This document shows, piece after piece, positions 1-64,000 of a DNA stretch of 64,000 bases. Below the pieces are notes generated by a model, which was not told where the DNA came from, did no database searches, and saw nothing but the letters and a program-made list of their open reading frames with translations. Origin of the DNA: Flectonema sp. DT1601 (Eukaryota > Euglenozoa > Diplonemea > Diplonemida > Diplonemidae); the NCBI GenBank assembly GCA_964019425.1, contig OZ025851.1:620001-684000 (forward strand). The letters run 5' to 3'. Each line of letters starts with the position of its first letter. The stretch's first letter is position 1. The translations under genes and the position numbers were made by a program.

Positions 1-1
1 A

Positions 2-1036
2 CATGCTGCAGCTGATGGTCACAATGCAATATGGCTGCTGTGGGCAAGCAGCTTGCGAATTGATGAAAATAAATTTGGTTGCAACTCGAAGTTGAGACCA
101 TTGAATCTGTCACCCAACATCTCTATAGAACAAACAATAAATCATCAAAGCGACAATCCTTCAAAACAACCACTCTCTGCAGCCTCATTAAGGGAAGGTT
201 TACTTGCTGTTGATAGCAGGCAATTGGCTCTTTCTCGTGATTCATTCTTTGCGAGAATGTGTAATGTCAGAAGACCAAAAACTGCCAGGACTCGAAATGA
301 CAAACGAACAGCTGAAGGCAGTCCGCGATTAGAAAGAACAAAGTCTTTTCAGCATCCACATCCCCCATCAGCTCCTCAAGGAAATCGACGACCAGTAACA
401 GCAGGAAGGGTAAACTGTCACGAAATAAAGAAAGAAATAGATCCTGAATCAAGTGATGAGGACACTCCTTGGTGGGACATTTCGCCTTCTATAAGGGTGT
501 GGTATGAAAACAACTTGGAAAATGAAAAACTTGCCCGCCTCTTTGTTGACGATGCAGTCTACGGTCTCTATAGCCACTTGCTTAGAAATGGTAAAACAAC
601 ATTTCATGTTTCAGTTCCATCAAAAGTGAACGAGTTTCTTAGCTTATCTGATGTTGATGATGTTCCAAAGCTAATGATGTTAATGAAGGGGATACTCGGC
701 ATGTCTGAGTACGATACTAAGTCTGGAATGCCTCTTCCTGCAGGGTTCGAACCTGCAACTTCCTGGCATATAGAAGCTGATGCTGTCCCTCCTTTTGGAA
801 TGCAAATCACCGAAGTTGCAAACTTCATTGACCGAGTGTCACAGGGCAATCTGCGACATTTAAAAAATGAAGCAGTTAATCAACGAAGTCGGGTGAAAGA
901 AACTCAATCACCCGAAATAATAAAGACAGCCACATTTGATGATAAGAGACCCATTACGAAATGCAACAGCAATTCCATGAGACACAAAGGTATCTCGAAA
1001 GTTAAAAGTATGAGAAGAAATGAAGGAAGAGCCTGA
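2..1036 (+). CDS. Partial unknown protein, C-terminal part, with tRNA-like segment
   Basis: The reading frame is open to the left edge, so the true start lies outside. The first residues (HAAADGHNAIWLLWASS) resemble the end of an ankyrin repeat, which is only a suggestion. The middle is basic, polar and probably disordered (residues about 60-145). A better ordered segment follows (WWDISPSIRVWYENNLENEK), with aromatic and acidic residues and the look of a short helical domain. Near nt 726-804 the frame reads through a segment translating as PLPAGFEPATSW. This is the typical product of an antisense tRNA T-arm, and it is bracketed by direct GGAATGC repeats. The tail is basic. I do not recognise the family. 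The ORF looks real because of its length and its position at the start of a co-directional gene array. Confidence 0.6.
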   Translation, partial: HAAADGHNAIWLLWASSLRIDENKFGCNSKLRPLNLSPNISIEQTINHQSDNPSKQPLSAASLREGLLAVDSRQLALSRDSFFARMCNVRRPKTARTRNDKRTAEGSPRLERTKSFQHPHPPSAPQGNRRPVTAGRVNCHEIKKEIDPESSDEDTPWWDISPSIRVWYENNLENEKLARLFVDDAVYGLYSHLLRNGKTTFHVSVPSKVNEFLSLSDVDDVPKLMMLMKGILGMSEYDTKSGMPLPAGFEPATSWHIEADAVPPFGMQITEVANFIDRVSQGNLRHLKNEAVNQRSRVKETQSPEIIKTATFDDKRPITKCNSNSMRHKGISKVKSMRRNEGRA

Positions 1037-1398
1037 ATCACTCATCTCATCATTGTGTGTTTTATGTTTTCTTCCCAGCCTTCTGGCTCACGTTCCATTT
1101 ACACATTAGCGATTGTGTAACAACACTAACACATTCCCTTTCGGGATAACGGTTTTTTTTACATTACTTTTTGGTTATTTATATTTGCTTTTTGTGCCTT
1201 CTGGTTCAGATAATAAATATTTTAATACTGCTTTTGGTAATTTTATATTTTACAGATTTCACACAATGCCAACATGAACAAGATAAAAGTAGTTGCTTTC
1301 GAGAAATTTCTTTTTTTGCCTCTGTTTGTAAAAATGACAAATCCTTGGTGGATAGGGGAAACTCACAACTTAACTGCGAACTAACTACTTCCAGATAC
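1037..1398. other. 3' flank of the first gene, no gene seen
   Basis: T-rich sequence after the stop codon, probably 3' UTR and intergenic. Open frames here are short and compositionally poor. Nothing else is supported. Confidence 0.5.
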
Positions 1399-2100
1399 AT
1401 ATCCACCCAATTTGCGTTCCTCGAATGTTCTTCGTTTTTGTGAGATCCTTCATCCATTTTGACATGGGTTGGGATTCAGGAGCTCCCTTTGGCCCTTCCC
1501 TTTCGCAGCGTGCTTTAAAGTTTCTATCAGCTTTTTGCTTGATTTTTTCAACTTTTCCTCCCGCTTGCGCAATCAAGAAAGCTTGATGCTTCTTTGAAGT
1601 TGGCCATGACAGTTAGATCCAGCGGCCGGAGATGAGCTGCCCCTAACTTCATATACTGCGAGGCCAAAATGGAGTCCCAGCTCCTGGCGTTTTTTAATAA
1701 AGTATGGACTATTGCTCCAGAAACCTTGACCGAGCTGATAGGAGTTTAGTCACCTGTGCTTGAAACCAGAGAAGCAAACACACAGCCACCATAGGCGGAT
1801 ATTCTCAATTAAATCGAGCACCCGCTTCCTCATCAGTGGTTAAGATGTGTCCTCGGAGCCAATCCTTTTTCCCGAAGTTACGGATCCTTACCTACATTGT
1901 TATGTCGGCCAGAGGCTTTTAGCCTAGGAGACCTATTGCGGTCAACGGTACGGCCTGATGCAAGAGAAGAGATCTCCCCTATCTTTTCATGCACATCTGA
2001 TAACCTTGACCACTTCTCATAGCAGCGAGACGTTTGCTCTTTTACCCGTTGCTCTTTCTTAATCAACCCAGTTCCACCTTGCTTACCGACCGTTTTTTCA
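1399..2100 (-). repeat. Dispersed repeat, copy A (possible pogo-like transposon remnant)
   Basis: This region is a reverse-complement copy of 21465-22121. Shared blocks run from the TTTTTGAAAAAACGG end (near 2095) to the GGGTGGATA end (near 1400), and both ends stop abruptly. Both copies read in one frame as PKGAPES.PMSKWMK.LTK, so the family once had coding capacity. The other copy has an HTH-like stretch (SRCYKKWSREELLSIGEM) and a stretch (THLRPLDLTVMANFKEAS) resembling the QPLDVGVFGPLK part of pogo/Tigger DDE transposases. That assignment is weak inference. In this copy the middle is replaced by a 28S rRNA fragment. Confidence 0.6.
1855..1956 (-). pseudogene. 28S (LSU) rRNA fragment
   Basis: On the minus strand the sequence reads GACCGCAATAGGTCTCC, CAATGTAGGTAAGG, then GATCCGTAACTTCGGG and AAGGATTGGCTC. 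These are conserved LSU rRNA blocks in rDNA order. About 15-20 nt that normally sit between GGTAAGG and GATCCG are missing, so it is a fragment with an internal deletion, embedded in the dispersed repeat. The repeat copy at 21465 lacks it. Confidence 0.8.
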
Positions 2101-2545
2101 AAAAATTGTGCATAGTGTGAAATGGAAAAAACCGCACTAATTTACAGATCTCACTAATATTTCCACGCAGTAATATTTTCCACCGCACTAATATTTCTGA
2201 TCAGACTGATTTTTTTCCAGTTGCATTTTTCTGCTGGTGCACTTGGATGCCTTTCACAACAAAAAAGCAACCAATTTTCTTTCTACCACCAAGTGGAAAA
2301 AACCGCACTAATTTTTCCACACAGTAAATATTCAGTGCAGTAATATTTCCAGTTGCAGAAAATCCAAAGTTGTAAAACTGTATATATTCTTGTGGAAAAA
2401 CCCGCGAGTTTTTTTTATTTTTCTCTAAATCCGCAAGAATATTTCCCTGCCAGCATACATTTTATCCAGCTATTTTTTTGTTCTTTTTGTGAAGAATATA
2501 TGTGCAAAGAGTTTGAAAAAAAATCCGCAAGAATATTTCCCTTTA
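2101..2545. repeat. Nest of AT-rich inverted-repeat fragments
   Basis: The segment is packed with repeated words in both orientations: CGCACTAATATTTCC-like blocks at 2095-2350, then pieces of the CTGTA...GAATATTTCCC family. One degenerate copy spans about 2378-2453 (CTGTATATATTCTTGTGG ... GCAAGAATATTTCCCTG), and a lone 3' end lies near 2520-2545. Similar words recur at 20090-20150, beside the other tRNA gene. No coding potential is seen. Confidence 0.6.
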
Positions 2546-2648
2546 TACTGTAAAGTGAAATATTCCCGCGGGGAAATATTCTCGTGGATTTAGAAAAAAT
2601 AATAAAACTCGCGGGTTTTTCCCCACAAGAATATTTCCCTTCACAGTA
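2546..2648. mobile_element. MITE, TA-flanked, CTGTAAAG terminal inverted repeats
   Basis: A 103-bp element with TA at both ends. The left terminus CTGTAAAGTGAAATATTC pairs with the right terminus GAATATTTCCCTTCACAG (16 of 18 positions). The interior has the same CGCGGGTTTTTCC and AAATCCGC-type words as the element at 62164-62265. TA targets and size fit a Tc1/mariner-type miniature element; no transposase is seen. Confidence 0.7.
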
Positions 2649-2700
2649 CTCCCAAAAACTTTTTATACAATGATATTTATAATTACAGGATTAATAAAAA

Positions 2701-2773
2701 CACCTCCCGCGGGGCTCGAACCCGCGACCACAAGGTTAAGGGCCTTGCGCTCTACCGACTGAGCTAGGGAGGC
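2701..2773 (-). tRNA. tRNA-Lys (CTT), with C at position 33
   Basis: A full cloverleaf is visible on the minus strand. The acceptor is GCCTCCC/GGGAGGT (G1-U72 wobble), the D stem GCTC/GAGC, the anticodon stem CAAGG/CCTTG, and the T arm GCGGG-TTCGAGC-CCCGC. A T run directly downstream would terminate Pol III. The anticodon loop is CCCTTAA, giving anticodon CTT (Lys). Position 33, almost always U, is C here. The rest closely resembles ordinary eukaryotic tRNA-Lys(CTT). Confidence 0.85.
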
Positions 2774-2779
2774 TACATA

Positions 2780-2793
2780 CCAAAAAAAGTTTT
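2780..2793 (-). promoter_or_regulatory. Conserved tRNA upstream element
   Basis: On the + strand CCAAAAAAAGTTTT begins 6 nt beyond the 5' end of tRNA-Lys. Exactly the same 14 nt, at the same 6-nt spacing, precedes tRNA-Glu at 20252-20265. The tRNAs themselves are unrelated, so this is a candidate upstream promoter or start element for Pol III. Confidence 0.5.
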
Positions 2794-2956
2794 TTATTTC
2801 ATGGCCTCGCAAGGAACAAAGAAATTTTCCTTCTTTTTTTTTTTTTGCGGAGTTGGAAAAATCGGCCAGTTTCTTGTTTTAGTGACTGTACTTTATTGAT
2901 TTCGCAACCTAATATTGGTAAGAATCAGTGGGTACGTTTCACAGGAAAAAGCAATT

Positions 2957-4612
2957 ATGAGAGACAACCTGAGGAGGTTGGTATCGGAGGCAATAAACCT
3001 CCTGAAGATAGTGGGAGAAGACGGGATCCCGGAGCAAGAGAAGGAAAGAAGGGTGGCAAATCTCCTAATGGAGATCGTTCAATTCGTAGCTGGGTCAGAA
3101 GGTGGGAACCCGGAGATGAAGAGGAGGACACCGGACACACTCGATGGGAGTGGTGGGACGGAAGCGACCGCGACGACGGCAGCAGAAGCGACGACACCCT
3201 CAACCACAGGTGTCAACCAACCAACTACAGGAGCATCTACAGCTTCTAATCAACAGACGAGTACGAAGCCGTTCTCATTGCCGATACCGACAGCAATGAA
3301 GGACAATCAAACCACGAAGGGAAAAGCAAAAGCAAGCTACCCGGAGTGGCACATTCACGGTGCGTGGGCAGGCACTGTGGCCACCATCAGTTACGACGTA
3401 GCAGCTAATGCTACAAACAACCTTACCTCTGGTCTTGTTTTAGTTCGTTCGAAGCTAGACTTAGAAGCACTCCGCCAAACAAAGAAGAGCGGCCGTTGGG
3501 CTGCTATCAGCAAAATCCCGCTCACAAAGAGCACCGTTCCAGTAGCATTACCGGTGATAAAAAAGGGTGGCGTCTGCGAGATCAGGCGCGTATTTTACAC
3601 GCACGTATTTGGTGACGACTTTTCTAAAGCAGCAACTAGCCACCAGATTCCAACTCCCAACCCAGTTCTATTCATCCAAGACTGGGGTAAATCAGCTGAG
3701 AAAGAATTGACCGTCAAAACGACCGATATTCTAAAGAAATTGAAGATAAAGGCGGACCCCTTTAGCTACAGAAAGAACGAGTCCCACACCTCGATGGCTT
3801 TCAGAGTCCCCAGAAACCAAGTACACGAGGTTCTGGAATACAACAACAGCGAACCCGAAACTGACAAACCCAAGAATGTCTTTTTCAGAAACCCGAGTTG
3901 GTCGAACGGAAGTGACGTTTGGCCAACGTTGCAATTCAAAAACGACCTTGGCTTCCTGGCAGCGAAGTCCAAGACTTCTGCACTTGATGAATTCAAAGGA
4001 AAATTCTACATGTGCAGGTTTAAAAGCTGTTTTGGACTCCGAGTCCACCCTGACTGTAATATCAGGGTCAGCATTAAGCTCAACGCGGCAATCAAGCCTG
4101 CACTGCCCTCGGGCGACAGGTTTGTTATAAATTCGATGGCGATTCGTAAGTACTCGACAGCGCAGATCAGCGACTTCTTGAAGTCCTCACACAACTGGGA
4201 ACACACAGTTGTTGCTTCTTTCCATAAAGGAGGGAGTACTACAATTGTTGCAATTGCGAAATCTCAACCGCCCAACTTCGTAAGCATAGGTACTAATGAA
4301 TACCTTGTGATAAACAAAGAAGTTAAACGAACTGACAGAAAACCGCTAGGCCCAACCTACAACCCAGGCGACGCGGCTCAAAAACTAACGGGAACCCTGA
4401 AGAGACAAAAAACAACTCCTCAACCACAACAGCCAACTCAGCAGCCGACATCAGCACCAACACCAGCGCCAGCACCATCAGCACCAACACCAACGCCAGC
4501 ACCAGCAACAGCACAAACAACACCGCCCACCGAATCTGCTGCTAAGCAGGATAGTGATAAAAACCGTGACGTAGAAATGGAAAGTAACGATTCGGACTTT
4601 GATCTCAACTGA
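2957..4612 (+). CDS. LINE ORF1 protein
   Basis: 551 codons from the first ATG; the frame is open a little further upstream without an ATG. The N-terminus is helical and charged (MRDNLRRLVSEAINLLKIVG) and is shared, diverged, with the fragment at 63106. A serine/threonine-rich linker follows (residues about 55-110). A large globular region (about 115-455) has alternating hydrophobic and aromatic residues that I cannot assign to a family. The C-terminus is a P/T/A/Q-rich linker with (TPAPAP)-type repeats and an acidic end, DSDFDLN. By analogy with other LINEs it probably binds RNA. It ends at TGA followed by CTAG, in the same frame as ORF2. Confidence 0.75.
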   Translation: MRDNLRRLVSEAINLLKIVGEDGIPEQEKERRVANLLMEIVQFVAGSEGGNPEMKRRTPDTLDGSGGTEATATTAAEATTPSTTGVNQPTTGASTASNQQTSTKPFSLPIPTAMKDNQTTKGKAKASYPEWHIHGAWAGTVATISYDVAANATNNLTSGLVLVRSKLDLEALRQTKKSGRWAAISKIPLTKSTVPVALPVIKKGGVCEIRRVFYTHVFGDDFSKAATSHQIPTPNPVLFIQDWGKSAEKELTVKTTDILKKLKIKADPFSYRKNESHTSMAFRVPRNQVHEVLEYNNSEPETDKPKNVFFRNPSWSNGSDVWPTLQFKNDLGFLAAKSKTSALDEFKGKFYMCRFKSCFGLRVHPDCNIRVSIKLNAAIKPALPSGDRFVINSMAIRKYSTAQISDFLKSSHNWEHTVVASFHKGGSTTIVAIAKSQPPNFVSIGTNEYLVINKEVKRTDRKPLGPTYNPGDAAQKLTGTLKRQKTTPQPQQPTQQPTSAPTPAPAPSAPTPTPAPATAQTTPPTESAAKQDSDKNRDVEMESNDSDFDLN

Positions 4613-4616
4613 CTAG
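4610..4616 (+). promoter_or_regulatory. Leaky stop context UGA-CUAG between ORF1 and ORF2
   Basis: ORF1 ends with TGA followed directly by CTAG, the read-through context known from alphaviruses and from several animal mRNAs. The next stop in this frame is at the end of ORF2. The first ATG after the TGA in this frame lies inside the endonuclease, past its conserved SWNCRS motif, so independent initiation would give a defective protein. Confidence 0.6.
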
Positions 4617-7600
4617 ATGACGATGAGGATGAACTCAGTCCGACCAACTCACTTGTGGAAAAGGATACGGCTCGTGAACTGCTGCTAAAGGCAGGCGACG
4701 TCGAACGCAACCCTGGCCCTGACAACTCTCTCATATCTCTACTGAGCTGGAACTGTCGATCGATGGGGAACAAAGGCGCTTATATTCACAAGCTGCTAAA
4801 TGCCTATGCGCCTGACGTACTGTGCCTACAGGAGACTTGGACGAATGATGTAATTTCGCACACGGACTATTTCACCTATCGGAATGATAGGGCAACACGA
4901 GGTGGAGGGGTTATTTCTATGGTGAAAAAATGCCACACTCAGCAGCGTTTGAACATGGAGCTTCCGCCACACTTAAATGATGTCGAGGTCGTGAAGGTCA
5001 ACATAGGTGGAAAGATTGACATCATCAATGTTTATGCTCCCCCGGGATGCATGATCAGAGAGTCAGATCTTCCAGTCTCAACGAAAGCAATCGTCGCGGG
5101 TGACTTTAATGCCCATCATCCGGTGTGGTCACTTAAATCGACGAGAGCAGGTTCAACTCTACATGCATGGGCAGCTCAAAATGATCTACTGGTTGCTAAC
5201 AAGATGGGGTCAATCACAAGGCCTTTTCCTGACGTCCCGGGGGGTGGTACCTCGCCAGATGTAGTATTCTTTTCAAACTCGATGGTTCTTGAAGAATTTA
5301 GTGCAATTGAAGAAGATAATAAACATGGGTCAGATCATCGACCTCTCTACACCGTACTGGATCCCATGTGCCAACTTGCACGGGCCACGATAGGTTCGAA
5401 GAAACGCGTTGTATGGGACTTCAAGTCTACGGACTGGAACTGCTTTGGGACCATGCTCGAAAAGAGAATTAGAAAATCAAGACTCTCCGATGATGCAACT
5501 GCGAATGCCAAGCTCTTTAACAACATACTTCATGAAGTGGCGGCTAAATTCATTCGTCGACGTCTCCTTTTCAAAGGGAAACGGAGACGAAAGTGGAAGA
5601 CGTCAACCCCTGATTCTACCAAATCGAAGGGTGTCCACCTACGTGATCAACTTGACAAGGGTAACAACTTTGCCTTTGCGTTTAAGAAGATCAAAGAACT
5701 GCAGCAAGATGCTGGTAAAGATATCAGTGTCAACAACATCTCTGACTGCGATCTACCATCAGCATTCTTGGACCTGTTTGTCTCGAAATCGGAAATATTA
5801 TCGCTAGAGGCCCCCGCACTCTCAGAAGGTGATAATGAAATAGATATTTGCTGTGATTTCACAATGGCTGAAATTAAAGCTGCGATTAAGAACCTGAAGA
5901 CCCGCAAGGCTGCAGGACCTGATGGAGTTCACAATGAGATGATCAAAAACTTCACTCCGGCAACAGTGGAATACCTCCTGAGAATTATTAACACTTCCTG
6001 GAAGACTTCAAAAGTACCGTACCAATGGAAACAGGGACTAATCAAGCCCATGTTCAAGGCAGGGAAACCTCGTAATGAACTAAAGAGTTTCAGACCAATA
6101 ACGCTCACCTCGGTTGTTGGGAAACTTGCGGAGAGGCTCGTGTATGACCGACTCATGCACTGGCTCACAAAACATTCGTCGCTCAGTCCACTACAGGCTG
6201 GATTCAGAAAGGGGAGAAATACCTGCGAGCAGATCACCGTTCTAGTAGATGCTATCGTAAGGAGCCACATGGAAGAAAAGAGATCAGTGTTCTTGTCATT
6301 CGACTTTACTGCTGCGTTTGACAGGATCAACCATAAGATACTTTTATTAAAATTAGTAAAGATGGGTGTTCCGAATGTTATTATCAGATGGATCACAGAC
6401 TTTCTTACAAACAGGAAGGTTAGAGTTGAAGCGAATGGGTATTTTAGCGAATTCCGTACTCTGGCTAAGGGGGTTCCCCAGGGATCGATCCTGGGTCCTC
6501 TTCTCTATCTTATCTACGTTGATGACCTCTGCAAGATTTTGGAACTGGAGAAGGAAACAACGACGTCTGCTCTGTATGCGGATGACACAGCATGTGTGGT
6601 GTCAGGATCAAACATGGAAGAAGCTCTTTCGAATGCTCAGTTAGTACTCGACAAAGTGGATCAATGGTGTTTTGAAAACGACATGGCCTTATCAGTCTCC
6701 AAAACCTGTGCGCTTAAGATGAATGTTCGCTCGAAGGGCATAGTACTAAACGATACGTGTAATCGCGAACTGCTTTTCTCTAGATCTGTTGAGGAACGCA
6801 TGCTTAAACTTGACTATGGCGACATCGAGAAGCATATCAATCTCAAATCACCCAGACCCATGCTTCAAAGTGGCGAAACGATTCTTGAAATTGGAGGAAT
6901 CCCAATCAAGACACAAGAAGAACTCGACAACTTGATGCTGCAATACGTCGTTCGTGAGGACAGCATTATGGTTGTGAGAGCAATATTCAAAACTGCCTTT
7001 CTGTTACCGATAGTCGACTCAGTAAAATACCTCGGGGTTCACATCGACGACAGGCTCACCTTCCACAAACAAGTCGGCAAGATTCACGAAGAATTAAAGA
7101 GGGGGATATCACTTCTGCAGTGCCTCCAGCCGTACGAACTGGACTACAAGACTCTTAACATGGTTAAGAACCTTTATGTAACCGCGAGAATCTCGTATGC
7201 GCTTGACAGTTTTGGTTGGCTGATAAGCAGCAGCGTTGACAGCATCGACTTAGAACTGAGGAAGGTCGCCAGACTGGTTACTGGATGCAGCAAGTGTACG
7301 CCAAGAGAGTTACTGTTGTGGGAGTCTGACATGTATCCTTTTAAACGTCAGATTGAAAAGCAGACAAAAATTGCGTACTACAGGTATAAAGCCATGACTT
7401 GGATACCTAATACAAACAGACTCGCCTCAACACAAAGCTACTGGGCTGGCCTAATCCCTGGCACTGATAGTCAGCGTGAAAGCCAGTGCCTTGTGCAGCC
7501 TGACTCGATGGAACCCTGGATATCTCCGACGAACCTTAGGATTAGCAACAGCTGCGGATTTCCGAAGTCCGCTAACCCTGCGGTGGACAAAGAAAAGTTC

Positions 7601-8524
7601 ATGTCGTACATTGGAACGTTGCCTCCTGTCGACATGGTAATCAACTGCGATGGCTCCTACTCTGCTTCCGGCGCGGCCGGTGCGGCTCATATTGCCAAGT
7701 CACGTAGCGGCCTTCGATCTGCTTACGCGTCTAGGCTTTATCAAGCTGACTGCAGCTACAGGGCTGAACAACATGCTCTGAAGAACGCGGCTAGACATCT
7801 GAGAACAGTGTTTAGCAAAGATCGTTCAATGAAATCTGTGAGGATATTCACGGACTCAAAATCCCTTCTGGATGAACTGCTGGGTGGAAGGTGCAGACAG
7901 AGGAATACCGAGTCCCTCAAGATACTGGAATACCTGCGCATGTGTGAGATGAAAGTGCATTTGCAATTCATCCCCTCGCACATTGGAATCGAGTTTCACG
8001 ATGAAGTTGACGCGCTTGCAAAGGAAGCAGCGCACAACAAGAACATCCGACCTGTGCTAGTCAAAGGCACGTACTTCTCGCGATCATCACATGTTAAGCG
8101 CTGCATCAAAAAGGATCTGCTTAACGTGAGTGGTTACACCTGCTACAAACACCTCATCAGAGGCCGTTCCGTTAAATACCCTCCTGGGATGGAAAGAGCC
8201 GACGAGATACGGATAGCGAACTTCCGGACAGGATGTCACCCGCTAATTCAGAACTGGCGCAAGACGATCGACTGCCCATTTTGTGGCGAACCGTCCTCAC
8301 AGGTTCACCTGCTGCAGGGATGTCAATCTCCCAAACTCGACTCGGCCAGGTTCAAAATCCTGGGCTTCTCAACACTGACCGGCAAGTGGGATCGCGACCG
8401 GGAACTTATTATTGCCAACGAAATTCCTAACCTTGAAGCCCTCTTCACTTTAGCGTGGCTTCCATCACTCGCGTTGATCATAAGGTGGATGGAACAAACA
8501 TCTAACCTTAGACTTTGGAAGTAA
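4613..8524 (+). CDS. LINE ORF2: 2A, endonuclease, reverse transcriptase, RNase H
   Basis: Same frame as ORF1, separated only by UGA. Order by nt: acidic linker (4613-4660); 2A motif GDVERNPGP (4694-4720); APE-type endonuclease (about 4730-5365, with SWNCRS, QETW, GDFNAHHP, SDHRP); reverse transcriptase (about 5870-6720, with FRPITLT, FDFTAAFD at 6299, GVPQGSILGPLL, YADD at 6575); a PDZ-like insertion (about 6770-6990); the thumb motif VKYLGVHID (near 7020); RNase H (about 7640-8030, first Asp at 7649, then YRAEQHA, FTDSKS, DALAKEA); and a CCHC finger (CPFCG at 8273). About 1,304 codons after the UGA. The family is ingi/L1Tc-like. All catalytic motifs I can see are present, so the copy may be functional. 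Confidence 0.85.
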   Translation, partial: LDDDEDELSPTNSLVEKDTARELLLKAGDVERNPGPDNSLISLLSWNCRSMGNKGAYIHKLLNAYAPDVLCLQETWTNDVISHTDYFTYRNDRATRGGGVISMVKKCHTQQRLNMELPPHLNDVEVVKVNIGGKIDIINVYAPPGCMIRESDLPVSTKAIVAGDFNAHHPVWSLKSTRAGSTLHAWAAQNDLLVANKMGSITRPFPDVPGGGTSPDVVFFSNSMVLEEFSAIEEDNKHGSDHRPLYTVLDPMCQLARATIGSKKRVVWDFKSTDWNCFGTMLEKRIRKSRLSDDATANAKLFNNILHEVAAKFIRRRLLFKGKRRRKWKTSTPDSTKSKGVHLRDQLDKGNNFAFAFKKIKELQQDAGKDISVNNISDCDLPSAFLDLFVSKSEILSLEAPALSEGDNEIDICCDFTMAEIKAAIKNLKTRKAAGPDGVHNEMIKNFTPATVEYLLRIINTSWKTSKVPYQWKQGLIKPMFKAGKPRNELKSFRPITLTSVVGKLAERLVYDRLMHWLTKHSSLSPLQAGFRKGRNTCEQITVLVDAIVRSHMEEKRSVFLSFDFTAAFDRINHKILLLKLVKMGVPNVIIRWITDFLTNRKVRVEANGYFSEFRTLAKGVPQGSILGPLLYLIYVDDLCKILELEKETTTSALYADDTACVVSGSNMEEALSNAQLVLDKVDQWCFENDMALSVSKTCALKMNVRSKGIVLNDTCNRELLFSRSVEERMLKLDYGDIEKHINLKSPRPMLQSGETILEIGGIPIKTQEELDNLMLQYVVREDSIMVVRAIFKTAFLLPIVDSVKYLGVHIDDRLTFHKQVGKIHEELKRGISLLQCLQPYELDYKTLNMVKNLYVTARISYALDSFGWLISSSVDSIDLELRKVARLVTGCSKCTPRELLLWESDMYPFKRQIEKQTKIAYYRYKAMTWIPNTNRLASTQSYWAGLIPGTDSQRESQCLVQPDSMEPWISPTNLRISNSCGFPKSANPAVDKEKFMSYIGTLPPVDMVINCDGSYSASGAAGAAHIAKSRSGLRSAYASRLYQADCSYRAEQHALKNAARHLRTVFSKDRSMKSVRIFTDSKSLLDELLGGRCRQRNTESLKILEYLRMCEMKVHLQFIPSHIGIEFHDEVDALAKEAAHNKNIRPVLVKGTYFSRSSHVKRCIKKDLLNVSGYTCYKHLIRGRSVKYPPGMERADEIRIANFRTGCHPLIQNWRKTIDCPFCGEPSSQVHLLQGCQSPKLDSARFKILGFSTLTGKWDRDRELIIANEIPNLEALFTLAWLPSLALIIRWMEQTSNLRLWK
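4694..4720 (+). other. 2A ribosome-skipping motif
   Basis: The protein reads LLLKAGDVERNPGP, a perfect match to the D-V/I-E-x-N-P-G-P consensus with the usual leucine-rich lead-in. Skipping would occur between the last Gly and Pro and release ORF2 from anything translated upstream. L1Tc of Trypanosoma cruzi has 2A at the same place. Confidence 0.85.
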
Positions 8525-9002
8525 AGTAGGTGACATGTAGTCGCCAATATCAATTTGTTATTATTTTTAGTATTTTCATCATTATCAATCATCTCCTGGT
8601 TGGGTAACTGCACATCACCTTCGGTGTTGTCGCAGTGTCTCATCCAACACTCCTGTCTCCTTCTTCTCCTATTCTCCTTAAAAATTTCTCTTGAGGGCAG
8701 GCCTTCGGGCTGTTCAAGTGGTCTTTGACCACCGCTCTAGTTATATGCTCGACTCTTTGTTTTTCCTTATCGATGGTAGGAATGGTAACCGAATTAGCTT
8801 CGTGTGTCCAATTTCAAGGACGCGTGACCATTTATTTTTTTTCCGTTGCCGCTCTTCTTACGTCCTCAGGCGGAGCCTACCTATGTTTCCCGTGTTTTCC
8901 AATTTGTCAGACTTAAGTCAAAAAGAAAGTATAAAAGAAAGACAAAACATAGAAGTGAAAAGAACAAAAACAAAGAGTTTGGTAGCACAGACGAGTGTAA
9001 CC
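8525..9002 (+). other. LINE 3' untranslated region
   Basis: Between the ORF2 stop and the poly-A tail. It contains two short hairpin-like segments (GCAGGCCTTCGGGCTG near 8697; AGTGGTCTTTGACCACCGCT near 8718) and then becomes A-rich. No coding feature is seen. Confidence 0.6.
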
Positions 9003-9029
9003 AAAAAAAAAAAAAAAAAAGTGACTCTC

Positions 9030-9266
9030 GGGGGCGTCATAGTGCAGTGGATGGGGTGGTGCCCCCGCACCCAATCGGCCTCGGTTCGAACCCCGCTGTA
9101 CGCACCGCGCCTCACAGCGCAATCAGTTTCCGTGTCGCATCCCCCATTGTCTCGAAAAAGTGAACGGCCACCCAGTAAGGGCAGCGCCTAAGCAATTATA
9201 GTAGTAACAAAAAGAAGGAGAAACACAGTAGTGAAACACTCAAAAAAAAAAAAAAAAAAAAAAAAA
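9030..9266 (+). mobile_element. tRNA-derived SINE, full-length copy
   Basis: Flanked by GACTCTC direct repeats (9023-9029 and 9267-9273) and ending in 25 A. The head carries Pol III box A (TAGTGCAGTGG) and box B (GGTTCGAACCC). The body (CCACCCAGTAAGGGCAGCG, ending GTGAAACACTC) has no clear relation to tRNA. A second, 5'-truncated copy lies at 62682. The left duplication overlaps the LINE's right duplication, so it inserted exactly at the LINE's 3' border. Confidence 0.8.
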
Positions 9267-9390
9267 GACTCTCCCGAGTTTTATTTATCATAGCACGTCC
9301 ACACGTACGTAAAGCAGCAAGTTCTAAATCCCAACCGTGTTCCTGTTTCCTGAATACGTCTAGTTCGAACGCTTCTGTTTCCGACTTCAT

Positions 9391-9408
9391 AAAATTTTTT
9401 TCCCACAG
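9391..9408 (+). promoter_or_regulatory. Likely spliced-leader acceptor of AP4B1
   Basis: A T/C tract ending CCCACAG lies 12 nt before the ATG. With no upstream exon needed, an SL acceptor is the simplest reading. Confidence 0.55.
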
Positions 9409-9420
9409 GAATCTGGCAAC

Positions 9421-11883
9421 ATGTCGAAGAAATTCGGCTTCTCCTGGGGGTCGAAGTCTACCTATACCCCTGCGGAGAAGAAGGGTGAGATTAACGAGCT
9501 TAAAGCGCAGCTAAAACATGCGGAAACGGAAAAAGATCCCGCAAAGAAGCGTGACTGCCTCAAGAAAGTAATAGCATACATGACGTTAGGTATAGATACG
9601 TCTCCCCTTTTCACGGATATGATCCTTGCATGCGCGACGAAGGACTTGGTGCAGAAAAAAATGGTATATTTATATCTGTGTTCACACGCAGAAACCAAGC
9701 CGGATATCGCAGTAATGGCAATAAATACCTTGCAGCGAGACTGTCAGGATGAAAATCCAGTCGTGAGAGGTTTGGCTCTCCGTTCCATCTCTTCCCTCCG
9801 CATTGACACCATTGTCGAGCTTCTTGTTCCTTTACTTAAAAAAGCACTCAGTGATCAAGCGCCTTATGTTAGAAAAACTGCAGTTATAGCTGCTGGAAAA
9901 TTATGGAGGATGTCACCAGATTCGTATGAGAATCTTGGCGCCACTGACAAGCTACAAGCTCTTATCAGAGATCCAGATTCACACGTGAGTTGTAATGCGC
10001 TCGTTATATTGAATGAGGTTCTGGCTAAAGAAGGTGGTGTTCCTGTAACGAAAACTCTTGTTTATCCTTTATTAAATAAGCTACGTGACCTGAATGAATG
10101 GCAACAGTGTTTGGTTCTTGAAACAGCTTTGAAGTATGTGCCTGCTGATGGGGATGAAATGTTTAAAATAATGAATTTGCTTGAAGAACGTTTGAGAGGT
10201 GCCAACTCTGCCGTTATTCTTGCAACGACTCATCTCTTTCTTACACTAACTCAAAATTTGCCTAATTTGCACAGACAAGTTTATACTCGTTTGAAAAATC
10301 CGTTGCTGACTCTCATTGCAACAGCGCCTATGGAAACTGCCTACACCTGTCTGTGTCACATAAAGCTATTGATATCGAGAGAACCCGATGTGTTCGCAGA
10401 TAAGTTTAAAGACTTCTACTGTAGATATACGGATCCTTCATTTGTTAAAAGTTTAAAGTTAGAAATCTTAGTTCAGATAACAAACGAAAAGAACTACAAA
10501 GAGATTATGACTGAACTGTCTGCCTACGTTACTGATGTTCAAGTTGACACTGTCAGAAGAGCCATTCGTAGTATGGGTGAGATCTCGTTGAAGAATAACG
10601 TTGGTCCTGGTGCTGGTCAGGTTGCTGTCGATCACTTTTTGGAATTTTTGGAAATGGAAATGGACTTTGTTCGTTCAGAGACCCTTTCAGTACTAAAAGA
10701 CTTCTTGAGAAAGTACACAGATATTAAATTAGTTGAGCGATTCTTTCCCGTCATTGTGAAGAATTGGAAGGAAATGGAAGACACTCCCTGTAAGGTTGCA
10801 TTCATTTGGATTCTTGGTGAGTACGGTGAAGATATCGATGACGCTCCATACATCCTTGAGGCCTACTGCGAACGCTCTCGGGAAGAACCCCACCAGGTTA
10901 GACTGGAGCTGTTGACTGCTTGCATGAAATTATTCTTCTGCAGACCTCCGGAACTGCAACCTATTCTTGGTAAGCTTCTTCATGAGACTATTGCCGACTT
11001 CTCTCACGCTGATGTCCACGACAGGGCTCTACTATACTACCGTCTTCTCTTTGTCAGTCCTGGGTTTGCTGCTAAGGTTGTCTGTTGCAGTAAAGAAGCT
11101 GTTGACACCTTCGAGACTAACGAAAGCGCTGAGATCAAGGTATTTATTAGTTGTTTTTTGTGTTTGTTAGTTAACTTGACGAATGCGTGTGTCTCATGTA
11201 TTTATAATAATAACAAATAGGATAAATTATTTGAGGAATTCAACTCTCTTTCGGTAATCTTTAACATGCCATCGGAAAGGTTTATTGTTGAGTGTGATGG
11301 TGTTATTGGAGGAGTCGATGAAGACGAAGAAGAGGAAGAAGAAGAAGAGGAGGAGGAGGAAGAAGAGGAGGAAGAAGAAGAAGAAGAGGAATACGCTGAT
11401 CAACAACGTGGTCTTCTTTCACAAGCTAAACCTACTAAGGCAAAGGTTTCAAAACCAGCATTGCTTCAACTATCACCTGGTCCCCACACAATGACACCAC
11501 AGGTATATGAGCAACAGTGGCGTACTCTTGAAGTCTGTGCTACTGGAGACATAATGACTAAGCCAGGAGTCAGTGCTGAGGCTGTACTTCAATACACTGC
11601 TGCGAGACATATTTCATGCTTTGCCAGTGGTCCTGCTGGTGGAACAACATCTAAATTCTACTTCTTTGCCACCGTATGTTCTCAATTTCTTGTAGTTGTG
11701 TAACTAAACAAAACCAAAACAAACAAAAAAACACAGCCTCGTCAAGGAGCAGGTATCTTCTGTGAGTGTGTAATTGATAGCAGTAACGGTCTAGCCAAGG
11801 CTGTCATAAAGTCAACAGACACGGCTATTGGTACTCACTTCTTCGCAGTTCTTCGCTCAGCCCTCGCTCCTCTGTCTGAGTAG
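9421..11883 (+). CDS. AP4B1: AP-4 complex subunit beta
   Basis: Large beta adaptin of the AP-4 coat, which sorts cargo at the trans-Golgi network. Three exons: 9421-11139, 11221-11673, 11737-11883. Both introns are phase 0 (81 and 63 nt, GTATTT...TAG and GTATGT...CAG), giving 772 residues against about 740 in human. The trunk of HEAT-like helices matches AP-4 rather than AP-1/2 beta: VQKKMVYLYLCSHA, AINTLQRDC, VRGLALRSISSLR, then VAFIWILGEYGE, HDRALLYYRLL. The C-terminal appendage begins near VYEQQWRTLEVC. The hinge contains a run of about 26 glutamates encoded by a (GAA/GAG) tract at about 11326-11391. The assignment is strong; the exact exon ends are by reading. Confidence 0.9.
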
Positions 11884-13256
11884 ACACACTACAGGACTTG
11901 GTTGTCTTTTGAGCCCCACTTTTCTGATTTTTCTCTCCCAGTGCTCCCCCCCCATTGAAAGGAATCGAAGGAAGGAAGAAAAAAAAAAAAAACTGTTGGT
12001 GGGGGGGAAAAGCGAGATACAAAAAAAAAAAAAAAAAAATTAGTGTTTTTTTATTCAAGTGTATAGTGATTCCGTTCTGTACATCTCTCCCGTCCCTTTC
12101 CCCCGCGAGAAAAAAAAAAAAAAATTCAAAAAAAAAAAAAAGATAAATGAGAACAAGAAGATGAGAACCAGAAAATAGATTCACCGCAGAAAACTGCTGT
12201 ACTGTGTAGCTACACTCACTGTAGGAGTTTGAAAATGTGTGTTGCGGTAGCACTTTTTACCAGTTTACCACTGTGTCAACTGGCAGGGGGGAGTAAAAAC
12301 AGATTTTTTTTGTTTTTTTTTGGTTCTTTTTTTAATTATTTACGAACTATAACTAAAAAAGTCATTTTGACTTTGGTTACTTTATTGTTTGCCCAATACT
12401 CTGCTTGTTAATCAGAATGTTAGAATATAAGTTGGAGGTTGTCGCAATGTCACATCTGTTTTAGTTCCGGTAGCAGCCCCTCCTAGTGGCGAGTACAGCA
12501 CATTCAAGAGTGACGTAATTCTCTCACATTCGCGCTTCAAGGAGTTAAAGAAGAAAAAAAATGGACGAATTGCAAGCCTTATCAAAAGGCATTTTCATGA
12601 GTCGTAGTTGCCCCACCCAAGTTCAAGTTGCTTTATACTTAATTACGGTATTTAGTTAACACCCGCTTCCCAAAAAAAAGTGTTTTCTTTTTTTTTTTCT
12701 TCTTTTTTTTTTTTTTTGTCATCCAATTAAGTGGGGTTTCGCTTCACACTTCCGTTTTTGCCAAAAGGTATGCATTTTCTGCGCTGTTTCCCTTCAGTAT
12801 TTCTGATCATTTCCGATCGTGTTGTTTCTTCTTCTTCTTTTTTTTTTTTGCAAACGAGCCCTCACTCACTTTTTTTTTTTTTTACTTTACATTTCTTTCA
12901 AATGCCCGTCGTGCCTCGCCACTTTTCCTGTCCGATTATTCACTTTTTTTATTTCACTGTTGTTGTTGTTGTTTGTGCCCCAAAACGTCCCTACCCCCCT
13001 GGTGGAGTTCTGACCTGGAGAAGAATTCACTGACGTCCTTAAATCAATTGTTATATAGGTTTCTTAACAGGTGGCAGCTATCTATGAGATTTGTGATCAT
13101 CACCACTACTTTAAGGATCAGAAATAGCATCTCAACATTCAGGTTGGGTTTCTGCATCATAAAAAACTATAAAATTATTATTATTTTTTTTTAAATTCTG
13201 GATGACAGTACACTTTTCCTGAACAACAAAAAAAAAAAAGGAAAATACAAAAAAAA
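11884..13256. other. Gene-free, homopolymer-rich spacer
   Basis: 3' flank of AP4B1, then many A and T runs of 8-18 nt. A word shared with 44603 (CAAGTTGCTTTATA, at 12626) suggests worn repeat pieces. No convincing exon was found. Confidence 0.5.
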
Positions 13257-13586
13257 ATGCTGCGGTTATCAACTTCCGCCGCGGGAAGTGGTTCTGACAA
13301 AAGTGGAAGTAAAATAGCTGGAAGCCATGTGTCTGTGAAGAAGATGGGAAAGAGTGATTCGTTAGGAGAGAAGAATGTATGTATTTTATTATATATCTAC
13401 GAAGTGTTTTGTTTGTAACAAACTCAACTCAACTCAACTCAACTCAACAATCAGATCGACCACGGAATTGATATAAATAAAAGAATTCATCTGCATGCCG
13501 GTTCTCACAAACATTCTAAAAACGGTTATGAGTTAAGCAGCAATGTGATTATGTCTCCAAATGCTCTCGCGTTCGGTGATTTGTGA
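13257..13586 (+). CDS. Small two-exon hypothetical protein
   Basis: Exon 1 (13257-13376, 40 codons, beginning MLRLSTSAAGSGSDKSGSK) is followed by a 78-nt intron (GTATGT ... CAG, with five CAACT repeats before the acceptor). Exon 2 (13455-13586) gives IDHGIDINKRIHLHAG and ends at TGA, for 83 residues, both phases 0. The protein is basic and His/Ser-rich with no family I recognise. The clean phase-0 intron supports reality; the short length argues caution. An 18S rRNA fragment begins about 40 nt after the stop, so the gene may have been cut short by that insertion. Confidence 0.4.
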
Positions 13587-13624
13587 TGACAGCAGAAGAA
13601 TAGTGCTTTTTGCATTCTGAAGAT

Positions 13625-13733
13625 TGCAATTTGGTGGGCAGGTCTGGTGCCAGCACCCGCGGTAATTCCAGCACCAATAGCGTATATTAATGCTGCTGCT
13701 GTTAAAAAGCTCGTAGTTGGATCCAGAGTACAA
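13625..13733 (+). pseudogene. 18S rRNA fragment (530 loop to V4)
   Basis: Contains GGTCTGGTGCCAGCACCCGC, GGTAATTCCAGCACCAATAG, CGTATATTAATGCTGCTGCT and TTAAAAAGCTCGTAGTTGG in rDNA order. CAGCACCCGC instead of CAGCAGCCGC and ATTAATGCTG are euglenozoan-type variants. Homology fades after 13733 in what would be V4, so it is a dispersed fragment and not a working gene. Confidence 0.85.
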
Positions 13734-14300
13734 GTTACATCGGGCTTCCTCAGTTGTAGCTCCCGTACTGGGGGTTATGATTGTTGAAGATTACAACCCG
13801 TTGTATCAAGACTTGTGCTCTATTAATGGTGGTAATGGAGCCCTGCTCTGCTGACTGAGGCAGACTGCTGATCCGAATTATTGATATTTATTTCTTGTAA
13901 ATGTGTACGAAGTAGTCCGTCCATTATTTCCGATTTAAATATAAATCACTCTGCAGACCCCCAATTTACCAACTTGAGATTTGCATTACTAAAAAAAACG
14001 ATACGCACGAATTACACGGATTGGATTTGGTGATTGTATTGAAAAGTTTTTTTTTTTTTTTTTGCGACCAACTCTGTGAGGAATCAACGTTATTATATCT
14101 CCCTCTCTGACAGCATTTCATAAATTGTGAGACGGCTTTACCAAGGTTGCCACATGCAATCAATTATGCAACTTTTGATTGCCTTCGGTCGGCATTCGCC
14201 ATGAAGCCAGGTGTCTTGTACAAGGCGGAAGACTTCTCTAATATTATTAACACCCACCCCTCATATTCAAGTTACCACTCAGGTAAATCATTTATATAAA
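13734..14300. other. Spacer before NUP93
   Basis: The first part may continue the V4 region of the 18S fragment (not provable by eye). The remainder is T-rich. A pyrimidine/AG acceptor (CACTCAG at 14276-14282) lies 18 nt before the NUP93 ATG. Confidence 0.45.
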
Positions 14301-16912
14301 ATGGAAGAAATTCTACAGTTGTCTCAACAGCTGGAGCATGATGCTCAGGGTCTCAACAAGGCTTACACCAGTACAATGAGACCGTCTCCAGCGTTGGTAT
14401 CGCAGGGGTCTAAATTAGAAGATTTGGAACACTTGGCGGGATTGAGACCTGGACACGTACCAGCGAGGATGAACCCTCGTCACAAAAGAAGTCAAGAAAT
14501 AGCTGCCCAAAGTGTAATTGACTACTCTGGTCCAGTAGTTGATTACGACAGTGATGAAGAACAGCAATACGATTCTGAAACACCGATTGATCTTTTAATG
14601 GTAAACAGACACACAAGTCTATTAGACAGGTGTCTGGAGAAAGCTCAATTAGGGACAGCAGATTGTGCTAAAAGACTTCATTGGGCACATGATGAAGCGG
14701 ATTTAACTGTCTCAGCATCTCGTCTTTCTGAATTGAATAATATTCGAACAGAACATCTGAAGTACAACAACAATTTAAAACTTAGACCTGGAGTCTTGGG
14801 ATTAGGTTTAAATACTTCTTGGGGACTTCAGTCGGATCCAAGTAACGCCTCCACCTCTACACCTTCTGACTGGAGAGTTGAGGGTTACACGGAGGCCATG
14901 AGATACTGGCAGCAAACTCCAGACACCTGGGACCGCGTAGTTCATAAATTTAAAGATTTATGTGAAAGTGGTCCCACCGGGGTTCGAACTGAAGAAGAAA
15001 CTTCAGAACTTCACCAACTTTGGAACACTGTTGGTGCTGTTGCTAAAGGATCATGTTATAAAAGAGAAGGAACCATAACTCGACAGCATGCCGTAGCACA
15101 TGCGGTGAGAAGTTCATTAGAAGAAGATTATCTCAACTATCTGACTGCCTGTTATGATGAACCAGTTCTAGAGAATGCTGCCTTAGACCTCCATGAGAGA
15201 GATGTTAACAGAATGGGGCACCACGAGAGTTCCTTCTGGCATCTAGCTTACCTCAGTCTACGATGTGGAGATGTCAATTCATGCGCTAAGGCACTGGCTG
15301 GTAGCGATAAACCAGATTTCAAGAACATGGCGAACACACTTCACAATCACTGGCCTCAGTATGAGGTTGTTATTCCAAAAGGAGGCGATTCTCTTTCTTT
15401 AAATTGCGCCATCAAGGAGCGTCCCGCCTGCTCCATTGCTAACAAAATTGCATCCGACTTAACAGAAGTTGATTACGAATACAACCCACTGATGTGTGCA
15501 GTCGTACTCATCCTTTCAAATAATTGCACACTTCACGCACAGGGTCATCTCTGGGAGCAGTTGTCAAAACGAGAAGCCGTTTCGTTTGCTCAGAACCGAA
15601 CCTGGTTGCAACTAGCGCTGACAGTTTCTAGTTCTAATGTCGCTGCGGATTCTTTTAAACTATCAGATTTTGAAGCCATGGGTGCGCGCGCGAGAATTTC
15701 CGACTTCAGTAACCCGCTAGTGTATTGCGTGGCTATGCTCTCGTGCGGGAATGAGAGGCGGGCGATCTTCTCTTTAATCCCTCCAACTATCTCTGAGCAT
15801 CTTCAGGGAATTGCTGTGGAAGGACTTCATGCATCTCTTATTCTTGTAGCGTGTAATGCGGTTGAAGAATCTTCTGTTCGTCAACGTGTTTATCGAGTTC
15901 TTCAGGACTACGTCTCTAAATTAGTAACAGCTAATCCTCAAGCAGCAATTCTCTATCTCAAGTTACTCCCTGGAACTAAAGAAGACATATTGACATCTCT
16001 TTGTCACAATGCTGAGATCTGTCATGCTCTCTTGGGTAAGGTAGACAACACTGGGGAGGTATGTTGTTATTATTAAGATGTCACAGCATTCAAATGTTCT
16101 ACAAGTATTTTAGTGAAACAATAAATAAATAAACAAACAAACAGGTGCAATTAGGACCAGTATCAGACTTGTGTCCAAGCGATCAAGAGCGTATTGAGAT
16201 ATTCTTGAGTGTGGCGGGGTCATTTCGGGATCAAAATGAGCTGCTGTCTGCTGAGATGATGGTCATGGCTTTAGAGTCTGGAGAGGTGAAGGTCGCACCG
16301 ATGTTAGTTTCTCATATGAAGAGAGCGTACCTGAAATTAATTGAACTGATCGACTCAAAGGAATGTCCTTCAGAGTTCGGGGAATCGATCCTTCACGCTG
16401 GTGATATCGTACTTACTGTTCTTAAGAAATATTCAATCTCTGATGGTCTCGTTATTTTCAACCAAATGCGTTACCTCGCTTCCCTGGCTGTCGCATTTTC
16501 CAGAAGCGACTCACCGACGGTACACGCAGCTCACGATCAGCTTGTCAGCCTCGGTATCTTCCCGTCATCTCCTTCACAAGCACAGCAGTGTAGTAAATTT
16601 GTCAACACTAGCTGTGATGTGGTGTACGTTAGAAGAGTATGTTATCGTTGATATTGTTTCTTTGATCGAGTTAGTTGTTTTAATTTACAAACAAAACCCA
16701 ATCAGGTACTTCTTGTCGTAGTTTCTATGACTCTCAGTCGCCTGTGTGCTGATCTCAAGCAGGCTCAGCGGGATGGTTTAACTGTGCCAGCTTCTTGTGT
16801 AACCCGCGCGCGATCACTTCTTCTCTTTGAACCTCAAGTCAAGGCATCTACTTCCGCATCAGCAGAGAACAGACTGGTCGCTGCAAAAAGAATTATATCC
16901 CAGTTCGGTTGA
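14301..16912 (+). CDS. NUP93: Nucleoporin NUP93 (Nic96 family)
   Basis: Scaffold nucleoporin of the inner ring of the nuclear pore. Exons 14301-16058, 16145-16636 and 16706-16912, all phase 0, with introns of 86 and 69 nt (GTATGT...CAG). The product is 818 residues, almost the same as human NUP93 (819). Matching stretches include SSLEEDYLNYL, HLAYLSLRCGD, HNAEICHALLGKVDN (compare ILGKLENDG) and the helical end VTRARSLLLFEPQVK. The N-terminus (MEEILQLSQQLEHDAQGL) is a coiled coil of the kind that binds NUP62-type channel proteins. The start was chosen at 14301 because it follows the probable SL acceptor. The frame is open 30 codons further upstream, but that part looks non-coding. Confidence 0.85.
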
Positions 16913-17218
16913 ACTCACCATCTCGCATAAAGTTCGTATGCAGCTTCTGGGCAACTGATTACTGTTTAATAAAACTGTCAAAACATTCACAAACGCATCT
17001 ATAGAATCAATTTGAAAGGTTCCATACCTTTCCAGCATTAATTTGCTTTCGTTACTTTATTTCTGTTAAGTGTAACCAGTCTTTTCGCAGTGTAGAGCGA
17101 AGGAGAGGTATTCCTTCGGCCTCATCATTTGCTGGTAAACACATACAAAAATAGGTTTTATGCTCTTTTTTTTTTTGACGTGAAATTCATTTTTTTTAAG
17201 ACCCCTGCAAACCACAAG
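16913..17218. other. Spacer between NUP93 and LSG1
   Basis: 3' flank of NUP93 and 5' flank of LSG1, ending in a T-rich tract and TTTAAG at 17195-17200. No other feature is seen. Confidence 0.5.
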
Positions 17219-19628
17219 ATGGGAGCAAGACGTGGGAAGGGAAATGACGCGATGTTGGGTACCGCGGTGAGCAATGCAAAGAGAAACCAGCAGCGTCAAA
17301 TGAAGCAGCTGTTACATGCGACACCAGGTGCTATTCACACAACAGATGCTGATCTTATGGCTGCAGACAGACTGAAGAGTGTCTGGGAGCAAAATGACTT
17401 GCAAGAGTTTTTGCACTCTGCAGAGCAGAACGAAAAAGATTTCACTGCTGAGAGAGATGTTCGTGTAGTTGTTCAGGGAGTTACTCATGTTTATCAAGAT
17501 GATCGTATGAAGCCAATGGACGCTGATGAGAACTACATGAAATGGTTTACTTTATCACAAAAACTACCAATTCCACAACGACCAGAATGGAAACATGGAC
17601 AGACCAAGGACAACATCAACTACCAAGAAACTGAATCATTCCTTCAGTGGAGGAGAAAGCTTGCCTCTATCGAAGAAAAGGAAAATATTCTAATGACTCC
17701 TTATGAACGTAACCTTGAAGTCTGGAGACAGTTATGGCGTGTTGTAGAGAGAAGTGATATTGTTGTAAATATTTTAGATGCCAGAAACCCGCTTGCATTC
17801 AGAAGTGTTGCTTGTGAGAAAACAGTCCTCAGACATAACAAAAAACTCATTCTTCTTTTGAATAAGGCGGAGCTCCTCACTGAGCGTCAGAGAACAGTCT
17901 GGGGGAAGTACTTCGACGACCAAGGAATTCTTGCGATATTCTTCTCGGCATCGCTTGCAAAGGACAACCAAGATAAGGAAGCTGGAAACGACCCTGCGAA
18001 AGGACGTGTTGGTGACGGTTTTGAAGCAGCTGCTGAGGGAGAAAACCACTTGGAATTGGAACAGCAAATCCTCGCTGACGAAGCTGCTGATGAAGTTGAC
18101 CACTTGGAGCCTCAGGAGGAGGAAGACTTATTTGTCGACACTCCAAAACCAAAAGCAAAAAAATCACGCAGAAATAACAAAAAACTTAAGGGAAAAGCTC
18201 AACCGGTTTCCACAGAGAAAGGACCCCATCCATTCGCTGAGAAGAAGCCTGAACGCAAGAAGAAGGAACAAACTCCAGCTGAGCCTCCATCAGAAGCCGA
18301 GCAAAGCCGTACCAAACGTGTTGACTTCGCAAACAAGGCTGGTGGGTTACCAGCTGCTCATAAATTTCATAAGAGTCATCTTGGCAAAATATACACTCCA
18401 GAAGAGCTTATTGATTTCTTCCTAATTCACAGGGAGGGTACGAACTTAGAGGGAAAGCCTGTGATGGCTGGCTTTATCGGATATCCTAACGTTGGTAAGT
18501 CATCGACTATTAACGTCTTGTGGGAGTCAAAGAAGGTAAACGTCAGTGCAACCCCTGGAAAGACAAAACATTTCCAGACTCTTATCTTACCTGATGAGAG
18601 AAGAGTTATGCTTTGTGATTGTCCTGGTTTGGTATGTGGGTTTTGACACTTGTTAAATGTAAATAGTACAGTCAGGTGATATTGTCCACACACACAACAT
18701 AAAACAGGTGTTCCCATCCTTTGCGTCTACAAGAGATCACATGATTGTTGACGGAATTCTACCAATCAGTCAACTTAAAGGTTTGTTTTCCTATTAATGT
18801 TTCTTGTTGTAGTGATCCCTAACAAATATAACATACAAATCAACAGATCCAATCGGACCGATGCATATCGTTGAAGCTCGTATCAAGAGAGACATATTTG
18901 AAATGTGCTACACATTAAACTTGGAATGGGCAAAGGATCTTGATGAGAGTCCTACAGCATCACATTACTTGTGTAATGCCTATGCGAGAGCCAGAGGGTT
19001 CATGACTGACCATGACAAGCCGAATGCAAACAGAGCAGCGAGAGATATCCTTTCTGACTACGTTATGGGTAAATTGGTCTACGTCACTCCTCCTCCAGGA
19101 ACAAAGAAGGAAGACATTGCGGTAAGCAGTGATGAGGAGGAAACCGTCGATGATGAAGATGAAGAATTCGAAGAAGAGGAAAGTGATGGATCTGGAGCTG
19201 ACGTAAACTGGGACCACATCATGCCAGAACGCAACCCTAAAGACAAAGAGGAAACAACTGAAGAGCTATTTAACAGAGAGAATGCTAACGTTGACGCCAT
19301 CTACATGAAAGTGTTGCAACCAAAAACAAAGAAAGCTAACAAAGTAAGACATCAGGAAGATGCCGACACTGGTAGATATGTTCCAAATGAATATGGTGAG
19401 ATGGTTGTTGAGCTGGACGAAGACGACTGCATCGAAGAAATTGCAGGTCCTGAAATCGAACTCAACCCACAAACAGGAGGTCGTGTTAAACCGCTTACAA
19501 AAAGACAACAAAGAATGCAACGCAAAACCGACCTTCGCCAGCGTATTGGGCATCACCACAAGAGACAGGTTACTGAGGCTCCTGGTCTGGCAAAGGAGTA
19601 TAAACCTACCTTTCAGGAAGAGGATTAA
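17219..19628 (+). CDS. LSG1: Large-subunit GTPase 1, 60S ribosome biogenesis
   Basis: Circularly permuted GTPase that releases Nmd3 from cytoplasmic pre-60S particles. Exons 17219-18631, 18708-18780 and 18847-19628 (introns 76 and 66 nt; the second is phase 1); 755 residues against about 640-660 in yeast and human. Permuted motif order: G4 as NKAE (usually NKxD), G5 as SASL, a long acidic/basic insert, then G1 GYPNVGKSS, G2 TPGKT, G3 DCPGLV. The second exon gives VFPSFASTRDHMIVDGILPI, typical of LSG1. The N-terminus GARRGKGNDAMLG is also characteristic. The acidic insert (residues about 255-370) and acidic C-terminal segment account for the extra length. Confidence 0.92.
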
Positions 19629-20173
19629 AGACTTTTCGGATGAAGTACCTTAGCACTTTACAATCTGTACCATTCTGTTGTGCCTTTTTGTTCCACCCCT
19701 TCGTTATATCTAACCCAAAAAAAAAAAAAGCAGTTTTAGCCGAAGAATCCCCACCGTCGAAGAAAAAAAATGGGGGAGAAAGCTCAGAACCGTTGCTTTT
19801 GTTCCTATTTTCATACCCATCCCTTCATTTTTCTTTTCCTCTTTTGTTTTTTTGTGCCGCTGCTTCTGCCTCAGCTGCCGTGTGATTTTGAAAAGAGGCT
19901 GTCGAAGCTTTCCAAAATCCTGAATAACTGATGTGTTATAGTTGCCTCTCTTGTCCCACATCCCCCATCAGCAAAATAATCATTTCGGTATCTGTAGTTA
20001 TCAACAAGCTACTTGAAGGTGATCCGTTGTAACAATTATTCTATCACAACAGCCAAAAAAATGTGCCAGCAAAAATGGTTTTTTGCTGGCAGAAAAATAC
20101 AGCTGGATAAAAAAAGCTGAGCAGAAATATTAGTGCATGGAAAAATTAGTAATTGTGATGAGAAAGAAAAATG
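19629..20173. other. Spacer with hairpin-forming repeat pieces
   Basis: 3' flank of LSG1 with A runs, then a hairpin (TGCCAGC ... GCTGGCA, about 20060-20090) and ATTAGTGCATGGAAAAATTAG-type words related to those at 2095-2350. The T run on the minus strand next to 20173 would terminate tRNA-Glu. Confidence 0.5.
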
Positions 20174-20245
20174 TTCCTCCTCTGGGGTTCGAACCCAGGT
20201 CGCCTGGGTGAAAGCCAGGTATACTAACCACTGTACTAAAGAGGA
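20174..20245 (-). tRNA. tRNA-Glu (TTC)
   Basis: The minus strand folds as a full cloverleaf: acceptor TCCTCTT/AGGAGGA with A73, D arm GTAC...GTAT, anticodon stem CCTGG/CCAGG with loop CTTTCAC (anticodon TTC), and T arm CTGGG-TTCGAAC-CCCAG. It is followed by a T run. All stems pair well, so it is probably functional. Confidence 0.92.
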
Positions 20246-20251
20246 CATATT

Positions 20252-20265
20252 CCAAAAAAAGTTTT
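20252..20265 (-). promoter_or_regulatory. Conserved tRNA upstream element, second copy
   Basis: CCAAAAAAAGTTTT on the + strand, 6 nt beyond the 5' end of tRNA-Glu. It is identical in sequence and spacing to the element next to tRNA-Lys at 2780. Confidence 0.5.
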
Positions 20266-20912
20266 CTTCTATTTCTGTCAACCACATAATAGTTGTCACA
20301 ACAGTGCAGATCTTGTGCGATAAAGTGCCCCTTCTATTTCCCTTATTTTTTGATAAAGTAAACAGGGTTACCTATGAGCCATGAAGCTCTGCGGATGTCC
20401 TGAATTAGCAACTACCAATCAGTTAACAGTTTGATAACTTGTTCGTTGTTCCAAATTAAACAAAAATATTTTAAAGTGTGTCAAGTTCGAATCCCGGTGA
20501 AGGCAAGAAGTGTCTCTCTTTTGGTGGGTTGACATTCCCTGAAGAGAGATTTCAGAGATTTTAGAGATTAAGACTGTACTCTACACAGGATCTGTTTTTG
20601 AGTACATTCGTGTTGGAGTTTACATAACCCAGCACAAGGCCAAAGCTGGATGATGACAAAGGCCAGAACTGTGCCGCATGAGCATTGCGATGATTGCATA
20701 CGATGCGTCAAGTTTCACCTTGGCAAGCACAGTCTGGCCACTTACAGCTTTTTTAATATTGATTTGCTAATTTTTTACAACCTTTTCCCTTCCTCTGCTT
20801 TTCAAAGGAGATGTCACTTCTGCCCCAGTTCGATTCCCCGTGGCACATGGTTGTCTTCCTATATAGAAGACCAGACCACTGCGGGAGGGAGTGAATGATT
20901 CTTTTCAAGTTC
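20266..20912. other. Spacer upstream of U2, with two isolated box B motifs
   Basis: GTTCGAATCCC at 20485 and GTTCGATTCC at 20828 match Pol III box B, but neither sits in a foldable tRNA. The second lies about 80 nt upstream of U2. In trypanosomes U-snRNA genes use box A/B elements of an adjacent tRNA-like sequence, so this may be part of the U2 promoter. In trypanosomes that element is divergent, while here it points the same way as U2. Confidence 0.4.
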
Positions 20913-21101
20913 ATACCTTCTCGGCCTTTTGGCTAAGATCAAGTGTAGTATCTGTTCTTATCAGCTTAATATCTGATATGACACCTTGTGTGTCAACGAT
21001 ATTATAGTAATTTCTTGTTGGGGTGTCGGGTAGCTTGGGGCAACTCAGGTCCGGCACAAGTGTTGCCCTGGAGCTGCACCACATCCAGGAGTGGCACACC
21101 C
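20913..21101 (+). ncRNA. U2 spliceosomal snRNA
   Basis: The 5' part ATACCTTCTCGGCCTTTTGG then CTAAGATCAAGTGTAGTATC is almost identical to U2 of animals and yeast. It includes the branch-site recognition GTAGTA and stem IIa/IIc (TTATCAGCTTAATATCTGAT). An Sm-like site AATTTCTTG follows. The 3' stem-loop is GCTGCACCACATCCAGGAG-like, and the RNA ends at a T run. Length is about 189 nt, as usual. Conserved branch-site pairing fits the cis-introns seen in this window. Confidence 0.93.
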
Positions 21102-21345
21102 ATTTTTTATTATAAATCTATAAAAGAAAACTTCTCTTTTTTTATGAAAAGATTTGGTTATCAAGTCCCAAACGTCGTTATTTTGCTAGCGAACCGGTCA
21201 AGGCCGAAGCATTGACTGGATCATTACATTCGATTGAAATTTCCCGCCCTCTCCCCTTCTTTTGACTGATAACCATTACTAAATATCTACTGGGTGACAT
21301 ATTCTTTTGACCAACACTTGCGTTTTAAAAATAACTGTGACTGAT
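21102..21345. other. Spacer after U2
   Basis: No gene recognised. It may contain further rDNA-derived sequence leading into the 18S 3' end, but I cannot align it by eye. Confidence 0.35.
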
Positions 21346-21375
21346 GCTGTAGGTGAACCTGCAGCAGGATCATTA
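21346..21375 (+). pseudogene. 18S rRNA 3'-end fragment
   Basis: GCTGTAGGTGAACCTGCAGC followed by AGGATCATTA is the universal 3' end of 18S rRNA in its euglenozoan form (CCTGCAGC rather than CCTGCGGA). No 5.8S or 28S follows, so it is an isolated piece, about 90 nt before the dispersed repeat. Confidence 0.75.
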
Positions 21376-21464
21376 GCTAAGTCGAATCCTGTTAGTCAGT
21401 CGGTCAGCCTTGGTTGGCTGGTGAAGTTGCTTTTGTTGAAAGCCTCATAGTCTTCTTAGCAGTA

Positions 21465-22121
21465 TTTTTGAAAAAACGGGATCCTTTTGAACCCCTGAAG
21501 ACGTCGGTAAGCAAGGTGGAGCTGGGTTTGATAAGAGCAGCGGGTAAAAGAGCACAAACGTCTCGCTGCTATAAGAAGTGGTCAAGGGAGGAGTTGCTTA
21601 GCATTGGTGAGATGGTGAACTCTGCCACCAATGTGTCAAAGGCGATTGCATACTTCAAAAACCATCTTAACCACTGATGAGGAAGCGGGTGCTCGATTTA
21701 ATTGAGAATATCCGTGCCTATGGTGGCTGTGTGTTTGCTTCTCTGGTTTCAAGCACAGGTGATACACCGAACGCGTGGATTCCGTTTCCCTACAAGCAAC
21801 ATGGGCCTACAAATTGCTGGAACGGAAGGGTTGGATACCGTCTTGGAACCACTGAAGCTGCGACCCATCTCCGGCCGCTGGATCTAACTGTTATGGCCAA
21901 CTTCAAAGAAGCATCAAGCTTTCTTGGAGAGTGGATTACAGAGCAGATTCGCAAGCGGGAGGAAAAGTTGAAAAAAATCAAAGCAAAAAGCTGATAGAAA
22001 CTTTAAAGCACTCTGCGAAAGGGAAGGGTCCAAAAGGAGCTCCTGAATCCGAACCCATGTCAAAATGGATGAAGGAGCTCACAAAACGAAGAACATTCGA
22101 GGACCGCAAATTGGGTGGATA
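21465..22121 (+). repeat. Dispersed repeat, copy B (possible pogo-like transposon remnant)
   Basis: Homologous to 1399-2100 in the opposite orientation, from TTTTTGAAAAAACGG to GGGTGGATA. Two open segments in different frames look like decayed protein. The first (SRCYKKWSREELLSIGEM) resembles a helix-turn-helix of the psq type. The second (THLRPLDLTVMANFKEAS) resembles the end of a DDE_1 domain. No terminal inverted repeats were found, so the class is uncertain. Confidence 0.55.
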
Positions 22122-22449
22122 GTGACAGCCCTTGATAGCATTACGAAAAATACTATCACGGCTGGTTTTATAAAAACAGGTATTGTCAATCCTGCAAATC
22201 CACCCGAGCTCCTGATACTAAATTATCGACATTTTGAACTGGTTAAAGTTCTCAGGCTGGTCTTTCTGGAATCCGAATTTTACTAAGTGTTCTGTGAATG
22301 ATTCTACTAAAAAAACTTTTGATATAATAAAGATGGTGGATTTGGCCATTTTTTTGGAGATTTGGAGACTTTTTATACACCATGATATTTATAATTACAG
22401 TATCAAGTTACCCCCCGCAGGCAATTTTACAAACACCACACATTAGAAG
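22122..22449. other. Spacer before the secreted-protein gene
   Basis: No gene seen. A pyrimidine tract ending CCCCCCGCAG at 22411-22420 lies 30 nt before the next ATG and is a likely SL acceptor. Confidence 0.5.
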
Positions 22450-23279
22450 ATGTCTTTCCTTTCATTCATCTTTGTGGTTCTGCTCGCCTGCATTCAGATC
22501 TCGAGCGCTGCCGAAGAATTTGTATGTATTGTTTGTTTATTATTATGGGAAGGTGTATTATGGGTTAGTCAAGAGCTACACTACTATTCGGTCTATCAAA
22601 GACAAGTCTCTTTTAAGGATTCGTTCCAGGCAATCTGCTACTGATCGAAATGTTTAGTAGTCTTGTCTCTGTTGAAGACGACTAACGTCTTGATGCTTTC
22701 ATTTGGTTAGCAGTCATGTGGTAATGGTGACAAAAAAAAAAAAAAAAACAGCTTTCATGGGGTGAGTCTCTAGAGAAGTGTGCCGAGAAAGCATGGGATG
22801 ATTATTCAGACCTTGCGAATCAATGTCAGAAAAAATTTGCTGAGCAGAGAAACAAGCCTGAAGTAATCGCTCAATTAAAAACATGTGATGCACTATACTG
22901 TGTGAGTGTTGGTGGACTCTGGAATGCAACTTCACTGACTTGTGACTATGAGACTGATGGTTTTAGGAGCTGTGGTGTTTCTTGTGACTGTATGGAGAAT
23001 AACTATCCTAAATTTATGAACTGCACGAGAATCGAACTTCTTAAATTATATGATCACAAACCTTGTCATGATTCGGAAATGTACAAATGTGTCGGTGACA
23101 CACTTGAAGATGAATTCGTTAGCGAATGTAAAAGAGGAGTCAAAGACGGTAGAATCAGTTGGATGGATGCTCCAGTCCCAAAAAGCTGCGACAGTAAAAA
23201 GATCTGTCAAGGTTCTTCACTTTCTCCAATTGGTTTGTTGGCAATTGTGTTGACCATTTTAACTGTTTTCTTTTCTTAG
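22450..23279 (+). CDS. Secreted, probably GPI-anchored cysteine-rich protein
   Basis: Exon 1 (22450-22521) encodes a signal peptide (MSFLSFIFVVLLACIQISSA). A 230-nt intron (GTATGT ... CAG) follows, then exon 2 (22752-23279), both phase 0, for 199 residues. The mature region has about 14 cysteines, including CGVSCDCMENN and CDSKKICQG, and likely disulfides. It ends in a hydrophobic tail (SPIGLLAIVLTILTVFFS) with no cytosolic residues, which is the usual GPI-attachment signal. I do not recognise the family; a surface coat protein is a reasonable inference. Confidence 0.7.
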
Positions 23280-25135
23280 GATTCTACTTCTTTATTAATG
23301 TTGGTTATTCCTGGGAAAAAAAAAAAAGGAAAAAAAAAAAAAGGAAAAAAAAAAAAAAATTAAAACGAAAAACTGTTCATCATGATATAATAATTGTGAT
23401 TTTTATGTTTATCGTTTTTTTGATATAAAAAAAAAACCTCCCTCCCGGTCCGATGATGGACAGGGGAAGGAAAAATATAACAATAATAATAATAATAATA
23501 ATAATAATCCGTTTCCAGCAGCTTTCTCCTGTAGATTCACCAAGGGCTTAATGTTTTTTTTTTTTTTTTTTTTTTTTTTTGCTAACATGTGGCAAATGCC
23601 TAAATTACTGCTTGTTACATTGGTGTGCCCAGAAGGCACGTCCGTGACTCACGGATTTGTCGGTAAGTTTCCTGTTTTTATTTTTATTTTTAAAAAAAAA
23701 AAAAAAAAAGCTTGTTCACGCTGTTACGCGTCAAGAACCTTTTCTGACCACCTGGTTTTCTCAAAATGGAAAAGGATTAAAACAATGGAGCCTATAAAAA
23801 ACTTTTTTTTTTAAATTCGCAACTGTTCCGGTTGAAAGTTGAAACCGTCTTTGACTTTTTGGAAAGGAAAGTTACGCGTAATCAGGTTAGTTATTTCATC
23901 ACATTATATGTATGCTGTCTTCTTTCTCTTCCCCCTGGATGTAGATCCCCCCAGGACTTGGGCATATGTATTCAAAATATCTCATTCTTTGGGCGTGCAA
24001 TTCCACATTCAAAAACAAAAATTATTTCTTTTTTTTTTTTTTTTTTTTTTTCAACCGTCTGTTGATTACTAAAGTCTTCTCAGGGTGTATTACCCTGTTT
24101 TTCATCAACTACTGTAAAAAAGAAGGAAGAAAAAAAAAAAACACACAATTTTTTTTTTTTTCTTGAGATGGCAAGTTTTTGTTTCCTTTTTTTTCTGCCT
24201 TCTCTTAATTAATCATTTTTTTCTTTTTCCCAACCCAAAAAACACGATATTCGGACAGTCTGCAGAAGGAAAAAAAAAAAAAAAAAAAAAAAACCTTCTT
24301 TCGCGTGTGTCTTTATTCCTAGCCTCCTAAAATGGTTAAAAAAAAAAACTAAGTTCCTAATAATAGGTTTTTCCATTCGTTATCTGCAGAGTGTTTCCTC
24401 TCTCCTTAGGACGGGTTCACAGATTGCCATGTCGTTGAACCCAAGAAGTGGATGACTGTTGCAGGAAGAAGGAAAATAAAAATAAAAAAAAAAGAAGAAT
24501 GAAAAAAAAAATAAAAAAATCATCCCTGCAATTGCAAGCATTTGCGTTCTTGGAATCTTTTGAAAATTAAAAAAATTGTACAGCCCGTTCAGTAAGGAAA
24601 AGAAAAGAAAGGTAAAGGGAGAATATCCTATTTTACTGTTTGTAACAAAAAAAAAAAAAAAAAAAAAAAAAGCGGCTGTACACGAAATTTAATTACATTG
24701 GATATGTGACCTTAAATTCAGTACCAACCCCCCTTGTTGGCTTTTTTGGTACGAGAGAGCCACCTATCTTTTGAAACTTTTCGTAGTTTAAACAAAAAAA
24801 AAAGGGGGAAGGGAGAAAAAAAAAAAAAAAAAGGCAGCTAAAAAATATCAATTTAAATAAATAAATCTAATAATAATAATCCCTCCCAAGAAAAAAAATA
24901 TTAATTAAAAAAAAAAAAAAAAAAAAGGAAATAACCGAAAGTTATAATTAGAATGAAGAAAGAGATCTTATAATTTATTTATTTATAATAATTATTACTG
25001 GTCGTTATTTGATTTTTTTGGAATACTTCGAAATGTGTTATCTTATAATTGGTGAGAGTGTCGGATTTTACTTTTTCAACTCAGGTAACCAAGGGGGAAG
25101 GGAAAAAAAAAAAAAAAAAAATAAAGATAGTAAAA
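23280..25135. other. Gene-free spacer, very rich in A and T runs
   Basis: At least fifteen homopolymer runs of 10-30 nt. One ordered spot at 23625-23655 forms two adjacent perfect hairpins (GTGCC/GGCAC, then TCCGTG/CACGGA). The last part contains a likely SL acceptor (TTTTCAACTCAG, AG at 25083-25084) for the next gene. Confidence 0.5.
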
Positions 25136-26791
25136 ATGTGGATGAAAATCGGAGCGTCAGTCGTGATTGGCTCTGCCATATGGGAAGCGTGGGTTCGACG
25201 CTTAGCTGGGTCAAAAAAAGCTGGTGCGAAGGCAGAAACTAATCCGTTTATGAATTTGCAACCTGTAAACCACTACAGGAGAAGATACATCTGGCCAGGT
25301 GCGTTGTTAGTCCCACTTCGATTATCGATGATGATAACGTTGCTGTTGATTGCTGCGTTCATTGGACTCATTGTTTGCAAAACTGGTAGCACTAACAAAC
25401 CTCTCACGGGAATTCGAAAGATTTTAGTAAACTACGGGATTCGAACTTGTGCGAGATTGATTCTATTCTGTCTCGGATTTCATTATATCTCCGTGAAGGG
25501 CACGGAGAACCGCAAAGACGACGTAGCCCCCATCATTGTAGGAAATCACAGAGGACCATTTGAGCCAATATACCTCGTAGCATTCCACAACTTATCGATG
25601 GTATCAGCTGCTGAGAACAGATGGCCAGTATTGAAGTACGGGATGGATGCTCTTCAATTCATATTCGTACACAGACGAGGCCCTGGTCGTAAGGGTGTGG
25701 TTGATTTAATCTGTGATAGAGCAAAGACAAAAGGATTCCCACAAGTAGGATTATTCCCAGAAGGAACTACAACTAATGGAACTGCTATTATTAACTTCAA
25801 GGCTGGTGCATTCATACCGGGGGTTCCAGTCCAGCCAATTGCTTTTGAATTTCCAAACTCAGATGTGGATGTGGACCCTTCTTGGGTATTCGGTGTTCGT
25901 GGTCCTAATATGGGATTGTTTAACGTCGTTCTCAGACTCATGTCGTCTTGGCATAATCCAATGACTGTAACTTACTTACCTGTCGCAACTCCAACAAAAC
26001 TTGAAAAGAAAGATGCTGGAGCGTTTGCAGAACGCGTCAGAAAGCAAATTGCAAAAGCTCTATCGGTACCTGTGACTGAGCACGCTCAGGAAGATGCTAT
26101 TTTAGCTACGGCAGCACTGAAGGTGGATATGCCGCCAAGAAATGCCGTCGTTGAATGGGGGAAGGTGAAGAAACTTTGGGACCTTAGCTTAAATGAAGCA
26201 AAAGACCTGCTGCAGAAATTCTCAAAAGCTGACAGCAACTGCGACGGTGAAATATCAGTTGAAGACTTCACCAAAGTATTGGGACTACCTCCTTCATCAC
26301 CACTACTGGATGGATTGTTTAATATGATGAATACTCGCGCTGGGGGTAGTAACACTATAAATTTCAGAGAATTCTTATCGGGAATGGCGAAGGCAAGTGG
26401 AAACATGTCTCGATCTGATAAATGTCAGCTTTGCTTCAACGCCTTTGACTTTGACGGAACTGATACCATTTCGATGAATGAATTTCGTTGTATGTTAAAG
26501 CTTGGTTGGAGAGAGATATCTCCTACGGAAGTTTCGGATCTTTTCAACAGAATTTCTGAGGGAAGCAGCAGCATCTCAAATTCTCAATTCTTATCATTCG
26601 TCGACTCAAACGAGGAGTTTCTCGTCTTGTTTGATATCCTACGTCGGGAAGGTGAACACGCAGTTCAAGACAGCGGTAGTGAAGATGATGAGGTCAGCAG
26701 AAAGGTTCACGGACGCCAACTTGGAGCCAGAGCATCATTCTTACGAAACAGAGAGAAGATAATTATGGCAAAAGACAAACAAGATGACTAA
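25136..26791 (+). CDS. Lysophospholipid acyltransferase with EF hands (LPCAT-like)
   Basis: 551 residues. Single-pass hydrophobic segment at about 55-80, then a PlsC-type acyltransferase domain with motif I NHRGPFEP (138-143, HX4E instead of HX4D), motif III FPEGTTTNG (207-215) and PVQPIAF. A C-terminal calcium-binding part has EF-hand loops KADSNCDGEISVEDF and DFDGTDTISMNEF plus a degenerate one. This architecture is that of animal LPCAT1/2, which remodel phosphatidylcholine or make PAF in the ER. The start was chosen at 25136 because a likely SL acceptor lies at 25084. An ATG-less extension upstream runs through a poly-lysine tract and looks untranslated. The Glu in motif I is an oddity and could affect activity. 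Confidence 0.85.
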   Translation: MWMKIGASVVIGSAIWEAWVRRLAGSKKAGAKAETNPFMNLQPVNHYRRRYIWPGALLVPLRLSMMITLLLIAAFIGLIVCKTGSTNKPLTGIRKILVNYGIRTCARLILFCLGFHYISVKGTENRKDDVAPIIVGNHRGPFEPIYLVAFHNLSMVSAAENRWPVLKYGMDALQFIFVHRRGPGRKGVVDLICDRAKTKGFPQVGLFPEGTTTNGTAIINFKAGAFIPGVPVQPIAFEFPNSDVDVDPSWVFGVRGPNMGLFNVVLRLMSSWHNPMTVTYLPVATPTKLEKKDAGAFAERVRKQIAKALSVPVTEHAQEDAILATAALKVDMPPRNAVVEWGKVKKLWDLSLNEAKDLLQKFSKADSNCDGEISVEDFTKVLGLPPSSPLLDGLFNMMNTRAGGSNTINFREFLSGMAKASGNMSRSDKCQLCFNAFDFDGTDTISMNEFRCMLKLGWREISPTEVSDLFNRISEGSSSISNSQFLSFVDSNEEFLVLFDILRREGEHAVQDSGSEDDEVSRKVHGRQLGARASFLRNREKIIMAKDKQDD

Positions 26792-27335
26792 AAAAGTTTT
26801 CCTTCCTTTATGTTTAATTACAGCATCGAGTTGCTTCCGGTCTTTTTTTTCGCGTATCCATCAGTTCTCCTCAACTTTCTTCTAGCTAACAATATCGTAA
26901 CTTTTACCTATTAATTAATTGGTTAATTGTTTTTTCTGTTTCTGCGTACCTCAACTAACAGTGTAGCGCTGGTCAGTTTCTTTTTTTTTCCTTCTTTTTT
27001 ATATTTTTGTTTTTTTATTGTATTTTTTTTTATATTCGTTAATAATAATATCCCGCAATGTTGGGAAAGGAAAAGAAAAAAAAAAAAAAAAAAAAAGCTG
27101 TATTCTAAAAAGGGCTAACTTGCTAATAAACTCATCTAATCAATCGACTTTCAACAGTTCGAAAAAAAAACTAGAGCATGTGTGTTTTCTTCGCAGCATT
27201 GCAAGAGAAGTGGAATTGTGTCTTTGGAAGCTTGACTCAGAGTTTTACCAAAACATTTGAAGACTTCTCGTTTTCACAAATAGAATTCCAGCTGACAAAG
27301 AACAGCGAAAGAACTACCCAGCAGGGACTAAAATG

Positions 27336-27366
<31 letters not shown>

Positions 27367-27641
27367 TTCACACACTCTGCGATCTAACAAAAAAATATTT
27401 TATTTTACGGAATCTTTGATACTGAAAATGTTACATTTCTTGTTCTATTGAAGAAAAAAAAAAAAAAAAAAAGTGGAAAAAAAAACAAAAAAACAAAAAA
27501 TAATAATAATATAAAGCACTGCGTACCAACAATACTAACGGTCGACTTTTGATTGTAATTCTTGTTATTATTAATTACACTGCAGGGGGGGGGGTGACAG
27601 ACTGTTCCTCAAAAAAAAGAAGTTTTGTTGAATATAAAAAG
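26792..27641. other. Spacer with long homopolymers
   Basis: No gene seen. Several A runs of 18-25 nt. A likely acceptor (ACACTGCAG at 27577-27585) precedes the next start by 56 nt. Confidence 0.5.
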
Positions 27642-29594
27642 ATGAATCGTATCGAAGAGCTGAAGCAATCGATGGAAGAAGAACGCGCCATGCGCAGAGA
27701 ATTGTTGGCTAACGTTGCCGGTCTTCAACTTGATCTCACCAATGCAGCAGAGAGGAGTAAAGAGAGGCTACAGGAACAGTTAGAACGTGAAGAGAAACAA
27801 CGAGAAGATAAAATACAAAGCGTACGGAATAACATAAGCAAAATATTATCAAATAACAACACCGCTGAAACACACAAGCAACGGCCCCCATCGCAATCTC
27901 CTATGCCATCACCTTTCGAACTTCGTGAGCGGGCATTGAACTTGATCACTTATAAGGGTGGGCTTCCAAAGAGGGTACCAAAGGTTCAACCTTCGACAGA
28001 AAAAACGCAATCATCGGGAATTGAACTGTACGCAATGGATACGAAAATGAATGTTTTTAGAGATGACAGAGAAGAAGATCTTTTAAATGATTCTATTGAG
28101 CAGCCTGCTCCGGAAAGGACAGTTCCTTCACCACATCCTGCGAGTCACACGACATCAGCTGAGAAGGTAAATAACGTTATCGATAATATCGCTGTTGGTG
28201 TTGCACATCGAAGAGATCAAGTTCAATACCGACACAAGCACAGTGATAAGGGTGAGTTCACCTATTTTGATGAGTGTCTTACTCCTGAGGGATTTAATCC
28301 CAATGTACCTTCACCAAAACTTTCGTGTTCTTCAGAAGTTGGAGTAGAAGAAGATCAGAATATGTGGCGCAGTCCAGTAGGGGGGATGCACACTTCTCGT
28401 TCAATATCACCCTCAGCAAGCAGTCAAAGAATGAGATCAGCTTCAGGCTCCAGTTACAACAGTTTGATTGAGTTTCGTGAACGGCAACGCCACGGCTCTG
28501 GTTCACCTTCGACAGTTGGCTACAGCGGTAGTCCCAACGACTTTGCTGCGAGAGCTTCGCAGTCTAAATCACCTTCAAATATCTACTCTCCGTTGCAAAG
28601 CGCTAGAAGTAGATCACCAATTTCGGAAGTATCAGTTGGTCGGAATCGAACTGGACAGAGTGAAAATCCACTCACTGATCTTGATACAAGAAGAAGAGTA
28701 AGACAAGGGTCATTAGATAAATACTCACCTATGAGAGGGAGATCTCCACCAGCTGCTGTAAAACCTGCAGGTAAGAATAGTACGAGACGAGGGTACACAC
28801 CAACTCAACGAAGTCATTCTCAGACTTCAACATCTTCGATAATCAAAAGAGGATACGTTACAAACAAACCAATTACAAATACTACTCCACCCCGTAGACA
28901 ATATAAACCTATTGATAAAGACTTGGCTAGACAACGTGCCATCCGCGCAGCAAAAGCCCTGCGAGAGCAGCAGGCTGCCCCCGAACGTCGAAGAGAAGTT
29001 CGCACTCAAGAACTCTTAAGACGAACTCAGAATAGAATAGAAGGGTTCTGTCAATACAGAGGAATCACTGATAGGAATTCAGCGGTAGAAAATATAACAG
29101 CGGGAAGGTTAAGAGAGCAGCAGGTGAATAGAAAGAAGAGAGAAAGAGCTAATGAACTTCGAGAGCAATGGCTTCAGAAAGGTAAAGAACGAGAGCGTGA
29201 GGAGTATCTCGCGTCGTTGACGGTGAGGCAAAATTGTAGAAAAAGAACGGCGTCAATACAATCGAGACCTCCACTTCCTGGAACTCACGCTAATGAGAGG
29301 AGGAGAACATCATCATCATCATCGTATGGACAACAGAAAGTAACGAAACCTTCTCGACAGTCAGAGACGTGGGAAGCATCCAGCCCACCGGGAGAGACTC
29401 GTGCAGACCTTCCCGAGAGTCGGGTATCTCATCCACTTCCTAATTACTCAACGAGAACACGTTCTGCTGTCACTCCAATTAATTACAGCGACGTCAACTC
29501 ATCCTTCACAAGTATTGGATCAGAGAGAGTCGTTACAGTAAATCTATTCGATACGACTCTGATGTCAGAGCCAACCTCTCCTGGAGGAATCTAA
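27642..29594 (+). CDS. Disordered coiled-coil protein, unknown
   Basis: 650 residues. The N-terminus is a strong coiled coil (EELKQSMEEERAMRRELLAN, residues about 1-75). The centre (about 90-430) is Ser/Pro/Arg-rich with many SP and RSxSP sites, suggesting heavy phosphorylation. A second charged helical region (about 430-540, RAIRAAKALREQQAAPERRR, REQWLQKGKEREREEYL) follows, then a disordered tail. This make-up is common in cytoskeletal or basal-body proteins, but that is inference only. The frame is open 31 codons upstream of the chosen ATG. The chosen start is the first ATG after the acceptor and begins the coiled coil. Confidence 0.7.
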   Translation: MNRIEELKQSMEEERAMRRELLANVAGLQLDLTNAAERSKERLQEQLEREEKQREDKIQSVRNNISKILSNNNTAETHKQRPPSQSPMPSPFELRERALNLITYKGGLPKRVPKVQPSTEKTQSSGIELYAMDTKMNVFRDDREEDLLNDSIEQPAPERTVPSPHPASHTTSAEKVNNVIDNIAVGVAHRRDQVQYRHKHSDKGEFTYFDECLTPEGFNPNVPSPKLSCSSEVGVEEDQNMWRSPVGGMHTSRSISPSASSQRMRSASGSSYNSLIEFRERQRHGSGSPSTVGYSGSPNDFAARASQSKSPSNIYSPLQSARSRSPISEVSVGRNRTGQSENPLTDLDTRRRVRQGSLDKYSPMRGRSPPAAVKPAGKNSTRRGYTPTQRSHSQTSTSSIIKRGYVTNKPITNTTPPRRQYKPIDKDLARQRAIRAAKALREQQAAPERRREVRTQELLRRTQNRIEGFCQYRGITDRNSAVENITAGRLREQQVNRKKRERANELREQWLQKGKEREREEYLASLTVRQNCRKRTASIQSRPPLPGTHANERRRTSSSSSYGQQKVTKPSRQSETWEASSPPGETRADLPESRVSHPLPNYSTRTRSAVTPINYSDVNSSFTSIGSERVVTVNLFDTTLMSEPTSPGGI

Positions 29595-29962
29595 AGGAGT
29601 CTATTTATATATTTTTTTCTTTACTTTTTAAAAACATACGGTTGTTGTAAAAAGGTGTTTGGCTTCTCCTTTCCCCTGCTGTTCTTAAACACCTTTTTCC
29701 TGTCTTTAGATTTTTTTAATTTTTTTATTTTTTTATTATTATTTTAGATTTTAAATTAGTTAAGGATTTTTTTTTTTTTTTTTTTTTGCATTTTAACCAG
29801 TATTGCAAGAGCTAAAAATAGATGTTGGGCTGCACACGCAAACCTCCATTAGCTTTCTCAGTTTAAGTCGGTTCACAGTTTTCAAAAAAATATTAGTCAA
29901 GTGTTGTTTCCCTTTAACTGATTTGTTGTATCTTCTCTTACAAAGATAATAATAAATAATAA
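29595..29962. other. Spacer with a copy of repeat R2
   Basis: T-rich. Positions 29847-29878 (CTTTCTCAGTTTAAGTCGG then TTCACAG) match the repeats at 45964 and 46441. A likely acceptor CTTACAAAG (29937-29945) precedes the next ATG. Confidence 0.5.
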
Positions 29963-30793
29963 ATGCCGGGAGGTACCATCAGTCTTTACCCAGTCAATGC
30001 GGCACCCATTCCATATACTTTATTAAGCATTGAGTACGAGTTGTTACATAATGGTGTTGCTGTTTGTAAATGGGACAATCACAAGACGAGGAATGCTCTG
30101 ACCAGGAATATGGTTATGGAAACGATGGCTGTAATTGAACACATGAAAAGAGATGATAAAGTGAGAGTAGCTGTGTGGGGTGGGAGAACGAATTGGGGAT
30201 CAGGTTTAGATTTGAAGAGAAATCAATTCGTTGGAATCCCGCAGTCAATTATCGACGACTACACTTCTCGCGGGATCTTCCCTCCAACAGAAGGAGACAA
30301 CGTGTTGAGGGGTCTGACTCTTTCATTTTGGGAATTTCCAAAAATATCAATTGCTGCTGTCGAAGGGTTTGCTGTTGGAGGAGCCTGCAACATGGCACTC
30401 GCCGGACAACATGATTTGGTCATCGCGTCTGACACATCCAGGTTTGTGTATCCATTTATGAAATTAGGAATAACACCAGAACTTGGATCTTCAACAATAC
30501 TTCCTTCGATTATTGGTCTTCCGAGAGCAAAGGAACTCCTCCTTCTCGGGGAATGGTTCGATGCAAAGGAAGCACATCGAATGGGATTAGTGAACCGCCT
30601 GACTGCTAACCCTTGGGAGTCAGCTATTACTATTGCGGGACAGCTTTCAGCTAGTGAGAAACAACACACTCTGAGAGCGTGTAAAAAACTTCTCAACGCT
30701 TATCCAAGGGCACAGCTGAACGAAACCTTCCCAAGAGAAATGGTTACCATGTCGGAGATGTCAGCACAGAAATGGGCTTTTGCGAAATTATAA
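29963..30793 (+). CDS. Enoyl-CoA hydratase/isomerase family, probably peroxisomal
   Basis: 276 residues, single exon, crotonase fold. Seen: substrate-end WDNHKTRNALTRNM, oxyanion-hole segment GSGLDLKR (commonly GADLKE), AVEGFAVGGACNMALA, and ITPELGSSTILP, where the Glu matches the catalytic acid of Delta3,Delta2-enoyl-CoA isomerases rather than the two-Glu pattern of hydratases. The C-terminus ends in AKL, an accepted peroxisomal PTS1 tripeptide. The protein therefore probably isomerises unsaturated fatty acyl-CoA for peroxisomal beta-oxidation. Isomerase versus another crotonase activity cannot be fixed from sequence. Confidence 0.85.
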   Translation: MPGGTISLYPVNAAPIPYTLLSIEYELLHNGVAVCKWDNHKTRNALTRNMVMETMAVIEHMKRDDKVRVAVWGGRTNWGSGLDLKRNQFVGIPQSIIDDYTSRGIFPPTEGDNVLRGLTLSFWEFPKISIAAVEGFAVGGACNMALAGQHDLVIASDTSRFVYPFMKLGITPELGSSTILPSIIGLPRAKELLLLGEWFDAKEAHRMGLVNRLTANPWESAITIAGQLSASEKQHTLRACKKLLNAYPRAQLNETFPREMVTMSEMSAQKWAFAKL

Positions 30794-31304
30794 ATTACGT
30801 AACCTGATCGTGTGATACGAGTTCAACAGTCGGGGATGTCATCATTCTAATTACAGGAAGACGGGTGTATCTCACATACCAGAGAGATCGACGTTGATTA
30901 ATGACCACTTTCTTCACTAAAAAAATAATATTTTACTTTCGTCCTGGTGATCTTTCTCAAACAGAGGGATTCGTTATTCCGTCGTGTCTCACTGACACAA
31001 TAGAACATTCTGATGAAGAAATATACAATTTCTTTTTTTGCACCGATGAAGTCAGAAAAGAAATTATTTCAGATTAAAGAGCTGTTTATTTATTATGTTC
31101 AAAATGTTATCTATTTTCCCTGTGCCGCCAGTAATACTGTCTGTGATCAAACAAAACAATATAATATATAAAGGAAGCTTATCTCTGTATTGTTCTATAT
31201 ATCTTGATGGTTTTTCCTTTTTTTTTTGTTGTTGTTAATTATTTATGTATTTCACTACTAAAAAAGGGGGGTGGTTTTTTTAAAAATAAAATAAAATAAA
31301 ATAA
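30794..31304. other. Spacer
   Basis: No gene seen; AT-rich, ending in AAAAT pentamer repeats just before the next ATG. Confidence 0.5.
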
Positions 31305-33887
31305 ATGGATTCACCGCTTTTATTCGCTGCCTCCAACAGAGAACAGGAGACTAGTACGGGTGATATTCTGAGACAAGCAGAAGCAGATCGATGGAGGCTT
31401 CGAAAGGATAAGGAAATAGTATTTTGTTCGCTAACACCGGTAGTGGTGATGGTTGTTAAGAATTTAGTAAACGCGATTGAAAATGGTCCCAATGAACTTT
31501 TGCTTGTCATCGAATTTGTTATAATTGGATTTACTTTAATTGCGGCATTTAAACTTATGCAGTACTACAGGCAGTTGTTGATTTTAAAAAGAGCAGAATG
31601 GAATAAATCGATAATGCAAGGACAGGGAAATAACTTACTGAAAGGAGCTATTTTGGTTAAAAAACAACAAATTGCGGGACAGCAAAGTTATCGTTTTTTA
31701 AAATCTTCATTATTCCCAAAATTATGTCTCGAACTTCTTATTCACGCATTCATGCCAAACGGTCTCATTGACAGGCAGAGCTACGCGCACAAACTACTCG
31801 AGTTGGCAATGTTTTCACGACTGTATTTGCTACTCAGACTTCTTCACACTTCTAGTTCAGCCTTTCTCAAACGAGAAAGAATAAATGCGTACTACGCTGA
31901 CTTCCGTCGAATGAATATGAAGGTCCGTTGGCATCTAACTCTCAAAATGCTGTTCTACGATCACTCATTCGTTGCCTGCGCCTTACTAGTTCTACTCGTA
32001 GTGTTTACGAGTGGGTTTGGTATTTACATTTTAGAAAGACACATTCCTTTGGGAAGCTTTTCATCAATAAAAGATTGCTTGTGGTTTTCATTTGTTACTT
32101 TTACAACAATTGGTTATGGAGACTTGTACCCTGATACTCAGTCGGGGAGGTTGATTGCTTGTCTTTGTGGTGTCTTTGGACATATTATTGTAGCGATGTT
32201 TGGAGGTGTGATCACAAATAAATTAGCTCCTACTAAGAATCAGCAACTGATTACGGTATTTCTGGAAAATCAACAAGCTGGATCGGAGTATCGAAATGCC
32301 GCAGCGAAACTAATTCAAAACGTCTGGAGGGAAACTAGTAAATTACAACAAGAGTTACGTCGGCTGAGTAGCATTCGACCGGGTGCTGCAACTGCCGCAG
32401 TCAGCTTTGCTGACGGTGGTGTTAGTACTGCGAGGAAGTTAAAAGAAAAGTTTAACTTCACTCATCATAAACGTAACAGAGTTTATGCCGCAGTCAAACT
32501 ATTTAGAAGTCGAAGGCAACTATTAGCAAAGGCACAGCTGAGTGCTGTGGATCCCGTCGTTGATCAGAAACTAGACACCCTTCAGGATATGATCTCCGAG
32601 TTAATAAATATGAACAACAACAACAACAACAACAATAGTGATCACTCCAGGATACTTAAAAGAGGATTAAATTCAGGTGTTATGATTCAGCCATTTTCAA
32701 GTCGTCGATCTGTAAAATTCCCAGGAAGCTTTAGCTTTGGTAATCCCGCCACGACTTCGATTCCTCCCAACTCCGGTAGGTCGAGTAAGAGATTCACGTA
32801 TGATATTCCTAACGGGACTGTTTCTAGTGTTAGCTGCTCAACTACTTCTGTTCGTAGCTTCAGAAATTCGGATGACTCGGAATCGAACTGCTCCATTGAA
32901 AGAGAGGAACATCCGTCTCACGGATATCAGTCTCCGCCACCTGAGGAAGCTGTTTTTACTCCGAAGTTGACAGCTGGTAACCTGAAGGAGCACAGAGAGA
33001 GGCAGACTGTGAGAGAATCTTCTCACAGATCTCTGAGGGATAAATCCAAACATTCAGAACAAGTTTCTCAAAAGAAAAATCACAAAAAACTAAAATTATC
33101 CAAACCGGAGGAACTCGTAATCGACGCAACGTCATCTGTGTCGGCGTCTACAGTCTCAGAAAAAGGTCATATTGCTAGTGATCGGAAAAAGAAGAAAAAT
33201 CGTAAAAACGACAGCGATCGACGTGATGACGATAAGATCAAACACAAATCGAGTAAGAGAGAACAGTCTACCAGAAAGCAACTCGTCAGTCAGGAAGTTG
33301 ATAACATCAAACATAAGACGTCTAATCGCAATAAGAATGATTCCAAACACAACAACCAAAAGGATCAACAACAATCAAATAAACAAACCAACAACAAGAG
33401 TGGTAAAGACAAAACTGATAAACGAAAAGCCAAAACCTCAGCAGCTACAAATTCCAACCCCCAACGAGCAGTTGAACTTTCTCCGAGGAATCTGAGCAGC
33501 TCAAAGATGGCATCGCATTCTAATAATAATTATAACATAAGCAATCCTGATCTTTGGGATAGCAATTGGGGCCATCCCGATGATGGCGAAAATAGTCCCA
33601 CAGCAGGAATCGAACTGTGGAGTCATGCAGAAGGAAACTCATTTTCTTCACCGAATGGTTTTGGAGAAGTTCTTCCTCAACTGTCAGGTACAAGTCCCAT
33701 GCGGGCAGTGGCTCTGGGAAGTGGGCGTTTTAACTTTCCGTCTGGTACGGGTAGCGACTCAACACCGGTAGTGGTACATCCTATTTATTCAAATAATAAG
33801 TTTGGTGGAACTCAAATACCAGATTTCAGTCGAACTTCATTTCCAAATGTTCTCTCTCATGATGCTGTCAGTATGACTAGTCTCTAG
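31305..33887 (+). CDS. SK-type calcium-activated potassium channel
   Basis: 860 residues, single exon. The membrane region has about six hydrophobic segments (residues about 40-320). The pore loop reads FTTIGYGDLYPDT with the selectivity filter GYG at 270-272. The segment after S6 (ITNKLAPTKNQQLITVFLEN, then YRNAAAKLIQNVWRE and VVDQKLDTLQDMISELI) follows the calmodulin-binding domain of animal SK channels (AAANVLRETWLIYK). It should thus be gated by Ca2+-calmodulin and not by voltage. There is no strong arginine-rich S4. Residues about 430-860 are a long disordered Ser/Lys-rich tail with poly-Asn (near nt 32611), absent from animal SK channels. Confidence 0.82.
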   Translation: MDSPLLFAASNREQETSTGDILRQAEADRWRLRKDKEIVFCSLTPVVVMVVKNLVNAIENGPNELLLVIEFVIIGFTLIAAFKLMQYYRQLLILKRAEWNKSIMQGQGNNLLKGAILVKKQQIAGQQSYRFLKSSLFPKLCLELLIHAFMPNGLIDRQSYAHKLLELAMFSRLYLLLRLLHTSSSAFLKRERINAYYADFRRMNMKVRWHLTLKMLFYDHSFVACALLVLLVVFTSGFGIYILERHIPLGSFSSIKDCLWFSFVTFTTIGYGDLYPDTQSGRLIACLCGVFGHIIVAMFGGVITNKLAPTKNQQLITVFLENQQAGSEYRNAAAKLIQNVWRETSKLQQELRRLSSIRPGAATAAVSFADGGVSTARKLKEKFNFTHHKRNRVYAAVKLFRSRRQLLAKAQLSAVDPVVDQKLDTLQDMISELINMNNNNNNNNSDHSRILKRGLNSGVMIQPFSSRRSVKFPGSFSFGNPATTSIPPNSGRSSKRFTYDIPNGTVSSVSCSTTSVRSFRNSDDSESNCSIEREEHPSHGYQSPPPEEAVFTPKLTAGNLKEHRERQTVRESSHRSLRDKSKHSEQVSQKKNHKKLKLSKPEELVIDATSSVSASTVSEKGHIASDRKKKKNRKNDSDRRDDDKIKHKSSKREQSTRKQLVSQEVDNIKHKTSNRNKNDSKHNNQKDQQQSNKQTNNKSGKDKTDKRKAKTSAATNSNPQRAVELSPRNLSSSKMASHSNNNYNISNPDLWDSNWGHPDDGENSPTAGIELWSHAEGNSFSSPNGFGEVLPQLSGTSPMRAVALGSGRFNFPSGTGSDSTPVVVHPIYSNNKFGGTQIPDFSRTSFPNVLSHDAVSMTSL

Positions 33888-35879
33888 AGGATTCTAAGTC
33901 TTCTTCAGAGTTGGTTAACTCTATTAAACGGAGTAAAGAAACAAAGTGTCGGGGGGGAGGGAGATCATGTTTTAATATTTTTTTGTATCGAAAGTTAACG
34001 AAATGACCATTATTAGTGATCAGTGATACTCACGTCTTTTTTTTTTTTTTTTTTAAAAATTTTCCACTTATTTTGATGATACCGTACAGTTAAAAGTATG
34101 AGTAGAAATATACTCAGCATTAATCTAAAGAAGAGAGAGAGACGACCCTGTTGTCGTTGTTGCTTTTGTTTTGTATTTCTGAACACAGAATGTATGCCAT
34201 CGATTAATTCAATTTTTTCTCTTTTTTTTTCTTCTTTTTTTTTTTTCTTTTTGTAACTACAAACCCATTGTTCGGTAGAAAGAGAATTGTGTCAGCGTAA
34301 CTAACCTATTTCCTTTATTAGGATTTTGTACCTGGTTGCGCACAAACAAAATTAAAGCGTGTGTGAGTAAGTAAAAAAGTGAAGTTTGCCGATTCTTTTT
34401 TTTCCCCCTTCTTCCTCTTATTCCAAAATAAAAATGATCCCATCCGATACATAGTGGTAAAAACTTTGAAGTGTTTAGGCCAAAAAAAAAAAAAAAAAAA
34501 AAAAAAAAAGAAAGCTGCTTAGCATGAGATTATGGCCTGAAGAAACGTTTTCCCGCAGTGTTTTTATGGAACTGCGGAACTATTTATTATCTTCATTTTC
34601 TTAGAATGCATTTTTTTTTTTTTTTTTTTAAAAATAATCTCAAGTACTAACTAAACTAAACTAACTCGATGGCCCCTTTCCTTAACTCCCCTCTCTTTTC
34701 ATTCAGATAATTTCGAATCGTCTTCTTGACTGAGTATTGATTTCGTCGAGTTCCTTCCTTTTCTTCAGATAAATCTGTTTTCACTACAATGGTATTGGGT
34801 TGGTGTTTTCCATTCTTTTACTAATAGTAATCTAAGAAAAGAAGGGAAAAAAAAAAAAAAAAAAATAGTTTTTCATTCCTGTCATTTTTTATTGTTCAGC
34901 GGCTTACCTTCTTCGCATCTTTAGCTGAAGGCAGGATGCGAGTTTCTCAGTTCTTGTCACCCATCTGTAGTTTTTTAATGAGATGGGATATCCCAACCCT
35001 GTTGTTGTGTGAAAAGGTCGAAAATTATTTGTTTCTGCTGAGCAGCTTGTGTCTTTTTTGTTGTTGTTTGGATACGTTCTGTTTGTTGGTATGAGAAAGA
35101 AAGAAAAATAAAATAAATAAAAAAAATTGAGAAAATTCATTCTTTTTTTTTTTTTTTTTTTCTTTCCTTCACAAAATTGGTTCTATTGTAACTTTAGCCC
35201 TAAAAAAAACAGAGAGGGGTTCTTTTTTTTTTCTTTTTTTGTTTTTTTGTTTTTGTTAATTTTTCTCCTCCCATTTTTTTAAAGGAGAAAAAATTGTTTT
35301 CTTTTCTCTTCAGTTATCCTCATATCATTTCCTGACAACAATCGGACAAGGTGGAAAGCTGACAATAGGCATACTGTGTTTATTATGCCCCGTCAGCCGA
35401 AGCTATAATAGAACAATCCTAATAAGATTGTGTCTAATTACGTTGCTGCCTCGTAGCCCTAGAGAGTTAACCCGATGCTCTTTAGTTTGCTGTATCAGCG
35501 ATGCACAGTACGCAATGTATTGGACTTCCTTATCTATCTAAAAAGAGGGTGAGTTCGACTCGATGAATGACAGAAAGAAAGTCCCCACTCACGTGGCTTC
35601 CAGTGGTATTATTTGCAGTCATTTACTACGCTGCCGCTGACAGTCAAGATTGTCGGAGAAATTGTTGTTACTTTTGAGCTTAAGAATGCAGTATATCAAA
35701 TAACCCCCCTCGACATGATTACTATTCTAATGGTTGGGGAGGATGTTTGATATTCCTATCGAAGTGTGAGTTCCTTTTATTTTAATTAATTAGTTCGTCT
35801 CTTTTGAGTTGTGCTGCCTGCGAGGGTTAGTATCCGCGTCGTGATCTCCTCCGCCATGTAGATTGTTAATTTTTTTATA
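33888..35879. other. Gene-free spacer containing repeat R1 copy a
   Basis: Homopolymer-rich; no exon seen. The R1 copy at 34253-34404 is listed separately. A conserved-looking but unidentified segment without long homopolymers runs from about 35340 to 35720. Confidence 0.5.
34253..34404 (+). repeat. Repeat R1 copy a, possible Pol III ncRNA
   Basis: About 145 nt, roughly 95% identical to the minus-strand copy at 54780-54922 and partly matched at 45190 and 46569. Core words: GTGTCAGCGTAACTAACC, TTTCCTTTATTAGGATTTTG, TGCGCACAAAC, and GCCGATTC followed by a T run. GCGTAAC can pair with GTTGCGC around an inner CCTA/TAGG hairpin, and the diverged copy keeps equivalent pairing. Confidence 0.6.
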
Positions 35880-36610
35880 TTAACCTATTAAGGACGGGGG
35901 GTCCACTGCAGTGGTTATTTTGAAATTTTATTTTCGCTAAAGGGGAAAACCCGTCTAACGCTACCCTAATCGAGGCCGTTTCGCGACGAATCTTGGGTGG
36001 GATGGCGTGGTTCGCTGTGTTTCTATTCATGAAATTCAAAACTAATAATCGAAACCTAACAAAACCTAACAAGAGGTTTCGTGTGCCTGTTGAAACCAAT
36101 TCAAGTTCGGCGTCCTATGAAAGTCTGATGATGATGGATTCTGTATCGGAGTCGTCATCTGACAGCAACACAGCAAAGGTATCAAAGTAGGGGGGCAAAA
36201 CCAAGAGAATCCCCATGAAAAAATGGAAAGGACCTACCCAGAGTGTGAACGGCTTTAATGAAATGAGCGAATTGAAGGCATCCAACTCATTTTCACTGAT
36301 CATGTGCTTAAAATGATTTTCGACACACTCTTACCCAAAGAGACGTCCATGAAGTCACTAGAAGTTGGTGAACTGAAATGCTTTCTCTGTAATTTCCACA
36401 ACGCTGCTAACAAACATTCCTGCTTCTTATGTTCATAAGAACTGAGCTTATTTTTGTCTTTGGTGGTGTTTTCTTTTGTTCTGTTCACCCTTTAGGTGGT
36501 ACGGGCAGGCAATGGCGGTTCGCTTTGTCACATTACCTTATCCCCGTTTGCTCCTTTTTCAAAAAAAGTCAAAAAACCGGTTTTTACCCCCGTCCGTAAT
36601 AATGGGTTAA
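35880..36610. mobile_element. Non-autonomous piggyBac-like element
   Basis: TTAA at both ends (35880-35883 and 36607-36610) flanks inverted termini: CCTATTAAGGACGGGGG on the left and, reversed, CCCATTATTACGGACGGGGG on the right. TTAA duplication plus CCY termini is the piggyBac signature. Inside, only a short acidic/serine stretch (SVSESSSDSNTAK) recalls piggyBac transposase N-termini; no DDD catalytic core is present. At 0.73 kb it would depend on a transposase encoded elsewhere. Confidence 0.75.
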
Positions 36611-38364
36611 ATAATTGAAGTATTCATCTTCTGTTTTTCAGTTCAATGAAAAAAAAATTTTTACATTGAAAATCATCCTTAAAAAATAGTGAGTTCAGGT
36701 CTTTTAAGGCAACGCAACCCATATTAGTTCCTTCTTCTATCGTGTGGATGAACTCTTACTAATAATTGGATGAACCAAACGACTGAATTACTGGTTCTTT
36801 TGATGGATTCCTTTCATAACTGTTACTCTGTGAGCATTTCCTGGCTTTTGGCTTCCTAGGCTTCGTAAATAAATAAAAATAAATAAAAAGTGGTCCTGAC
36901 TCTGTGAGATATTTACTTCACACGGGTACTAAGAGCATCGTCTTCGTATTTTCTGGAGAATGTCGTGGAGACTTACTTCTCATTATGAATACGCTCAAAA
37001 CAGTAAACCCGTCGTGTTGACAGAAAGTGTGACTTTTTTTTTAATTTTTTTATTATTCATCTCACATGTCATTTATTAGTATCTTGTGTTTTGATTTTTT
37101 ATACCGAAGAGTGTTGTTTATATTCACGTGGTAGATTGATTAACCATGTCGACGTGGTTTCTTTACTTTAAAACCACAGTATCCCCTCGTATTCTCTTCT
37201 CTGAAGAGGATCGGGTAAAGGGTTGTGGTATGGTCTGAAGAAAGTTCTTTTTTTTTTTTTTAAAATTTCAGCCAACGGAAAACCCAAAACCTGAGTCTTA
37301 CGATTTGATTATTATTTTTTTTTTTTTTTTTTTTTTTTTGATAAATTTTTTTTTTCCAAAAGTTTTAATTATTTTTTTAGAAATTTTAAAAATAAGAGTC
37401 GTCGATGAAGTTCGAATTGTGTCGGCGAACTGGAGTGAAGTCCAACGTTTTTCCCTTTCCACTGTTAAAATGGAACATTCCGCAGAACCATGCGTGTTAT
37501 TTTATTATTTTTTTTTCTTCCATTCTTTTTATATCTCACTATTTTACTATTTTCAACTCTGATTCACCAAAAAAAGCAAAATACAAGAAAAGACAAATTC
37601 ATTATTCTTTTGGAAAGGGTGTGATTGTTTTTTTATCAGCTTACGGTCTGTCGTGGCCTTCCTGTGTTATTTCGATGGGGGTGTTTCTTTTTTTTTGTTG
37701 TCATTTTTTTTTTGTTTTTTTAAATCGGAAAACATTTCAGTTTATGACCATAAACTGACTGTAATCTAATCTGATTCATTTGTTTTCATTTCTTGCTGAG
37801 TGATATGACTGTGTTGTTGCCTAATTTTTTTTGTGATACTTTTTTTATAAAGCTTTCTGTAAGCCCACAGCACAATTATAATGCTTTGGGCAACTGGGAG
37901 GACGATCCTCGGTACTGTTTCCCGAGGATTTTCTATTTTCGTGGTATGTGGGCACATGGCACAGCTGTATATGGTCGTGTTATAAAGAACAATTCTGTGT
38001 ATGAAATGAGAAGGACTTTTTTTTTTTTTTTTTTTTTTTTCCTTCACCTTCACCTTTCCCCCACTCCCAGATCATTTTTCTTTTATTTTTCTTTAGTTGT
38101 TTTCAACCTGTTGGCCTCTCTGGGCAAGGTGGGGGCTGGGAATCGATCTCTTCCAGCCGAAGCTATAAAACTACAATATTCACTTAGTAACCTACTTCAT
38201 TATCTTATAAACTTATAATTAATAAAAAACAAAAAAAAATAGAAATACCACACTACTGCTACCAATCTCAAAACCCGCCCACCCTTTTTGGATGCTAACC
38301 AGTCTCACATTTACTTACCATTCATTTAGTGAGTTTGTCTACTTGAGTTCCCCTACTTTGAAAT

Positions 38365-38405
<41 letters not shown>

Positions 38406-38494
38406 TTTTTATTATTACTAAGCAGCGGATGTTATCTGTTGCAGTATTTACTGAATTTCTGTACACGAATAGAAAGAATTTCTCAATATAAATC

Positions 38495-38527
<33 letters not shown>

Positions 38528-38763
38528 TTGGAAGGTACCCCAACTTTTTTCTGTTATTATTTATTTTTAGTTTTTTTTTTTTTTTTGTCTTACCAACTCA
38601 TAATATTCATCAACTGGATTTCCACGCCGCATTTAAGTAGTTGAAGAGGGGTTTGGGTAAGGGGAACCGGTCCGATCTTCTTTTTTTCTTTTTTTTTGGT
38701 TTTTTTGATGTCCTTACGATTTATTGATTTGATTATTTGTTTGTGATTTGAACCAAAAATGCT

Positions 38764-38794
<31 letters not shown>

Positions 38795-38946
38795 TAACTT
38801 ATTATTATTGTTGAGTAAGTTGTTGTTTATCTCATTCTCATTCTCAGGTGACGGGACTGTATTACTCTAATGGACTGATCTGATGTTTGTAGAATTGTTT
38901 TATTTAATTTCTTTTCATCAGATTTCTCACCCTCTTGTTTGATAAT
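36611..38946. other. Gene-free spacer, T-rich
   Basis: Many T runs (up to about 36 at 38369-38404). No credible exon. The word CAGCCGAAGCTATA occurs at 38155 and 35396, so worn repeats are present. A likely acceptor CTTTTCATCAG ends at 38921. Confidence 0.5.
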
Positions 38947-40812
38947 ATGCACTTGACAGTTGTGTTTCCAGAGACAGATTTCAACGAAGTCATTTTTGAT
39001 GTTGAAATCGATTCAACAGTCAAGGACGTCGTCATGGCAGCAGCAAACGAATGGTTGATTGAAAGCGAGAGATTAGTAATCAATTATGAGGGGAGAACTC
39101 TACCAGAAGATGAGAACCTAGTCAGTCTTGGTATCCAAGATGGATGTGAAGTAGTCGCTGCTGTTACTAATGAATCAGTGTTTGGAGCTATTGATTTACA
39201 AAGTGGCGGGGATGAGATTTGGGAATACTTCTGCGATCATCCCGACAACACTTGTTTCCTCAATGGAATCACAATGACCTCTAACGAAGACATCTCAACC
39301 ATCACAGCTCCTTACGTCATTCCTGAGACTGTCGAGAAGGTTTCTTTTATAAACTGCGGATCGATATCTCACATTGGACCATTCTTTTTATCAAATAATT
39401 GTAACTTTACACAACTTGACATCTCTTCTCTTTCTGCCATTCGATCGATTGGAGATGAATTCTTATCTGGGAATGCTTCCATCACAAGTCTTTGTATGTC
39501 ATCATTTAAATCTGTTGAGAATGTTGGAAAGTTATTCTTATCGTCATGTATGAATATGAACGACTTTAAGGTTAACAGTGACGTTAGAGTGAAGTCTGTT
39601 GGGAGTGGTTTTATGATGAAGTGTTCAGACTTAACGAGTATTGACTTGTCGTGGGTGTCAGGAGTTGAGAGTGTTTCTGATTCCTTCTTATGTGAATGTG
39701 ATAGTTTGTTGTCGGTAGATCTCTCTGGGTTTAAAAACACCACCTCTATTGGATCAAACTTCCTCTCTAAGTGCAGTTCCCTTACTGCTGTTGATATGTC
39801 GGGTTTCACTAACGTGAAGTCCATTTCTAATTTCTTTTTGAATGGATGCATAAATCTAAAAGCCGTCGATCTCACCCCCCTGACGAGTGTGACTCACATC
39901 GGAGAGAGTTTCCTTTGTGAGTGTCAATCTCTTGTTTCGGTTGATTTATCATCACTTTGTAAATTAACAAAAATAGAAAGTTTCTTTCTAAGAGACTGTC
40001 CAGGTCTGTTGTCTGTCGACGTGTCAGCTCTCTCTAGCGCTGACTCTATTGGAAGAGACTTTCTCTCGGGGTGTAGTTCGATAGCGAAATTGGATTTATC
40101 GCCGTTGAGAAGTGTGACTGAAGTTGGAGATAATTTTCTACTTTGCTGCAGGGGAATGAGATCACTGGATCTGTCAGGGTTCTCAAGTGTGACGTCGATT
40201 GGTGACAACTTTATGTCGTGGAGTGCCTCCCTTCCGACAGTCAACACATCTTCAATGACATCTCTTCAGTCTGTTGGTGATTTCTTTTTAGGATATTGTG
40301 ACGCTATAACTGAATTAGATATCAGCGGCCTATCTCAACTAAAAGCAGTACCTGGATCCTTCTTACAGGGATGCCGTGCAATAAAAAGAATAGATCTCTC
40401 TCCCTTCAGTGAAGTCGACACTGTCGGAGCTTCATTCATGCAAGACTGCAGTAGCGTAGTTGATGTTGATATCTCTCCTTTTACGAATGTTCGTACTCTT
40501 GGAGGAGGATTCTTACAAGGATGCTCTTCTTTGTTGTCACTTGATGTCAGTCCCTTTAAGAGTTTATCTGCACTCGGAGGATGTTTTTTGTTCTCTTGCA
40601 GTTCAATGAAAACTCTTGACTTGAGTCCTTTATCTGAAGTAACGTACGTTGGAAACTTCTTCCTTTGTAGATGTACAGCCGTCACTACACCAGTCAGTGC
40701 TGATGAGTTTTCACAGTTAGCGCTTCAGAGATTAAAAGAAAAACAAATTGACGACAAGGAAAGAAAGATGGTAATCCGAAGTGCTCAACGAAAGCAATCA
40801 GAAAATAAATAA
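38947..40812 (+). CDS. Ubiquitin-like plus BspA-type leucine-rich repeat protein
   Basis: 621 residues from the first ATG; the frame opens 4 codons earlier at TTG. Residues about 1-75 have a beta-grasp, ubiquitin-like pattern (LVINYEGRTLPEDENLVSLG). Residues about 110-585 hold some 20 repeats of 23-24 residues with the pattern CSSLTxVDLSxFxxVxSIGxxFL, the BspA-like LRR common in kinetoplastid and other protist proteins. The end is short and basic. No signal peptide or membrane segment is seen, so it is probably cytosolic. UBL plus LRR suggests an adaptor role in protein turnover, which is inference. Confidence 0.8.
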   Translation: MHLTVVFPETDFNEVIFDVEIDSTVKDVVMAAANEWLIESERLVINYEGRTLPEDENLVSLGIQDGCEVVAAVTNESVFGAIDLQSGGDEIWEYFCDHPDNTCFLNGITMTSNEDISTITAPYVIPETVEKVSFINCGSISHIGPFFLSNNCNFTQLDISSLSAIRSIGDEFLSGNASITSLCMSSFKSVENVGKLFLSSCMNMNDFKVNSDVRVKSVGSGFMMKCSDLTSIDLSWVSGVESVSDSFLCECDSLLSVDLSGFKNTTSIGSNFLSKCSSLTAVDMSGFTNVKSISNFFLNGCINLKAVDLTPLTSVTHIGESFLCECQSLVSVDLSSLCKLTKIESFFLRDCPGLLSVDVSALSSADSIGRDFLSGCSSIAKLDLSPLRSVTEVGDNFLLCCRGMRSLDLSGFSSVTSIGDNFMSWSASLPTVNTSSMTSLQSVGDFFLGYCDAITELDISGLSQLKAVPGSFLQGCRAIKRIDLSPFSEVDTVGASFMQDCSSVVDVDISPFTNVRTLGGGFLQGCSSLLSLDVSPFKSLSALGGCFLFSCSSMKTLDLSPLSEVTYVGNFFLCRCTAVTTPVSADEFSQLALQRLKEKQIDDKERKMVIRSAQRKQSENK

Positions 40813-40971
40813 TAAAAAAAAAAAATGAATAAAAAAAAAAAAAAACTCCCCTTCCTTTTAATTTGTTTTAGTTTAATAATTACGATTATGGAGGTTTCAT
40901 CCTTGTGTTGTTCTCTTTTTCATTCTAACTATTTTTTTCTCCACAAAAAGGTACGAGCACAATAACAACAA

Positions 40972-43803
40972 ATGCTACGAATATTGTTGTTGTGTTTTAT
41001 ATTATTTGGTGTTGACGTGTTGGGTATTTCTTGTTATGAAGAACCGAGTCCAGTGACAGGGTTGACATGTTCTTCTTACAGACCTTGTGATACCTGTGCG
41101 TTTACTTGTAAAGATCTACAGCATGTGTATGGATATGATTGTCGCTGTACTTGTTTCACAAATACCAGGACCATCATTGCTCCAAGTGCAACGTTATCGT
41201 TGCCTGTACTGGAGACGGAGGTACCACTGACACCAACACCGTACACATCATCACCAACACCACAAACATTATCACCGACGGTGTTGAGTTCGTCATCACC
41301 GACGGTGTTGAGTTCGTCATCACCGACGGTGTTGAGTTCGTCATCACCGACGGTTCCGATTGCGAATATTACTTTTGAAGGACCAGCTGAAGTCTCAGCT
41401 GATCAAATCGAACAGAGCGGAGTATTGTTTCGAATTAATGAAATTAACGAAGTTGGATTCTCTCAACAATTCCTATCATCAGATACCCCTCACGGGTTTA
41501 TATCAATTTCTGGAGGCGGTCCTGTTGGATCTCGAGGAGTGTCCATCTTGTCAGTTGAACACTTGAAATCAAACACTTCGAGTGTTGTTATTGTCATCAA
41601 GGTTAAGATTGGAACTGTTGATTCGTCGGGTGAGGATGTTCAACTTTACGTTAACGAGATTGCGACTAATGGAAAGATTATTGGACAAGCAAAACTATCA
41701 CTCAGAGTTAAGGCAGCAGTGTTTGGATCTTCTGATAGCTTCTCTGTAGTAATGGATAGTATTAATGGAGGTCGTAGTACTCAGGGGACAGCAGCAGCAG
41801 CATCAATCATGACCAGCTCAGGGTCTGCTGCTTCATCATTCGCAGCCATTGCTTTGAGTAAGTTCGACTGTCTTGGAAGAGGAAAGTTATCAACACTTCT
41901 GCATCCAACACAATTCATTATAAATAACAATGAATACGTTGGGTGTGCAGTCATGCAAGCAGTACTCTCTGTTGCGGTACTTCTCATACAGATGATTGTC
42001 GCCATGATTTGCTATTTCGCTTCTTCAAAAATAAACATTCCCATCGCCGGTGCCAATGGAAAACCTGTTAAAACCTGGACCAATGCATGCGCTGCAGTTC
42101 GATTCCCTGCCTTCAGTATTATTGGATGTTTGATTTGCTTTCCGGGTCTTGTTCTGTGCAGCTTCAGAGTTCTGTTTACTGCAGCAAATGTGACTGAAAT
42201 ATTTGTTGGTATATTATGTAGTACATTAGCCTTACTATATCCAATGGGTGTCGCATACTTTATGTGGAGAGCGAGGATTGCTCTCGTCTTTAAGAAGGAC
42301 AGCACCATCAAACCTCCTCTTCAATATCTCGTGGGACCTGGTGAATGGTGCAACGCAAATGGAACATGTACCCGTCAGCGTGCTGGAGTCTTGTTTCATG
42401 AGGTCGCTTCACATGCTTCCATGTTCACTCTCGCGATAGTCGTCGTAATTCTATTTTTGGGGATCACAAGAGCGATTCCTGCTCACGGTGAGACTCGAAC
42501 TTGTGCTCTTTCGGCATTTTTATGTACCTGCGTCTTTATGTGTGTTTCAGCGATTGTTTTTAAATATCGTCCACGACATCGATTGTGGGACTCTGCTGTA
42601 CTTCACTTCGAGTATCCTCTGCAGGGATTGGCAACTCTCTTTGAGGGATTTGGTTACGCCAGGGGAGCGCCGTCGGATGACTTCTGTTTCAAGGCGTCGT
42701 CGATGTTTTTATTAATAGTAACACTTGTTGTGATGATTAGAACTGTTTTAGACCTTTCATCTCAATGTTATATTTTATTAAAGAATCGGAGATCACGTTT
42801 ACAGTCCGAAGTCGACGGCGAACGCTCCTGCGACAAACTTGAAGACGATGAAATGTTGGTGATCACCGGCAACGACGTCGGATCAGAGGAAACCAGCGGC
42901 AGTGATCACGAAGAACCCAAAACACAAGAAAAATATAAACCTTTACTGTTAGCTGGTAAGCGTTGTGTAACACCTGTCACACCTCTTCATGATGTCGATA
43001 ATGATTATCAGGAGCGTAAAATAATAAGTCCTTTGGATAGTGTTTCTGTTGGTACTCCAAAACGTCAATTATCTCTTCAATATGATTCTGATCATTTGGA
43101 ATTACAATCAATGCAAACGAGTGATGGATTTGCGTACAAACCTCCTCTTCCTGTACCTCCAAAGAGGGATTCAGATCCTTTTGTTACGACTCCTACTGGA
43201 AGTTACTTTCCGCAGTTTTCTTCCAGACGTAGGAGTTCATGTGTTAGTGACGTCAGTGATATTTCAATTGACCCTTCGAGAGGACCTTCTCACAGAAGAG
43301 TTAGGAGATTGTCAGCAGTCGCAGAACCGATTGGAAGAGAAAGAGGAACTTCATTAATTGTAATGGGAATGGCAACACCTGTTGAGACCACTCCAATACC
43401 TCCTCCACGGAGAGGGTTTGGATCAGTTCCACCAAGTCCGAGGAACTCATCTGGTGAGTCTCCTCGTCAAAGAGGAATGACGACCGTTGCTTTTAATGAG
43501 ATCGCTCCAATCGAACCTTTGAAGAGATTCAGTTCAGGTTCAAGTTGTGAGTTCTCATCTACTGTTCCTCAAAAACCATCTTCTTACTCACCAGTCACAC
43601 CTGTTATGACACCACTTCAGTCTCCTCCTCAACGGAGTCGACGTGGAAGTAATGTCAGCAACTACAATGTGATTGATTCTAATGTTAATAATGAGAACAG
43701 CGAACAGTTTATTCATCACCGTGTTGTTAGGAATAGAGGGAACTCTCGTACTGAGTACAACAGAGAGGCAACTCTAACGAAGTTAGCTAGCGAACATCTT
43801 TAG
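40972..43803 (+). CDS. Multi-pass membrane protein with cysteine-rich ectodomain
   Basis: 943 residues. Signal peptide (MLRILLLCFILFGVDVLG), a Cys-rich module (CSSYRPCDTCAFTCKDL ...), a Ser/Thr/Pro stalk with SPTVLSSS repeats, a beta-rich domain (residues about 130-280), then about six transmembrane segments (residues about 320-600). The cytosolic tail of about 330 residues is Ser/Pro-rich and contains proline motifs (KPPLPVPPKRD). The arrangement resembles a receptor or surface protein, but I recognise no named family. A likely acceptor (CCACAAAAAG, AG at 40949-40950) lies 21 nt upstream of the ATG. Confidence 0.7.
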   Translation: MLRILLLCFILFGVDVLGISCYEEPSPVTGLTCSSYRPCDTCAFTCKDLQHVYGYDCRCTCFTNTRTIIAPSATLSLPVLETEVPLTPTPYTSSPTPQTLSPTVLSSSSPTVLSSSSPTVLSSSSPTVPIANITFEGPAEVSADQIEQSGVLFRINEINEVGFSQQFLSSDTPHGFISISGGGPVGSRGVSILSVEHLKSNTSSVVIVIKVKIGTVDSSGEDVQLYVNEIATNGKIIGQAKLSLRVKAAVFGSSDSFSVVMDSINGGRSTQGTAAAASIMTSSGSAASSFAAIALSKFDCLGRGKLSTLLHPTQFIINNNEYVGCAVMQAVLSVAVLLIQMIVAMICYFASSKINIPIAGANGKPVKTWTNACAAVRFPAFSIIGCLICFPGLVLCSFRVLFTAANVTEIFVGILCSTLALLYPMGVAYFMWRARIALVFKKDSTIKPPLQYLVGPGEWCNANGTCTRQRAGVLFHEVASHASMFTLAIVVVILFLGITRAIPAHGETRTCALSAFLCTCVFMCVSAIVFKYRPRHRLWDSAVLHFEYPLQGLATLFEGFGYARGAPSDDFCFKASSMFLLIVTLVVMIRTVLDLSSQCYILLKNRRSRLQSEVDGERSCDKLEDDEMLVITGNDVGSEETSGSDHEEPKTQEKYKPLLLAGKRCVTPVTPLHDVDNDYQERKIISPLDSVSVGTPKRQLSLQYDSDHLELQSMQTSDGFAYKPPLPVPPKRDSDPFVTTPTGSYFPQFSSRRRSSCVSDVSDISIDPSRGPSHRRVRRLSAVAEPIGRERGTSLIVMGMATPVETTPIPPPRRGFGSVPPSPRNSSGESPRQRGMTTVAFNEIAPIEPLKRFSSGSSCEFSSTVPQKPSSYSPVTPVMTPLQSPPQRSRRGSNVSNYNVIDSNVNNENSEQFIHHRVVRNRGNSRTEYNREATLTKLASEHL
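41275..41355 (+). repeat. In-frame 24-bp tandem repeat
   Basis: Three exact copies of a 24-bp unit beginning CCGACGGTGTTGAGTTCG plus a partial fourth. It encodes SPTVLSSS in the stalk of the membrane protein. Being a multiple of three, it can vary in copy number without frameshift. Confidence 0.85.
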
Positions 43804-43849
43804 GTGAGTAGCTCATCACTTCGTACTTTATTTTGTTGTGATAATTATT

Positions 43850-43884
43850 ATCAGTCAATCAACAGTGACTGTTGATTGACTGAT
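43850..43884. repeat. Perfect 35-nt palindrome in the 3' flank
   Basis: ATCAGTCAATCAACAGT, one G, then its exact reverse complement: 17-bp arms and a single-base centre. It lies 47 nt after the stop of the membrane-protein gene and could act as an mRNA 3' stem or be a protein-binding dyad. Confidence 0.85.
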
Positions 43885-44309
43885 GGCATTAAATTTAACT
43901 TTTGCTTTATCAGTCTGTTGGTTCCCTCCCTGAGAGGGTTCACAAAAGTTGATTATTCTCTCTTTTCTTAATCTATGTTATTGTTGGGTTTCACCTCACT
44001 ATTTTTGTAAGAGGTTGGAACTGATTTGTAGATCCCGTTGCCGCAATTGTTATTTTCAATAAAGAGGAGTCACGCAGAAGAACTTCACAAATCATCTCCA
44101 AATAGTGTGGTAAGGATCTGTTTATTTTGATTAATTCTGTTTCCCTTTCTCCACTGGTAGAGTGCTACGAACCAGAAATAATTTATATTTTGTTTTTATT
44201 TTTTATTTCCTTTAATATTTCTGCAATAATAATTTTCCTTTTTTTAATTTTCCTTTAATATTTATTTACCTTTGAAGTGTGAAGGAATACTATTTTAAGC
44301 TGTAACGGG

Positions 44310-44370
44310 CTACAGGGCATGGGGCACTCAACTTGTAGTACGTGGCCCCCGAATCCCCATATTCGACAGC
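44310..44370 (+). mobile_element. Isolated 3' end of the Penelope-like element family
   Basis: CTACAGGGCATGGGGCACTC and the following CCCCCGAATC...TTCGACA align with 58092-58153, the 3' end of the Penelope-like element in the HNH gene intron. No upstream part of the element is recognisable here. Confidence 0.6.
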
Positions 44371-45189
44371 ACGTATGCGATTTTTTATCGATACCAACTG
44401 TTGATTTCTTGTATTGCAACCAGGTTTGGCCGAACCCTATTTTCGTTTTAGCCAGTTTCAAGTTGCTTTCCGTTTAATATTTTGTATTGAGTTACCCCCC
44501 TCAATTATCGTTATGTTGTTTATGATACAATACATTTGTATTTTACGTACAAAATCAAACAGTTAAACCCCCCTCTGCATATGCGGGATGTCATTGCGAC
44601 CACAAGTTGCTTTATATTTAATCATAGTACTCTCTTAGAGTATGTTTCAGAGGTCAGCCTCAATCACGATGTCATTTGGTTTGTGTTGCGAATCCTAATC
44701 TCATTTAAATTTGTGTAGAAAATAAAATAAGGGATTTGACAAACTACTTTGATGACTGCTTTTTTTCTAAGCATTTCGATTTCGATTTCGATTTCTTTTT
44801 TTTTTTTTTTTTTTTTGGCTGTTTCCGAGTACCTGTATCGTTAAATTTTCTTTTCTTTATTCACACACCGCACCTGTTTTTATTGTACTTTGGCAACTTG
44901 TTGGAGTTGCACCGATTCTTCTTTTCTCTTTATTCCATTCTACCAATCAACTTCACAGAGGTAGGGGACTTTTTTAAAAAAAAACCTATTTAAATTTTAC
45001 CCAATACGTTTTTTTTTTTTATATACAAAACCAAACATCTTCTTTGTGATGTGTCAGTCAGTCTGGATAATTAATTTTTTAGCATTTCCGACGACTGATT
45101 TTCTTTTTGTGAGAAAATGAAAACATCAACTCTTACCGGGGCATTGCAATCGCTGCTTCATTTTTTTTTCCACTTCGAAGACGTGTTTT

Positions 45190-45318
45190 ACGAGCGAAAG
45201 AAAATTATGGCAGCGTAACGGTAACACCCTTTACTTTATAGGCTTGTTCTCGGTTACTCGTACAAATAAAAACAAAGTGTGAGAATTATTTAGTGAGGTG
45301 CCGATTCTTTTTCTTTTC
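45190..45318 (+). repeat. Repeat R1 copy b (diverged)
   Basis: Shares GCAGCGTAAC, TTTACTTTATAGG, ACAAATAAAAACAAA, GTGTGAG and GTGCCGATTCTTTTT with copy a, in order. The stem words changed together (GTAAC still pairs with GTTAC), supporting a folded RNA. Confidence 0.5.
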
Positions 45319-45963
45319 CTTTTCCTTTTCCTTTTTTAATAAAATTTTATTAGTTTTTTTTAATTTAAGAGAACACAAGTAGATATTGAGTTGTAGAAAT
45401 TAATCTGCTGAAGCATAAAATTCATAGAATTGCGAGTGAATTATTATTATTATTATTATTTTTTTTTGTTTTGTATTTCCACAGCCTTTGGAGGGAACTT
45501 CAGGAAGAGAACCTTTTCTTTCCCTTTCTCGGCTTTAGAAGGTCACCCTTAGCTTTGCTATATTTTTGTGACTTGATCTTTGTTTTTCTCTCCCCTCATC
45601 TATTTTCTTCTCGTTGCCAAAAAAAAAAAAAAAATCTTTTTTTCTTTTTTTGGAATTATACAAAAAAACCTTACCTGTTGCAGCATCTTATTGCTGTGAA
45701 TGGCAAGTCATTTGCCTCTTCAATCAGCTGTGAGATAAACAAAACGAAACAAAACTAAAATACGAAAAGTTCTTTAATTTGAACCAATCCAACAGCAATA
45801 GAGAGGAAATCTGTGGAGAGTTACCACCCTTCACGTTCCCTTAAAATCTTTACTTACTTACTGGCAGTAGTAGTTTAGAATGGTGTGAGCTTGTGAGGAA
45901 GGCGGCTTTACCTTTTTATAGACACAACCTTGAATTTAACAAAGTATTGTAGTGGCAGCACCA

Positions 45964-46001
45964 CCTTTAACTTTATCAGTTTTAAATCGGGTTTTTCGTG
46001 A
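45964..46001 (+). repeat. Repeat R2 copy b
   Basis: TTTAACTTTATCAGTTTTAA then ATCGGG..., followed downstream by ACAAACAAAAACATAAAC and TATTTTTTGTGTA, which also follow R2 at 46441. Confidence 0.45.
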
Positions 46002-46440
46002 CACAAACAAAAACATAAACAAGAAGAGTTTTTTTACTATTTTTTGTGTAGTTTTTAAAAAAAACAATTCTTCCTTTTTTTTTTTTTTTTATCCTTTCTC
46101 AGATCAATTAATTATTATGTCGCTCTTGATTTCTATCTAATAAATAAATAAATAAATAAATAAATCTTTCTCTTCTCTTTTCTTCTCTTCTCTTCTCTTT
46201 TCTCTGGTTGTGATTTTTTATATATTTTTTTTTTTTGTTCTCCTTTCGTCTGGCTAACAAAAGCTGCCATTCAATGCTCCCTGCTGCCTCTTTTTTTTTT
46301 TCTCCCCCTCCTTACAATTTTTGTGGCTTCTTCGAAGCTTCCTGAGTGGTATTACTCGAGACTGTGATTGCCGTCATGTCAAAAAGGAAAAAAAAAACTT
46401 TTTTTTTTTTTTTTTGATGTCAGCAGTTCGCCGGAAACCC

Positions 46441-46550
46441 CCTTTAGCTTTATCAGTTTAAGTCGGTTCACGGGGGGGGGGTTTCGCCTTCAAACAAAAC
46501 ATCAATAAGTGTTTATTACGATTTTTTGTGTAAAGATTAAGTTAAAGCCA
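46441..46550 (+). repeat. Repeat R2 copy c
   Basis: TTTAGCTTTATCAGTTTAAG then TCGGTTCACGG, followed by ACAAAACATCAATAAG and ATTTTTTGTGTAAAG. It lies directly before R1 copy c, so R1 and R2 may form one larger unit. Confidence 0.5.
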
Positions 46551-46568
46551 TTTCTTTTTTTGTACTTG

Positions 46569-46650
46569 AAAGAAAATTTTTGTGTCAGCGTAACTAACCT
46601 ATTTCCTTTATTAGGATTTTGTATCAGTTGCGCAGAAACAAAAATTTTAG
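46569..46650 (+). repeat. Repeat R1 copy c (5' and core part)
   Basis: GTGTCAGCGTAACTAACC then TATTTCCTTTATTAGGATTT and GTTGCGCA are identical to copy a; the 3' part is lost. Confidence 0.6.
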
Positions 46651-47618
46651 TTTTTTTGGGTACAGTTTTGTGGTTCAATAAATGAATCAGTTCGTGTGCG
46701 AAGAATTATCCTTTCTTCCTGTCAGGGGGGGAGCTAAAGTGTGGTAAAGCTGATCATTTTCTTTCTCCGTTGCGAATGTATAAAGTAGGAGAAGAGTCCT
46801 TCCTGTCGAGAGCAATAGAAAGGACAACCGAAACTAACTACGTTTTTTTCTTTTAAAAAAAAAATTATTGTCTGAATGTTCACACATTGACACGGTGTGC
46901 GTTATGCCTTAGCTGGCAAGACTTATGTTTTGTGTGTTTGAGGAAACTGATCACATTTCTCACTGTTCTGATGATGTGTTTTCTGTTTTATTCTTAACTT
47001 ACTACCTTATTGAATATGAAGGTTTCGATTCGCCCCCGCGTATTCGGGGAGGTATTCCCATCTCACATCCCAAAATTAATTGGTGAGTGATCTCCGTCAT
47101 CACCTCTCAGAAGAGTGCGATAGAGACCTCCTCAAGGGAAATAATAAAGTTGTTTATTATCACAAGAGGACTGGCATTTCTTGTTTTTTTTTTTTTTTTT
47201 TTCGGGGAAGGAAAAAAATGTATTAGCTATTGGATATTTTTATTCTGTTTTTCCCGGCTCGATTTCATTTACTTTTTTTTTTAATAGCAATCTTAGAAGG
47301 CAACATACGCAACGCATTCTTATTGTCTGCACAGCTTATGAAAAATCGTTTGATCCGTCTTCCACATTTTGCATCACCACCATCCATGATAAACAAGAAT
47401 AATAATATTTAAAAATGCCTGCCTAACTTTTATTCGCTGAATTTTCAGTTTTTTCTTTTTTTTTTTAAAAATATTTTATAGGAAACAGCTCCTTAAGAAC
47501 TCACTGATAAAGTCCTCGTGAAGGACATGTCAACCAGACAGTCTGTTGTTGTGAATATCCTCAAAAAAGATGTTTAGTACGAGACGGGTCAAATGCGGAT
47601 TACAATTCCGAACGACGG

Positions 47619-48977
47619 ATGAGTTTTACAAAAAAAAAACTAAAATTAAATAAATTAATTCCACTTCCCAAGTCCTCACCTAACAAAAAAATGATGAATC
47701 AAATGAAATCCGCAGTCAGATATTTAGTTGTTGGAGAAGGGATTGTAGCACCCTTAATGGCTCTGTGTTTAAGAGAGCAGGGTTTACAAACTGACTTGTT
47801 ACATCGAAAGAATGAAATTCAGAGTAGAGACAACGGTTCTATAGTACTGCCTCCCAGTGTGACTCACTTCTTGACGGAGGATTTGGGTTTGTCAGGAGCT
47901 CAACCTCCGGGTAATATTGTAAGTAGCTACTACAGCTATGATAACAGGAAGAATGTTTTAATGAACTTAAACTTGGAAGGATTAAAACATGATGAGACTG
48001 GATCATTCTTTTGTTGTCAACGAAGTGAAATTGAAAAACTTCTCGTCAGAGAATGTCAACGAGGAGCTCAATACTTAGAACACGCTAATCCAGTTTCTGT
48101 TTTAAATAGTGACATCATACGACTCGATCCGTCTTTACAGGGAGTCAAGACAACTTTTGTTAATGGAAATAGTCGTTCTTATACTCACATTATAAACTGT
48201 TCTCGTAACATGGGAGCAGTCCCACTGATGTCAACATCTAAGGATGATACTTGTGTTGATCTAAGAAAGAATATAGAAACAACTGTTTCACGAGCTGATG
48301 AATCAAGTCCGTTGTATCTTGATTGGACAGTTCCACTCCCATCTGAGAATTGGGAACTTCAACAAGATGAGATCGCTGAAATAGTTCACAGGCAAGCCAG
48401 AAAGATGTACGTCCGACCAGTTTCTGCAACTCAAATGTGCATAACGCTAACTGCACCAAAACATGGTACGCTGTTGAATAATGCAAAACCTGCGAATCAT
48501 TTCAACGCACTGCTGTCGTCGTGGTCAGTTGGAGAAGAAGTTACTCACAATCTCTGGAAGACTGCAATCCTTCCGGCTCTGACAGAAGCAGTTCCAAAGA
48601 GTTACAAGAAAGTTGAATACTTGACGCCAACTTATTGTTTGGATGATTGGACTGAACTACCCAACAACAGAATTATTAGAATCGGACCTGCTGCTCACAG
48701 CACTACCTCGCAGGCTATCGATGTTGGTGACGCTATTGACTTTCAGGATTGTTTTGGTTTATCGGAGTTTCTTGCAAGTCACAACATTGAAGACATAAAT
48801 GGGTATCTTAAAGATCGAAGAGAAGAAGTAATTGATGAAATGAATCAGGTAGCTGCACTTGATGAGATTACACTACGAAGACGTAAGAAGATGGCTTACA
48901 GTATTAGAAGAACCTATCAAATATGGACAAAGGCTTACTCCAGAGCATGGAAGAGATCTTTAAGACCTTTCTGTTAG
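47619..48977 (+). CDS. FAD-dependent monooxygenase-like protein
   Basis: 452 residues, one exon. An N-terminal Rossmann motif YLVVGEGIVAPLMALCLREQ (GxGxxA variant) follows a basic leader of about 30 residues that might be a mitochondrial targeting sequence. A second FAD motif near the end, IIRIGPAAHSTTSQAIDVGD, matches the LxGDAAH...G.G motif of group A flavin monooxygenases (UbiH/COQ6, squalene-epoxidase-like), with the usual Asp replaced by Pro. Middle parts are diverged. The substrate cannot be told, and the Asp loss leaves activity uncertain. An alternative start is the MMNQMKS methionine about 24 codons in. Confidence 0.65.
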   Translation: MSFTKKKLKLNKLIPLPKSSPNKKMMNQMKSAVRYLVVGEGIVAPLMALCLREQGLQTDLLHRKNEIQSRDNGSIVLPPSVTHFLTEDLGLSGAQPPGNIVSSYYSYDNRKNVLMNLNLEGLKHDETGSFFCCQRSEIEKLLVRECQRGAQYLEHANPVSVLNSDIIRLDPSLQGVKTTFVNGNSRSYTHIINCSRNMGAVPLMSTSKDDTCVDLRKNIETTVSRADESSPLYLDWTVPLPSENWELQQDEIAEIVHRQARKMYVRPVSATQMCITLTAPKHGTLLNNAKPANHFNALLSSWSVGEEVTHNLWKTAILPALTEAVPKSYKKVEYLTPTYCLDDWTELPNNRIIRIGPAAHSTTSQAIDVGDAIDFQDCFGLSEFLASHNIEDINGYLKDRREEVIDEMNQVAALDEITLRRRKKMAYSIRRTYQIWTKAYSRAWKRSLRPFC

Positions 48978-49314
48978 ACAGACAGCTCTCTTCGCATCAA
49001 ACAAAAGTATTTGGTGACTGCGGCTAACCTCGATGTTAGATTATTTGAAAACATTCTTTTTTATATATATATATATTTTTTTTTATTCAACTTATTCTGT
49101 TGTTAAGTGTCATCAGATTTTGTGCCTTTCGGGCAAGAAAAGGGAAGTAGTTTTCTTCCCTCTCATTCTCTCTCTCTTGAGATTTTTTATTTACAAAATT
49201 ATTTTTTCTTCTCATCAAAAAAAAACAAAATGAAGCAGGCGATAAATTGTAGTATTTTCTTGCGAGTGTTTTGTTTAGAGGTATTCCCCAACACGGTGGA
49301 TGAAAATAATTTTA

Positions 49315-49328
49315 CTTCCCACAGACAG
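49315..49328 (+). promoter_or_regulatory. Likely spliced-leader acceptor
   Basis: CTTCCCACAGACAG, with AG at 49324 or 49328, 4-8 nt before the next ATG. The 5' UTR would be unusually short. Confidence 0.5.
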
Positions 49329-49332
49329 GTAG

Positions 49333-50478
49333 ATGGCAGTCAGGAGATCTGTTTTGATCCTCTCATCGCTGATTGCTCTTCTCTTGTTGCGGCAGAGCTT
49401 CATTCCACGAGAAGCTGCTACGAGCGGGTTAATTGAAAAAGTGGCACTGAGAGAAACATTACTACGAAAACAATGCGAATCTGAACTGAAAAAAGTTCGG
49501 GAAGATCCTAAATCAGACCAAGAAACTATCGCACCCTGTGAGCAGAAAGTGAAATCCAACGAAGAAGTTGAGGAACATGATAACATTAAAACAAAACAAG
49601 AGGATAGCCTTCCTTATTTAATATTTTCAATTCCAACTGTTCCTCGCAGTGGAAATCAGAAATACCTAAAACGTGTTCTCCAAACGTTCGACGACGAGTT
49701 AACTGGTCTTTATAGATCGAATGTAAAAGTACACGTCATGAATATGAGAGCTGGAGAACACAGTCTGTTTGATGAAATGAAAGAAAAGTATTCTTCCGAA
49801 AGTTGGATTGTTTTCAGTGAAAACGATTCCCCGCATTCGATAGATGACAGCAAACCAATCCCGAAGGTATCTCCTCAAAGAAAACAAGAAAAACCCAACT
49901 CAAAAGTAATGCGACAAACCCTCGACGTTGTTTCTCTCCTCGAGAGTGTCGCTACAAAGAGTAAATATGTGATGCTCTATGAGGATGACTTCGAGCTTTG
50001 TCCTGGTGCGATGACCGCAATTCATTATTTTATAGAAAAAGCAAATCGATACAATCCTCACTGGGCAGGTATCCGCTGCTCTTTTGGATTAAATGGAATC
50101 GTATTACAGAACACTGATCCTCACCAGGATGTTCTTTACTTTAAATCATATCTACTACGTCACTATGCTCGTAGACCTCCTGATCATCTTGTTGTTGAAT
50201 GGTATGCTGGAGAGATTTCTGAATCAAAGAAATATATTTCAGATAGAAAGGTGATGGCCTTCAGACATAATATCGCCAACCACATCGGATCAAAGAGTAC
50301 ATTGAGATCGTCAAAGCATTGGTCCTTTCCTGGTTGCTTTGAGGAATTGATCGCCCCGCAGGTATTCGAAGTAGAGGCCTGGGACCCATCAAAGTGTCCA
50401 AAAGATGACATCTGGCCCTGTGACTACGAATCCTCATCACCGTCAACTATAAAGTGGTTGCCAGTTGAAACTGATTAA
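49333..50478 (+). CDS. Type II membrane glycosyltransferase-like protein
   Basis: 381 residues. A short cytosolic end (MAVRRS) and one signal-anchor (VLILSSLIALLLL) give Golgi type II topology. A charged stem follows, then a GT-A-like domain: IPTVPRSGNQKYLKRVLQTF, the acidic motif YEDDFELCPGA (EDD at 217-219) and a conserved-looking end (YLLRHYARRPPDHLVVEWYAGE, HNIANHIGSKSTLR). The IPTVPR start and the SKSTLR end recall the MGAT4 (GlcNAc-transferase IV) group, which adds beta-1,4-GlcNAc to N-glycans. Family level is likely; acceptor specificity is not determinable. Confidence 0.65.
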   Translation: MAVRRSVLILSSLIALLLLRQSFIPREAATSGLIEKVALRETLLRKQCESELKKVREDPKSDQETIAPCEQKVKSNEEVEEHDNIKTKQEDSLPYLIFSIPTVPRSGNQKYLKRVLQTFDDELTGLYRSNVKVHVMNMRAGEHSLFDEMKEKYSSESWIVFSENDSPHSIDDSKPIPKVSPQRKQEKPNSKVMRQTLDVVSLLESVATKSKYVMLYEDDFELCPGAMTAIHYFIEKANRYNPHWAGIRCSFGLNGIVLQNTDPHQDVLYFKSYLLRHYARRPPDHLVVEWYAGEISESKKYISDRKVMAFRHNIANHIGSKSTLRSSKHWSFPGCFEELIAPQVFEVEAWDPSKCPKDDIWPCDYESSSPSTIKWLPVETD

Positions 50479-50728
50479 CAATATTAAAACTTAACAAAAA
50501 AACTAAACCGTTGGGATGATGACGAGCTCATTTTTTGATCCTATTATTCGAGTTGGTTACTTTTTCACGTCGATTATTTTCATTATTTTATTTTTCATTC
50601 AGAACAACAACAACAAGTTATGTGTCCACTTCTTATTATTAAAATATATGATTCGACATCAACAACCAGATGAGAGTAGTTGTGTGTAATTATATCACTT
50701 TTCAGGGAATACAAACAACAGATAAAAG
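50479..50728. other. Short spacer with likely SL acceptor
   Basis: TATATCACTTTTCAG ends at 50705, 23 nt before the next ATG. Nothing else is seen. Confidence 0.5.
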
Positions 50729-51427
50729 ATGTCTCTCCTTCGACTAATCGCCCTGATTGGATTACTGACTGTCAGTGAGTGCTGTATTGACGTTGTTAAC
50801 AACACAATAGCGACATTGTACGGAGCTCAATGTGATGGAATGAGGAAAGCTCTCTACGGACAAGCACTTCTAGTGTGGGAGTGGAAGCAGACTTGTGGAC
50901 CTTGTTACTCAGTTATGGGAGGAAGGTTAGTAGGACAGGGAAGTGATTGTGTTGCAGCGATGACAAAGTTCAATGAAATAACTGCTGCCTGTGGAGGATG
51001 TGTGACCGCAGCGCCTGTGATCTCACCAATCGACGCCTCAACAGAATCGTCTTCGGGGTCGGGGACGTCAACAGTGGAGTTGACGGGTCCAATCAGTACG
51101 ATATTTATAGTTGGTGTTTGTTTAATTATTTGTGTTGTTGGTTCAGCAATCTGGTATTGTTATATTAGAAAATCTCCTGACGAGAAGGTCCAAGAAGCCA
51201 AACTCCGAAACTTCAACATGCTTGACATCCAACCGAAGAAGAAACAACCCGAGACACTTCTCGACAGAGGACAGACTTATCATTCATTTCCTACTAAGGC
51301 AGTCGCTAGTCCGTCAGAAGATGATGACAATTTGTACCCCACCGCTGATGACTCTCCGACAGGAGAATATCACAATCCGGAAATTCATCGCAGCTTTGAT
51401 AAACCGAAAGCAAAGCTGTTTGTGTAA
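50729..51427 (+). CDS. Small type I membrane protein, unknown
   Basis: 232 residues. Signal peptide (MSLLRLIALIGLLTVSECC), an ectodomain of about 100 residues with about seven cysteines (CDGMRKALYG, CGPCYSVMGG, CGGCVTAAP), one transmembrane helix (ISTIFIVGVCLIICVVGSAI) and an 80-residue hydrophilic tail rich in Asp/Pro. The unusual gene neighbours and the cysteine pattern resemble a surface protein; no family is recognised. Confidence 0.65.
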   Translation: MSLLRLIALIGLLTVSECCIDVVNNTIATLYGAQCDGMRKALYGQALLVWEWKQTCGPCYSVMGGRLVGQGSDCVAAMTKFNEITAACGGCVTAAPVISPIDASTESSSGSGTSTVELTGPISTIFIVGVCLIICVVGSAIWYCYIRKSPDEKVQEAKLRNFNMLDIQPKKKQPETLLDRGQTYHSFPTKAVASPSEDDDNLYPTADDSPTGEYHNPEIHRSFDKPKAKLFV

Positions 51428-51809
51428 AGGAATCTTCTTTATTGGAGATTCGATGTGCCCCTTCCCACAGAACATTATTATTATTATTTACTTGCGTTTT
51501 GTTCTGGTGGTGGATCTGATACAGAGACGGGACCTCTTTAATATCAATAATATGTCCGTAAAGTGTTTTGTTTTGTTTTGGTTCTTGTTTGTCTTCCCAA
51601 AAAACAAAAAAAAAACAAACAAACTTTTTATTAAATTAAATTGAGGTTTTAGTTTTGTTTAATCTGTTTTTTATACTTCTCACTCTATTTTGGTTCTTGT
51701 TTTTATTCTCATTTCTTCAGCACAGACATAAATAATAAATATAAACCATCGGGTGATCTCGTCTTGTCTTTTATTACTTTTTTCGACAGACGACCGTAAT
51801 GTTGTTAAG
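51428..51809. other. Spacer with two AG acceptors before the cyclase
   Basis: TTTCTTCAG at about 51720 and TTTTTTCGACAG ending at 51789, the latter 20 nt before the ATG. Otherwise T-rich with no feature. Confidence 0.5.
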
Positions 51810-54149
51810 ATGACTGGAAGTCAATCTTTTTTATATTCCGTTAAAGATGCCATCAATCGACTTGTTTATGAACCTTGTATGCTGTCAAACGATTCACCAA
51901 ATGATTTACTTCGTAAACAGTTGGTGATAACCCTCTCGTGGGCAATCTTTTTAGTCCTCACCACTACTTGGAAGAACACTGAGAAAAGTGAACTTGAGAA
52001 AGTCGCATACATTGTGGGAATCACAGTGAATGTCGTTTCTTATTTGTGGTTGCGAGTGACGAAGTCTTGTTCTGATCGATTTGTTGCTCTTTTAACTCTG
52101 AGTGGAATCATTCCAACGATATTGTTTGATTTGGTGAGAGCGGCTTCCAGACAGTCGCGGTCATGGCCACTCTTCGTACTTATAATGGATTTCCAACTAG
52201 TGTGTCGGACCTGGAGGAACACTACAATCGTAACTCTCTTTATTTGTATCCTTTGGTTGTTAGTCTGCGGTGTTGAATCGGTTCTTCGATTTGGACTATT
52301 CGATCTTTCTGTTCTTCCATCTCAGTCGAGTCGTGTTGAGTCCTGTTCTTGTGAAGACCTGCCATGTTCGGAAGGTATGGAAACACAGTTCTCATTGCTG
52401 GGAGTTCATTTGTTAGTTTTTCTGATGGATTTCGTCTGCACGAGTTCATTTTGTGATAAATTATATCGAGAGAAAGAGAGAGTCGAGGCATCTGTTCAGG
52501 CAGCTAATGAAGTTGCTAATCACTTGGCGCTCTTCGACCTACCGAAGGCGGAGGCCAGTCTGATAGCAGCTCGTCAGAAAGTACCCGAGAACATGGCCGT
52601 GGCTTTGGAAGTCCTCTTAAAGAATCTGAAGGAATATCGACCATTCTTACCAGAAGCGTTGTTTAGTGCGCTGCATCACAATTCAGAAGATAGCAACAGC
52701 TTTAGTCTTTCAGCACCAGGAAGGTCTCTTAACAACGAGGAAGAAACAGAAGAAGTGGAAGTAGCGATTCTCTTTACTGATATCGTTGGATCAACGATGT
52801 CTTGGGAAACCTACCCTTCCGCTATGAGACTCGCTCTGAAACTTCACAACGACATCATGAGACAAGAAGCGATTGCATGTTTTGGATACGAAGTTAAAAC
52901 AATTGGAGATGCTTTCATGTATTCTTTTGATTCTCCAGTTGAGGCTTCTCGATTTGCTATTAGCGTTCAGGACATCTTCAGTAGAACAGTTTGGCCTGAA
53001 CCAATTCAAGAATTGAATAACAAACAAGGAATCTTAATAAGAATTGGATTATCATTCGGTACTTGTGTCAGAGAAACTAATCCAACAACAAAAAGATCTG
53101 ACTATGTTGGACAGATGGTTAATAGAGCTGCTCGTATTGAAGGTCGTTGTTTGCCAGGCTGTATTGCCATAGATTCGGAGACGGAGTCTTTAGTTCAGCC
53201 TCATCTACAAGAACTGAATGCGATGCTGTCAACTCTGGGAGCTCCTCAAGTCGTTAAGGGTATTCAGGACCCTATTCAGTTGTATTCACTCGTTCCGTTG
53301 TCTCTTCAATACCGTTTGGATTCTTCTATTCATCTAACATCCTTACCAGAAGTCCAAACAATAGCTCTTGATACCTTTATTACAGAGAGTAGTAACATGT
53401 CTTTAATATCAATCGATAGAAAGAAAGTATTCAACAAGGAGGTTCCTGCGACAGTTTGCACCATTCTGATGGGAAGCTCTGCGACAAGCGATCCGTCAGC
53501 TACTTTATTAGAACGGATTGAGCGAGTGTCTCGTGCTCTTGATCGCTCTGGAGGAGTGTTCTTGTCGGTTTCAGGAGCCGTCCTTACTTTGGGATTCAAC
53601 ATTTCTAAACCTTGTAAGGCACACTCTGAGAGTGCATTTCGTTTTGTTGAACTTCTTCGCAGTTCTTTCGCTGATAAGCAGACGAACACTTGCGATGCCT
53701 ATCTCGGGATCTCCTCAGGTATCTGTATACCAACGTTAGTAGTAAATACTAGCGAGCAACGATTTATTACGGCCCTGGGAGCTCCATTCTCTCTTTCTTA
53801 CCTTCTTTCTGTTACGGCATCAGAGTTGAAGTACTTCGCTCTGTATAGCCATGAGAGTGATGAGGTTCCGAAGGCTGTTTGTATTCGTCCTGTTGCTCTC
53901 TGGTCTGATGAACTTTGTGGTCAGCTGACTGTTTATGAAATGTGTCCTTTTGTTTATTCGAATTTAATTTCTGGAGAAGTCCAGTGTGTGGATGAGGACT
54001 TGTACTCAAAATCATTTCCAAGTGATGTCAAGCAGGTGGTCCTCTTTGGACACATTTCTCGCTTGTCGATGAGCACGAGATCTACTTGGAATCTTCCTGA
54101 AACACTAACGACAAGTCTGATTGACGATACACGTGTTCTCCCGATGTAA
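51810..54149 (+). CDS. Membrane class III adenylyl cyclase with second degenerate cyclase domain
   Basis: 779 residues. About six hydrophobic segments (residues about 40-230) are followed by a helical linker (YREKERVEASVQAANEVAN), then a class III cyclase domain: ILFTDIVGSTMSWE (metal Asp 324), VKTIGDAFMYSF (metal Asp 367 and the adenine-type Lys), and VGQMVNRAARIEG (catalytic Asn and Arg). All key residues for one site are seen. Residues about 540-720 look like a second cyclase domain (CTILMGSSATSDPSATLLER, ... DAYLGISSGICIPT ...) without the metal-binding Asp. This suggests a C1/C2-like pair or a regulatory pseudo-domain. Product is cAMP by residue logic. An earlier in-frame start at TTG has a hydrophobic leader but precedes the likely acceptor. 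Confidence 0.82.
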   Translation: MTGSQSFLYSVKDAINRLVYEPCMLSNDSPNDLLRKQLVITLSWAIFLVLTTTWKNTEKSELEKVAYIVGITVNVVSYLWLRVTKSCSDRFVALLTLSGIIPTILFDLVRAASRQSRSWPLFVLIMDFQLVCRTWRNTTIVTLFICILWLLVCGVESVLRFGLFDLSVLPSQSSRVESCSCEDLPCSEGMETQFSLLGVHLLVFLMDFVCTSSFCDKLYREKERVEASVQAANEVANHLALFDLPKAEASLIAARQKVPENMAVALEVLLKNLKEYRPFLPEALFSALHHNSEDSNSFSLSAPGRSLNNEEETEEVEVAILFTDIVGSTMSWETYPSAMRLALKLHNDIMRQEAIACFGYEVKTIGDAFMYSFDSPVEASRFAISVQDIFSRTVWPEPIQELNNKQGILIRIGLSFGTCVRETNPTTKRSDYVGQMVNRAARIEGRCLPGCIAIDSETESLVQPHLQELNAMLSTLGAPQVVKGIQDPIQLYSLVPLSLQYRLDSSIHLTSLPEVQTIALDTFITESSNMSLISIDRKKVFNKEVPATVCTILMGSSATSDPSATLLERIERVSRALDRSGGVFLSVSGAVLTLGFNISKPCKAHSESAFRFVELLRSSFADKQTNTCDAYLGISSGICIPTLVVNTSEQRFITALGAPFSLSYLLSVTASELKYFALYSHESDEVPKAVCIRPVALWSDELCGQLTVYEMCPFVYSNLISGEVQCVDEDLYSKSFPSDVKQVVLFGHISRLSMSTRSTWNLPETLTTSLIDDTRVLPM

Positions 54150-54435
54150 GTTGATATTCCTCACCTCTCTTTTTTTAATACAATTCTGTAAACGTTTTGT
54201 GTGTTGAGTACTATGATATTATGCATCTTACTCGGCGTATTTGTTTGGTTTATTTCTCTTTTCTGAAAAACTTTCAGAAAAGAATCACTTTTATCCATTG
54301 AGGTTAGGAAGGGACAATAATTCCCTTCCTTACTTTGAGATGATGAAACGTCTTTGTGACGGATCAGAAGGTCTTTTCTTTTATTTTTCTTTTTCTGTAG
54401 TAACTCTCTCATCTGTTTCATCTAATTTACCAAAA

Positions 54436-54466
<31 letters not shown>

Positions 54467-55138
54467 TAAAATTGAGAAACAGAACTTGTTGTAGAATACT
54501 CATTCCAAAATGGTACCATTTTCTATGAAACATTCTGTAGCTCTCTCCTCTCTCACCATTGCGATGATAACTGTTGCGTGCCACCACTTATTGTATTGGT
54601 TGTTTTTAAATATTATTTCGCTAACGTCGATAAATTCATCAGGTGAGTTGACTTTCTAGTCACACTCATGAATCTTTATTTTGGAGAATTTTTATTTTTA
54701 TGACGACACGTAACTCAGGGAATCTATGAGTAGCAGCAAAGGTGGTGTGTGTTTGAAAATAATAATGAAAAAAAAAAAAGAATCGGCAAACTTCACTTTT
54801 TTACTTGCTCACTCACACTTTTATTTTGTTTGTGCGCAACCAGGTACAAAATCCTAATAAAGGAAATAGGTTAGTCACGCTGACACAATTCTCTTTCTAC
54901 CGAACAATGGGTTTGTAGTTACAAAAAAAAAAACTCTTCAGATGATAGACCTGGTTACGGTTACACAGCATCCTTTCATTCTTATTCCAACAGAGACCTA
55001 CAAAAAACAAAATGTCTGCCAGCGATATCATCAGCGCCATAAATTCGATATTAAGATCTGGATAGGCGGAGGCACTTTCAATTGAAGAACAATATTATGT
55101 TTACCCCACAATGCAGACTCTCTTTCGAAGCACAGCCT
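54150..55138. other. Spacer with R1 copy d
   Basis: 3' flank of the cyclase gene, A/T runs, R1 copy d on the minus strand (listed separately) and no exon seen. Confidence 0.5.
54780..54922 (-). repeat. Repeat R1 copy d
   Basis: The reverse complement of this segment is about 95% identical to 34253-34404 over its full length, from GTAACTACAAACCCATTG to GTTTGCCGATTC. The near identity of two copies 20 kb apart suggests recent amplification or selection. Confidence 0.65.
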
Positions 55139-55231
55139 CAAGATTGTAAAGATGTACTTCATGATTTATTGTGAGAGAGGACACCTCCGTTATGTTGGCC
55201 AAACTTATAAAAACTGCGAGAGATTGAGAAA
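55139..55231 (+). mobile_element. GIY-YIG endonuclease fragment
   Basis: Reads YFMIYCERGHLRYVGQT then KNCERLRK, the N-terminal strand and YVGQT motif of GIY-YIG nucleases. Penelope-like elements of the Naiad/Chlamys groups carry such a domain at the N-terminus. It lies outside the HNH gene, so it is a separate remnant from the one inside the intron. Confidence 0.45.
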
Positions 55232-55361
55232 AACAACACCAGTACAGGGACTCGGTACAGGGACTCGGTACTAATGATTGTGCGAGCCTTAATTGCCGTT
55301 TTAACAATCTATTTCCAACAGACATCACGCTCCAAAAAAAAAAACAATAAAAACAACAATA

Positions 55362-58300
55362 ATGTCCTCGCCAAGTGAAGTGCCAGTTATGGCAAGTGTT
55401 AAAGGGATCGAAGACACTAGGGATGCTTGGAATGCAACCAGGGTGAAGATAACCGCAAAAGAGAACGAAATTAATAAGATTGCTGAGCAAATAGGTATTG
55501 ATGTCACTGCACTTCGAATTAGACTGCGAAAGGCAGCCGAAGCCGACTTGTCAGACAATGAAGAGCTTGTAAAGGAGAAGTTCGTTGAATTAAAGGAACT
55601 GAAGGAGTACGAGAAAGACTGCATGGCGTTGTTGAAGCCCAGTGAGGTATACCTTTTTACTTTTTGTTTGTAACGCATTTCGGTAAACCTGTCTGATCGG
55701 GTCCAACCTTTTTTTGTATTGGTCACCGACAGCCCTTTGGACTGATTCGTTCTTTAAATATCTAAACTAACACATTTCATCTATTTCTTAATAGATGAAA
55801 AAGGTGCTGCCAAGTATGTAGGTCAAACCACCAGGACAGCTAGGAACGCGCACTGGTCTTCAAGGTACTCCAAGAAAAGGAACCCTACAGAAATACCTCT
55901 TCCGAAGAGGAGGACCTCTCTATGCCGCTACACTTGAAAAAGTCAACTGAAACCTGGAACTACCTGTTAGTGTTTTTAGAACAGCTGCAGACCCGGGCGA
56001 AACACCTAAACGCTCCTTTGAACATGGATCGATTTGAACGTCGAGAGAGGGAAAAAACGGAAGGTAAACCCCCCCATTATCCCTGATGATAAAAGAGACA
56101 GACCCAAAGAGAAACGTGACAAATCACAACTCAGAACCTGGTATCATACGGAGGATTACAAACTCACAATAGAAACCAATGCAGGGAAATTTGAATCAGT
56201 CCGAAGACAGATCAACCATCTGCTGAATCTCGATTCTTTAAATGAAGATATTATCTCAGAATGGGCATACTCCAGAACAAGGAGAACCCTACGTTGAATT
56301 TTTCAATATATTGATGGTAAGCACCAAATACTTGATAAGATGAATATAATTATCAATGCTTTACAAAAACGCTTGTCATGTCTCACTGAAGAATCAGAAA
56401 AAGGACAGGGCAAACAAAAAGCAGCCTGGTTAAAAGTCAAATTTGTGCCCTGCCATGGGGAATATTCCTTTCAATGGAATATTTAATTGCAAAGAAGCTT
56501 TAGAACTAGCAGCAGGAAGCACAGAACCTCTAACCAGAATGAAAGTCTCTCGTAGACTCAATACAACTCTCAGAGACACCCTTTGTGATCATGCGACGGA
56601 GAGTAGGTTTCTTCCAAAAACAGATTTGAAATCGGCTAAAGAATGCCCTTGCTAAAACTTTGTTGACAAAAATAAACGAACAGACTCTCACGTACTAATT
56701 CACGCTTCAAAGCTGCTGACAACAAAGAGATTCAAAAACCTACTTCTCAAAGGTGGCCGTTATCGCCTACATGATAACAGCGATGAGATCCTCAAAGAAG
56801 TAGAATCAGCAGTTGATGATTTCATCTCATTGCATTATGATCACAGCAAGTTTACTAATCTTGCGATGTTTCTAAAAACTACCCTGAGAGGTTACATCAG
56901 TAATATGCCACCATTACAAAACAATAATGAACTACAAACGGTACAAAAGGAGATTACTAAAATCAAAGAACACATGGATTTTCTCCAGATTGACAAGACA
57001 ACACACGACCTAGCTCTGTGTTGTAGACATTTGTACCAACAAACCCTCAACAACCAAATCAACGGTTGTAATGTCTACAAAGAATACAACATTGAAGAGA
57101 CCAAAGAGGAAATGATTAGGTTAGAAAAACTTAACAAAAAACACGGCTTCAGACACATAAACAAATTACCATATCTTTATGGTAGTCCGAAGTTTCACAA
57201 GAAACCGATGAAGTTTCGTTTCATAGCTGGTTCTTCCTCAAAAACAAACTTCGATATTCAAAAGGAAGGTGACAACTGTTTGTTTAGAGGCAAACCTCTC
57301 ACTACAACCGCCAAGATGTCAAAAGAACTGTCAGGCATCTTAAAAACGCTATTGTTTAGAATTAAAACGATAGAAAAAGAAGAAGAAAGGAAAACCGGAA
57401 TACAGAAATATTTCATAGTTGACAATGTTGATGAGGTAGCTAAATATATTAAAGCTAACGACACTTGTCTCAGCTATAGAAATGTTAAGTCCTTTGACTT
57501 TAGTGACATGTACACTAATTTACCGCACAAGGAAATACTTGAGGAAATTAGTACTATCCTGAATCAGTACATGTCCAATGATGAGACTAACCCGAAACGA
57601 ACTCAACACTCCAGGGAATGGTTTCGCATTTTCAAATAACGAAGATGCAAAAGACAGATGAACCGCAACCCATGGAGTCACCGAGGATCAAACACCTAAC
57701 GCCTCGTACACCAGAAAAACAGGTGACGAAAACATTTGAAAATCCGAAGAGTATTCTTAAAACTCAAGGTGCACCCTCCAGAGCTAAGTCAGTTGCCATC
57801 AACACCATGAATACAGATTACAGGATTCCGACTCCTACTCTGGAACCTGTACTGCCACCACCAACTGCAATCAAAGGTTGGAATATACGACAAACTGATG
57901 AGATTATGAAATCACTCAGAGATAGTCAGAGTCCAACTAGAGGCAATTCAACTACACTTCCACCACCAAAACTCCATAAGCCTAAACAACGAAGACTAAG
58001 GAGAACTATTCCGAAGGTGGATGAAAATGAAGCAACCTCAGATGTGGCCCAGCTCCAGCTTCAACAAGAAGTGAATCGAAACGTCTACGGACTACAGGGC
58101 ATAGGACGCTCAACCTGTTAGAACGTGTCCCCCGAATTACCAGATTTGACAACGTCTTCTGGTCAGTAAGACATAAAATATAGTTTTCTCTTTTTATGTT
58201 TTCTTTTTTCTAAACGTAATTTTCTTTGATTAACAACTACAAATATTTACCAGTCAAGTACTTGATATTAATTATGTTTTTAATACCCTAAAGTTGTTAC

Positions 58301-58905
58301 TGTTTTTACATTGTCAAAGTTTCACGGGGGGCCCTGTAACCCACAACAACCTGAAAAGCAACTCATTTAAACACTAACAGGCGGCAGCCGCACCATTTGA
58401 GAACTTCTTCGATCCAGAGTTTACACAATACGGATCAACAAAAAAGCTCAGTTCATCAGGGGGAAAGCCATCAGACCTGAAGTTAGCTGTGAGTTTAACG
58501 CTTGGTAAAAAATGTATGGTGTGTGGCAGAAATGGCGGTACAGTTGCACATATCTTCAGAAATCCAGACTTTTGTGACGAAGCTAATGTGCGGTGGGTTG
58601 ATGACACCTTTTCCAACTTTCTGATACTGTGTGGGACACGTGACTCAGCTGAAGACACTTGTCATAAACGATTTGATCGAAAGGAGATGGGCTTTTTGCA
58701 TTGTAGAGATGCTGAATGGAAAGTAATTGGCGGTGGACCCACCCGTCATGGAAATCTTGTTGAACTTACGTCACGTCCTCACAGATGTGCTTTACACTCT
58801 CACCTGGCACGATGCCGCCGCTTACGGTCGCTTGATATCCCAAATACACAGAAAATCCAAGATATTGAAGACTGGATCAATAAAATCTCCCTTATCCCAA
58901 TGTAA
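55362..58905 (+). CDS. HNH-nuclease-like protein, two exons split by a retroelement-bearing intron
   Basis: Exon 1 (55362-55646, 95 codons) is a helical, charged segment (VKITAKENEINKIAEQIG ... ELKELKEYEKDCMALLKPSE). Exon 2 (58381-58905, 174 codons) continues in phase 0 after ACTAACAG and holds an HNH-type fold: CMVCGRNGGTVAHIF, then FLILCGTRD and CHKRFDRKE, i.e. Cys-x2-Cys, AHI, Leu-Cys, His and FD in the usual order. Total 269 residues. The 2.7-kb intron is at least tenfold longer than the others here because it contains a Penelope-like element. An SL acceptor (TTTCCAACAG, AG 55320-55321) precedes exon 1. The joining of the exons is inference from matching phases and splice sites. Confidence 0.55.
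55790..58160 (+). mobile_element. Penelope-like element (PLE), decayed, in an intron
   Basis: In order: a GIY-YIG-like piece (AAKYVGQTTRTARNAH, about 55800), a basic linker (56034-56297), a Penelope-type reverse-transcriptase N-terminal half (56830-57639, with NKLPYLYGSPKFHKKPMKFR and FDFSDMYTNLPHKEI, catalytic motif A), a Pro/Gln-rich segment (57655-58121), and a 3' end shared with 44310. RT motifs B-E, including the YxDD box, are not found, and several stops and frame changes separate the pieces, so it is inactive. A GIY-YIG domain upstream of the RT points to the Naiad/Chlamys type rather than canonical Penelope. Confidence 0.7.
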
Positions 58906-59317
58906 CAATAATGGTAACAATAATTTTAATAACAAGATAAACAAAAAGAAAAACTTCATAACTTCAGTAATTTTCCGTGGTCGAAAAAACCTAAGTCAGG
59001 CTGGCACTGGTCCTTTGATCTATCCGAGTTAGGTTTTATGTGTCAGGTGTATGACTCTAACAACATTAATAAGATACCGAAAAGGCATTTCATTAAAGAT
59101 GGCTCCAAAATCATGGAAAAAACCATAGACTTTGAGCACAAGACTAATGGAAACAAGGCATGCTTTAACGCCTCTCAAAAGATCAAACATTATCAGATTG
59201 ATCCAAAAAAGAACAAGGACCCCTTTAAGAAAGCTCAAGTTAACCCGAGTATTTCATGGAAGAGTACATTTTTCAAGAACGGGAATAAAAAGGTTACGGA
59301 TAATTCCATACAGATAA
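58906..59317. other. Short region between HNH gene and ATPase gene
   Basis: Contains a Lys/Asn-rich open frame (59038-59418) overlapping the start of the ATPase frame. Its composition is low-complexity and its link to either neighbour is unresolved. Confidence 0.35.
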
Positions 59318-61117
59318 TTCCAAAAAACACTAATACAAACACAGAAAACCAAACCGGAAGTTACGCTTACGTCAGAGGATCTGCGGAGAAAATTGTACCC
59401 TCTGCTCGCATCTGGTGATACTGGGAGAAACTGGAATTTTCAACACGCAAAAAAGGACCTGAAGTCACTTAAGAAAGCTTTCAAGTCATTCATAAGCTGC
59501 CAAGACAAGATCGGTGCGAAACAGATGCTATCTCTTGTAACCATCGCAGGTGGGATGGGCACTGGGAAGAGCCGCACTCTGACGGAGGTGCCGCGGTTGC
59601 TAAAGACGTTCTTTCCGAAGTACTTCAAAAAACACCAGCTTATAGTAGTCAGCGTTTCTTTCGAAAATGGCACACCGGTGCTACCGGAGGATATAGATTC
59701 ACATTCTGCTGTCGTGGGTTCAGTAGCGGTGCGGATGATGTGGCAGCTGAAGGGTCAAGGAGGAAGTAAAGAAAAAACTTTCCATGAATTCACGAGCACC
59801 TGGCGTGGCACAACGATCGGGACGGTCGCACAGAAAATCCACGATGCTGCAGGCAACAACCCACTCATATTGTTGCTTGTCGACGGTGTCCACAATGTGG
59901 GTTCGGAAAGAGATGCATATCAGAACAGCAACATGCGGATCATCCTCCACACACTGTCAAGTGTGATGCTTTCAGACACATATAACCTGTTCCCTGTGGC
60001 AAGTGCCACAGTCTCAGAACCGGTTCGCAAAGCAATGGCGGCCTCAGCTACGGTCAGTGGAGCTCTAATGCACCCCCCCAAGCTGTTTAGAATGCCTGAA
60101 GGGATCACCCAGAATGCTGAGACTGTGATGTCTCTAACACTTGGTCATCCGCGCGCTGTCGAGGCGGTTGCTGACGTTAAGAAGCCCCATTGTTCCTTCA
60201 AGAAATTGTGCGAGTATGCTGCCACCAACCTTTCTGTTAGGTACCGCATGATTGCTCCAGATGTCAACGTCCCACACCTGCTCAACATGTGCTTCAAGAA
60301 TTTGTCAGACGAGGAAGCGCTCGAACTTGACCCAGTAATTGCCTCTGGATTGATGACGCTTAACAACTGGCGTTTGGAGATTGCACCCCTGTGGCTCGCG
60401 CTTCAAAGAAACCTTGGATCCGCCACCCTCAGAGACTGGGACTGGTCAGCTTCAGTGGAGAATCAGGGCTACGAAAAGTTCGCGGCTCAGATCCTCGCAA
60501 TCCGTTCACATGTACGGCCGAAGGGAGCAACGTGCCTCAATGATATGCACTACGGGGCTGACTGGGTCGGTAAGGGATACATGAAGTGCACCAACAGACC
60601 TTTAACAGTTATTGAGAGTTCCCGTCGAATTACCTCAGCAAGCGAGAAGAAGGCTGCAGCCATTGGAGCTAAGAATGGGAACTGGAGCATCAACACAAGT
60701 AGCGGTTCGAGGGAATTGACTACGGATGTGTGTGTTATCAACGGGAAGGGTGCTCCGTCAGCTGCCGTTTTCTACAGGCTTAGCGAGGATCAAACGCTCA
60801 GCGTGTCATGCAAGCTCCAGGAACACGCTGGAGATGTGAAAACCCTCTCCAGAGACGAGCTTAGAAAGAACACATCTGCATCAGTTTCTCCACGTGATGT
60901 CCATCTGGTCTTCACAAACAAGACTCTTCCAAAGGATTGGAAAGGAATTCTGAGAAAATGCAACCCCGAGGCAACATTTGGTGCGGTGCATAGTAGAAAC
61001 TTCAAAAGTTATTTCGGTCCATTTGCTCCATTTTGGACTGCGCATACCAACCTCCCAACGAGCACATTGCTCAGGCATCGGGCTTTCATGCCTCGTAGAT
61101 TGTGTAGGTTTTTGTAG
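59318..61117 (+). CDS. RHS/Crinkler-type P-loop ATPase with nuclease-like C-terminus
   Basis: About 599 open codons; the true start is not clear (no good ATG near the frame start). Visible: a leader with TSEDLRRKLYPLLASG, a coiled stretch, Walker A GGMGTGKS (59549-59572), VSFENGTPV (the FNGT motif typical of this ATPase group), Walker B ILLLVDG, and a sensor-like FPVASATVSEP. The C-terminal third (about residues 430-530) has TTDVCVINGKG, AAVFYR and LSVSCKLQE, which fits a PD-(D/E)xK-like core. Retrotransposon hot-spot (RHS) proteins of trypanosomes and Crinkler effectors share this ATPase plus nuclease plan. It lies just after a gene invaded by a retroelement, as the RHS name implies. The core looks whole. 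Confidence 0.6.
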   Translation, partial: FQKTLIQTQKTKPEVTLTSEDLRRKLYPLLASGDTGRNWNFQHAKKDLKSLKKAFKSFISCQDKIGAKQMLSLVTIAGGMGTGKSRTLTEVPRLLKTFFPKYFKKHQLIVVSVSFENGTPVLPEDIDSHSAVVGSVAVRMMWQLKGQGGSKEKTFHEFTSTWRGTTIGTVAQKIHDAAGNNPLILLLVDGVHNVGSERDAYQNSNMRIILHTLSSVMLSDTYNLFPVASATVSEPVRKAMAASATVSGALMHPPKLFRMPEGITQNAETVMSLTLGHPRAVEAVADVKKPHCSFKKLCEYAATNLSVRYRMIAPDVNVPHLLNMCFKNLSDEEALELDPVIASGLMTLNNWRLEIAPLWLALQRNLGSATLRDWDWSASVENQGYEKFAAQILAIRSHVRPKGATCLNDMHYGADWVGKGYMKCTNRPLTVIESSRRITSASEKKAAAIGAKNGNWSINTSSGSRELTTDVCVINGKGAPSAAVFYRLSEDQTLSVSCKLQEHAGDVKTLSRDELRKNTSASVSPRDVHLVFTNKTLPKDWKGILRKCNPEATFGAVHSRNFKSYFGPFAPFWTAHTNLPTSTLLRHRAFMPRRLCRFL

Positions 61118-62163
61118 GTAAATGGCTTCCCCCCTTATCCCATTTGTTTTAATTGAGGAATCTTTCAGTTCCCTTGCCTTTCCTCAAATGAAAACAACAA
61201 CAGGTAAAAAAAAAAAAGTGCATGGCCCTCTCTTTCGTTGCTGAAAAAAAGGAAAAAAAAAAAAAAACTCTTCCACGGCGCTGCCATGTCTGCTGCATAT
61301 TCAAGCCATGTTTTCAAAAGAACGACGAAAAAAAGAAGTTATGGTACTGCCATGTTTCAAAAACTGTTTTTTTTCTTGCTTGATGTTAGTTTTTTATTAA
61401 TACCCAAAATTGTTACTGTTTTTGACATTGTCAAGTTTCACCTTCAAAAAACTGTTCACGCCCTTTTACTGATGCATATTTGTATGACGCATCAGGTGAA
61501 TAGTTTTCTTTTTTCTTGTTTTGATTTTGTTTTGATCTTTCTTTGATTTCTTTTATTTGTAAAGAACGCAACTTGTTTTGGTCATCGTTGTGTGTGCCAA
61601 CCTTGTACCAAAAAGAATACGTTCTCTCTACCGCAAACACATTTGCCTCGCACGTTTGTTGTTCTTCAGTTCTTTTTACTTCACAGCAACACCAAACCCG
61701 CAAACCCGCAAACCCGCACTAGAGATACCCTTTCCAGGCTCGCGTTGCTCGCACACAATTTTTTTATTACTTTTCTGAATTTTTATTTATAAATAAAAAG
61801 CAATTTCTTTTTTTTTCGCAATTTTTTATTTATTTATTACTTTTCTGTCCCAACGGAACGACAAATGAAAAATGTCCTCCCTTAGCTGAAAATGCACACT
61901 GCACCCTATTTCAAGTCATATCACAGAATAGACGAAGATAAGGTTATTCTTTATTTATTGTTTTTGTTTTTCTGAAAGATATTTGTAGTTGTTGTTATAT
62001 TAATATGCTAGCACGAAAACGACGGCTAGGTTTATGATGATTGGGTATGTGGCTTAGGTTATCTGTTTGTTACATTTGGAAATATTTTATAAATTCACAA
62101 CAGGTTTATCGAACTTGTATCTGCAATGTGTGCGACCCTGGGATAGAAATATAGGAATTTAGT
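61118..62163. other. Gene-free spacer
   Basis: A/T runs and short open frames only. CAAACCCG repeats (three copies near 61697) and TTTATTTATT stretches are seen; no gene. Confidence 0.5.
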
Positions 62164-62265
62164 TACTGTAAAGGGAAATATTCTTGTGGGAAAAACCTGC
62201 GTTTTTCCCACAAGTTTTTATTTTTTCTAAATCCGCGAAAAAAAAGAATATTTCCCTTTACAGTA
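62164..62265. mobile_element. MITE with perfect 20-bp inverted ends
   Basis: TA at both ends. The left arm CTGTAAAGGGAAATATTCTT (62166-62185) and the right arm AAGAATATTTCCCTTTACAG (62244-62263) are exact reverse complements. Interior GGGAAAAACC...GGTTTTTCCC-like arms extend the hairpin. Same family as 2546-2648; the perfect ends suggest a younger copy. Confidence 0.8.
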
Positions 62266-62681
62266 TATTAATAAGGTTATCGTTCATTACATTATTTTCA
62301 ATAAAATAGAAATGTGAGAAGAACTACGGGATGGGGAATTTGGCAGAACGCAAGCCCCCCCCAACCTGGGGGAGCCACTAATAAAAGCCAACCTCCCCTG
62401 TACAAAGTCCAACCTGAAAAAAAAATCAAGAAAAAAAAAAAAAAAATGCCCTCACCCAGGATCGAACTGGACGGTTTACAGCCATTTTGGATTTTGTAAT
62501 GAATGGTTAGTTCTGAAACTATTTGTGTAGGAAGACCCCTTTACCCAAAAAAAAATGAAATCAAAGATTGCTTTTTCAGAATAGTGAGATGTAACAAAGT
62601 GGCAAATAACTGCAAAAGTGAATGAATTTATTTATTAAAACCCAAATTGTCTAAACTGTAACAAAAAGACAGCTTGGCACC
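62266..62681. other. Spacer with a tRNA 3'-half-like piece
   Basis: On the minus strand, 62450-62476 reads TCCAG-TTCGATC-CTGGG followed by TGAGGGCA, a good T arm and acceptor 3' strand, but no matching 5' half is found. It is at most a tRNA fragment. Confidence 0.4.
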
Positions 62682-62872
62682 TGGATGGGGTGGTGCCCAA
62701 TCGGCCTCGGTTCGAACCCCGCTGTACGCACCGCGCCTCACAGCGCAATCAGTTTCCGTGTCGCATCCCCCAGTCTCGAAAAAGTGAACAGCCACCCAGT
62801 AAGGGCAGCGCCTAAGCAATTATAGTAGTAACAAAAAGGAGAAACACAGTAGTGAAACACTCAAAAAAAAAT
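62682..62872 (+). mobile_element. tRNA-derived SINE, 5'-truncated copy
   Basis: Nearly identical to 9046-9250 from GGATGGGGTGGTGCCC onward. It lacks box A, has a 7-nt deletion before box B, and ends in GTGAAACACTC plus a short A tail followed by a T run. Confidence 0.8.
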
Positions 62873-63015
62873 TTTTTTTTCGTTGTTCATGAAAAAAAAA
62901 AAAAATTCAAAAAAAAAAGGGAAAACCCCTAATCCGAACACAAAAGTTTCCGAAACCGCCAACTTTATACAAAATATTTTCGTGCTAGGAGTAGCCCATA
63001 CTGGAGGAAAAAAAA

Positions 63016-63255
63016 GTTTCTGTACTTTCTGTACTTTATTGATTTCCTACCATTACCTGGTGAGAGTCGATTTTGTGCGGGTTTTCTGACAGACATAAAA
63101 CTATAATGAGCAGTTGTAAGGAGCTGCTTTTGGATGTGATGCGGCTAGTACAAGAAGTGGAGAAAGGGCTAGCAGGAGAAGAAAAGAGAAGGAGGGTTTT
63201 GACTCTCACGATGAGAGTGCTGGATGCCCATTCTTTGTAGTTTTGAAAGTAGGAT
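63016..63255 (+). mobile_element. LINE 5'-end fragment with spliced-leader sequence
   Basis: Begins GTTTCTGTACTTTCTGTACT then TTATTG, the SL 3' end with a 9-nt internal duplication. A 5' UTR follows, then a 44-codon ORF (63106-63240, MSSCKELLLDVMRLVQEVEK ...) related to the LINE ORF1 N-terminus at 2957. After about 63215 the similarity ends. Confidence 0.65.
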
Positions 63256-63560
63256 TTGATGATATATTTGATACGCTGATGTCCTTACCAGCGTCCTGTT
63301 GGAGTTCTTTAATCTTCTTGAAGGCGAAGTTAAAGTTGTTCCCCTTCTTCAGTTGGTCTTTCAGGTGACTGCCTTTTGATTTTAGAGATTCTGGTGAAGA
63401 GGTCTTCCACTTACGTCGGCGCTTGCCCTTAAATAAGATTCTCCTCCGCACGTTCCTCGCAGCTACTTCATGTATTATGTTATTTAATAATTCAACATTA
63501 CCAGTGGCATCATCCGAGGACTTAGCCTCAAAATTCCATTTAGGTAATTTGCCACCGAAA
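63256..63560 (-). mobile_element. Inverted LINE ORF2 fragment
   Basis: The minus strand encodes NNIIHEVAARNVRRRILFKG, RRRKWKTSSPESLKSKGSHL and FKKIKELQQDAGKDISVSNI, closely matching ORF2 between endonuclease and reverse transcriptase (nt 5519-5740). A piece corresponding to DWNCFGTMLEKRIRKSR is absent. It lies tail to tail with the ORF1 fragment, so this is a rearranged or composite copy. Confidence 0.75.
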
Positions 63561-63580
63561 CTGAGCACCAAACAAAAACC

Positions 63581-63652
63581 GCCGTCAGCGGGTTTTGAAC
63601 CCTCGACCGCCATTCTTTCAGACCGGCGTTCTATCAATTGAGCTATATAGCC
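63581..63652 (-). pseudogene. tRNA-Phe (GAA) pseudogene
   Basis: The length is right (72 nt) and box A (TAGCTCAATTG) and a box B-like GGTTCAAAACC are present. The anticodon loop is CTGAAAG, giving anticodon GAA. However, the acceptor has three mismatches and the D, anticodon and T stems one each. No terminator T run follows and the upstream CCAAAAAAAGTTTT element is absent. Confidence 0.65.
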
Positions 63653-63743
63653 ACATAATCGCCGTTCCTTTTTATTTATATAGGTCAATGTCTCTATTAG
63701 TTTTCTTACGATATCAAATATTTCTATCCCAAAAAAAATTAAA

Positions 63744-64000
63744 ATGGCTGGAAAGAAAGCAATGCGTCCGCAAGATAGAAGGGCTGCAGAAAGGAGAGAA
63801 AGAGAAAGGAAAGAGGCGAAGATGATGAGGGAACAAGCCAGAAATGAGATCCGGGAAGAAGAAGAGACCCAACAGCAAGAAGACGAGGACGTGGTGATGG
63901 GAGAATCACCAGAAGTATCAGAGGAAGAAATGGAGATGGACTCTCCAGAAGTACCGGAAGGAATCGCAGTAGAGGTGACCGCAGTAGGACCTCCCGCAGC
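63744..64000 (+). CDS. Start of a highly charged protein, cut by the window edge
   Basis: 85 codons seen, open to the right edge. Basic coiled start (MAGKKAMRPQDRRAAERRER) turning strongly acidic (QQQEDEDVVMGESPEVSEEE) with two SPEV repeats. A pyrimidine/AG site (TATTTATATAG near 63684) lies upstream. Such leaders occur in ORF1 of LINEs and in nuclear proteins. Given the repeat-rich setting a retroelement ORF1 is more likely, but I cannot assign it. Confidence 0.5.
   Translation, partial: MAGKKAMRPQDRRAAERRERERKEAKMMREQARNEIREEEETQQQEDEDVVMGESPEVSEEEMEMDSPEVPEGIAVEVTAVGPPA

Follow-up and report, generated by a model that had tools for sequence, protein, structure and literature searches.

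L1Tc carries its 2A sequence at the N-terminus, ahead of the endonuclease, and to our knowledge no ORF1 stop precedes it. APE-type LINEs of animals reportedly also encode 2A sequences, and we know of none among them in which an ORF1 stop is read through. L1Tc is an endonuclease-type LINE of trypanosomes (Euglenozoa), for which an active encoded 2A and unspliced transcripts from Pr77 are described (PMC4748587). Stop codon readthrough is described for gammaretroviruses, where it yields Gag-Pol (PMC5009743, PMC11166343), and for RNA viruses, where type I (UAG CARYYA) and type II (UGA CGG or CUA) contexts are distinguished (PMC11166343). In Tca2, a UGA splits gag and pol by a mechanism said to be unclear (PMC2194720). 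No LINE joining stop readthrough and a 2A sequence was found in the literature searched, to which three key 2A papers (Odon 2013, Luke 2014, Heras 2006) do not belong and which includes parts of PMC12846837, PMC11512398, PMC5972666, PMC5009743, PMC2861651, PMC4981915 and PMC1965478; within that scope the novelty claimed by the original prediction holds. Here we describe a euglenozoan LINE in which ORF2 is probably made by programmed readthrough of the ORF1 stop followed by 2A release (probability about 0.83).

A bicistronic LINE and its ORF1/ORF2 junction

The window, the whole 64,000-nucleotide stretch of DNA analysed, contains a bicistronic endonuclease-type LINE with the following features.

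2886..9020, + strand: full-length LINE, family A, subfamily A1
2886..2898, + strand: CTGTACTTTATTG at the element's 5' end, interpreted as what remains of a spliced leader's 3' end
2943..2944, + strand: AG, probable trans-splice acceptor, 12 nt 5' of the ORF1 ATG
2957..4612, + strand: ORF1, 551 aa, TGA stop
4610..4616, + strand: TGA-CTAG, leaky stop and proposed readthrough site
4613-8524, + strand: ORF2 frame, 1303 aa, TAA stop, same frame as ORF1
4613..4693, + strand: acidic linker (LDDDEDELSPTNSLVEKDTARELLLKA), to be read only after readthrough
4694..4720, + strand: GDVERNPGP, a 2A/StopGo motif with its predicted release point between Gly (4715-4717) and Pro (4718-4720)
4718..8524, + strand: predicted ORF2 protein after 2A, with endonuclease, reverse transcriptase and putative RNase H-like C-terminal region
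4745..4762, + strand: SWNCRS endonuclease motif, 5' of the first in-frame ORF2 ATG
8522..8524, + strand: ORF2 stop TAA, followed by A
9003-9020, + strand: poly(A) at the LINE 3' end

The 5' start at 2886 is common to most full-length copies, whose 3' ends lie near 9009-9021. By direct reading, the ORF1 frame is open from 2900 to 4612, with its ATG at 2957 and its TGA at 4610-4612 in the context CTC-AAC-TGA-CTA-GAT, and ORF1 and ORF2 share one frame with this single TGA between them, as originally claimed. ORF1 gave no Pfam match (query from 2960, one codon past the ATG), and its predicted structure was too poor for use (mean pLDDT 36.9). Pfam matches in the window ORF2 correspond to an endonuclease and a reverse transcriptase (PF00078, PF14529, PF03372); RNase H (PF00075) is found among the matches of relatives, P0003, P0004 and P0007 included, and had no match in the window protein. 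The perfect GDVERNPGP said to lie between the stop and SWNCRS is indeed there, and this 2A is predicted from its sequence to be active in release. The original prediction also held that no ATG separates the stop from SWNCRS. This is correct for the ORF2 frame, where the first ATG is at 4763 (residue 51), and incorrect for the +1 frame, which has an ATG at 4617-4619. That +1 ATG belongs to a string kept in all 39 junction-spanning copies and opens a short frame that does not reach the ORF2 frame (23 codons in A1 and 6 in A3; in A2 it stays open to the end of the displayed stretch).

Alignment of other copies at the junction was the check named beforehand. Family A was represented by 40 sequences, the window and 39 others (40 of 82 candidates scored), and all except L047 reach the junction. 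CAAC-TGA-CTAGATGA and CAACTGACTAGATGA are present in 39/39 junction-spanning copies, across subfamilies 84-87% identical to the window, and both ORFs are intact in 20 of the 39. The TGA-CTAG context and the in-frame arrangement are thus kept throughout, with no sense codon, junction frameshift or in-frame AUG before the 2A in any of these copies, and the TGA is not a private mutation. The description of UGA-CUAG as a leaky motif agrees with what is said of UGA CUA(G) in PMC11166343 and PMC12233894.

The linker was compared over 36 codons, from the stop through NPGP. In the ORF1 frame, dN/dS was 0.05 (A1-A2), 0.20 (A2-A3) and 0.58 (A1-A3). Beyond codon 36 the A2 copy chosen closely resembles A3 (dS 0.045), so the subfamilies are not fully independent. 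Judged from these codon changes, purifying selection is clear for A1-A2 (9 synonymous changes over 26.2 sites against 2 nonsynonymous over 81.8; Fisher p ~3e-5 with site counts rounded), moderate for A2-A3 and not clear for A1-A3. The first two comparisons accordingly show a single frame under coding selection before and after the stop, and the other two frames of the linker contain stops in A1, A2 and A3 alike.

The CTGTACTTTATTG start at 2886 is shared by 24/40 sequences, including L022 with one mismatch, and L047 has a longer leader upstream of it. In L017, L033 and L043, leader sequence is joined directly after the AG at 2943..2944, at the start of the copy. These leader-bearing 5' ends suggest trans-splicing of the LINE mRNA, which probably receives a spliced leader ahead of ORF1.

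In-frame stops in further LINE families

An in-frame stop between ORF1 and ORF2, followed by C at +4 and with long frames on both sides, recurs in eight further families (B-I; one junction read in each). The stop is UGA in B (TGA-CTT), C (TGA-CTA), D (TGA-CTT), E (TGA-CGG) and H (TGA-CCG), UAG in F (TAG-CAA-CGA) and G (TAG-CAA-TCA), and UAA in I (TAA-CAA-CCA); the sublineages D2, F2 and G2 have TGA-CAT, TAG-CAA-CTA and TAG-CAA-TCA. All 14 junction pieces read have C at +4 and A at -2, and host ORF ends in the window, which serve as a control for +4 and not for -2, have +4 C in only 2/14. The type II context is found in A and C (CUA) and in E (CGG), with other UGA-C contexts in B and D (CUU), D2 (CAU) and H (CCG). 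The type I context, not applicable to the window's family A, is found in G, G2 and F2 and not in F (CAA-CGA); in family I, CARYYA follows a UAA. The strict viral contexts are thus not matched by B, D, D2, F, H or I, and the contexts are not independent because the families are related.

A census was taken of listed loci with a match spanning the stop position, in which a stop is known to lie inside the match, its exact place not being given. A stop was present at 27/28 loci of B, 7/7 of C, 63/65 of D/E/H (150 of 162 candidates scored) and 37/40 of F/G/I and their kin; a further listing contributed six loci, five of which had a stop. Matches, as opposed to direct reading, contained no stop at C8:7196, C55:560290, C83:433916 and two fragmentary D-like loci (C4, C23). 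At C83:401668 (L058), one of the three F/G/I-kin loci without a stop in the match, direct reading shows TAG. L059 (C85) has TAT at the stop position, plus an ATG.

A genome-wide search with a degenerate 2A pattern gave 137 hits (68 + 69), and the reversed pattern used as a control gave 0. In viral contigs, where relatives were also sought, 79 stretches fitted a pattern and none was confirmed. The consensus D[V/I]ExNPGP is present as DVERNPGP in A, B, D and E and as DVETNPGP in C; the motif of H was read as far as DVERNPG, and the motifs of F (GIEQNPGP) and G (GIHPNPGP) agree with it partially. Seven of the eight further families hence have a 2A or near-2A motif, and 2A release cannot be general because that of family I (FPRHPGP) is degenerate and falls outside the consensus.

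In family A, simple local folds, with pseudoknots outside the test, gave no stable RNA structure 3' of the stop, with z ranging from -0.44 to +2.17, leaving downstream structure unsupported there as a readthrough stimulator; the stem-loop that follows many, not all, type II stops was likewise not found in this family. Only family E is clearly structured 3' of the stop (z -3.2 over 70 nt and -3.5 over 100 nt).

At least nine lineages keep the in-frame stop. Its identity has probably changed between UGA, UAG and UAA in step with the 3' context, and what is maintained would then be leakiness itself, not the codon. We consider it likely that double recoding is the ancestral, general route to LINE ORF2 in this euglenozoan, with leakiness under selection.

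Translation of ORF2 and alternative explanations

It is proposed that most ribosomes halt at the ORF1 UGA and yield the ORF1 protein, and that a minority would decode UGA-CUAG as sense and carry on, without leaving the frame, across the acidic linker. At the 2A, the chain would be let go as ORF1-linker-2A and translation would restart at the next proline, giving an ORF2 protein with a free N-terminus just upstream of the endonuclease. Readthrough would set the ORF1:ORF2 ratio, keeping ORF2 low, and the 2A would separate the products. The original interpretation is supported in this form; the occurrence and rate of readthrough, the activity of the 2A and the trans-splicing of the leader are what we infer from sequence.

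ORF2 could instead have a start of its own downstream of the ORF1 stop, at a non-AUG codon reached through reinitiation or internal entry, with the 2A on a short leader. In-frame CTG codons do precede the 2A, in G2 the fourth codon past the stop is an in-frame ATG, L059 also has one, a Met stands 28 residues ahead of the NPGP asparagine in the predicted protein of the EukProt relative P0004, and reinitiation-type mechanisms are described for SART1 and mammalian L1 (PMC5972666). We regard a separate start as unlikely, however, as it would need neither a common ORF1/ORF2 frame nor +4 C after three stop identities, and in-frame AUGs between the stop and the 2A were found in 0/11 pieces read to the 2A (A1, A2, A3 and B-I).

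That ORF2 comes from an RNA of its own, spliced or trans-spliced so as to bypass the stop, is suggested by the leader-bearing 5' ends and by two window genes that look intron-split on reading. Such an RNA is nonetheless quite improbable as the source of ORF2: 0/39 aligned junctions have the stop deleted (they were found with a junction query, which could overlook spliced copies), 13 5'-truncated copies have by eye no leader at their truncation points, and a message from the first in-frame AUG would lose SWNCRS. Reassignment of UGA to sense in the host, which would make one long ORF with no recoding, is very improbable. TGA does stand at only 1/14 host ORF ends in the window, where it is read as an exon end and thus gives no example of TGA as a host terminator; against this, the host frames (233 to 945 aa) contain no TGA, and TGG occurs in them 88 times, an argument partly circular as the frames were listed under the standard code. 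The stronger point is that other families have TAG or TAA at the site, and TAA ends 9/14 host ORFs; in addition, no SECIS family reached threshold within the window. Finally, degraded copies and the TAT of L059 notwithstanding, the census contradicts the idea of a once-fused ORF in which the stop arose as a private mutation or persists as a dead remnant, with the stop kept in every junction-spanning A copy, 20 with both ORFs intact, and in eight further families.

Comparison with known systems

For LINEs with two ORFs, how the second protein is produced is not settled in several systems; readthrough followed by 2A release is a specific, simple mechanism, predicted here from sequence and testable with reporters, and this one genome offers a natural series of stop codons and contexts. 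Like L1Tc/ingi elements and the animal APE-type LINEs with 2A, the window element is an endonuclease-type LINE with a 2A, in the first case also within Euglenozoa. We do not file it as an L1Tc/ingi-type member, since unspliced Pr77 transcripts characterize L1Tc and the present copies begin with leader-like sequence; a search of the window for ribozyme families other than Pr77 gave none at gathering threshold. SART1 and mammalian L1 are likewise bicistronic LINEs with unusual ORF2 translation, but as described in PMC5972666 theirs is reinitiation-type with an ORF2 AUG, whereas here the two ORFs share a frame and the endonuclease motif is not preceded by an ORF2 AUG. RNA viruses share the UGA CUA, UGA CGG and UAG CARYYA contexts; in these LINEs, by contrast, UAA CAA-CCA and other UGA-C contexts also occur and there is no general stem-loop. 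As in gammaretroviruses and Tca2, one in-frame stop lies between a structural protein and a polymerase, although those are LTR elements, and the LINE has a 2A instead of a protease and no structure found in family A. If the proposed mechanism is true, LINEs, LTR elements and RNA viruses have converged on the same ratio control, with a 2A in place of a protease.

The family A element and its genomic copies

The best-supported reading of the junction sequences is that the stop codon of ORF1 is read through and that a predicted 2A release follows. Programmed readthrough would carry ribosomes into the ORF2 frame, and the 2A motif would effect release after readthrough. The LINE in the window, designated family A, has the following features:

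2886-9020, full-length LINE
2957 (ATG) to 4610-4612 (TGA), ORF1, without a Pfam match
4613 to 8522-8524 (TAA), ORF2, in frame with ORF1; Pfam matches to endonuclease and reverse transcriptase domains
4694-4720, GDVERNPGP (2A motif)
4745-4762, SWNCRS

Direct reading bore out the original prediction of a single frame (ORF2 at 4613-8524) interrupted by one TGA (4610-4612), with CTAG directly 3' of it and a perfect GDVERNPGP (4694-4720) between stop and endonuclease. Its claim that no ATG lies between the stop and SWNCRS holds for the ORF2 frame, where the earliest ATG is at 4763, and fails for the +1 frame, which has an ATG at 4617, close behind the stop; the short frame so opened is unlike among subfamilies and never joins ORF2.

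A genome search with window positions 4400-4900 as the query gave at least 40 places including the window (40 scored of 82 candidates, so further copies may exist), and the remaining 39 sequences were fetched and compared with the window. This alignment of other copies, proposed with the original prediction, was favorable to it: the TGA junction string CAACTGACTAGATGA is kept in all 39 sequences that reach the junction (L047 alone ends short of it), and both ORFs are intact in 20 of these. By identity to the window over ~700 bases, the 39 that reach the junction were grouped into subfamilies A1 (16; 95-100%), A2 (4; 84.9-86.8%) and A3 (19; 83.7-84.1%). One copy, L022, has an altered 2A motif.

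The linker was compared pairwise among subfamilies across the 36 codons between the stop and the end of NPGP. A1 and A2 differ by 9 changes over 26.2 synonymous sites and by 2 over 81.8 nonsynonymous sites (dN/dS 0.05; Fisher p ~3e-5 for the synonymous excess, with rounded site counts). The ratio is 0.20 for A2-A3 and 0.58 for A1-A3, the latter giving no clear evidence of selection. In each of the three subfamilies, stops interrupt the linker in frames +1 and +2. The A2 copy used, L024, looks like a mosaic, as if recombinant, judging by its dS against A3 of 0.045 past ORF2 codon 36 and 0.46 in the linker; the three subfamilies are therefore not fully independent.

Junctions of related LINE families

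Related families were identified by protein search with the ORF2 N-terminus, from among the matches listed (146 scored of 340 candidates), at identities of ~60% (B), 42-44% (C, D, E), 38% (F) and 33% (G). Families H and I were found through junction searches; their assignment as LINEs uses only junction similarity and long frames. For each family or sublineage (D2, F2, G2), one small piece was read.

Junction contexts (P-site codon, stop, next six nucleotides)
A: AAC TGA CTAGAT
B: AAC TGA CTTGAC
C: AAC TGA CTAGAA
D: AAG TGA CTTGAC
D2: AAG TGA CATGAT
E: AAA TGA CGGCAC
H: AAT TGA CCGGCG
F: CAA TAG CAACGA
F2: AAA TAG CAACTA
G: CAG TAG CAATCA
G2: GAG TAG CAATCA
I: AAT TAA CAACCA

Position +4 is C and -2 is A in 14 of 14 pieces (A1-A3 counted separately), with -1 variable. 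C occupies +4 at 2 of 14 host ORF ends in the window, or 1 of 12 without two that resemble exon ends; as base rates, 31% of ORF1 codons have a middle A and 21% of ORF2 codons a first C. The +4 comparison of LINE pieces with host ends gives a Fisher value of 6e-6, which overstates independence because the families are homologous. The stronger point is that +4 C stays constant while stop identity and +5/+6 change. An in-frame AUG between stop and 2A is absent from all 11 pieces read that far (A1-A3, B-I) and from D2 and F2 over the 16 and 15 codons read; in G2 the fourth codon past the stop is an AUG, and L059, a copy on C85, has one near the same place.

In-frame stops were then counted by hand in loci whose match to a junction query covers the stop position; the search reports stops inside a match, not their position. 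Stops occur in 27 of 28 B loci, 7 of 7 C loci, 63 of 65 D/E/H loci (among the matches listed; 150 scored of 162 candidates) and 37 of 40 loci of F/G/I and kin. Entries lacking a stop are C83:433916 (B-like, a weak match), C4 and C23 (both D-like and fragmentary), and C85:494960, C8:7196 and C83:401668 in the F/G/I census. Direct reading found TAT at the stop position of the C85 locus, and a TAG at C83:401668 (L058) despite its stopless entry. An extra junction search brought in C31, C2:901975, C59, C27 and C66, five loci that contain a stop, and C55:560290, which lacks one. As given by the search, combined frames extend to 1815 (B), 1800-1985 (C), ~2400 (D and E), 2077 (F), 1951 and more (G), 1964 (I) and ~3000 or more (H).

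Transcripts, flanks and surroundings

Of 40 family A sequences, 24 begin with CTGTACTTTATTG (one mismatch in L022), read as leader sequence, which is probably that of the organism's spliced leader and would resemble the diplonemid one. In L017, L033 and L043 leader sequence is joined directly past AG 2943-2944; L047 has a longer leader upstream of CTGTACTTTATTG, the L014 3' flank carries a 39-nt leader ahead of another sequence, and 13 of 40 sequences are 5'-truncated, with the leader absent at the break (by eye). The leader-bearing ends are read as products of trans-spliced RNA, which would therefore place ORF1 and ORF2 on one message. Iterated CTGTACTT units lie upstream of 5' ends in L009, L013, L018, L020, L025, L042 and others, as though integration had involved repeated copying of the leader end. 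The 39-nt leader-like sequence of L014, at oriented 6724, is joined to an ATG-bearing sequence and looks like a processed pseudogene.

Among public proteins, P0241 and P0242 (ENA) match ORF1 at 99% and 74%, both terminate in DFDLN as ORF1 does, and they may derive from the same organism as the window. P0243 (EukProt) is an ORF1 protein of 50% identity and shares a transcript-group name (DN1157_c0_g1) with P0003, as different isoforms. P0004 has a Met 28 residues upstream of the N of its NPGP. The closest named matches of the neighboring beta-adaptin are Rhum_TRINITY (73%), presumably the diplonemid Rhynchopus humris, and Bodo saltans (56%). The organism of the window would thus be a euglenozoan and probably a diplonemid.

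Just downstream of the LINE poly(A), 15 or more of the 27 3' flanks shown carry a tRNA gene or a B-box-containing, tRNA-like sequence; the B-box pattern identifies 12 of them and ARAGORN 3 more (window 9003-9110; L009-L013, L016, L017, L019, L020, L022, L028, L029, L039, L040). Seven ARAGORN tRNAs start 17-22 nt past the element end, and 7 distinct places across the 64-kb window match the B-box pattern. This arrangement suggests LINE targeting of Pol III genes. Elsewhere in the window we observed:

13541-13796, possible rRNA fragment (microsporidian SSU rRNA family, 54.2 against a gathering score of 50, just 256 bases)
20913-21104, U2 spliceosomal RNA gene
56656-57639, open frame, putative reverse-transcriptase-like protein (our reading)
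59318-61117, open frame, putative RHS/Crinkler-like ATPase protein (our reading)
63206-64000, - strand, open frame with a piece resembling LINE ORF2 of the P0002 kind (by eye)

The + strand holds 15 of 16 frames of at least 220 aa in 12000-64000, and the 14 host ORF ends examined use TAA (9), TAG (4) and TGA (1).

Comparison with known readthrough and 2A systems

No LINE combining stop readthrough with 2A release was found in the literature searched, whose reach excluded key 2A papers. The 2A signature is given in PMC4981915 as D[V/I]ExNPGP. Families A-E fit it, as does H over the part read; F and G keep NPGP, preceded by GIEQ and GIHP, respectively, and I has HPGP, outside the signature. According to PMC11166343, type I readthrough sites have the form UAG CARYYA; at type II sites the UGA generally precedes CGG or CUA, and in many cases a stem-loop lies 6-12 nt downstream. 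The same source puts UGA CUA by itself at about 1.5-2.9%. A passage of PMC12233894 treats UGA CUA G as a high-readthrough motif, with a level strongly dependent on upstream sequence. Folding detected no RNA structure downstream of the family A stop; family E has a stable fold there (z -3.2 over 70 nt, -3.5 over 100 nt). Two adjacent adenines are named as a 5' determinant in the title of a work cited by PMC9841425, whereas in the LINE pieces the A at -2 is constant and -1 varies.
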